Shown here in pieces: positions 1-34,151 of a stretch of 34,151 nt of DNA. Every line of letters starts with the position of its first letter. Position 1 is the first letter of the stretch. Made by a program: the position numbers and the translations under genes. Under the pieces are notes generated by a model, which saw only the letters and a program-made list of their open reading frames with translations, made no database searches and was not told the origin of the DNA. Source of the DNA: an uncultured Saprospiraceae bacterium. Its GTDB lineage: Bacteria; Bacteroidota; Bacteroidia; Chitinophagales; Saprospiraceae. The DNA lies in contig CAKZSH010000284.1 of assembly GCA_937918905.1 (NCBI GenBank), forward strand, positions 1 to 34,151, read 5' to 3'.

Positions 1-71
1 CCATTAAATCATAATATCATTGACAAAAAAGGGGGTTTTCTCGACAAATGAGTTGTAGGAACTATGAATAT

Positions 72-179
72 ATTGTTAAATTGTTTCGCTTCGCTAATTG
101 TTTGATTGTTATCGAATAACGCCAATCACAATTATTCGATAACAATCAAACAATTAGCGAAGCGAAACAATTTAATAAT
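72..179. repeat. long inverted repeat A, 48-nt arms, 12-nt loop
   Basis: 72-119 is the reverse complement of 132-179 with one G.T wobble; ends on the stop codon of the LytTR gene. Confidence 0.95.
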
Positions 180-928
180 TATTTCAAATCAGACAATCGT
201 TTTAACAAGGCCTCTCTCTTTTTCGAAGATACTTCTACTTCTTTCCCATCATTCATTTCAACAATACCACCTTTTTTTGATTTGATAAATTTTCGGACTG
301 CATGCAAGTTGACAAGGTGTGATTTATGAATTCTAAAGAAGTCTTTTTCTAATAATAAATCTTCAAAATGCTTTAAAGTTTTTGTGATGAGATGAGAACT
401 TTTATCAGATAAAATAACGGTGGTATAATTGCTTTCTCCTTCACATCGAATGATTTCATCATAATTGACAAAGGTAAAACCATCTGCAGTTGTCAAGGCA
501 ATTTTTTCTATTTTTTGAGATTTGAGTAGTTCTTGAAGGAATTTAAATTTTTCAGGTTGGTGAGTGAAATTACGCAATTCTTTTACTTTGTCTACCGCTT
601 TAATTAGTGCGTCAATTTCGATGGGTTTTAAAATATAATCAATAGCCGCAAATTTAAATGCCTTTAATGCATACTCATCATAAGCAGTTGTGAAAATCAC
701 ATCAAATGCAAAGTCATTGTTATAATGTTTTAATAATTCAAAACCACTTTCTAAAGGCATTCTGATGTCTAAAAAAACAACATCAGGTTCTTCTAAGGCA
801 ATCAATTCTTTTGCCTCACTTACCGAAGCTGCTAAACCAATAATTTCCAATCCTTCACAATATTCTTCACATAAAGATTTGAGCATCCTACGGCTTCTAG
901 CTTCGTCATCAACTATAATACCTTTCAT
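179..928 (-). CDS. LytTR-family response regulator (CheY-like receiver + LytTR DNA-binding domain)
   Basis: ORF 249 aa; receiver motifs (IIVDDEARSRRML, DVVFLDIRMP, TTAYDEYALKAFKFAAIDYILKP) and LytTR C-terminus (IIRCEGESNYTTVIL...FFRIHKSHLVNL). Confidence 0.95.
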   Translation of the reverse strand: MKGIIVDDEARSRRMLKSLCEEYCEGLEIIGLAASVSEAKELIALEEPDVVFLDIRMPLESGFELLKHYNNDFAFDVIFTTAYDEYALKAFKFAAIDYILKPIEIDALIKAVDKVKELRNFTHQPEKFKFLQELLKSQKIEKIALTTADGFTFVNYDEIIRCEGESNYTTVILSDKSSHLITKTLKHFEDLLLEKDFFRIHKSHLVNLHAVRKFIKSKKGGIVEMNDGKEVEVSSKKREALLKRLSDLK

Positions 929-1124
929 TTATTCTCGGGTGTTTGTTTTGTAAACTATATTTTTTGTTTTGAAAACCTGCGCTTTCAATCAGCGTAAATT
1001 ACTGAATGCCAATGACTTAATAAAAAAAAAAGTAAAGTTTCTTCCTACCTTTTTTTTCAAAAAATATACTTTCGAGAATAGAGGATATTCTTATCTTTAG
1101 AAAAATAAAATTTGTTGGAATTAG

Positions 1125-1234
1125 GTGTTAATGTGTATGTGTGTATAAGTGTATATGTTGTCGAATACTTGTGAGTTCTTTAATCAAAATATTTTCGATA
1201 ACATATACACTTATACACACATACACATTAACAC
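1125..1234. repeat. long inverted repeat B, 41-nt arms
   Basis: 1125-1165 pairs with 1194-1234 (40/41 plus one wobble); loop 28 nt; 15 nt before the TRAP SBP start. Confidence 0.95.
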
Positions 1235-1249
1235 AACAAAAAAACATCC

Positions 1250-2359
1250 ATGAAACGAAAAGATTTTTTTAAAGGTGCTGCACTAGGAATTATTTCTCTT
1301 CCATTTGCTATAAAAACTTGTGGTGGTCAAAATGTTGCACAAGATACTTCGACCAATATTTCAGGAAAAAAATACAAATGGAAAATGGTTACGACATGGC
1401 CGCCTAATTTTCCAGTTCTAGGAGAAGGTTGTTCTTTGTTTGCAAAATGGGTGAAGGAAATGTCAGGTGGTAGAATGGAAATAAAAGTATATGGTGGAGG
1501 AGAGTTAGTACCAGCTTTGGAAGTATTCAATGCGGTGAGTAGTGGTGCTGCTGAATGTGGAAGTGGATGTGCATATTATTGGGCCGGTATCGAACCATCA
1601 GCACAATTTTTTGCATCAGTTCCATTTGGAATGAATGCACAACAGATGAATGCTTGGATCCTTAGTGGGGGAGGTTTAGAACTTTGGGAAGAGTTGTATG
1701 ATAAACATAATTTGATTCCTATGCCTGGTGGAAATACAGGTGTTCAAATGGGCGGATGGTTTCGAAGAGAGATCAATTCTATGGCGGATTTACAAGGGTT
1801 AAAAATGCGAATGCCGGGACTTGGAGGTAAAGTGTTGGCTAAGGCTGGCGGGAATCCTATTCTAATTGCAGGAGGAGAATTATATACGAGTTTAGAGCGT
1901 GGAGTCATTGATGCGACGGAGTGGATTGGGCCTTATCATGATTACATTATGGGGTTCCACCAAATTGCAGATTATTATTATTCTCCAGGGTGGCATGAGG
2001 CAGGGACGACGCTTGAAATGCTTTTTAACAAAGAAAAATTTAATGCATTGCCTGAAGATTTACAAGCGATCATGAGGGCAGCAGCAGCTCGATTAAATAT
2101 TTGGATGCTGTCAGAATTTGAAGCGAAAAATACACTTTACTTGAAGAAAATTTTAGCAGAGTCGAAGGTGCAGATTAGAGAGTTTCCTCAAGATGTTTTA
2201 AATCAATTAAAACAATATACTGACGAAGTGGTGGCGGAGGTGGTAGCTTCTGATGATTTTGCAAAGAAGGCTTATGAATCTTATAATAATTTTAGGAACG
2301 AGGCGGTGGAATGGTCGAAGTTGACGGAAAAGGTTTTTTATAATAAAATTCAAATGTAG
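1250..2359 (+). CDS. TRAP transporter solute-binding protein (DctP family), putative lipoprotein/exported
   Basis: ORF 369 aa; N-terminal signal with Cys (KRKDFFKGAALGIISLPFAIKTCGG); DctP-like WKMVTTWPPNFP, LKMRMPGLGGKVLAKAGGNPILIAGGELYTSLERGVIDATEW. Confidence 0.9.
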   Translation: MKRKDFFKGAALGIISLPFAIKTCGGQNVAQDTSTNISGKKYKWKMVTTWPPNFPVLGEGCSLFAKWVKEMSGGRMEIKVYGGGELVPALEVFNAVSSGAAECGSGCAYYWAGIEPSAQFFASVPFGMNAQQMNAWILSGGGLELWEELYDKHNLIPMPGGNTGVQMGGWFRREINSMADLQGLKMRMPGLGGKVLAKAGGNPILIAGGELYTSLERGVIDATEWIGPYHDYIMGFHQIADYYYSPGWHEAGTTLEMLFNKEKFNALPEDLQAIMRAAAARLNIWMLSEFEAKNTLYLKKILAESKVQIREFPQDVLNQLKQYTDEVVAEVVASDDFAKKAYESYNNFRNEAVEWSKLTEKVFYNKIQM

Positions 2360-2362
2360 GGT

Positions 2363-2448
2363 TTTACCACGGAGGCATGGAGAAGGGACACGGAGGGTTA
2401 GAGGTACTCTTTGTTCTCCGTGTCTCCTCTCCATGCCTCCGTGGTAAA
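2363..2448. repeat. long inverted repeat C (ACCACGGAGGCATGGAG type)
   Basis: 2363-2395 pairs with 2416-2448 (31/33). Confidence 0.95.
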
Positions 2449-2462
2449 TCAAAAAAAACGCT

Positions 2463-3263
2463 ATGAAAAAACATCACATTTTACTATTCACAACATTTGT
2501 AATTATATTGTTTTCAATCAATCATTTCTTTTTGAAAAATAATACATCCAATTTAGAACACATCAGTTTAGCATCATGGAGGGAAACAACCCCAAGCTCT
2601 TTTCGAAAACAACAAATGCAATTCGAAAGAGTCAGAGATGCCTATGCTCAAAAGGAAATTTTCCTCAAGAAATTACTCATTTCAAAAGGAATCCACTCAT
2701 TCGATTATGAGATATTTTTAAGAGCTTTTAAAAAAGAAGAAGAATTAGAAGTGTGGATAAAAACTAAAAATACTACTCAATATCAATTGCTAACAGCCTA
2801 TCCCTTTTGTAAAAACTCTGGCGCACTTGGCCCCAAGAGAATTGAAGGTGACGGACAAATTCCAGAAGGGTTTTATCGTATCAGTCATTTTAATCCAAAG
2901 AGTAGTTTTTTACTTTCTTTAAAAGTTAATTATCCAAATGAATCTGATAAAATTCTAAGTGATCCTTCCAGGCCTGGCGATGATATTTATTTACATGGTG
3001 GCTGCCAAACGATAGGTTGTATTCCCATTACAAATGATAAAGTTCAGGAGTTGTATCTGTTAGCAATTGAAGGGCACGAGGCAGGGAAAAGTATTCCAAT
3101 TCATATTTTCCCAACAAAACATTTCCAAGATATTTTATTGGAAGGAAACGCTCATTATTCTTTTTGGAAAAACTTAAAAATAGGATTTGATTTTTTTGAA
3201 AAAAATAAAAAACTGCCAGTAATCCATGTGAATGTTGAAGGTGAATATATTTTTACATCATAA
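2463..3263 (+). CDS. L,D-transpeptidase (YkuD/YafK-like)
   Basis: ORF 266 aa; YkuD catalytic motif LHGGCQTIGCIPITND; N-terminal TM/signal. Confidence 0.85.
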   Translation: MKKHHILLFTTFVIILFSINHFFLKNNTSNLEHISLASWRETTPSSFRKQQMQFERVRDAYAQKEIFLKKLLISKGIHSFDYEIFLRAFKKEEELEVWIKTKNTTQYQLLTAYPFCKNSGALGPKRIEGDGQIPEGFYRISHFNPKSSFLLSLKVNYPNESDKILSDPSRPGDDIYLHGGCQTIGCIPITNDKVQELYLLAIEGHEAGKSIPIHIFPTKHFQDILLEGNAHYSFWKNLKIGFDFFEKNKKLPVIHVNVEGEYIFTS

Positions 3264-3300
3264 AAAAAGCGTCTACAGAAATTTCCATAGACGCTTTTTT
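3262..3300. terminator. bidirectional intrinsic terminator
   Basis: AAAAAAAGCGTCTA...TAGACGCTTTTTT between convergent genes. Confidence 0.92.
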
Positions 3301-3321
3301 CTAAAAATAAATACTATAACA

Positions 3322-3858
3322 TTACTCTTTCAAAAGAGATAATTCCATATTTATTTTATAAAACCATTCATCTTGTTGTTCTTTGTCCAAACTATGCCGA
3401 GTCATTAGGTCGAATGCTTTTTGTTCCGATCTCCAATTATCAAGATAAGAACTCACAAAGGTTTCGAATTCTGCTTCCTCACCACAAAGGAATTTTCTTT
3501 CTTTTAAAGATTTTCTTAATCGTCTAGCAGCCAATTCTGTAATGTCAAAATGAATTTGCTCATGCGAAAGATGATGTTCAGTACGCGCCTCATCTTTAAC
3601 CCAAGATTCATCTTTTTCAAAATAGGCTTGAATCTTAAAAGTAATTTCTCCGTCCTTACAACCTTTGTAATGAACGATGCCTGAAGAGGTTAATGCAGAA
3701 ATAGATTGGTAATCAAAACGTGGTTGTCCTTTAAAATCATTCCAATCCAATTTATAATTAGGACTCCAATAAATCACTTCATTAGAATCAGCACTAGTGC
3801 CTAGCACTAACATAAAAAGCCCAAGTAGCAGGTGAATGCCAAGTTTTTTCTTTTTCAT
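3322..3858 (-). CDS. exported DUF922-like putative metalloprotease
   Basis: ORF 178 aa; signal peptide; WNDFKGQP...; LSHEQIHFDITELAARRLR (HExxHFD-type motif). Confidence 0.65.
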   Translation of the reverse strand: MKKKKLGIHLLLGLFMLVLGTSADSNEVIYWSPNYKLDWNDFKGQPRFDYQSISALTSSGIVHYKGCKDGEITFKIQAYFEKDESWVKDEARTEHHLSHEQIHFDITELAARRLRKSLKERKFLCGEEAEFETFVSSYLDNWRSEQKAFDLMTRHSLDKEQQDEWFYKINMELSLLKE

Positions 3859-4011
3859 AAGGAGATTATTTTTAGAAATGAATGGGAGATCATTTCCGAT
3901 TTTTTAAATTGTTCATTTGATATTTTTTGGTTTGTTTATTTGGTTTTAGTTAACTGGGGTTGAAAGTAAGTATTCACCTGTGTGCGATTGGGGAGAACGT
4001 GTGGTAAATTG

Positions 4012-4335
4012 TTACAATTCAATTGATGGATTCCATAGATGTTTTTTGAAATCCTGAACGGTATTATCTTTTACGATGACTCCTTCATTTTCAAGTAATT
4101 GTTGCATCATTGTTGGGCTAGGAAAATGGTTTCTGCCGCTGAGTTCACCTTTACGATTAACTACTCGGTGAGCAGGAACATTCCCTTCTGTAAAACTTTT
4201 ATTGAGTGCCCATCCCACCATTCTTGCCGAACCTAAATCAAGATAATTGGCAATCGCACCATAAGTACTAATGCGACCAAATGGTATTAGACGAGTAACT
4301 TCATAAACGTCTTCTAAATAATTTCTTTTTTTCAT
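4012..4335 (-). CDS. MGMT-family / alkyltransferase-like protein
   Basis: ORF 107 aa; IPFGRISTYGAIANYLDLGSARMVGWAL and PAHRVVNRKGELSG, where the reactive PCHRV Cys is Ala. Confidence 0.85.
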   Translation of the reverse strand: MKKRNYLEDVYEVTRLIPFGRISTYGAIANYLDLGSARMVGWALNKSFTEGNVPAHRVVNRKGELSGRNHFPSPTMMQQLLENEGVIVKDNTVQDFKKHLWNPSIEL

Positions 4336-4395
4336 AATTTTAATGTGCTAGAGTCTTTTAAAAAAATTCAATGATAAGTATTTTTTAAAAATAAT

Positions 4396-4403
4396 TACTT
4401 TTG
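4396..4403 (+). promoter_or_regulatory. putative Bacteroidota -7 box TACTTTTG
   Basis: Matches TAnnTTTG, 10 nt before a 28-codon ORF at 4414. Confidence 0.4.
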
Positions 4404-4633
4404 CCACACTTTTATGAAAAAAATTGACCTTGAAAAAGGGGTAGTTGAAAAAATTGTTTTATTCGGTAGGTTTTCGAGTCATTTCGAAATTAATGCATGA
4501 TAACAATATCAAATATTATTCCTTTTGTATCAAATTTTGAATTTGATTATGATGACTTAACGAAAGTTTGAATGGATTCTATATATCAGAATAATACTTT
4601 AAGATAAGTATTTTTTACAAAATCATCAATAAA

Positions 4634-5284
4634 ATGTTGAAAACCAACGTAAAGGCGAGCAATATCACCAATTTGACGGATGCAAGATATTTTGCAGCTT
4701 GGGAAGTTAAATGGTTAGGATTTGATTTTCAGGAAGGTTCTGAAAATTATATATCACCTCCAACCATGAAAGCGATCAAAGAATGGGTAGAAGGAGTAAA
4801 GTTCGTAGGCGAATTTCCATTTACGACTGCTGAAGATATGAATGCTGCTGTAGCAGCATTAGAATTGGATGCAATACAAGTGGGGATGTTTACCGAAGTA
4901 GAAGTTTTAGAAAAAATAAGTGAAGTTACAGTCATTAAAGAAGTTGTGATTTCTCCAGATGTTGATGAAGCTAGTTTGGAAAACCATCTTCAACTTTATG
5001 CCCCTCACGTTGAGTATTTTTTATTCTCTTTTGAAAAAAGTGGAACGACTTGGGAAATGATGAAAAATGGAAAAAGCCAAATTTCCATTGCTGTGTTGGG
5101 AAAGATTTGTAATCAATATAAAATTATTTTAAGTATTGATCTTTCTCCAGATGCTTTGGAAGAAATTCTAGCGATTCCAAATTTGCATGGCTTGAATGTA
5201 AAAGGAGGAGAGGAGGAAAAAGTAGGCGTAAAATCTTTTGATGAGTTGGATGAGATTTTTGAGGCGCTGGAAATCTTAGTTTAG
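4634..5284 (+). CDS. phosphoribosylanthranilate isomerase (TrpF)-like TIM-barrel protein, possibly not an active isomerase
   Basis: ORF 216 aa; VKASNITNLTDARYFAAWEVKWLGFDF resembles the TrpF N-terminus KxCGIT..DA..A...G...GF.F, but Cys is Ser. Confidence 0.6.
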   Translation: MLKTNVKASNITNLTDARYFAAWEVKWLGFDFQEGSENYISPPTMKAIKEWVEGVKFVGEFPFTTAEDMNAAVAALELDAIQVGMFTEVEVLEKISEVTVIKEVVISPDVDEASLENHLQLYAPHVEYFLFSFEKSGTTWEMMKNGKSQISIAVLGKICNQYKIILSIDLSPDALEEILAIPNLHGLNVKGGEEEKVGVKSFDELDEIFEALEILV

Positions 5285-5356
5285 AATAGTGAATTAGTTG
5301 ATTAGTTAATCGGATAGCCAGATCAACTAATCAACTAATCAACTAATTCACTATTC
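5284..5356. repeat. long inverted repeat D, arms of 8-nt units (GATTAGTT)
   Basis: 5284-5307 pairs perfectly with 5333-5356; right arm has one more AACTAATC unit. Confidence 0.93.
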
Positions 5357-5362
5357 GACTAT

Positions 5363-5809
5363 TTATCCTAACAATGCTTTTACAATTCCAGAAATGGTCT
5401 TGCCATCTGCTTTTCCAGCCAATTGCTTCGAAGCCATCCCCATAACTTTTCCCATATCTTTCATTGATGAAGCACCTGTCTGTTCGATGATGCCTTTGAT
5501 AAAAGTTTCCAATTCCGCAGCATCCATTTGCTTTGGTAAATATTTTGTTAGAATTCCAATTTCTTCTCTTTCCGTTACTGCTAAATCCTCACGACCTTGC
5601 TTTTCGAAAATATCCAAAGAATCCTTCCGTTGTTTTACTAATTTTTGAACCAACTTGATTTCTCCTGCTTCATCCAATTCAGTACCACTTCCATCTGTCT
5701 TTTGCATTTGAATAGCTGTTTTGATTGCTCTCAAACTACGAAGTGCAGTTTTATCTTTAGCTTTCATTGCTGCTTTGAGGTCGTCCATAATCTTTGATTC
5801 TAAACTCAT
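5363..5809 (-). CDS. GatB/YqeY domain-containing protein
   Basis: MSLESKIMDDLKAAMKAKDKTALRSLRAIKTAIQ... is YqeY-like. The track ORF extends to 5926, but the conserved start is Met40 at 5809. Confidence 0.92.
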   Translation of the reverse strand: MSLESKIMDDLKAAMKAKDKTALRSLRAIKTAIQMQKTDGSGTELDEAGEIKLVQKLVKQRKDSLDIFEKQGREDLAVTEREEIGILTKYLPKQMDAAELETFIKGIIEQTGASSMKDMGKVMGMASKQLAGKADGKTISGIVKALLG

Positions 5810-5850
5810 TTTTATGTTTTTTAATTTATAAAATATATACTCTAACGTGA

Positions 5851-5906
5851 TGTTGTTATTTGTCAAATAATTTTGAAATGACTCAATAACCAATAACTTA
5901 ATAACA
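5851..5906. repeat. degenerate hairpin R, related to the 14.1-kb repeat
   Basis: GTTATTTGTCAAA...ACTCAATAACCAATAACTTAATAAC matches the flanks of 14065-14175. Confidence 0.65.
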
Positions 5907-5926
5907 TTTTTCGAAAAAAAGTTCAA

Positions 5927-6715
5927 TTACTGTTGTGCCTCTTCGACCCAATTAGAAAGTCTGACAAAATCCTCTACCGAAAGTCTTTCAGGTCGTAGGG
6001 TGAAAATTTCATTTTGTAAAAATTCATTTTCAGCCTCATTATTTTTATTGAAAAACATTTTCATGGTATTCCGTAACATTTTTCTTCTTTGGCTAAATGC
6101 TTGTTTCACCACTCTTTTAAAAAGTTTCGGATCACAACCCAAATCTAAGTTTTCTTTTCGAACCAATTGAATCACACCTGACTGAACTTTTGGTGGAGGA
6201 TCAAAATTCATTCGATCTACAGTAAACAAATATTTCCCTTCATAAAATGCTTGAGCCAAAACACTAATCACTCCATAAGTTTTTGAACCGGGTGGAGCAA
6301 CAATTCTTTCTGCGACTTCTTTTTGAAACATCCCAACCATCTCAGGAATCAATTCTTTATTTTCCAACATTTTAAAAATAATCTGCGAAGAAATATTGTA
6401 AGGAAAATTTCCAATCAATCCAAATGCTTCACCATCAAACATTTCTTTCAAATCAGATTTTAAAAAATCTTCTCCAATAATTTTTCCTTCCAAGGCGATG
6501 AAATTTTTATTCAAATAACTCACCATATCTCGATCAGCTTCCACTACTTTTAGATTGAAATCTCTCTGTAAAAGATATTTAGTCAACATACCTTTCCCCG
6601 GCCCTATTTCCAAAACATTATCATACAAGTCTGTCAATTGCAAACCATGTGCAATTTCTTCCGTGATAATTTCACTATTTAAAAAATGTTGACCGAATGA
6701 TTTTTTTGCTTTCAC
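5927..6715 (-). CDS. rsmA: 16S rRNA (adenine1518-N6/adenine1519-N6)-dimethyltransferase
   Basis: ORF 262 aa; KKSFGQHFLNS, VLEIGPGKGMLTKYLL, GNFPYNISSQI. Confidence 0.97.
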   Translation of the reverse strand: MKAKKSFGQHFLNSEIITEEIAHGLQLTDLYDNVLEIGPGKGMLTKYLLQRDFNLKVVEADRDMVSYLNKNFIALEGKIIGEDFLKSDLKEMFDGEAFGLIGNFPYNISSQIIFKMLENKELIPEMVGMFQKEVAERIVAPPGSKTYGVISVLAQAFYEGKYLFTVDRMNFDPPPKVQSGVIQLVRKENLDLGCDPKLFKRVVKQAFSQRRKMLRNTMKMFFNKNNEAENEFLQNEIFTLRPERLSVEDFVRLSNWVEEAQQ

Positions 6716-6736
6716 AATGATGGATTTTTATGAGTT

Positions 6737-6810
6737 TTGAGATTGTGGATATTGGGTATTGAGACTCGTCAGTTTTCGATTTTCTCAATGCCCAATACTC
6801 ATAACCTCAA
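6737..6810. repeat. inverted repeat E (ATTGGGTATTGAG type)
   Basis: 6737-6764 pairs with 6783-6810 with about 5 mismatches; loop 18 nt. Confidence 0.85.
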
Positions 6811-7112
6811 TACCCAACTATTACTTTTTTTAGCCACTTAAATTTTTGATTTTCAAGGAAAAAACCAATTTATTATCGTAAACAAACAAGCGTTTCTTCA
6901 AAACAGAATTATCGTTTAAATTCTTTATATTTGCCGAATTATTGTTTGAAACACACTTACAAAACCGAAAACTACGGTTAGATTATCAAAATGAAGTGAT
7001 GTTTGGTTTTTTAGCAGAATTTTTTTTTTCTAAAATGAAAAATAACTGAATACCATAAAACATTTATTTCATCTAATAATCTTTCTACTTTTTTCGAAAT
7101 ATAAGAACCTCG

Positions 7113-8552
7113 ATGAATACGAAAGTTTCGATAGCAAGATCGAATAAATATAAGGATGATCTCATAATTCTTTCAGATAAAAAAGATTTAAGTTGGACTC
7201 GTTCCATTTTATCTGCTTCTGAGTCTGCGTATTTGAAATCTGCTGCAAAGAAAGAAATCAATTTTATATTTATACCCAATGTAGAAAGAAATGTTGTTGT
7301 TCAGTTTTTAAAAAAAGGAGAAAATTCATCTTATCATAAGGAAGATATTCGACTTGCGGGCAATGAAATTTTACAAACTCTTTCGCACTACAAAATTGAA
7401 AAAGTAGAAATAATCAACCATTGCAAAGAAAACAATATTCTTTTCTATGTAGAAGGTATGCTTTTAGGCAACTACCAATTTCTAAAATATTTCAATGATA
7501 AAAAAGAGAAAACCAATTCTCTTAAGGAAATAAAAATAGCTAAAAATTCTTCGACGACAAAAGCGGTGAAAGAATTAGAAGCAGTAGTGAGTGCAACTTG
7601 TTTGGCGAGAGATTTGGTTAACGAACCTCAGTCTTTCCTCTCGGCTCCACAGATGAGCAAGGAAATTCAAAAAGCTGGAAAGGCTTCTGGATTTTCAGTT
7701 CAAGTTTTTGACAAAAAGAAAATTGAACAACTCAAGATGGGCGGTATCCTTGCCGTCAATATGGGAAGTATTCTACCTCCTCGTTTTAATATTCTCACAT
7801 GGAAACCTAAGAATGCAAAAAACAAACGTCCAGTTGTTTTGGTGGGTAAAGGTATCGTGTATGATACAGGTGGATTGAGTTTGAAGCCTACGGCAAATTC
7901 TATGGATTTTATGAAATGCGACATGGGTGGAGCCGCTACGGTGATAGGCACGATGAGTGCGATTGCGAAAGCCAAGTTACCTGTTCATGTTGTAGCACTT
8001 ATCCCTTCTACGGATAATCGACCTGGACTAAATGCATATGCTCCTGGTGATGTGATAGAAATGTATAGTGGGAGTACCGTTGAGGTTTTGAATACAGATG
8101 CAGAAGGAAGAATGGTACTGGCTGATGCTTTGCATTATGCTAAAAAATACAAACCTGAATTGGTTATGGATTTTGCAACTTTGACTGGTGCAGCTTCCAA
8201 AGCAATTGGCCCAGTAGGGATGTGCTACATGGGCAATGCAGATAAAAAAGTAAAAAATGACTTGGAAGAAAGTGGATATGAAGTATATGAACGCTTAGTC
8301 GAATTTCCACTTTGGAGAGAGTATGGCGATCAAATTAAATCCAATATTGCAGATATAAAAAACCTCGGTGGAGGTTTTGCAGGTATGATTACCGCAGGAA
8401 AATTTTTAGAACATTTTACAGGAGGTGAATATCCTTGGGTGCATTTTGATGTAGCTGGGAGTGCCTATCTCAAATCAGCTGATGGATACCGAACCAAAGA
8501 AGGTACAGGTGCAGGTGTACGTTTGATGTTTGATTTTTTTAAAAAATATTAA
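7113..8552 (+). CDS. pepA: leucyl aminopeptidase, peptidase M17
   Basis: ORF 479 aa; VGKGIVYDTGGLSLKP, MKCDMGGAA, NTDAEGRMVLADAL. Confidence 0.95.
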   Translation: MNTKVSIARSNKYKDDLIILSDKKDLSWTRSILSASESAYLKSAAKKEINFIFIPNVERNVVVQFLKKGENSSYHKEDIRLAGNEILQTLSHYKIEKVEIINHCKENNILFYVEGMLLGNYQFLKYFNDKKEKTNSLKEIKIAKNSSTTKAVKELEAVVSATCLARDLVNEPQSFLSAPQMSKEIQKAGKASGFSVQVFDKKKIEQLKMGGILAVNMGSILPPRFNILTWKPKNAKNKRPVVLVGKGIVYDTGGLSLKPTANSMDFMKCDMGGAATVIGTMSAIAKAKLPVHVVALIPSTDNRPGLNAYAPGDVIEMYSGSTVEVLNTDAEGRMVLADALHYAKKYKPELVMDFATLTGAASKAIGPVGMCYMGNADKKVKNDLEESGYEVYERLVEFPLWREYGDQIKSNIADIKNLGGGFAGMITAGKFLEHFTGGEYPWVHFDVAGSAYLKSADGYRTKEGTGAGVRLMFDFFKKY

Positions 8553-8639
8553 AAAAAGAGTGCAATTGAATTGCAACAAAAATAATCATTCTTAGAAAAA
8601 CCTGACTTAAAATAATGGATTTTCTAAGAACCAAAATCA

Positions 8640-9743
8640 TTGATGATGGAGAAGAAAAAAATAGGAATAAGCATTGGAGACATAAATGGGGTAGGGCTAG
8701 AAGTGATTTTAAAGACTTTGGCTAACAAAGCAATTACGGATATGTGTACGCCAATTATTTATGGATCTTCGAAAGTAGTTTCTTACCATAAAAATATTGT
8801 TGGGTTGGATGGTTTTCATTTTCAATCTATCAACTCTGCTCAAAAGCCTTACCATGGTAAAGTGAATGTGGTGAACTGCTGGACAGAGAATGTGAATATC
8901 TCAATCGGAACTCCTTCTGAAGCAGGTGGGGAGTATGCGATCAAATCTTTGGCGGCAGCGACTCAAGAATTGAAAGAAGGACATATTGATGCTTTGGTGA
9001 CTGCACCTATTCATAAAAAAGGAATGCAAGATGCTGGATTTAAATTTCCAGGTCATACGGAATATTTGACTCAAGAATTAGGAGGGAAAGAAAGTTTGAT
9101 GTTGATGGTAAATGATAGCTTACGTGTAGGTGTTGTTACCAATCACTTACCGATCAAAGATGTTGCAGCAGCTGTAACTAGAGGAAAGATTATCGGAAAA
9201 CTCAAAATTCTTAATCAGACCTTGAAGCAAGATTTCGGAATTGAACGTCCAAAGATTGCAATGTTAGGATTAAACCCTCATGCAGGAGATGATGGAATGC
9301 TGGGAGAAGAGGAAGAAAAAATTATTCGCCCAATAGTGATTGAAAGTAAAAAGAAAGGATATATCGTAAATGGACCTTTTCCAGCAGATGGCTTTTTTGG
9401 TTCAGGTCAATATCGAAAATTTGACGGAATCTTAGCGATGTATCATGACCAAGGTTTGGTACCATTTAAGACACTTTCTTTTGGAGCAGGTGTGAATTTT
9501 ACAGCAGGACTTTCTGCTGTACGAACTTCTCCAGATCATGGAACTGCATTTGATATTGCTGGAAGTAATATGGCTAATCCAGATTCTTTTAGAAGGGCTT
9601 TATTTTTAGCAATAGATGTAGCTACTCATCGAAAAGAATATGAAAAGATGCACGAAAATCCTGTGGTATCGCAAAGTAAAAAATATACGCAAGGTGAAGA
9701 TGAAGTACTAAAAGAAGAAAAAGAAGAGAAGCCTACTCCGTAG
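8640..9743 (+). CDS. pdxA: 4-hydroxythreonine-4-phosphate dehydrogenase
   Basis: ORF 367 aa; GISIGDINGVGLEVILK, TAPIHKKGMQDAGFKFPGHTEYL, GLNPHAGDDGMLGEEE, MYHDQGLVPFK, TSPDHGTAFDIAG. Confidence 0.96.
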   Translation: MMMEKKKIGISIGDINGVGLEVILKTLANKAITDMCTPIIYGSSKVVSYHKNIVGLDGFHFQSINSAQKPYHGKVNVVNCWTENVNISIGTPSEAGGEYAIKSLAAATQELKEGHIDALVTAPIHKKGMQDAGFKFPGHTEYLTQELGGKESLMLMVNDSLRVGVVTNHLPIKDVAAAVTRGKIIGKLKILNQTLKQDFGIERPKIAMLGLNPHAGDDGMLGEEEEKIIRPIVIESKKKGYIVNGPFPADGFFGSGQYRKFDGILAMYHDQGLVPFKTLSFGAGVNFTAGLSAVRTSPDHGTAFDIAGSNMANPDSFRRALFLAIDVATHRKEYEKMHENPVVSQSKKYTQGEDEVLKEEKEEKPTP

Positions 9744-9762
9744 ATTTTTATTGGCTTCAGAA

Positions 9763-9915
9763 ATTCGAAGAAGGGGTGGGAAGAAGGGAAAACGGATTTA
9801 CGATTTGAGAAGTTTTGACGAGTTATCGTATTCACCGTTATTCGTCATACTTCTCAAATCGTAAATCCGTCTTCCCTTTTTCCCTTCTTCCCTTCTTCCC
9901 ACCCCTTCTTCGAAT
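9763..9915. repeat. long inverted repeat F, arms 51 and 67 nt
   Basis: 9763-9813 pairs with 9849-9915; right arm carries about 16 nt extra AAGAAGGG-type sequence; inner stem TGACGA/TCGTCA in the loop. Confidence 0.93.
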
Positions 9916-9938
9916 ATTAAAATAAGACGACCTTTGAG

Positions 9939-10841
9939 TCACCTTGTGAATAACTCAATCAACTTAAAATTTTTCAACTCCTCCCTCGTCCTTTCAAAAT
10001 CAAAAGTAATTCCCAGTAAAAAACCTCCTCCTCCTGCACCACATAATTTTAATTTAAAAAAATCACTTGCCAATCCATCCAACCATATTGCTCGGAAATC
10101 AGTTGGAATCATTTCTGAGAAATATTTGAATTGGAAATGCCCTATGTCGTGTACTTTTCCAAACAATACATTTACATTTTGAGATAAAAAAGCAGCAATG
10201 GCTTCATCCACATCTGGAATGTACTCTGCTTGAAGTCGAGAAAAATAATCAAGGTTTTTACATTTGTCTAAAAAGATATTGACGAAGGGGCCAGTTTGTC
10301 GAGGAATTTTTGTGTCTAGTAAAAAGAGTTGATAATTATTTTTTTGTTGAAAATCTACGATAGAAATTTTTTCTTTTGATTCTAATAATAATGTTTTTTC
10401 TATAAAACAAATTAAAGGGTCAGTCCCTGAACTTGAGCCATGAAAAAAACTTTCTAATTGAGCAAATATTTTTTTAAATGTTAAAAAATTGCTTTCTTTT
10501 TTTTCTAATTTATTTTTACAAAAAACATCATAAACCGCAGCACACAATGCGCCCGAACTACCCACACCATAACCTGTTGGAATATTAGAATCAAAGAAAA
10601 GACCTTTCGCTAATTCTTTTTTGAAGTGAGCAATATCTAACTCGCAAAGCAGCTCATTTTTATTTTGTAATACTTCCAAATGATTTGCAAATGCAGGCAA
10701 TTCCATTTGAACTTTCTCAAAGTCTCGATTAGTATTTTTCCAACTTCCATAGAAATGGGGTAAAGGCATCGCCAATGCTTGCGAACCTTTGATAATGGAG
10801 TGTTCTCCGAAAAGTAAAAGTTTGGAAGTATATTGTTTCAT
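9939..10841 (-). CDS. GHMP kinase (mevalonate kinase-like)
   Basis: ORF 300 aa; KLLLFGEHSIIKGSQALAMPL, IPTGYGVGSSGALCAAVYD, LCGAGGGGFLLGI. Confidence 0.9.
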   Translation of the reverse strand: MKQYTSKLLLFGEHSIIKGSQALAMPLPHFYGSWKNTNRDFEKVQMELPAFANHLEVLQNKNELLCELDIAHFKKELAKGLFFDSNIPTGYGVGSSGALCAAVYDVFCKNKLEKKESNFLTFKKIFAQLESFFHGSSSGTDPLICFIEKTLLLESKEKISIVDFQQKNNYQLFLLDTKIPRQTGPFVNIFLDKCKNLDYFSRLQAEYIPDVDEAIAAFLSQNVNVLFGKVHDIGHFQFKYFSEMIPTDFRAIWLDGLASDFFKLKLCGAGGGGFLLGITFDFERTREELKNFKLIELFTR

Positions 10842-11350
10842 TTTTGTAATAACAAATCGCTGTAAGAATTTTCAATTAAATCATTTTCTTCAATGCCTAA
10901 CAAATTTAAATAAAATTGGCATTGCTCCATCAGTTTTTCTTCGCCAAGTCTACCATCCGAATCAATCGCTTCGATCTCCATAAAATTACCCAAATCTGTA
11001 ACTTCGTCCACATGAAATTTTACATTATCAATAAAATAAATTGAACGCAACTTATCCACTACAACGAGCACTCCATTGGCTTGAGTTAACAATTGTTTTA
11101 ATGAAGAGTCAGGATGTGGGTGATACAAAACATAATCTGATTTTTTAGGGCCAGCTTGATTAGGGCGATTGTATTGAATCAAAGCCGTTTCAATATTTCC
11201 TTCTCGCAATTTCATTCTCCCATTGGGTACTTTAAAGTAAGTATCAATTTGATGATCGACTCCTTTAAAATCCGCTTGATGAGATTTTAGAATTTCTTTG
11301 ATGGTAACAGGGTCGTTACATTTTGCTTTAATTTCAATATTAAGTGCCAT
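10838..11350 (-). CDS. CYTH-domain protein (class IV adenylate cyclase / ThTPase-like)
   Basis: ORF 170 aa; N-terminal IEIKAK (ExExK), RMKLREGN, HVDEVTDLGNFMEIEAID. ATGA overlap with the downstream kinase gene. Confidence 0.88.
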   Translation of the reverse strand: MALNIEIKAKCNDPVTIKEILKSHQADFKGVDHQIDTYFKVPNGRMKLREGNIETALIQYNRPNQAGPKKSDYVLYHPHPDSSLKQLLTQANGVLVVVDKLRSIYFIDNVKFHVDEVTDLGNFMEIEAIDSDGRLGEEKLMEQCQFYLNLLGIEENDLIENSYSDLLLQK

Positions 11351-11393
11351 TTTTTTTGATTAAAGATGATGAAGTTTTAGGTGTAGAGGAAGA

Positions 11394-11486
11394 CGTATTG
11401 TGATTTTTTTATGACTATCGAAAAACGCGTTATAGAAAAATCATAAAAAATCAGTGTAACTCTGCGGCTAAAAAAATCATAATGCG
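11394..11486. repeat. inverted repeat G, partially deleted copy of H
   Basis: 11394-11410 pairs with 11470-11486; GAAAAACGCGTTATAGAAAA and TCTGCGGCTAAAAAAATCA shared with H. Confidence 0.85.
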
Positions 11487-11516
11487 TTTCCATAATTTTG
11501 AATCCATAATCTTATT

Positions 11517-13979
11517 CTAATAAAGATAAATTCGTTTTACACGATTTGAAATAATTGGAAAAATTTCATAGGGAATGGTCTGCATTGCTATTGCTAATTC
11601 TTCAACAGTTGGTTGTTTTCCAAAAATAATAACATCATCACCAACTGCGGCTTCAGGTATTTTAGAGACATCCACCATGCACATATCCATACAAACATTT
11701 CCAATAATTTTTGCCAACTTCCCTTGGATGAGTACGCTAAATTTTTCGTTGCCTGCGGAACGCATCAACCCATCTGCATAGCCAATACTAATCGTCGCAA
11801 TGCGCATAGATTTTTTTGCTTTTCCTTTGCGACCATAGCCAATAGTTTCTTTTGCAGCTACATTTTTTATTTGCGAAATAGTGGCTTTGAGAGTGTGTAC
11901 TTTTTGTAATTGATTTTGAATTTTTTGACTACCATCAATTCCGTAGAGTCCAATTCCTAAGCGAACCATATCCATTTGATGTTGTGGAAAACGATTGATA
12001 CCACTTGAATTTAAAATATGTCGAAGCGGTTTGTATTGAATAGCTCTAGTTATTTTAGCGTACATTTTTTTATAACGAACTACTTGGTTTTTGGTAAAAA
12101 CATCATGTTCTCCTGCTTCACTCCCAACTAGATGTGAAAAGATAGATTGAACTTTTACTTGCGGATTTTTTTTCAAAATAGAAATAAGTGCAGGCACATC
12201 TTTTTCTTCAAAACCCAATCGTCGCATCCCTGTATCCATTTTTAAGTGGACGAATATTTTCTGATTTTTTTTAGAAAAATGTTGGACGAATTTTTCCAAA
12301 AGTGCGATACTATAAATTTCAGGTTCGAGGTCATATTTTTTTAAAACATCAAAAATTGCATCCTCAGGATTCAATACTAAAATGGGTGATTTGATTCCTG
12401 CTTTTCTCAATTCGACTCCTTCATCAGCATAGGCAACAGCGAGATAATCTACTTTTTGAAATTCCAAGACTTTGGCAACTTCTACGCTTCCGCTTCCGTA
12501 GGCATCCGCTTTGACCATTGCGATTAGTTTGGTTTTGGGTTTCAAAAAACTATTGTACACTTTTAAATTATGCACAAGCGCTTCCAAATTAATTTCCAAA
12601 ACTGTTTTATGATTTTTTCGAGAAAGGCGATCAGCTATTTTTTCAAAAGTAAAAGGGCGTGCTCCTTTTAACAATATATTTTCATTTTTAAAATCAGCAG
12701 TCGAAGTCTGTTTTAAAAAGTCTAAAGTAGTTTTAAAAAAATGGGTTTTTATTTTTTTATTTAAATATTTTTTTAGGGAAAAAACTTTTTCCCCAACACC
12801 TATGACTTTGGATATTTTTTTATCCTTAATCAATTGTGCGATAGTTTGGTACAGGTCTTTTTCGCTTAAACCAACTTGTAAAATGTCAGAAAGAATAAGT
12901 GTACGTTGATTGATATTGCCTTGCTGTTCGAGGCGGTTGAGTGCAATTTTGATAGAAGCCAAATCCGCATTGTAACTGTCATTGATGATGATACAATTAT
13001 TGACTCCTTTCTTGATTTCAAGGCGCATAGGAACGGATTGCAATTTTTGAATTTTCTGTGCAATCCAAGTATTTTTCTTTTTAAGAAATAATAAAATGGC
13101 CCAACATTGAATCGCATTTTCAATAGATGCTTCATCTGAAAAAGGAATTGTAATGCTAATTTCTTTTTGATTAAAAATTCCTTTAATCGTAGTTCGTTGG
13201 TTATTTTTAGAAGTGGATTTTATTTGAAGTTTTGCTTTGTTTTTTCGAGACCAGTCAAATAGTTTTTGTTTTCCAAAACCAAGCATTTGTTGGTGTACTC
13301 GTTCATCGTCTTTGCAATAAATAATCGTTTTACAATTTTTAAATAATTGTAATTTCTCTTTTATTTTTTCTTCTGGATTTTTAAAACCTTCATTGTGCGC
13401 ATCTCTCACATTGGTAAGTATTCCAATTTCAGGTTGGATAATTTTTTCCAAATTGTCCATTTCATTTTTTGTAGAAATACCTGCTTCGAAAATACCGATG
13501 CTGTGTTCTTTTTGAATTTGCCAAACAGAAACGGGGACTCCTATTTGAGAATTATAACTTTTTGGATTTGCGATGACCTGGTGGTCATCTTGTAGGAATT
13601 GTAGCAACCATTCCTTGACAATAGTTTTGCCATTGCTACCTGTAATTCCAATAGTCTTTAATGAAAATTGCTGACGATGAAATTGACCAATTTTTTGAAG
13701 TGCAAAGATTGCATTTTTCACAAAAATAAAATTAGCGGAAGGGTAGGAGCGGGTTTTTATTTTTTTCTCAACAATGAAATTACGGACTCCTTTATCATAA
13801 AGACCTTTGATGAAATCATGTCCATCTCGACGTTCTCCTTGAATGGCAAAAAATAAAGATGAGGAAGGAAAATTAACTTGTCGACTATCAAATAATAAAT
13901 GTTCAATGGAAGATGCAATGATTTTTTTTTTCAAAAAAGAACCACCCACAATTTCTGCTATCTTCTGAATTTGATACAT
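11517..13979 (-). CDS. bifunctional UDP-N-acetylmuramoyl-tripeptide--D-Ala-D-Ala ligase / alanine racemase
   Basis: ORF 820 aa; N-half MurF (LLFDSRQV, GITGSNGKTIVKEWL, NDSYNADLASIKIAL); C-half Alr (VLEINLEALVHNLKVY, KLIAMVKADAYGSG, GIGLYGID, IGYADGL). Confidence 0.95.
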   Translation of the reverse strand: MYQIQKIAEIVGGSFLKKKIIASSIEHLLFDSRQVNFPSSSLFFAIQGERRDGHDFIKGLYDKGVRNFIVEKKIKTRSYPSANFIFVKNAIFALQKIGQFHRQQFSLKTIGITGSNGKTIVKEWLLQFLQDDHQVIANPKSYNSQIGVPVSVWQIQKEHSIGIFEAGISTKNEMDNLEKIIQPEIGILTNVRDAHNEGFKNPEEKIKEKLQLFKNCKTIIYCKDDERVHQQMLGFGKQKLFDWSRKNKAKLQIKSTSKNNQRTTIKGIFNQKEISITIPFSDEASIENAIQCWAILLFLKKKNTWIAQKIQKLQSVPMRLEIKKGVNNCIIINDSYNADLASIKIALNRLEQQGNINQRTLILSDILQVGLSEKDLYQTIAQLIKDKKISKVIGVGEKVFSLKKYLNKKIKTHFFKTTLDFLKQTSTADFKNENILLKGARPFTFEKIADRLSRKNHKTVLEINLEALVHNLKVYNSFLKPKTKLIAMVKADAYGSGSVEVAKVLEFQKVDYLAVAYADEGVELRKAGIKSPILVLNPEDAIFDVLKKYDLEPEIYSIALLEKFVQHFSKKNQKIFVHLKMDTGMRRLGFEEKDVPALISILKKNPQVKVQSIFSHLVGSEAGEHDVFTKNQVVRYKKMYAKITRAIQYKPLRHILNSSGINRFPQHQMDMVRLGIGLYGIDGSQKIQNQLQKVHTLKATISQIKNVAAKETIGYGRKGKAKKSMRIATISIGYADGLMRSAGNEKFSVLIQGKLAKIIGNVCMDMCMVDVSKIPEAAVGDDVIIFGKQPTVEELAIAMQTIPYEIFPIISNRVKRIYLY

Positions 13980-14054
13980 TTAAGGATATAGTTAAACAAG
14001 TGTCAGATTGAAAATTTTTGGTTCTAAATGAATCTATGTGGTCTTATGGAGATG

Positions 14055-14170
14055 GTTATTAGGTTATTTGTCAAAAACTTTGGGAAAAAAACGTTATTCG
14101 AAATAACTCAATAACTCAATAACTCAATAACTCAATAACTCAATAACCAATAACCAATAACCAATAACTT
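14055..14170. repeat. tandem repeat/hairpin I: AATAACTC x5 then AATAACC x3
   Basis: 14102-14141 is five 8-nt AATAACTC units; 14142-14162 is three 7-nt AATAACC units; left partner GGTTATTAGGTTATT. Confidence 0.92.
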
Positions 14171-14175
14171 AACAA

Positions 14176-14664
14176 CTATTCCATTTCAATTAACAGTTGT
14201 CCTTTTTCTACAGCTTCTCCTTGTTTGGTATGAATGGCTTTGATTTGACCGTCGCCAACCGCTTTCAGTACATTTTCCATTTTCATTGCTTCAAGGATTA
14301 GGAGTCCATCTCCCTCTTTTACCTCTTGCCCAATTTCTACTGATACTCCTAAAACTAATCCAGGCATAGGAGCTTTTACATCAGAGGCCACTTGAGTATT
14401 CACCACAGCAAGCCCCAATTGACTGACTAGTTGATCGTAGTGGTCTGCGATATTTATTTCGTAAGGATTTCCATTGACTTTGATCGTAAAGGTTTTTTTA
14501 GCATAATTCGCTTCGATAACTTCGGCACGATATGCCTTGTTATTTTTTAAAATATGGAATGTTCCATTTTGCTCTTTTACAAAATCAAAATCTTTAATTT
14601 GTTCCGTTGTTAATTCAAAATCTGAATCGTTATTTACGTTTATTTTATATTTATTTTTATCCAT
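14176..14664 (-). CDS. biotin/lipoyl-attachment (biotin carboxyl carrier-like) protein
   Basis: ORF 162 aa; APMPGLVLGVSVEIGQEVKEGDGLLILEAMKMENVLKA (EAMKM biotinylation motif). Confidence 0.93.
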   Translation of the reverse strand: MDKNKYKINVNNDSDFELTTEQIKDFDFVKEQNGTFHILKNNKAYRAEVIEANYAKKTFTIKVNGNPYEINIADHYDQLVSQLGLAVVNTQVASDVKAPMPGLVLGVSVEIGQEVKEGDGLLILEAMKMENVLKAVGDGQIKAIHTKQGEAVEKGQLLIEME

Positions 14665-14666
14665 GT

Positions 14667-15050
14667 TTAACTTTTAATCTTACTTAATTTCATCATAAAG
14701 TAAGTTTCAAAAATAGTAAATATTAAGTAAATGATTAGAAAAGGAACTGCATACATTTTAGTAGGAGGCATTGCTAACTTGAAATAACCGATAACTATAA
14801 TGATACAAAACAACATTTTAATAAATGTTGTAGCCATGACTTGTTGAAGAAATAAATTTTTATCTGCACTTAGAGCTGCACGATGTGTTAGAAAAAACAT
14901 CAATGAACTAAAAAGAATGAATCCAATACAACTTAGATAGGAAAAAACTTGGAAAGGTTGAAATTGTGGAATTTGATTGATAAGGAAAACCAAGAGGAAA
15001 GTACCTAAAGAAACACCTCCCAATTGAGTGAAAAAATTACGATAACTCAT
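14667..15050 (-). CDS. hypothetical four-TM membrane protein (possible ATP synthase protein I-like)
   Basis: ORF 127 aa; several hydrophobic helices; adjacent to an AtpZ-like gene. Confidence 0.55.
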   Translation of the reverse strand: MSYRNFFTQLGGVSLGTFLLVFLINQIPQFQPFQVFSYLSCIGFILFSSLMFFLTHRAALSADKNLFLQQVMATTFIKMLFCIIIVIGYFKLAMPPTKMYAVPFLIIYLIFTIFETYFMMKLSKIKS

Positions 15051-15060
15051 ATGCTTGTTG

Positions 15061-15137
15061 AATTTTGAATGAATGAATTCTGAATTTTGAATGAAGTTGG
15101 AGGCAATTCAAAATTCAAAATTCTAACATTCGAAATT
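15061..15137. repeat. inverted repeat J (GAATTTTGAAT units)
   Basis: 15061-15090 pairs with 15108-15137 (25/30); ends 3 nt before the AtpZ stop codon. Confidence 0.85.
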
Positions 15138-15139
15138 AA

Positions 15140-15346
15140 CTAAAGTAAATCTTTTAATGTAACATAAAAGCCTGCAAATGCAAAGATCAACACAAAAACA
15201 ATAGTCATGTATTGTTGTTCATTGCCCATCCATTCATCTAATTTTACTCCGATGAATGCACCTATGGCTATGGTGATTCCTAGCTGGAATGCCATGCCAG
15301 AGTATTTCATATAATTAACTGACTTTTTGCGCTGCTTTTTGTCCAA
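15140..15346 (-). CDS. AtpZ/AtpI family membrane protein
   Basis: ORF 68 aa; MKYSGMAFQLGITIAIGAFIGVKLDEWMG, two TM helices. Confidence 0.85.
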   Translation of the reverse strand: MDKKQRKKSVNYMKYSGMAFQLGITIAIGAFIGVKLDEWMGNEQQYMTIVFVLIFAFAGFYVTLKDLL

Positions 15347-15773
15347 TGGATTGGTTGTTTATTTTTTTGACATTTGAAGTGCCTACTTTTGCTCGACTTG
15401 CTCCCATTTTACAAGTTACATTGAATGTTGCTCCGGATTGAACCAATAATTTATTAGTAATAACATCACCATGTACTTCTGCAGTTTCTTTCACCGTAAG
15501 CAATTGATTGACATTGAGGTTACCTTCAAATTTTCCTTCGATAACTGCATTTTCACATTTCACATCGCCTTCAATAACACCTGATGGTCCAATAATAACT
15601 TTTGCCTTGCATGTCAATGTGCCGATGATTGTTCCATCAATACGAATATCATTTTCAGAAGAGATAGTCCCTTCTACTTTTGTTCCTTTTACTAAACTAT
15701 TAAGAGAATTGCTTGTACTTGAGGGGGCTACGCTATTTGTAGCAGCTGTTTCCTTTTTTTTACTACCGAACAT
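15315..15773 (-). CDS. bactofilin (polymer-forming cytoskeletal protein)
   Basis: ORF 152 aa; LVKGTKVEGTISSENDIRIDGTIIGTLTCKAKVIIGPSGVIEGDVKCENAVIEGKFEGNL. Confidence 0.95.
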   Translation of the reverse strand: MFGSKKKETAATNSVAPSSTSNSLNSLVKGTKVEGTISSENDIRIDGTIIGTLTCKAKVIIGPSGVIEGDVKCENAVIEGKFEGNLNVNQLLTVKETAEVHGDVITNKLLVQSGATFNVTCKMGASRAKVGTSNVKKINNQSIGQKAAQKVS

Positions 15774-15807
15774 GTCTATTTAATTTTTTTTTGGAATGAT
15801 TGAATGA

Positions 15808-15909
15808 GGTGAGTCAAAAAAATATCGCATTAAGTCGAAGAGTTGTTTGTTTTCCTACAATCGAACTCTAAGAGGTTGAATCTATAAATATTGGACTTTT
15901 GACTCGCCA
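15808..15909. repeat. degenerate inverted repeat K (GGTGAGTCAAAA / TTTTGACTCGCC)
   Basis: Outer arms pair with one mismatch near 15808-15819 and 15897-15908; weak inner pairing. Confidence 0.5.
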
Positions 15910-16061
15910 ATTTACTCTCTCAGACTGATTGTTTTCTCAAGTAGACTGAAAGTTAAGGTTTTATTTTGATGAACTTAAAAAAATAGAACAATAATTCTGT
16001 TTTCCTCATATTTTAAAATTTTTTAAAAAAAGAGAAAAAAAGATGCGTTCTCACCAAAATA

Positions 16062-16108
16062 AAAAGAGATGTCTCCTTAAAGTTATTAGTTAAGGAGACA
16101 TCTCTTTG
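16062..16108 (-). terminator. intrinsic terminator of the porP/sprF gene
   Basis: 18-bp perfect stem AAAGAGATGTCTCCTTAA (16063-16080) / 16090-16107, followed by U-rich on the minus strand. Confidence 0.88.
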
Positions 16109-16139
16109 TGCCGTAAAAATAATATTTTTTTCTAAAATC

Positions 16140-17189
16140 CTAGAAATTTGGACAATAAACATTTCTAACTTCAGGACCACATATCTTATAAATCATTGAG
16201 AATTCGAATGCTCCATTCGAATTACTTGCTGGTCGAAGGCTCGAAATATTCACATCATAGCTAAATCCGATTGAGAATTGCTCATAATCAAATTTAGTTG
16301 AAAGAATCAATGCATCAGAGGTGAAAGAATTCTTGAAGTGGTTAGAAAGACGGAACCATGCTCCAACTTGGAATGCTTGGTGTAATCTTTTACTTTTTCC
16401 TAAAAGGAATTTCAAACTTGTTCCTGCATTTAACTCAAATGAAGGCCCTTGAAAGAAAGTTACCACACCTGGAATCAAACCTACTCTATCAGAAACTAAA
16501 AACTCTCCACCAGCGTGGATTGTAAATTTGCTGTATAATTCTTCAAATTTATCAGAATCAAAAGATTGGTTCGCTCGATTTAAGTGACTAAATGCACCTC
16601 CTACGTAAAAATTATTGTTTTCATCAAAAACAGAAAACCATAATAATCCAGCAGAAACATCTGCAAATAAGAAGTTATCATTATCAAAATTCTCATTAGT
16701 CGGACGAGTCGGGTCAAAGTTTCCTTGACCATCATGCTGAGAACCATATCGAAGATTTAAGAAATCGATACTTCTCTGAGAAGCTCCTACATCAGCACCT
16801 ACTACTAAGTAGTTGCCTGATGTTCGACCTCCACTCATTTTTTTACTATAAGAAAGAGATAATCTTCCTTGAAGCGTTGCGAAGTTAGACTCTCCAGCTT
16901 TATCGCCCCAAAAAGTACCGCCTACTCCAAAGTAATCATTACGTCCAACTGGAATCTTTTGGTCATATGATACCGAGTAAGTTGAAAATGCGTTTGCTTT
17001 TAATACACTTGCCCATTGGTTACGGTAGTTTCCTACCAAGCGGACATTACAGTTCATTACACCCGTTAATGCAGGATTTAAGTTTAGAGGGGATGCATAA
17101 AACTGAGAAAAATGGATGTCCTGTGCGGTAATTGTTGCTGTTCCCATGACAGCAAAGAGAATAATAAATAGTTGTTTCAAACTTTTCAT
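16140..17189 (-). CDS. PorP/SprF family type IX secretion-associated outer membrane protein
   Basis: ORF 349 aa; QDIHFSQFYASPLNLNPALTGVMNCNVRLVGNYRNQWASV; C-terminal FSIGFSYDVNISSLRPASNSNGAFEFSMIY. Confidence 0.93.
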   Translation of the reverse strand: MKSLKQLFIILFAVMGTATITAQDIHFSQFYASPLNLNPALTGVMNCNVRLVGNYRNQWASVLKANAFSTYSVSYDQKIPVGRNDYFGVGGTFWGDKAGESNFATLQGRLSLSYSKKMSGGRTSGNYLVVGADVGASQRSIDFLNLRYGSQHDGQGNFDPTRPTNENFDNDNFLFADVSAGLLWFSVFDENNNFYVGGAFSHLNRANQSFDSDKFEELYSKFTIHAGGEFLVSDRVGLIPGVVTFFQGPSFELNAGTSLKFLLGKSKRLHQAFQVGAWFRLSNHFKNSFTSDALILSTKFDYEQFSIGFSYDVNISSLRPASNSNGAFEFSMIYKICGPEVRNVYCPNF

Positions 17190-17521
17190 GAATCAGTAAT
17201 TTGAACCTTTAATTAATGAATAAAAATATGAGGACAAGGGATTTAAAACTAGGTTGAAAATGCAAAGTATGTAAAAATACGGAAAATCAATTAATAATGA
17301 AACGTAGAATTTAATTAGTTACCTAATTTACGACAATTTTTTTGCACTTTTAATCAACGTATTTTCTTTTTATCATATTTCAATTGAAAGGTAAGATTAT
17401 TTCATCTTCCTTTTTACTAGTCTATTTGTTGTGCTTTTATGATACTACTCGATGGGAAATTGCTGCCTAGATTATTTTTTGAATATGGATTTTTAGGAAA
17501 AATAGAAAAAATTAGATCGAA

Positions 17522-18604
17522 TCAATCTTCATTTTTCCATATTGCACCGTATTCTTCTACCAAAATATTATCATAATCGTCTGCTTTCTGGAAAAGGTAT
17601 TTAAATAACTTCGATCCAGTATCCATATTTAAATATCTGTCATAGATCAAAAGTGATAATACAATATCATTCTCTTTAATACTAAAGGTCAGTCCTTCAA
17701 TTTCATAATTTTGTTTCAAAAGGTATTCGTAGAGGGGTTTTATATTTTCTTTAGGGAGCAAACAGAGAGAAGCATCTCCCATGATAAGTCCTGTTTTTTC
17801 GTGATATGAAATATTAATAGTTGCACTTCCTTGAATAATTTCCCAATTATTAGGACCAATTCTAGATAACCCTACATTATGTCCCATTTTATTGAGTAAT
17901 TCTTCAATCGTTTTGGATACTCCCAATGCTTCGTATTCTTCGACTTCTGAAGGCAATTGCACTTTGGCTCCACAATGAGGACAGTAGCCATTATCTATTG
18001 TTTTTTCAAAAACGATATTGGAACATGAACCACAGCGAACTCCAATTTGGTTATCTGTTGCCTGAAATTCTTCAATCGCTTTTTGCAAATAAGAGATTGG
18101 CAATGAAAAACCAACATTATTTCCATTTTGGATGACAAAAGTATTGACCCCTACGATTTCTCCTTTTTGATTAATTAAAGGCCCGCCACTATTTCCTGGA
18201 TTAAGTGCAGCATCATGTTGGATATAAACCAAATCATTTTTTTCTTCCTCTACATTAGAGACAATGCCTTGAGTAGCAGAATATTTTAATCCAAAAGGAT
18301 GACCTGCTGCAATGACGGCTTCGCCTCGTTCCATAGTTCCACCATTAAATATTTTCGCTTCGGGAGCTTCTATAACATTAGGAATTTGTAAAAAGGCAAG
18401 ATCGTGTCTGACATCAGTAAAAATCACTTTAGTCATTTGTTTTTCAAATCCTTCTCCATTGATGACCACTTCTTGATTACCTCTAACCACATGTTCATTA
18501 GTAATAATCAAGTTAGCATTTTTCAAATAAAAACCAGTCCCTGTGCTATAGGGAGTAGCAATTTGAATAATGATGTTTTTATATAAATTGATTATTTCTT
18601 TCAT
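17522..18604 (-). CDS. cytoplasmic trypsin-like (HtrA-type) serine protease with zinc ribbon and C-terminal YbjN/chaperone-like domain
   Basis: ORF 360 aa; triad motifs IITNEHVV, RHDLAFLQI, NPGNSGGPLIN; CxxC-x14-CxxC (CGSCSNIVFEKTIDNGYCPHC); no signal peptide. Confidence 0.85.
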   Translation of the reverse strand: MKEIINLYKNIIIQIATPYSTGTGFYLKNANLIITNEHVVRGNQEVVINGEGFEKQMTKVIFTDVRHDLAFLQIPNVIEAPEAKIFNGGTMERGEAVIAAGHPFGLKYSATQGIVSNVEEEKNDLVYIQHDAALNPGNSGGPLINQKGEIVGVNTFVIQNGNNVGFSLPISYLQKAIEEFQATDNQIGVRCGSCSNIVFEKTIDNGYCPHCGAKVQLPSEVEEYEALGVSKTIEELLNKMGHNVGLSRIGPNNWEIIQGSATINISYHEKTGLIMGDASLCLLPKENIKPLYEYLLKQNYEIEGLTFSIKENDIVLSLLIYDRYLNMDTGSKLFKYLFQKADDYDNILVEEYGAIWKNED

Positions 18605-19932
18605 GCTGTTTTCGTCAAATCTAATTTCTTAACCATGAGTAAAAAGGATTTTGCAAAATTGGTCAAAGTATCAAATTGTAAAAGATTTTTATCAGGGTCC
18701 ATTTTGCTATACAAAGTTTCATTATTTTTTACAATGTCTCGAATGGCTCGTTTGATGGCTTTTTTGTCAAAAACCTTTTTCTCGGAATCATAATAATTCA
18801 AAGTGTAGCCAAGATTTTTAAAATAATCAGCTTCTAAAATTTGATAATACAAATGGAATAACTCTCGATCAGGTCGTGGTACTGCAAAATTAAACATACA
18901 ATAACCAACGATATATCCAGGAATCGCGATGGCAATATGATTATACCCATTTTGATTATACCAATCCATATTATGCAATTCGCCATCAATAAAACCAATT
19001 ACTCGATCATGATTGACAGGCTTGGTAATCCCAAATGTTGACTTGGTGAGGTACATTTCTTTGAAAAATTCTTCCTTTGGTCGATCAATTAATTTTTTTA
19101 ATTCTTTTCGAATAAAAATATTTTTTTGAGCCGTATTTTTCCCATCAGTCGTAAAATAGATGCGGTGAATACGTTCTAAAGTTTCCATCATAAACCCTTC
19201 TGGCTTTGTCAAGTAATCAAGTTTATAACTCAAGTTTAACAATATATATGCATATCCTCCTGGGTATTGATCTATGTTTGGTTTTCCACTTTCCATAGCA
19301 ATTAATGCCTCCTTGATTGCATGAGTCAGATAATTATATTTAACCTCTTTTTCGGGTATTGGAATCTGAATCAAATGGCTAATATCAACAGGTTCAAGCA
19401 TTCTAAATTCATCAATTAGAATATCATCCAATTTATCAGCATTAGTCGTTAATTCTTTAAGTGCGTAATACAATTTGTAAGGAGAACCATCTAAAACATA
19501 GGTGTCGAATCGAATTGTAATATTATTGTTATTATCAATTGCAAATCGAGTATATCGAAGAGAAAAATTCCGCTCCAACAATCGACGCATAAATCCGATA
19601 TTGAGGGTATCTGTTTTTGCAACTTTGGCTTCGATAGTTACTTTATTGGCATCTGCCATGCCTGTTGCTTTCTTAGAACCCTGATAAACTTCAAAATGGA
19701 TTTTTCCACCTTCTTCTTTCCAAATTACATTATCTTCATAATTGTCTCGGAGGTAAGTGAAAAATTCAAGGTAGGAGGAAAGGTATTGTTCTTTTTCAAA
19801 TAAATCCAAAGCTTTATCCCAAGAGTCGTACTGACTCGCGACTTTGTAGGAATCCGTATAACGTCCAAAACTAATATTCGGTTGTGGCTCCTTCTTCGTT
19901 CCGCCTCCAAAAAGATATTCAAAAAAGCTCAT
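18601..19932 (-). CDS. hypothetical protein, translationally coupled to the downstream protease
   Basis: ORF 443 aa; 4-nt ATGA overlap with 17522..18604; no recognised family. Confidence 0.75.
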   Translation of the reverse strand: MSFFEYLFGGGTKKEPQPNISFGRYTDSYKVASQYDSWDKALDLFEKEQYLSSYLEFFTYLRDNYEDNVIWKEEGGKIHFEVYQGSKKATGMADANKVTIEAKVAKTDTLNIGFMRRLLERNFSLRYTRFAIDNNNNITIRFDTYVLDGSPYKLYYALKELTTNADKLDDILIDEFRMLEPVDISHLIQIPIPEKEVKYNYLTHAIKEALIAMESGKPNIDQYPGGYAYILLNLSYKLDYLTKPEGFMMETLERIHRIYFTTDGKNTAQKNIFIRKELKKLIDRPKEEFFKEMYLTKSTFGITKPVNHDRVIGFIDGELHNMDWYNQNGYNHIAIAIPGYIVGYCMFNFAVPRPDRELFHLYYQILEADYFKNLGYTLNYYDSEKKVFDKKAIKRAIRDIVKNNETLYSKMDPDKNLLQFDTLTNFAKSFLLMVKKLDLTKTA

Positions 19933-20049
19933 TGATTAGAGTATAAATTATTCTATTTAAATTTGAGGGTCGAAAAATAACATATTTAACCGACTTTTCT
20001 ATTAAAATCTTTCTCGTTCTTTGTCAAAGAACCATATTGATTAAAATAT

Positions 20050-21030
20050 ATGAATAAATTTCGTACTGTATTGCAACCTGAGGTTTCTTCATTTCAAATT
20101 GAACATCAAAGTGGCGTACTTTGTATGGGATCATGTTTTGCGGAACATATCGCAAAGCGATTAAAATCCTATAAATTTCGTACGTTTTTAAATCCTTTTG
20201 GAATTGTCTACAATCCTATGTCGATTACTAGAGGCTTTGATTTTTTATTGGAAAATGAGAAAATTTTTGATGAAAATGATCTTTTTCAACATCTTGACGG
20301 ATGGCATAGTTTTCAACATCATGGCAGTTTTTCACATCCTGAAAAAGAAGTAGCATTAAATCAAATCAATTCCAGATTAAATGAGGCTCGACTTTTTTTT
20401 AAAAATGCACAATATTTAATCCTTACTCTTGGAACTGCAAATGTATTTGTTCATAAAAAATCAGGTGAAGTCGTTACTAATTGTCACAAAGTTCCACAGC
20501 AAGAATTTATCAAAAAAGAATTGAGTGTCGAAGAAATGGTCATCTTGATGAGTGATGTTTTACAAAAAATAAACAATGCTTTTCCGAATTTGAAAATTAT
20601 TACCACAGTGAGCCCTGTGCGCCATATTCGAGATGGCTTAGTAGAAAACCAAGTCAGTAAATCTAAACTTTTATTGACTTTACATCAAGTTTCAAAACAA
20701 TATGCGCACGTCAGCTATTTCCCTTCCTATGAAATTATGATGGACGATTTGCGGGACTATCGTTTTTATAAAAAAGATATGATTCATCCGAATGAATTAG
20801 CAGTAGATTATATTTGGGGGTTTTTCTCCAAAACTTTTTTCCCAGAAAAAACAATAGCATTAAATGCTAGGGTTGAAAAGATAAATATGGCTGTGGCACA
20901 TCGTCCTTTTCATCCACAATCAGCAGCGCATTTAGAGTTTAAGAAAAAGCAATTGGAAAAGGTAGAACAGTTGGGTAAGGAGTTTCCTTTTTTGAATTTT
21001 GAGGAGGAGAGGGGTTACTTTAGTTCATAG
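20050..21030 (+). CDS. GSCFA-domain protein
   Basis: ORF 326 aa; GVLCMGSCFAEHIAKRL, LILTLGTANVF, TVSPVRHIRDG. Confidence 0.95.
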   Translation: MNKFRTVLQPEVSSFQIEHQSGVLCMGSCFAEHIAKRLKSYKFRTFLNPFGIVYNPMSITRGFDFLLENEKIFDENDLFQHLDGWHSFQHHGSFSHPEKEVALNQINSRLNEARLFFKNAQYLILTLGTANVFVHKKSGEVVTNCHKVPQQEFIKKELSVEEMVILMSDVLQKINNAFPNLKIITTVSPVRHIRDGLVENQVSKSKLLLTLHQVSKQYAHVSYFPSYEIMMDDLRDYRFYKKDMIHPNELAVDYIWGFFSKTFFPEKTIALNARVEKINMAVAHRPFHPQSAAHLEFKKKQLEKVEQLGKEFPFLNFEEERGYFSS

Positions 21031-21031
21031 T

Positions 21032-21143
21032 ATGTTGATTTTTTTAGCCGCAGATTTACTCAGACTGGTCATGACTGTAGAAAAACGCGTTACAGAAAAG
21101 TCATGACCAATCTGCGTAAATCTGCGGCTAAAAAAATCAACAT
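21032..21143. repeat. long inverted repeat H, 45-nt arms (AGCCGCAGATTTAC type)
   Basis: 21032-21076 pairs with 21099-21143 (43/45); fills the whole gap between two convergent stop codons. Confidence 0.96.
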
Positions 21144-22330
21144 TAAAAATTCACCCCACCTCCTAAACTAATATATTCCGCCACCGTCAAATGCGTTTTT
21201 AAAGCAAGGTTTAAAAAGAACTTATGTTTTAAAAAACCTTTATTAGGTAAATAAAATCGAGTGCTAAATTTAGTGTAAGTCGTTCCTGATTTCAAAAAAG
21301 AAAATTTTCCCAAATACACTCCAAACTGCAACGTCAAACTCCAACTCCCAAACAAAAATTCATCTCCCACAAACCAAGTCAAACGAGAAGCCTTCTTTTG
21401 TGCATCACTTCGATTCGTAGCATGATAAGTATGTAAAGCAAAATGATAAATGGCTTTATTTTGTTCATATTCAAATCCTGTTACCAAGAGATTCACTCGA
21501 TTCAAATAATATTTTCCAGATACCCCAAAAACATAAATAGGATAGCGAGGCCCACCAATAGCAAACCGTTGAATCAAACCATATCCCGACTGAATATCCA
21601 TTCCAAATCTACGAGTTGGCTTTCGACTTATTTCATGAAAAAGATAATCTTCTTTTTGTAAAGGCTGAGGGGAATAATTTATTCCAAAAATTAATGCAGG
21701 AATATTTAATCCAAAATTCGGCAGCCTTGCACTTCCATTTGAAAAATGGTTAAGACTTAATCCTGTATGAAATTTAAAATTCGAATTCAATTGTTTAAAT
21801 GCATGAAACTTCATAAAAATAGTAGTCACTCCATGTGAGCCAATAGCATTATTTTCAGGATTATTGACGACATCATATGGCTTCGTCATATAAGCCACAC
21901 CTGTTCCGATTTGATAAAAAGCCTCCCATTTTTTTTTTGTAAAAAGTGGAATATTGATATTTGGAGTAATACTCAAAGCACTTCCCAATACCTCATTATT
22001 TCCAAACCGTAACCACATTGCAGTTATCCCAAATCGGGGAAATTTTCGCCATTGATGCCATTCTTTTTTTCCAAAAGTTTGAAATTTAAAATTAACATCC
22101 AGCCCATAAGTTGGGCCTTTTACATCAAATGCAAGTTCAGGTGTATGTTTTGTTACCACCCCAAAATGAAAACTTGGTTCAATGGAAAATCCCTTTTGAG
22201 CATCCATCATAAAGGGCCAACACGTTAAAAGGGCAATTATTCCAACTCGAATAAAAATCGGGAAATAATAAAAAAAAGTCAGAGTTTTGCACTCCGTTTC
22301 CGTTAATTGCGTTAACCGTTCGTTAAACAT
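21143..22330 (-). CDS. acyloxyacyl hydrolase / PagL-like lipid A 3-O-deacylase
   Basis: ORF 395 aa; GLSLNHFSNGSARLPNFGLN (PagL-like H-x-SNG); beta-rich. Confidence 0.75.
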   Translation of the reverse strand: MFNERLTQLTETECKTLTFFYYFPIFIRVGIIALLTCWPFMMDAQKGFSIEPSFHFGVVTKHTPELAFDVKGPTYGLDVNFKFQTFGKKEWHQWRKFPRFGITAMWLRFGNNEVLGSALSITPNINIPLFTKKKWEAFYQIGTGVAYMTKPYDVVNNPENNAIGSHGVTTIFMKFHAFKQLNSNFKFHTGLSLNHFSNGSARLPNFGLNIPALIFGINYSPQPLQKEDYLFHEISRKPTRRFGMDIQSGYGLIQRFAIGGPRYPIYVFGVSGKYYLNRVNLLVTGFEYEQNKAIYHFALHTYHATNRSDAQKKASRLTWFVGDEFLFGSWSLTLQFGVYLGKFSFLKSGTTYTKFSTRFYLPNKGFLKHKFFLNLALKTHLTVAEYISLGGGVNF

Positions 22331-22485
22331 AAGTTAAAGAGATGGTGTAGTTATAGACAGTTTCAGTTTATAATCCGTTCTTTGTCAGAGAGTTATGAAG
22401 TTTTTAGAATTTATTTAAAAAAAACTTTATGTAACCTCGGCACAGAATTACGAGTCTTATAAATCGAAACGTTACAATAAAATTG

Positions 22486-22493
22486 TATTTTTG
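22486..22493 (+). promoter_or_regulatory. putative Bacteroidota -7 box TATTTTTG upstream of ompH
   Basis: Matches TAnnTTTG; 57 nt before the ATG. Confidence 0.5.
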
Positions 22494-22549
22494 ACAGTCT
22501 TATTATAAAACGTTTAAAATAATTAAAGAATCAAACTAGTTGTAAAATT

Positions 22550-23092
22550 ATGAATAAGAAGACAATTAAATTTATGGGAAGAAAAATACTTTTTATGTTT
22601 GCTTTTGTAATGTTGACTTCTGTCAGCATGATGGCTCAAAAAATAGCATCTATTGATGTCAATGCTATCCTTGAAAGTATGCCTGAATATCAAACAGCTC
22701 AAAAACAATTGGATAATGTGGCTGCTAAATGGAGACAAGATATTGCCAAAGAGTATGATAAAATCAAAGGGATGTACAACAAGTATCAAGCTGAAAGTGT
22801 GATGATGACTGATGATATGCGAAAGCAAAAAGAAGACGAAATCATGGCTCAAGAGAAGCGAGTAAGAGATATGCAAAAATCAAAATTTGGTCCTGATGGA
22901 GCTTTATTTGAAAAACGCCAAGAGTTAGTTGCACCTATTCAAGAACAAGTTTATACTGCGATTGAAGAATATGCAAATGATAAAGGGTATGATTATATTT
23001 TCGATTCAGGAAGCGCGACAGGAATTATTTTCGCCAATCCTCGATACGATAAAACGGACGATGTTAAAAAGAAATTAGGAATAAGAAATTAA
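22550..23092 (+). CDS. OmpH/Skp-family periplasmic chaperone
   Basis: ORF 180 aa; signal peptide, QKIASIDVNAILESMPEYQTAQKQLD, coiled coil. Confidence 0.93.
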   Translation: MNKKTIKFMGRKILFMFAFVMLTSVSMMAQKIASIDVNAILESMPEYQTAQKQLDNVAAKWRQDIAKEYDKIKGMYNKYQAESVMMTDDMRKQKEDEIMAQEKRVRDMQKSKFGPDGALFEKRQELVAPIQEQVYTAIEEYANDKGYDYIFDSGSATGIIFANPRYDKTDDVKKKLGIRN

Positions 23093-23102
23093 AGTTGAAT
23101 TA

Positions 23103-23185
23103 TGATTAGTTAATCAAGGCGTAACGTAAATTCTTTTTTCGATCATCGTATGACCTAGTTAACTATTTAACCAATTCACCTATAC
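23103..23185. repeat. degenerate inverted repeat L
   Basis: TGATTAGTTAATCAAGG ... CCTAGTTAACTATTTAACCAATTCA; shares TGATTAGTTAATC with D. Confidence 0.5.
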
Positions 23186-23218
23186 ACTAACTACGTGAAG
23201 ATATTTTTTAATTTTGAT

Positions 23219-23226
23219 TATCTTTG
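23219..23226 (+). promoter_or_regulatory. putative Bacteroidota -7 box TATCTTTG upstream of the second ompH
   Basis: Matches TAnnTTTG. Confidence 0.5.
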
Positions 23227-23306
23227 CAGCCCAAAAATTGTAAGAATTAAATTTTATCAAACAAATTACCCCGAAATAATCGGGAATTAAAAATCTGAAA
23301 ATAGCA

Positions 23307-23813
23307 ATGAGAAAGTTTATTAAAATTAGTTTTTTGTTAGCGATGTTTGCTTTTGTAGCGATGAATGCACAAGCACAAAAATTTGGATTCATCGACTCTG
23401 ATGCGTTACTTGCTGAAATGCCAAAAGTAAAACAAGCAAGAGCTAACTTAGAAGTGCTTCAAAAGCAACTTCAAACTAAAGGACAAAATATGGTGAATGA
23501 ATTCCAAACTAAATATCAGGAGTTGGAACAAAAGCGTCAGCAAGGAGTCATTACTCAAAAAGACTTGGAAGCAGAGGCTAAAAAATTGGAAAAGAAGCAA
23601 TTGGAAATTCAGCAGTATGAGCAAGAAATGATGAAACAATTGTCTGAAAGAGAGCAAAAAGAATTGAAACCAATTTTGGATGAAGTTACTGCTGCCATTC
23701 AAGCAGTTGCTAAAGAAAATGGTTATCAGTACATTTTTGAAAAGAAGACTTTATTGTACTTCGATTCAGCGATGGATGTTAGTTCTTTAGTAAGATCAAA
23801 ATTGAATATGTAA
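23307..23813 (+). CDS. OmpH/Skp-family periplasmic chaperone (second copy)
   Basis: ORF 168 aa; signal peptide, QKFGFIDSDALLAEMPKVKQARANLEVLQKQL. Confidence 0.94.
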   Translation: MRKFIKISFLLAMFAFVAMNAQAQKFGFIDSDALLAEMPKVKQARANLEVLQKQLQTKGQNMVNEFQTKYQELEQKRQQGVITQKDLEAEAKKLEKKQLEIQQYEQEMMKQLSEREQKELKPILDEVTAAIQAVAKENGYQYIFEKKTLLYFDSAMDVSSLVRSKLNM

Positions 23814-23840
23814 AAAGATCTTAGACATGCGTCGACATTT

Positions 23841-23881
23841 AGTCCTGTTAGAGCTTTAAGTTTTAACAGGACTTTGTTTTT
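23841..23881 (+). terminator. intrinsic terminator after the second ompH
   Basis: AGTCCTGTTA...TAACAGGACTTTGTTTTT. Confidence 0.85.
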
Positions 23882-23993
23882 GATTTCAAGTCAAACTGTG
23901 AATTTTCTATGTTTAAAATTTTACATTTGCACTTTTATTTAGAAACTATATTGAAACTTTTAAATCACAAAATCAGTTTTGATTTTGATTGCC

Positions 23994-24017
23994 ACCTGCC
24001 TGCCGGCAAAGGCAGGT
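23994..24017. repeat. GC-rich hairpin ACCTGCCTGCCGGCAAAGGCAGGT
   Basis: ACCTGCC (23994-24000) pairs with GGCAGGT (24011-24017) plus an internal GCCGGC palindrome. Confidence 0.8.
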
Positions 24018-24034
24018 TTTAATTTTTATTAAAA

Positions 24035-24664
24035 ATGCTTGACTGGTTAAAAAACCTTTTTAATTTTTCTAAAGAACAAGAAGAACCTGATCCAATGAAA
24101 TATTTGATTGTAGGCCTAGGTAATATGGGCGCGGAATATGATGACACCCGCCACAATATCGGATTCGATGTAGTGGATGCTTTGGCGAAAGAATTTGATG
24201 TAAAATTCAAAGATGACTCGCTTGCCGACTTGGCAGAATTCAAGCACAAGGGACGTACTTTTATTTTAATAAAACCTTCAACTTATATGAATCGAAGTGG
24301 GAAGGCAGTTCGTCATTGGATGACCAAAAAGAAGATTCAAAAGTCAAATGTTTTAGTTGTGGTGGATGATAAAAATTTAGATTTTGGAACCCTTCGACTT
24401 CGTGGCAAAGGTTCAGATGGAGGACACAATGGCTTAAAAGATATTGACCAAATGACAGGAGGAAATAATTATGCACGTATTCGTTTTGGAATTGGAAGTG
24501 ATTTTGGCAAAGGTCAACAAGTAGATTTTGTATTAGGGAAATGGTCCTCAGAGGAGCAAGAAAAATTACCAGAAATCATAAATCGAGCTGCTGATGGGGT
24601 AAAGAAATTTGGAACAATTGGATTGTCTCATACGATGACTGAATTGAATAAGAAGGCAAAGTAG
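24035..24664 (+). CDS. pth: peptidyl-tRNA hydrolase
   Basis: ORF 209 aa; KYLIVGLGNMGAEYDDTRHNIGFDVVD, KPSTYMNRSGKAV, VVVDDKNLDFGTLRLRGKGSDGGHNGLKDI. Confidence 0.95.
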   Translation: MLDWLKNLFNFSKEQEEPDPMKYLIVGLGNMGAEYDDTRHNIGFDVVDALAKEFDVKFKDDSLADLAEFKHKGRTFILIKPSTYMNRSGKAVRHWMTKKKIQKSNVLVVVDDKNLDFGTLRLRGKGSDGGHNGLKDIDQMTGGNNYARIRFGIGSDFGKGQQVDFVLGKWSSEEQEKLPEIINRAADGVKKFGTIGLSHTMTELNKKAK

Positions 24665-24666
24665 TT

Positions 24667-24731
24667 TGTGATTCGTAAATAGTGATTTGTGATTAGTTAA
24701 ACGAGTTACGAATCACCAATTACCAATCACA
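24667..24731. repeat. inverted repeat M (GTGATT units)
   Basis: 24667-24690 pairs with 24708-24731 (20/24), directly after the pth stop. Confidence 0.85.
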
Positions 24732-24802
24732 ACTTTGACAAAAAAAAGATTTTTAACCAATAGAAAGTATCTGAATTCCGTTTTGATAAAAAAGTAAACT
24801 TC

Positions 24803-25582
24803 ATGAATAGTTTTTTCAAAATAACTTTTATCCTTTTTTTTGCTTCTCTTTTTGTTATAAGTTGCAAAAGTCGAAAAAAAGTAATTTCTACTGATGATTC
24901 TATTCCTGAAAAATCAACAAGTTTTTTATTAAAAGCATTAGGTAAAAATAAAGTCGATGTAGAATGGCTAAGTGCAAAAGCGAAAATTACCTACCGTGGT
25001 GAAAATGAAAGACTCAAAGCTACTGCAATCATCAGAATGCGAAAAGATAGTGTTTTATTTTTTGTAGTAAAAAAAGCAGGAATCGAAGGTGCTCGTGTAC
25101 AAATTACAACAGATTCAATTTATATTATTGATCGACAACGTAAAGAATACCTGATCAAAGGTTTAGATTTTTTTGAGGGAAAATATAATTTACCTGCTAA
25201 CTTTGAAGCCATACAAGATATCGTTTTGGGAAATGTACTTTATCTTTCCAATGTAAAACCCGAATCAAAAATTAAGGACAACCAATATCACCTTTTTGTA
25301 GAAAAAGATAATGTTCGAGCTGAATATTGGATGGAAGGAGTTACACATTTTTTAAAACAAATGCAGTTTACTGACGTAAGAAATAGTAGGACTTTCAACA
25401 TGACTTTCGAAGACCATCGACAACTAGAGGATGAACAATATTTTTCTTATATTCGTAACCTCAATGTTTCAGGTGAAAACATGGATGAAGCCGACATGAA
25501 AATAAAATTATCAAAAGTAGAAATCAATATACCCAAGAGCATAAAGTTTGATATTCCTAAAAGATATAAAAGAGTCGACTAA
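24803..25582 (+). CDS. DUF4292-like lipoprotein
   Basis: ORF 259 aa; lipobox FVISCKSRKK; WLSAKAKITYRGENERLKATAIIRMRKDSVLFF. Confidence 0.75.
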   Translation: MNSFFKITFILFFASLFVISCKSRKKVISTDDSIPEKSTSFLLKALGKNKVDVEWLSAKAKITYRGENERLKATAIIRMRKDSVLFFVVKKAGIEGARVQITTDSIYIIDRQRKEYLIKGLDFFEGKYNLPANFEAIQDIVLGNVLYLSNVKPESKIKDNQYHLFVEKDNVRAEYWMEGVTHFLKQMQFTDVRNSRTFNMTFEDHRQLEDEQYFSYIRNLNVSGENMDEADMKIKLSKVEINIPKSIKFDIPKRYKRVD

Positions 25583-25619
25583 GTTTTTAAGCGGTAACTT
25601 CAAGTTACCTCTCAAGTTA

Positions 25620-26849
25620 ATGTTGCTTGTATGTATATTGTTATCCTCTTTTAATTTTTCCAAGGCTCAAGTTCGAAAAGATCTAGAGGACCGCCGCCGA
25701 AAACTCCTCCGAGAAATCGAATTAACCTCCAAACTTTTAAATAGAACAACCTCCAATAAGGCAGCCGCCCTTGATCGTTACGTTACCCTTCGCAAACAAA
25801 TTCAAAAGAGAGAATTATTAGTTGAGACTTTACGAAAAGAAATTCAATTCACAAATCTAAGTATTGATAGAACGACTGATGTTGTCAATTCCCTTGCAAA
25901 AGATATTGAACGCCTTGAAAAGGAATATGGGGAACTCCTTCGGCAAGCCTATCGAAGAAAAAAAAACAACAGTAGTCTTACATATGTTTTTTCTGCGGAA
26001 ACTATTAATCAAAGTTTTCAAAGATGGCAGTATCTCAAACAATATGATGAGTATCGAAAAAGACAAGCACAACTTATTTTAGAAACTAAAGCAACATTGA
26101 CGGATAAGAAAAGTCTGTTAGAGGAAACTAAATTAGAAAAAGAAGAGTTGATTACGACATCAGTACGGCAGGCAGCATTGTTGAGTGCAGAGTTAGGAGA
26201 TAAAAGTAAATTGTTGAGCAGTCTTAGAAAAGATGAAAAACGACTCAAAAACGAATTGCGTTCTCAACGTACGGATCATGAACGCCTTAATGATGCTATC
26301 GAAAATGCTATTAGAAAAGATATGGCAGTTCGGCGCAAAAATGAAAGATCAAGAAAACCTAATCCAAATAATAAAAGAAATGAACCTTTAAACTCAAAGC
26401 CCAAAGTAGAAGATGAATCTATTGCATTGAACCGATTGGCAGGTAATTTTAGAAATAACCGTGGTCGTCTTCCTATGCCTGTAAAAAATGGAATCGTCAC
26501 TAAACGATTTGGCAAACAAGCCCATCCAACACTTCCTAAAATTCAGATTACCAATAATGGAATTGATATTCGTACAGAGCATAGCGCAAAAGTTTTTGCT
26601 ATTTTTGAAGGAAAAGTCGTAAGCAAACAATTTATCCCTGGTTATCAAAATATGCTAATTGTCCAACATGGAGATTACTACACCGTTTATTCTAATTTGG
26701 ATAAAGTATATGTAGAAAAAGGAGATAAAGTAAGAACTTTGCAAGACCTTGGCACCGTAGCGATGAATAGAAAAACAAAGGTTTCGGAAGTACATTTTGA
26801 AGTATGGAGAGACAAAGCAAGATTGAATCCTGAGGATTGGGTGGAGTAA
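25620..26849 (+). CDS. murein hydrolase activator EnvC-like (coiled coil + M23/LytM) protein
   Basis: Coiled coil then degenerate M23 domain (NGIDIRTEHSAKVFAIFEGKVVSKQFIPGYQNMLIVQHGDYYTVYSNL). The track start is 25548; Met at 25620 begins a clean signal peptide MLLVCILLSSFNFSKAQ just after the upstream stop. Confidence 0.88.
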   Translation: MLLVCILLSSFNFSKAQVRKDLEDRRRKLLREIELTSKLLNRTTSNKAAALDRYVTLRKQIQKRELLVETLRKEIQFTNLSIDRTTDVVNSLAKDIERLEKEYGELLRQAYRRKKNNSSLTYVFSAETINQSFQRWQYLKQYDEYRKRQAQLILETKATLTDKKSLLEETKLEKEELITTSVRQAALLSAELGDKSKLLSSLRKDEKRLKNELRSQRTDHERLNDAIENAIRKDMAVRRKNERSRKPNPNNKRNEPLNSKPKVEDESIALNRLAGNFRNNRGRLPMPVKNGIVTKRFGKQAHPTLPKIQITNNGIDIRTEHSAKVFAIFEGKVVSKQFIPGYQNMLIVQHGDYYTVYSNLDKVYVEKGDKVRTLQDLGTVAMNRKTKVSEVHFEVWRDKARLNPEDWVE

Positions 26850-26888
26850 AAAATCCCAAATGAAATTCACTCATAAAACATAAATAAC

Positions 26889-26978
26889 ATGGATATTAAT
26901 TATTTAGCATTAGGATTTATTTTAATAATGTTTATTTTAGGTTTTGTTTTTGGAAAAAATCAAAACAAAAACCAGTAA
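26889..26978 (+). CDS. 29-aa single-TM micro-ORF (MDINYLALGFILIMFILGFVFGKNQNKNQ)
   Basis: Below track cut-off; intact ATG..TAA in the EnvC-hflX gap; hydrophobic helix with charged C-tail. Confidence 0.5.
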   Translation: MDINYLALGFILIMFILGFVFGKNQNKNQ

Positions 26979-27005
26979 TTTTTAATAAAAAAATAACCAA
27001 AATAT

Positions 27006-28223
27006 ATGGCAAACGAGTGGAATGTAGGAGGACAAAATAGAAAGCAAGGATTAAAGAAAAAACTTGAACAAGCTGTTCTAGTTGGCATTATTGCCCAGCA
27101 ACAAACGGAAAGTCAAACTACAGAATATTTAGATGAATTAGAATTTTTAGCACTTACGGCAGGAGCAGTTGCTAAAAAAAGATTTGTCCAAAAACTACAG
27201 CATCCTGATCGTAGAACTTTTGTGGGATCTGGAAAAATGCTTGAAATTCAAGAATATGTGGAGGCGCATGAAGAAATTTCTTTGGTGATTTTTGATGATG
27301 ACTTGACAGGCAAACAGACAAGTATCATTGAAGAAATGCTCAAAGTCAAAATCATTGATCGAAGTACTTTGATTCTTGACATCTTCGCCAATCGAGCACA
27401 AACTGCTCAAGCAAAAACTCAAGTTGAATTGGCTCAAATGCAATACATGTTGCCTCGATTGAGAGGTCTTTGGGATCACTTGGAACGACAACGTGGTGGT
27501 ATCGGAATGCGTGGACCTGGGGAAAAAGAGATTGAAACAGATAGACGGATTGTTCGGGATAAAATCTCCTTGTTAAAAAAACAGTTAGAAAAAATTGATC
27601 AACAAAGTCAAACACAACGTAAACGAAGAGGGCAACAAGTTCGAGTAGCGTTGGTAGGGTATACCAATGTTGGAAAATCTACATTGATGAATGTGTTGAG
27701 TAAATCAGATGTATTTGCGGAGGATAAATTATTTGCAACATTAGACACAACGGTACGAAAAGTAGTATTAGATCGAATGCCCTTTTTACTTTCTGATACA
27801 GTTGGATTTATTCGAAAACTTCCTCATCACTTAGTGGAGAGTTTTAAATCCACATTGGATGAAGTTCGCGAAAGTGATTTACTGATTCATGTGGTGGATA
27901 TTGCACACCCACAATTTGAAGATCACCTGCAAACGGTCAATAAAACGTTGAAAGATTTAGATGCTTTAGAAAAGCCAACGATTTTGGTTTTTAATAAAAT
28001 AGACTTGTATCGAGAACGTTATTTTGACAAATACTTAGAAGAAGAAATGAAAGTTGAAATAGTGAATGAGCTAAAATCTCGATTAAAAAATGATTACAAT
28101 CACGAGAATGTTTTTATCTCTGCTTTGACTAAGGAAAATATTAATATTTTTAGAAGTACGCTAGAACGGAAGGTGAAAGAGATGTATGCAATTCGGTATC
28201 CGCACCAAGTAAAACATTGGTAA
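27006..28223 (+). CDS. hflX: GTPase HflX
   Basis: ORF 405 aa; VFDRSTLILDIFANRAQTAQAK-type HflX domain, GIGMRGPGEKEIETDRR, GYTNVGKSTLMN, DTVGFIRKLPHHLVESFKSTLDE. Confidence 0.97.
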   Translation: MANEWNVGGQNRKQGLKKKLEQAVLVGIIAQQQTESQTTEYLDELEFLALTAGAVAKKRFVQKLQHPDRRTFVGSGKMLEIQEYVEAHEEISLVIFDDDLTGKQTSIIEEMLKVKIIDRSTLILDIFANRAQTAQAKTQVELAQMQYMLPRLRGLWDHLERQRGGIGMRGPGEKEIETDRRIVRDKISLLKKQLEKIDQQSQTQRKRRGQQVRVALVGYTNVGKSTLMNVLSKSDVFAEDKLFATLDTTVRKVVLDRMPFLLSDTVGFIRKLPHHLVESFKSTLDEVRESDLLIHVVDIAHPQFEDHLQTVNKTLKDLDALEKPTILVFNKIDLYRERYFDKYLEEEMKVEIVNELKSRLKNDYNHENVFISALTKENINIFRSTLERKVKEMYAIRYPHQVKHW

Positions 28224-28229
28224 TCGTAT

Positions 28230-28283
28230 CCCGAAGCTCCAGTTTCAATTCTATATTCTTTCAACGAAGCTGGAGCTTCAGGG
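28230..28283. repeat. inverted repeat O (CCCGAAGCTCCAG / CTGGAGCTTCAGGG)
   Basis: 13-nt arm with a one-base bulge, 7 nt after the hflX stop. Confidence 0.8.
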
Positions 28284-28447
28284 TGCAGGACGAAACATTG
28301 ATAGTGAAAAATTCGTGTATATAAAGTTCTTTTTATATCTTGTTTCGAAATAAATAAACCCGACAACAATGGTTGTAAAAGATAAAAGTTTGTTTTAATT
28401 CGACTTGATATTTTTCAACCAAATATTCTAACAATCATTCATTTTAT

Positions 28448-29548
28448 ATGAACACTACCCTTAGCAAATATGCTAAATTATTGGTTAAGTATTGTTTAGA
28501 GATTAAGAGAGGCAACCAATTATTTGTACAGACTACCACCTTAGCAGAACCTTTGGTTCGAGAAGTATATCGAGCAGCGCTTCAAGCAGGTGCTCATGTG
28601 GAAGTGAATATGGAATTTCGAGAGCAAAGCCGTATCTTTTTTGAAGAAGCTAAAGGAAAACAACTGCAACGCGTTTCGCCTTTTTACAAAAGGGCAATGG
28701 AAAAATTTGATGCCTACCTTTACATTCGCGCACCTTTCAATTTAATGGAAAATCAAAGCGTGGATTCCAAAAAAGTCAAAATCAAAAAGACAGCACACGC
28801 TGGAATTTCTAAAACGTATTTTAGAAGAACAGGTACTCGTGACCTGAAGCGTAACCTTTGTCAATATCCTACTCAGGCTGCTGCGCAAAATGCAGGTATG
28901 TCATTAGAAGAGTATGAGAATTTTGTCTTTGGGGCATGTCATTTATTTAAAGATGATCCTGAGAAGGAATGGTTGAAAGTTCGAAAATTCCAGAAGCAGA
29001 TAGTTGATGTTTTAAATAAAAGAAATAAAGTCCATTACAAAGGTGATGGAATTGATATTAGTTTTTCAACCAAAGGGAGAACTTGGATTAACTCCGATGG
29101 TCAAACCAATATGCCCTCAGGCGAAGTGTATACTTCACCGGTGGAAAATTCAGTTAATGGTATAGTGAATTTTTCTTACCCAGCAGTTTACATGGGACAT
29201 GAAGTTGAGGGAGTTACGCTTTGGGTAAAAGACGGTTTTATCGAAAAATGGGAAGCGAAACGAGGTCAAGCATTTTTAAATAAAATATTTAAAATGAAGG
29301 GCACTCGAAATTTTGGGGAGGCTGCCATAGGCACGAATTACAATATCAATAAATTTACAAAGAATATTTTATTTGATGAAAAAATAGGCGGGACGATACA
29401 TATGGCAATCGGACAATCTTATAGTCAAGCAGGTGGAAAAAACGAATCACCGATACATTGGGATATGATTGGAAATATGATGAATGGAGGAGAAATTTTT
29501 GCGGATGATGAGAAAATATATGATAGCGGGAAATTTTTATTTGTTTAA
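28448..29548 (+). CDS. aminopeptidase, M29 family
   Basis: ORF 366 aa; YAKLLVKYCLEIKRGNQLFVQTTTLAEPLVREVYRAALQAGAHVEV; PSGEVYTSPVENSVNG; HMAIGQSY. Confidence 0.92.
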   Translation: MNTTLSKYAKLLVKYCLEIKRGNQLFVQTTTLAEPLVREVYRAALQAGAHVEVNMEFREQSRIFFEEAKGKQLQRVSPFYKRAMEKFDAYLYIRAPFNLMENQSVDSKKVKIKKTAHAGISKTYFRRTGTRDLKRNLCQYPTQAAAQNAGMSLEEYENFVFGACHLFKDDPEKEWLKVRKFQKQIVDVLNKRNKVHYKGDGIDISFSTKGRTWINSDGQTNMPSGEVYTSPVENSVNGIVNFSYPAVYMGHEVEGVTLWVKDGFIEKWEAKRGQAFLNKIFKMKGTRNFGEAAIGTNYNINKFTKNILFDEKIGGTIHMAIGQSYSQAGGKNESPIHWDMIGNMMNGGEIFADDEKIYDSGKFLFV

Positions 29549-29679
29549 AAACTAAACATAATTTCAATTTAAATTTTGCTTTTAAATTTGATTTTTTACA
29601 AATTTCACCCGTATTCTAATTTTTTTTATCAAAATTCATAGAAAAAATAAAGAAAAAGAAAAAAACCACTTGAAAATAT

Positions 29680-29687
29680 TATTTTTG
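29680..29687 (+). promoter_or_regulatory. putative Bacteroidota -7 box TATTTTTG
   Basis: Matches TAnnTTTG, 37 nt before the ATG at 29724. Confidence 0.5.
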
Positions 29688-29754
29688 CACCACTTATTAT
29701 AAACAAAGAAACTTCGGTTTAAGATGGCTTTTATCGAAGAAAAAAAAGGAAACC

Positions 29755-30489
29755 GTGAATCAGAACATCGCATTTTTAGAACTAAAGTTTGGAAACATCT
29801 ACGGAGGACCTCCAAACTTCTATGCCATTCACGAAGTGGCATTGTTGGTATTTGAGCCACACTCAAACAAAATCTTTTTAGAAAGTATGACTGTTGCTAT
29901 TGATGTTGACATTGTCAGCGTTGAAGCAAAAGTTAACGAACTTGGAAACACGATTGACCGTGTCAAAGAGGTGGTCAATATGAAAACTAAGCGAAGAAGA
30001 CCATTCGATGAAACTTATCAAATTTTTGATAGAGAATTAGATGGTGCTTTCGGAATGTTACGACCTGCTCAAAAATGGGTTCGTGCATTTTTTGGTAAAT
30101 GTTTTCAAAAGTATCGTATCAGTGATATCGTTACTTTCGATGGACGAAGAGATTTATTTTTATTGGAAAAATCTCGAGTACGATTTGATCGAATGAATAT
30201 CATTGATTTACAAAAAGACATTATTAAAGAAACGAACTATTTATTCTCTTTGAATAAATTAGCAGTAGTAACTGGATTTGATTTTACAGGAACTATGCTT
30301 CGATCAAATAATGAGGAATATTGGATGCACCCAATTGCAGCCAAACAAATTATTCCTAAAACGGCTTCTTATGATGCTGCGAGATTGTTGATGGTTCACC
30401 AAGAGTTCCATAATCATAAAGATGACTTCTTGATGAAAGCGGCACTTTTATTAAATAAAATTGAAATGCAAAAAGCGAAGTCGTCGTAA
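29755..30489 (+). CDS. hypothetical protein, possibly RNase H-fold/exonuclease-like
   Basis: ORF 244 aa from GTG; NIAFLELKFGNIYGGPPNFYAIHEVALLVFE... VTFDGRRDLFLL. Start uncertain (see findings). Confidence 0.7.
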   Translation: MNQNIAFLELKFGNIYGGPPNFYAIHEVALLVFEPHSNKIFLESMTVAIDVDIVSVEAKVNELGNTIDRVKEVVNMKTKRRRPFDETYQIFDRELDGAFGMLRPAQKWVRAFFGKCFQKYRISDIVTFDGRRDLFLLEKSRVRFDRMNIIDLQKDIIKETNYLFSLNKLAVVTGFDFTGTMLRSNNEEYWMHPIAAKQIIPKTASYDAARLLMVHQEFHNHKDDFLMKAALLLNKIEMQKAKSS

Positions 30490-30512
30490 CGATTTTTGTT
30501 TTTTAGAAAAAT

Positions 30513-30551
30513 AAAAAAACGGTCTGTCGAGTTTTCGGCAGGCCGTTTTTT
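30513..30551 (+). terminator. intrinsic terminator
   Basis: AAAAAAACGGTCTGTCGAGTTTTCGGCAGGCCGTTTTTT. Confidence 0.9.
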
Positions 30552-30681
30552 GTTAGTTATAAATATTGAAACAATTATAAATTCATTTTTTTGTAAATTG
30601 ATGAATAACTATTCAAGTGAATCCATTCCACTTATTCAAACAACTTTAGGATGTTAATTTTTTAATTAAAAAATACCAAAT

Positions 30682-31317
30682 ATGAAAAATTTAATCGCTC
30701 TTAGTTTATTTTTATTTTTTATTTCAAGTAGTTGTTCTAGTGACCATACGCAAAAAATCAGTTCTTCTCAGGATTTGCAAATTGGACAGAATGATAATTT
30801 TCACGAAAGGGATAAAGTGATGTTTGAAAGTGGTTATGACCAGATGAGAGTTCAAGAAGAAATAATGGCTTGGCAAGAGGTGGACTTGCTTTATAGAAAT
30901 ACCATTGAAGGAAAGGAATCTTCTATTTCTTTAACTAATTTTAAAAAATCTGTGATTAAAGATTTAGTCTTTAGGTATGACATTATTAATGTTGAAACGA
31001 CAGATAAACATGAACTTTTTGAGTTTTATGCGAATGAGATTTATAATACAGATAATCTTAGTTTACCATCATGTAATTATTTATTGCTCTCCAATTTATC
31101 GAATCATTGGTCCAATCAAAAAATAGTAACATATGCAAATGATGCTATTGAAAAAGGAAAAGGTCAAAGATTAAAAAAGGAAAAAGTGATTAGAACTCTT
31201 TCTACAAAAGAAGATGACCTTGTTAAATTTGTAGTTAAAGATTTAAAGAAATCATTAGAAACTCATGATGAAGCTATCGTTAAATTAAAAGCATTAGCAG
31301 AAGTAAGTGAAGGTTAG
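30682..31317 (+). CDS. hypothetical lipoprotein
   Basis: ORF 211 aa; lipobox-like LFFISSSCSSDH. Confidence 0.75.
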   Translation: MKNLIALSLFLFFISSSCSSDHTQKISSSQDLQIGQNDNFHERDKVMFESGYDQMRVQEEIMAWQEVDLLYRNTIEGKESSISLTNFKKSVIKDLVFRYDIINVETTDKHELFEFYANEIYNTDNLSLPSCNYLLLSNLSNHWSNQKIVTYANDAIEKGKGQRLKKEKVIRTLSTKEDDLVKFVVKDLKKSLETHDEAIVKLKALAEVSEG

Positions 31318-31348
31318 ACTTTCGGAGCTGTGAGTGAGAATTTTAAAT

Positions 31349-31392
31349 AAAAATAGGCTTGTCGAAAACTCGACAAGCCTATTTTTATTTTT
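31349..31392. terminator. bidirectional intrinsic terminator
   Basis: AAATAGGCTTGTCGA/AAAC/TCGACAAGCCTATTT, perfect 15-bp stem. Confidence 0.92.
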
Positions 31393-31405
31393 TAGCATTT
31401 TTAAT

Positions 31406-32137
31406 CTATCGTCTTCCTCTACCTCCTCGATGATCTCTTCGATCATTTCTACCTCCTCGATGATCTCTTCGGTCATTTCTACCTCGGTTGTCTCTTCGAT
31501 CGTTTCTACCCCGATGATCTCTATCTCTGTCATTATCATTGTCTCTTCTTTTCTTTCGATTGGCATTACTTAGGCCATCTAATGAAACATTGTCTGCAAC
31601 GGATAATTTTCCATCAGACATATTTAAAAGATCTTGCTTGATAATTTCATCGCTAATATAATGTTCTTTATTCCAGGTCTTGTAAGCCATTTTCATATAA
31701 CCTCCAATCACAGAAACGAAGCCATCTTTTTTAGGCCCTTCTTCCATTTTTAACGCCTTGTCAATTAGAATTTGAACATTGTTACCATAATGTCGATAAG
31801 CAGCATTAGAGGCAGGATAGCTTACAGGTTCAGGTTTTTTGATATCTGTTTCAGGAGTAGGAATTTCTCCATTAGGAGGCATTACATCCAATTCATATTC
31901 TGCTATTCTAAATACATGTTTCCACAATTTTGAACGATAATCTTCTATATTTCTATTTTGTGGATGCATTTGATGCATCAGATCAATTACTCTTTCAATA
32001 AAAGCCTGACGCATTTCATTGCTCTCAATATTTCGAGCATGCCGAATAAGCATTTGAACATTTCTTCCATATTCAGGAATAATTAAATCGGATTTTTCGG
32101 AGTTGTACTCCATGTTATGTGCACTATGTGAGCCCAT
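31406..32137 (-). CDS. DUF4290-like protein with Arg/Asp/Gly-rich repetitive C-terminus
   Basis: LIIPEYGRNVQMLIRHARNIES and C-terminal RRDHRGGRNDRRDHRGGRGRR. Track start is 32173; Met at 32137 (MGSHSAHNMEYN) is more likely. Confidence 0.8.
   Translation of the reverse strand: MGSHSAHNMEYNSEKSDLIIPEYGRNVQMLIRHARNIESNEMRQAFIERVIDLMHQMHPQNRNIEDYRSKLWKHVFRIAEYELDVMPPNGEIPTPETDIKKPEPVSYPASNAAYRHYGNNVQILIDKALKMEEGPKKDGFVSVIGGYMKMAYKTWNKEHYISDEIIKQDLLNMSDGKLSVADNVSLDGLSNANRKKRRDNDNDRDRDHRGRNDRRDNRGRNDRRDHRGGRNDRRDHRGGRGRR
31418..31504 (-). repeat. in-frame ~30-bp coding tandem repeat
   Basis: TCTACCTCCTCGATGATCTCTTCGATCATT at 31418 and 31448 (one mismatch), with a 27-nt third copy at 31478. Confidence 0.92.
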
Positions 32138-32161
32138 GTAAATTTTTATTTTGTATTGAAA

Positions 32162-32205
32162 GACAATGGACAAAGATAAGTTTTTTAAATCTATTGTCCA
32201 TTGTC
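32162..32205. repeat. inverted repeat P (GACAATGGACAA)
   Basis: 32162-32177 pairs with 32189-32205 with a one-base bulge; glmS / DUF4290 gap. Confidence 0.8.
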
Positions 32206-32216
32206 ATCTGTTTTAT

Positions 32217-34055
32217 TTATTCAACAGTTACAGATTTGGCGAGATTTCTAGGTTGATCAACATTACAACCTCTAATCAAAGCAATATGATAAGAAAGTAA
32301 CTGTAAAGGAATTACTGATAATAAAGGAGTTAATGGTTCTTCTGTATCAGGAATTTCAATCGTATAATCAGCAATTTTACCAATCTCTTTATCCCCTTTA
32401 GTAACAATTGCTATAACAATACCCTTACGCGCCTTAACTTCTTGGATGTTACTTACGATTTTTTCATAAGCACTTTTATTTGTTGCAATAACTACAACAG
32501 GCATATTTTCGTCAATCAATGCAATAGGCCCATGTTTCATTTCTGCAGCAGGGTAACCTTCAGCATGAATATATGAGATCTCTTTAAGTTTTAAAGCTCC
32601 TTCCAAAGCTACAGGGAAATTATACCCACGTCCCAAGTATAAAGTATGGCGCGTATTGATAAATTTTGCAGCTAGTTTTTCGATTTGATCGTTGCATTCC
32701 AATGCCTCTTGTACTTTTTGAGGAATTTCTTCTAAGCCTCGAAGTAACTGTTGATAATATGATTTAGGAATTGTTCCTCTTTTATATCCCATATAAATAG
32801 CCATCAAAGTAAGTGCTGTTACTTGACCTGTAAATGCTTTCGTACTTGCTACACCAATTTCGGGGCCAGCATGAATATAAGAACCAGAATCAGTAATTCG
32901 AGCAATAGAAGAACCAACTGAATTTACAATTCCGTAGATTAAAGCACCTTTATCTTTTGCTAATTCAAGAGCAGCTAAAGTATCTGCTGTTTCTCCTGAT
33001 TGTGATAAAGCGATAACTACATCATCTTTATTGATAATTGGATTTCTATATCGTAATTCAGATGCATATTCTACTTCTACAGGTATTCTAGCTAATTCTT
33101 CGAAAAGGTATTCTCCAATAAGCGCAGCATGCCAGGAAGTTCCACAGGCAGCCATGATAAATCTTTTGGCATTAAACATTTTCTCATCTACATTTTCGAT
33201 TCCTCCTACTTTTATCCAACCTGCTGCGGCATTCAAACGACCACGCATACAATCTGCAATGGTATTTGGTTGCTCATAAATCTCCTTGAGCATAAAATGC
33301 TCATAATCTCCTTTTTCCAATTTTTCAATATTCATATTGAGGTGTTGGATATATGGAGTTTGTATTTCGTTATCAATTGTTTTAATTTCAAATGAACCAT
33401 TTTTATTGACAACTGCTATTTCTTCATCATTTAAATAAACAACCTGATCTGTATAGCCTACAAGTGGTGTTGCATCAGATGCTAACCAGAATTCGTCTTT
33501 TCCAATACCAACAACAAGAGGACTTGCCTTTCTTGCTGCAACTAATTTAGTAGGGTCTTCTCTATCCAAGACAACAATAGCATAAGCACCAACCACCTGT
33601 GACAAGGCAATTCTAACTGCTTCTTCTAATATTAGATTGTCTTTTTCTTGAATAGCACCTATCAAATGTATCAATACTTCTGTATCGGTATCACTATGAA
33701 ATGAATGCCCATCTTTTATCAAAGCTTCCTTGATAGCAGCATAATTTTCAATAATACCATTATGGATAAGTGTCAATCTATCTTTTTGACAAGTATGAGG
33801 GTGAGCATTTACATCATTAGGTTCACCATGAGTGGCCCAACGAGTATGTCCAATACCAACTGAACCATCAAGGTTCTTTCCTTTTACAAAAGAAACTAAA
33901 TCATTTACTTTTCCTTTCTTTTTGTAAACATGTAAATCTCCATTGTATAGTGCAATTCCAGCACTATCATAACCACGGTATTCTAACCGTTTTAAGCCTT
34001 TAACTATAAAAGGATAAGCGTCTTTTTTGCCAATATAAGCTACGATTCCGCACAT
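32217..34055 (-). CDS. glmS: glutamine--fructose-6-phosphate aminotransferase (isomerizing)
   Basis: ORF 612 aa; MCGIVAYIGKKDAYPFIVKGLKRLEYRGYDSAGIAL; SIS domains; C-terminal QPRNLAKSVTVE. Confidence 0.98.
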   Translation of the reverse strand: MCGIVAYIGKKDAYPFIVKGLKRLEYRGYDSAGIALYNGDLHVYKKKGKVNDLVSFVKGKNLDGSVGIGHTRWATHGEPNDVNAHPHTCQKDRLTLIHNGIIENYAAIKEALIKDGHSFHSDTDTEVLIHLIGAIQEKDNLILEEAVRIALSQVVGAYAIVVLDREDPTKLVAARKASPLVVGIGKDEFWLASDATPLVGYTDQVVYLNDEEIAVVNKNGSFEIKTIDNEIQTPYIQHLNMNIEKLEKGDYEHFMLKEIYEQPNTIADCMRGRLNAAAGWIKVGGIENVDEKMFNAKRFIMAACGTSWHAALIGEYLFEELARIPVEVEYASELRYRNPIINKDDVVIALSQSGETADTLAALELAKDKGALIYGIVNSVGSSIARITDSGSYIHAGPEIGVASTKAFTGQVTALTLMAIYMGYKRGTIPKSYYQQLLRGLEEIPQKVQEALECNDQIEKLAAKFINTRHTLYLGRGYNFPVALEGALKLKEISYIHAEGYPAAEMKHGPIALIDENMPVVVIATNKSAYEKIVSNIQEVKARKGIVIAIVTKGDKEIGKIADYTIEIPDTEEPLTPLLSVIPLQLLSYHIALIRGCNVDQPRNLAKSVTVE

Positions 34056-34151
34056 AATAGGGTTTGTTTTTGTTATTGATTAATAGTATACGTTAAGTTT
34101 AATTTTGCAGGATATGTAGAATGTCCAGGGCCAAAGAGAATAACTCTTTGA

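Follow-up and report, generated by a model that had tools for sequence, protein, structure and literature searches.

The described systems closest to the locus studied here are the HtrA/Do proteases (DegP, DegQ, DegS and MucD), the TY-chaperones with YbjN and CesT (PF22551, PF10722 and CesT_Tir), the PspA-CesT/Tir chaperone dyads of phage-shock systems, which have been proposed to assist the assembly of sub-membrane complexes (PMC11237479), and the Hachiman/AVAST nuclease-protease pairs (PMC12799240). TY-Chap domains have also been described in ADP-ribose conflict systems (PMC9503650). The locus combines HtrA proteases with secretion-type chaperones, both of them well studied, in an arrangement for which the libraries and the open-access literature that we searched gave no precedent.

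The window, that is, the whole stretch of DNA analysed, is a 34-kb contig (34,151 nucleotides) from a 5.5-Mb genome, and its closest relatives are Saprospiraceae metagenome assemblies. As the earlier note had read it, the locus is an overlapping two-gene unit; on the minus strand, a gene for a partner protein of 443 aa (P0002, 18601..19932; AlphaFold2 pLDDT 91, pTM 0.89) is followed by one for a protease of 360 aa (P0001, 17522..18604; pLDDT 90, pTM 0.86), start and stop codons overlapping by 4 bp in the sequence ATGA (18601..18604). The base composition of the pair is ordinary with respect to the rest of the window, and its surroundings are cell-envelope and housekeeping genes (GSCFA, PorP/SprF, bactofilin, MurF-alanine racemase, OmpH and others). 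Elsewhere on the same strand (9939-11350), a GHMP-kinase-like gene and a CYTH-domain gene overlap by a few bases and may form a functional pair.

The first part of P0001 (residues 10-183; 18056..18577, minus strand) is an HtrA-type trypsin-like domain with the motif GNSGGP. It matches Trypsin_2 of Pfam (E 2.9e-28) and the HtrA/Do family degP_htrA_DO of NCBIfam (E 5.5e-43), the latter with 147.5 bits and so under the curated cut-off of 416.2, while MucD, DegQ and DegS are PDB matches of the domain both by sequence and by fold. The catalytic triad H38/D68/S139 is invariant in an alignment of 21 homologues, as are the four cysteines (C191/C194/C208/C211) of a CxxC...CxxC zinc ribbon (residues 188-215; 17960..18043, minus strand). 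These cysteines are also kept in 117/117 homologues with intact triads and in 11/11 with substituted ones. At the C-terminus, where a PDZ domain would be expected from HtrA/Do proteins, stands a YbjN/CesT-like (TY) domain (residues 228-352; 17549..17923, minus strand), recognised by the topology of the model and by homology to a domain of the partner; no PDZ model matches P0001. The N-terminus, MKEIINLYKNIIIQIATPYS, has no export signal when read by eye, and the protein opens straight at the protease fold. The composition that the earlier note had given for the protease, namely an intact triad, a zinc ribbon and a C-terminal YbjN-like domain with neither signal peptide nor PDZ, is therefore upheld. 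Two proteases of subgroup B1 (L079 and L080) carry a SHOCT domain appended at the C-terminus (E 1.5e-7 and 1.4e-5, the second just under the Pfam cut-off), an addition that suggests a further assembly module.

P0002 matches no Pfam, NCBIfam or PADLOC family at cut-off, so it remains a protein of no recognised family, as first supposed, and the search for a known housekeeping family that could account for it gave no match. Its model shows a short N-terminal helix of low confidence, a TY domain (residues 32-178; 19399..19839, minus strand) and an all-helical C-terminal half (residues 190-435; 18628..19365, minus strand); between the helix and the TY domain lies a segment, FGRYTDSYK (19843..19869, minus strand), in which G23 and R24 are invariant in the canonical alignment A1. 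By fold (Foldseek), the TY domain matches 2plg, ExsC, CesT, AmyR and YbjN. The Pfam model TY-Chap1 scores 11.4 bits against P0002 and does not reach the cut-off of 27, and it is found in 22/39 relatives of the partner at E < 0.1 (best E 2.3e-4). For the helical half, the PDB matches listed by Foldseek were either of TY type or not credible, and viral libraries gave no confident match. The two TY domains of the pair have a common ancestry: they match each other in a profile-profile comparison (E 5e-7), and a profile of the zinc-ribbon/TY region of P0001 detects the partner in the same genomes, six in number, down to E 4.6e-11, bearing out the earlier suspicion that the N-terminal part of the partner might be a related fold. 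Among other relatives, a stand-alone TY-domain gene lies beside a short gene whose sequence, judged by eye, resembles a GNAT acetyltransferase (L113:8081-8527).

The partner begins with an amphipathic motif, MSFFEYLFGG (19903..19932, minus strand; consensus MxxFDRLFG), that resembles KGFLKRLFGG, the membrane-targeting sequence of E. coli MinD (PMC5471200). Under a strict definition the pattern is found in 34/39 partners vs 5/920 other ORFs, and the mean hydrophobic moment of the partner N-termini is 0.55 vs 0.33. Subgroup B1 has an equivalent motif, of the KKGFFSKLFN type, at the C-terminus of the partner. Since no such motif is seen in the partners of subgroup B2 or in two non-Saprospiraceae partners (L070 and L071), membrane tethering is not universal, and membrane binding is a feature that we would infer for most partners and not for all.

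Co-occurrence of the two genes was counted in three samples, all inside Bacteroidota: 150 Saprospiraceae genomes, 297 genomes phylum-wide and 201 of another family, a few genomes belonging to both the 297 and the 201. The partner is present in 115/150 Saprospiraceae and a full-length protease in 108/150, with both in 106, the partner alone in 9, the protease alone in 2 and neither in 33 (Fisher odds ratio 194, which genome relatedness inflates, as it does the p-values of the test). Across the phylum the two genes occur in the identical 13/297 genomes, adjacent in 11 of the 13, and a divergent subfamily B has both in the identical 10/201 genomes of the other family, adjacent in all 10. The complete match between the two genes in these separate samples weighs more than the Fisher test. 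The pairing exceeds chance by a wide margin, strongly contradicting the first refutation set in the earlier note, that the genes would not be conserved together. When both genes are present in Saprospiraceae they are adjacent in 63 genomes, always the partner and then the protease on one strand, and unlinked in 43; in several of the latter the protease still lies beside PorP/SprF and bactofilin, and therefore the partner seems to be the gene that moved. Three Saprospiraceae hold a canonical pair and a B pair together, and outside the family the flanking genes vary, the pair being the common element. A mirror-tree comparison was uninformative: the distance matrices of partner and protease correlate with r 0.82, within the range of control neighbours (0.33-0.95), some unrelated ones being as high.

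Catalysis is a less constant feature. A survey of 133 homologues of the protease found 117 with His-Asp-Ser, 11 with substituted residues, 4 with the protease domain missing or degenerate and 1 contig-end fragment; a further gene, G036, lay under the search threshold of the survey and was added as the fifth of the missing or degenerate class, so that catalysis is gone in 16 genes. G028 and G022 keep the triad letters and have a degraded serine motif. All 16 genes retain the TY domain, and the partner is present in every such genome that was checked. Ten of the 11 substituted genes come from partner-bearing genomes, and the eleventh, G059c, is an additional copy that is unlinked and for which no partner of its own was identified. 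The ten have diverged from P0001 mostly in the protease domain (36% identity, compared with 54% in the zinc ribbon/TY region), whereas intact genes have 53% and 55% identity in the same regions (p 8e-6). Further, in five of the nine partner-only Saprospiraceae the gene immediately downstream of the partner encodes a TY companion: a stand-alone TY protein of 131-159 aa without protease domain in four (G066, G047, G113 and G036), and a degenerate protease region followed by zinc ribbon and TY domain in one (G105). The others are G008 and G065, each < 90% complete, G111, where the partner is a contig-end fragment only, and G015, a 99% complete genome with neither protease nor TY companion detected, an exception for which we have no explanation. 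Conversely, the 99% complete G132 has a protease and no detected partner. On a tree of the TY region, 11 changes are required, at least six of them forced by well-supported branches, the placement of long branches being unsure; as judged from these sequences, catalysis was lost in at least six independent events and probably in 11.

These natural losses amount to a built-in mutagenesis experiment that reveals which part selection keeps. Because the protease is repeatedly lost while the TY domain, in most cases the zinc ribbon, and the partner persist, the conserved core appears to be a chaperone-like partnership made up of the two TY domains and the partner, the protease being frequent yet dispensable. 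The description of the locus as a sensor-protease pair is accordingly retained in part: the pair is co-conserved, but the weight moves away from proteolysis. The same losses bear on two readings in which the protease is central. The pair could consist of a protease and its substrate or proenzyme, the protease cleaving and activating the partner as in nuclease-protease defence pairs; the partner gene takes the upstream position reported for those pairs (PMC12799240), the genes co-occur, and the triad is intact in 117/133 homologues. However, no effector or enzyme domain can be recognised in the partner, fusions to a defence protein were not seen, and the partner was kept through at least six losses of catalysis, so that we hold this explanation to be improbable. 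Slightly less probable still is that the partner regulates the protease alone, for example as a cap over the active site: the tight pairing and the presence of homologous domains able, in principle, to dimerise would agree with it, but genomes with a dead or absent protease domain still keep the partner.

A regulatory role of another kind would be a partner switch in which the TY domains, like ExsC/ExsE or YbjN, sequester a regulator or each other and proteolysis ends the signal, with no general chaperone role. Fold comparison of the partner does return the regulators ExsC and YbjN/AmyR, and B2 pairs cluster with a TPR histidine kinase, a LytTR regulator, LemA, DUF1266 and DUF3137. Yet no regulator is conserved beside the pair in most lineages, and a signal-ending step would not survive the recurrent losses of the protease; we consider a switch of this type unlikely. 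The cluster that flanks B2 pairs is recurrent (L131, L133, L134, L135, L136 and L073) and also includes lipoproteins and a cadherin-domain protein, the LytTR protein being a response regulator.

The genomic neighbourhoods, whose inspection for defence islands had been recommended, proved to be mostly housekeeping. In other families the neighbours include RecQ, SIS/CBS, TatC, DnaN and similar genes, and among 73 neighbours PADLOC gave a few isolated matches (among them RecQ-like helicases scored as DpdF, a single AbiU and a single PycC). PADLOC also matches the protease domain to its RT-Protease model, a match that we rejected as a sign of defence since it reflects the trypsin fold only. That the pair is an immunity or stress-death module could be argued from this match, from the frequency of cytoplasmic trypsin-like proteases in conflict systems, from the TY-Chap domains of ADP-ribose conflict systems (PMC9503650) and from the patchy distribution in the other family (10/201). 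Against it stand the mostly housekeeping neighbourhoods with their few isolated matches, the presence of the pair in most Saprospiraceae, and searches of plasmids, phages and viral contigs, in which no homologue appeared; we regard such a module as very unlikely. Of the three roles that the earlier note had suggested, immunity is thus not supported, given the mostly housekeeping and envelope surroundings, the lack of mobile or viral copies and the lack of any PADLOC model for the partner, whereas a role in stress or secretion is possible.

The best reading, which we favour with a little less than even confidence, is that the pair is chaperone-like and works close to the membrane, the optional protease serving quality control of its clients. 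The homologous TY domains would join P0001 and P0002 in a heteromeric complex, which the partner would hold to the cytoplasmic membrane, on the inner face, by its short amphipathic helix, its helical domain possibly being a client- or scaffold-binding element. The zinc ribbon would come from the second subunit, as would, in most cases, an HtrA-type cytoplasmic protease with TY in place of PDZ. Such a complex may bind membrane-proximal proteins at stretches that are exposed or unfolded and, if its protease is active, clip these stretches, which would be its part in quality control. Many complete genomes lack the pair, so it is no universal system of quality control. More tentatively, we propose that it represents a previously undescribed complex of Bacteroidota in which the hetero-pair of secretion-chaperone-like domains is the machine, tethered to the membrane by an N- or C-terminal motif depending on the branch, and in which the HtrA protease is an optional module, many times turned into a pseudoprotease or deleted. 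The locus makes it possible to test concretely whether domains of the CesT/YbjN type, outside secretion systems, bind clients for proteolysis in the cytoplasm near the membrane.

Compared with known systems, P0001 shares with HtrA/Do proteins the protease fold, the HDS triad and GNSGGP, but differs from them by having no signal peptide and by the zinc ribbon and TY domain in place of PDZ, and also by an obligate-like partner and the repeated loss of catalysis. The modelled TY domains have the fold and topology characteristic of TY-chaperones, YbjN and CesT; here, however, one TY domain is fused to a protease and the other to a helical domain, the sequence is under the Pfam cut-off, and no secretion system is found alongside. 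The Hachiman/AVAST pairs (PMC12799240) are likewise two-gene units of a trypsin-like protease and an upstream partner, but the partner described here is no nuclease of the MBL type, and it is retained where the protease is gone. MamO, likewise HtrA-like, has been described as a serine protease that was repurposed (PMC4794232); unlike P0001, it is a magnetosome protein, and its model matches P0001 weakly, via the protease domain. A further likeness is to the PspA-CesT/Tir dyads (PMC11237479), where a CesT/Tir-type domain is combined with an amphipathic membrane-binding protein; the pair has no PspA, and amphipathic motif and TY domain are here in one protein. No PspA gene adjoins the pair among the genes of the window, and one was seen only at a stand-alone TY relative, L114 (7422-8621, genome G341), where a PspA-like gene (N-terminus MGLFSRIADVF, by eye) is followed by a stand-alone TY gene detected by the zinc-ribbon/TY profile of P0001, an arrangement in agreement with the published association of PspA with CesT/Tir (PMC11237479).
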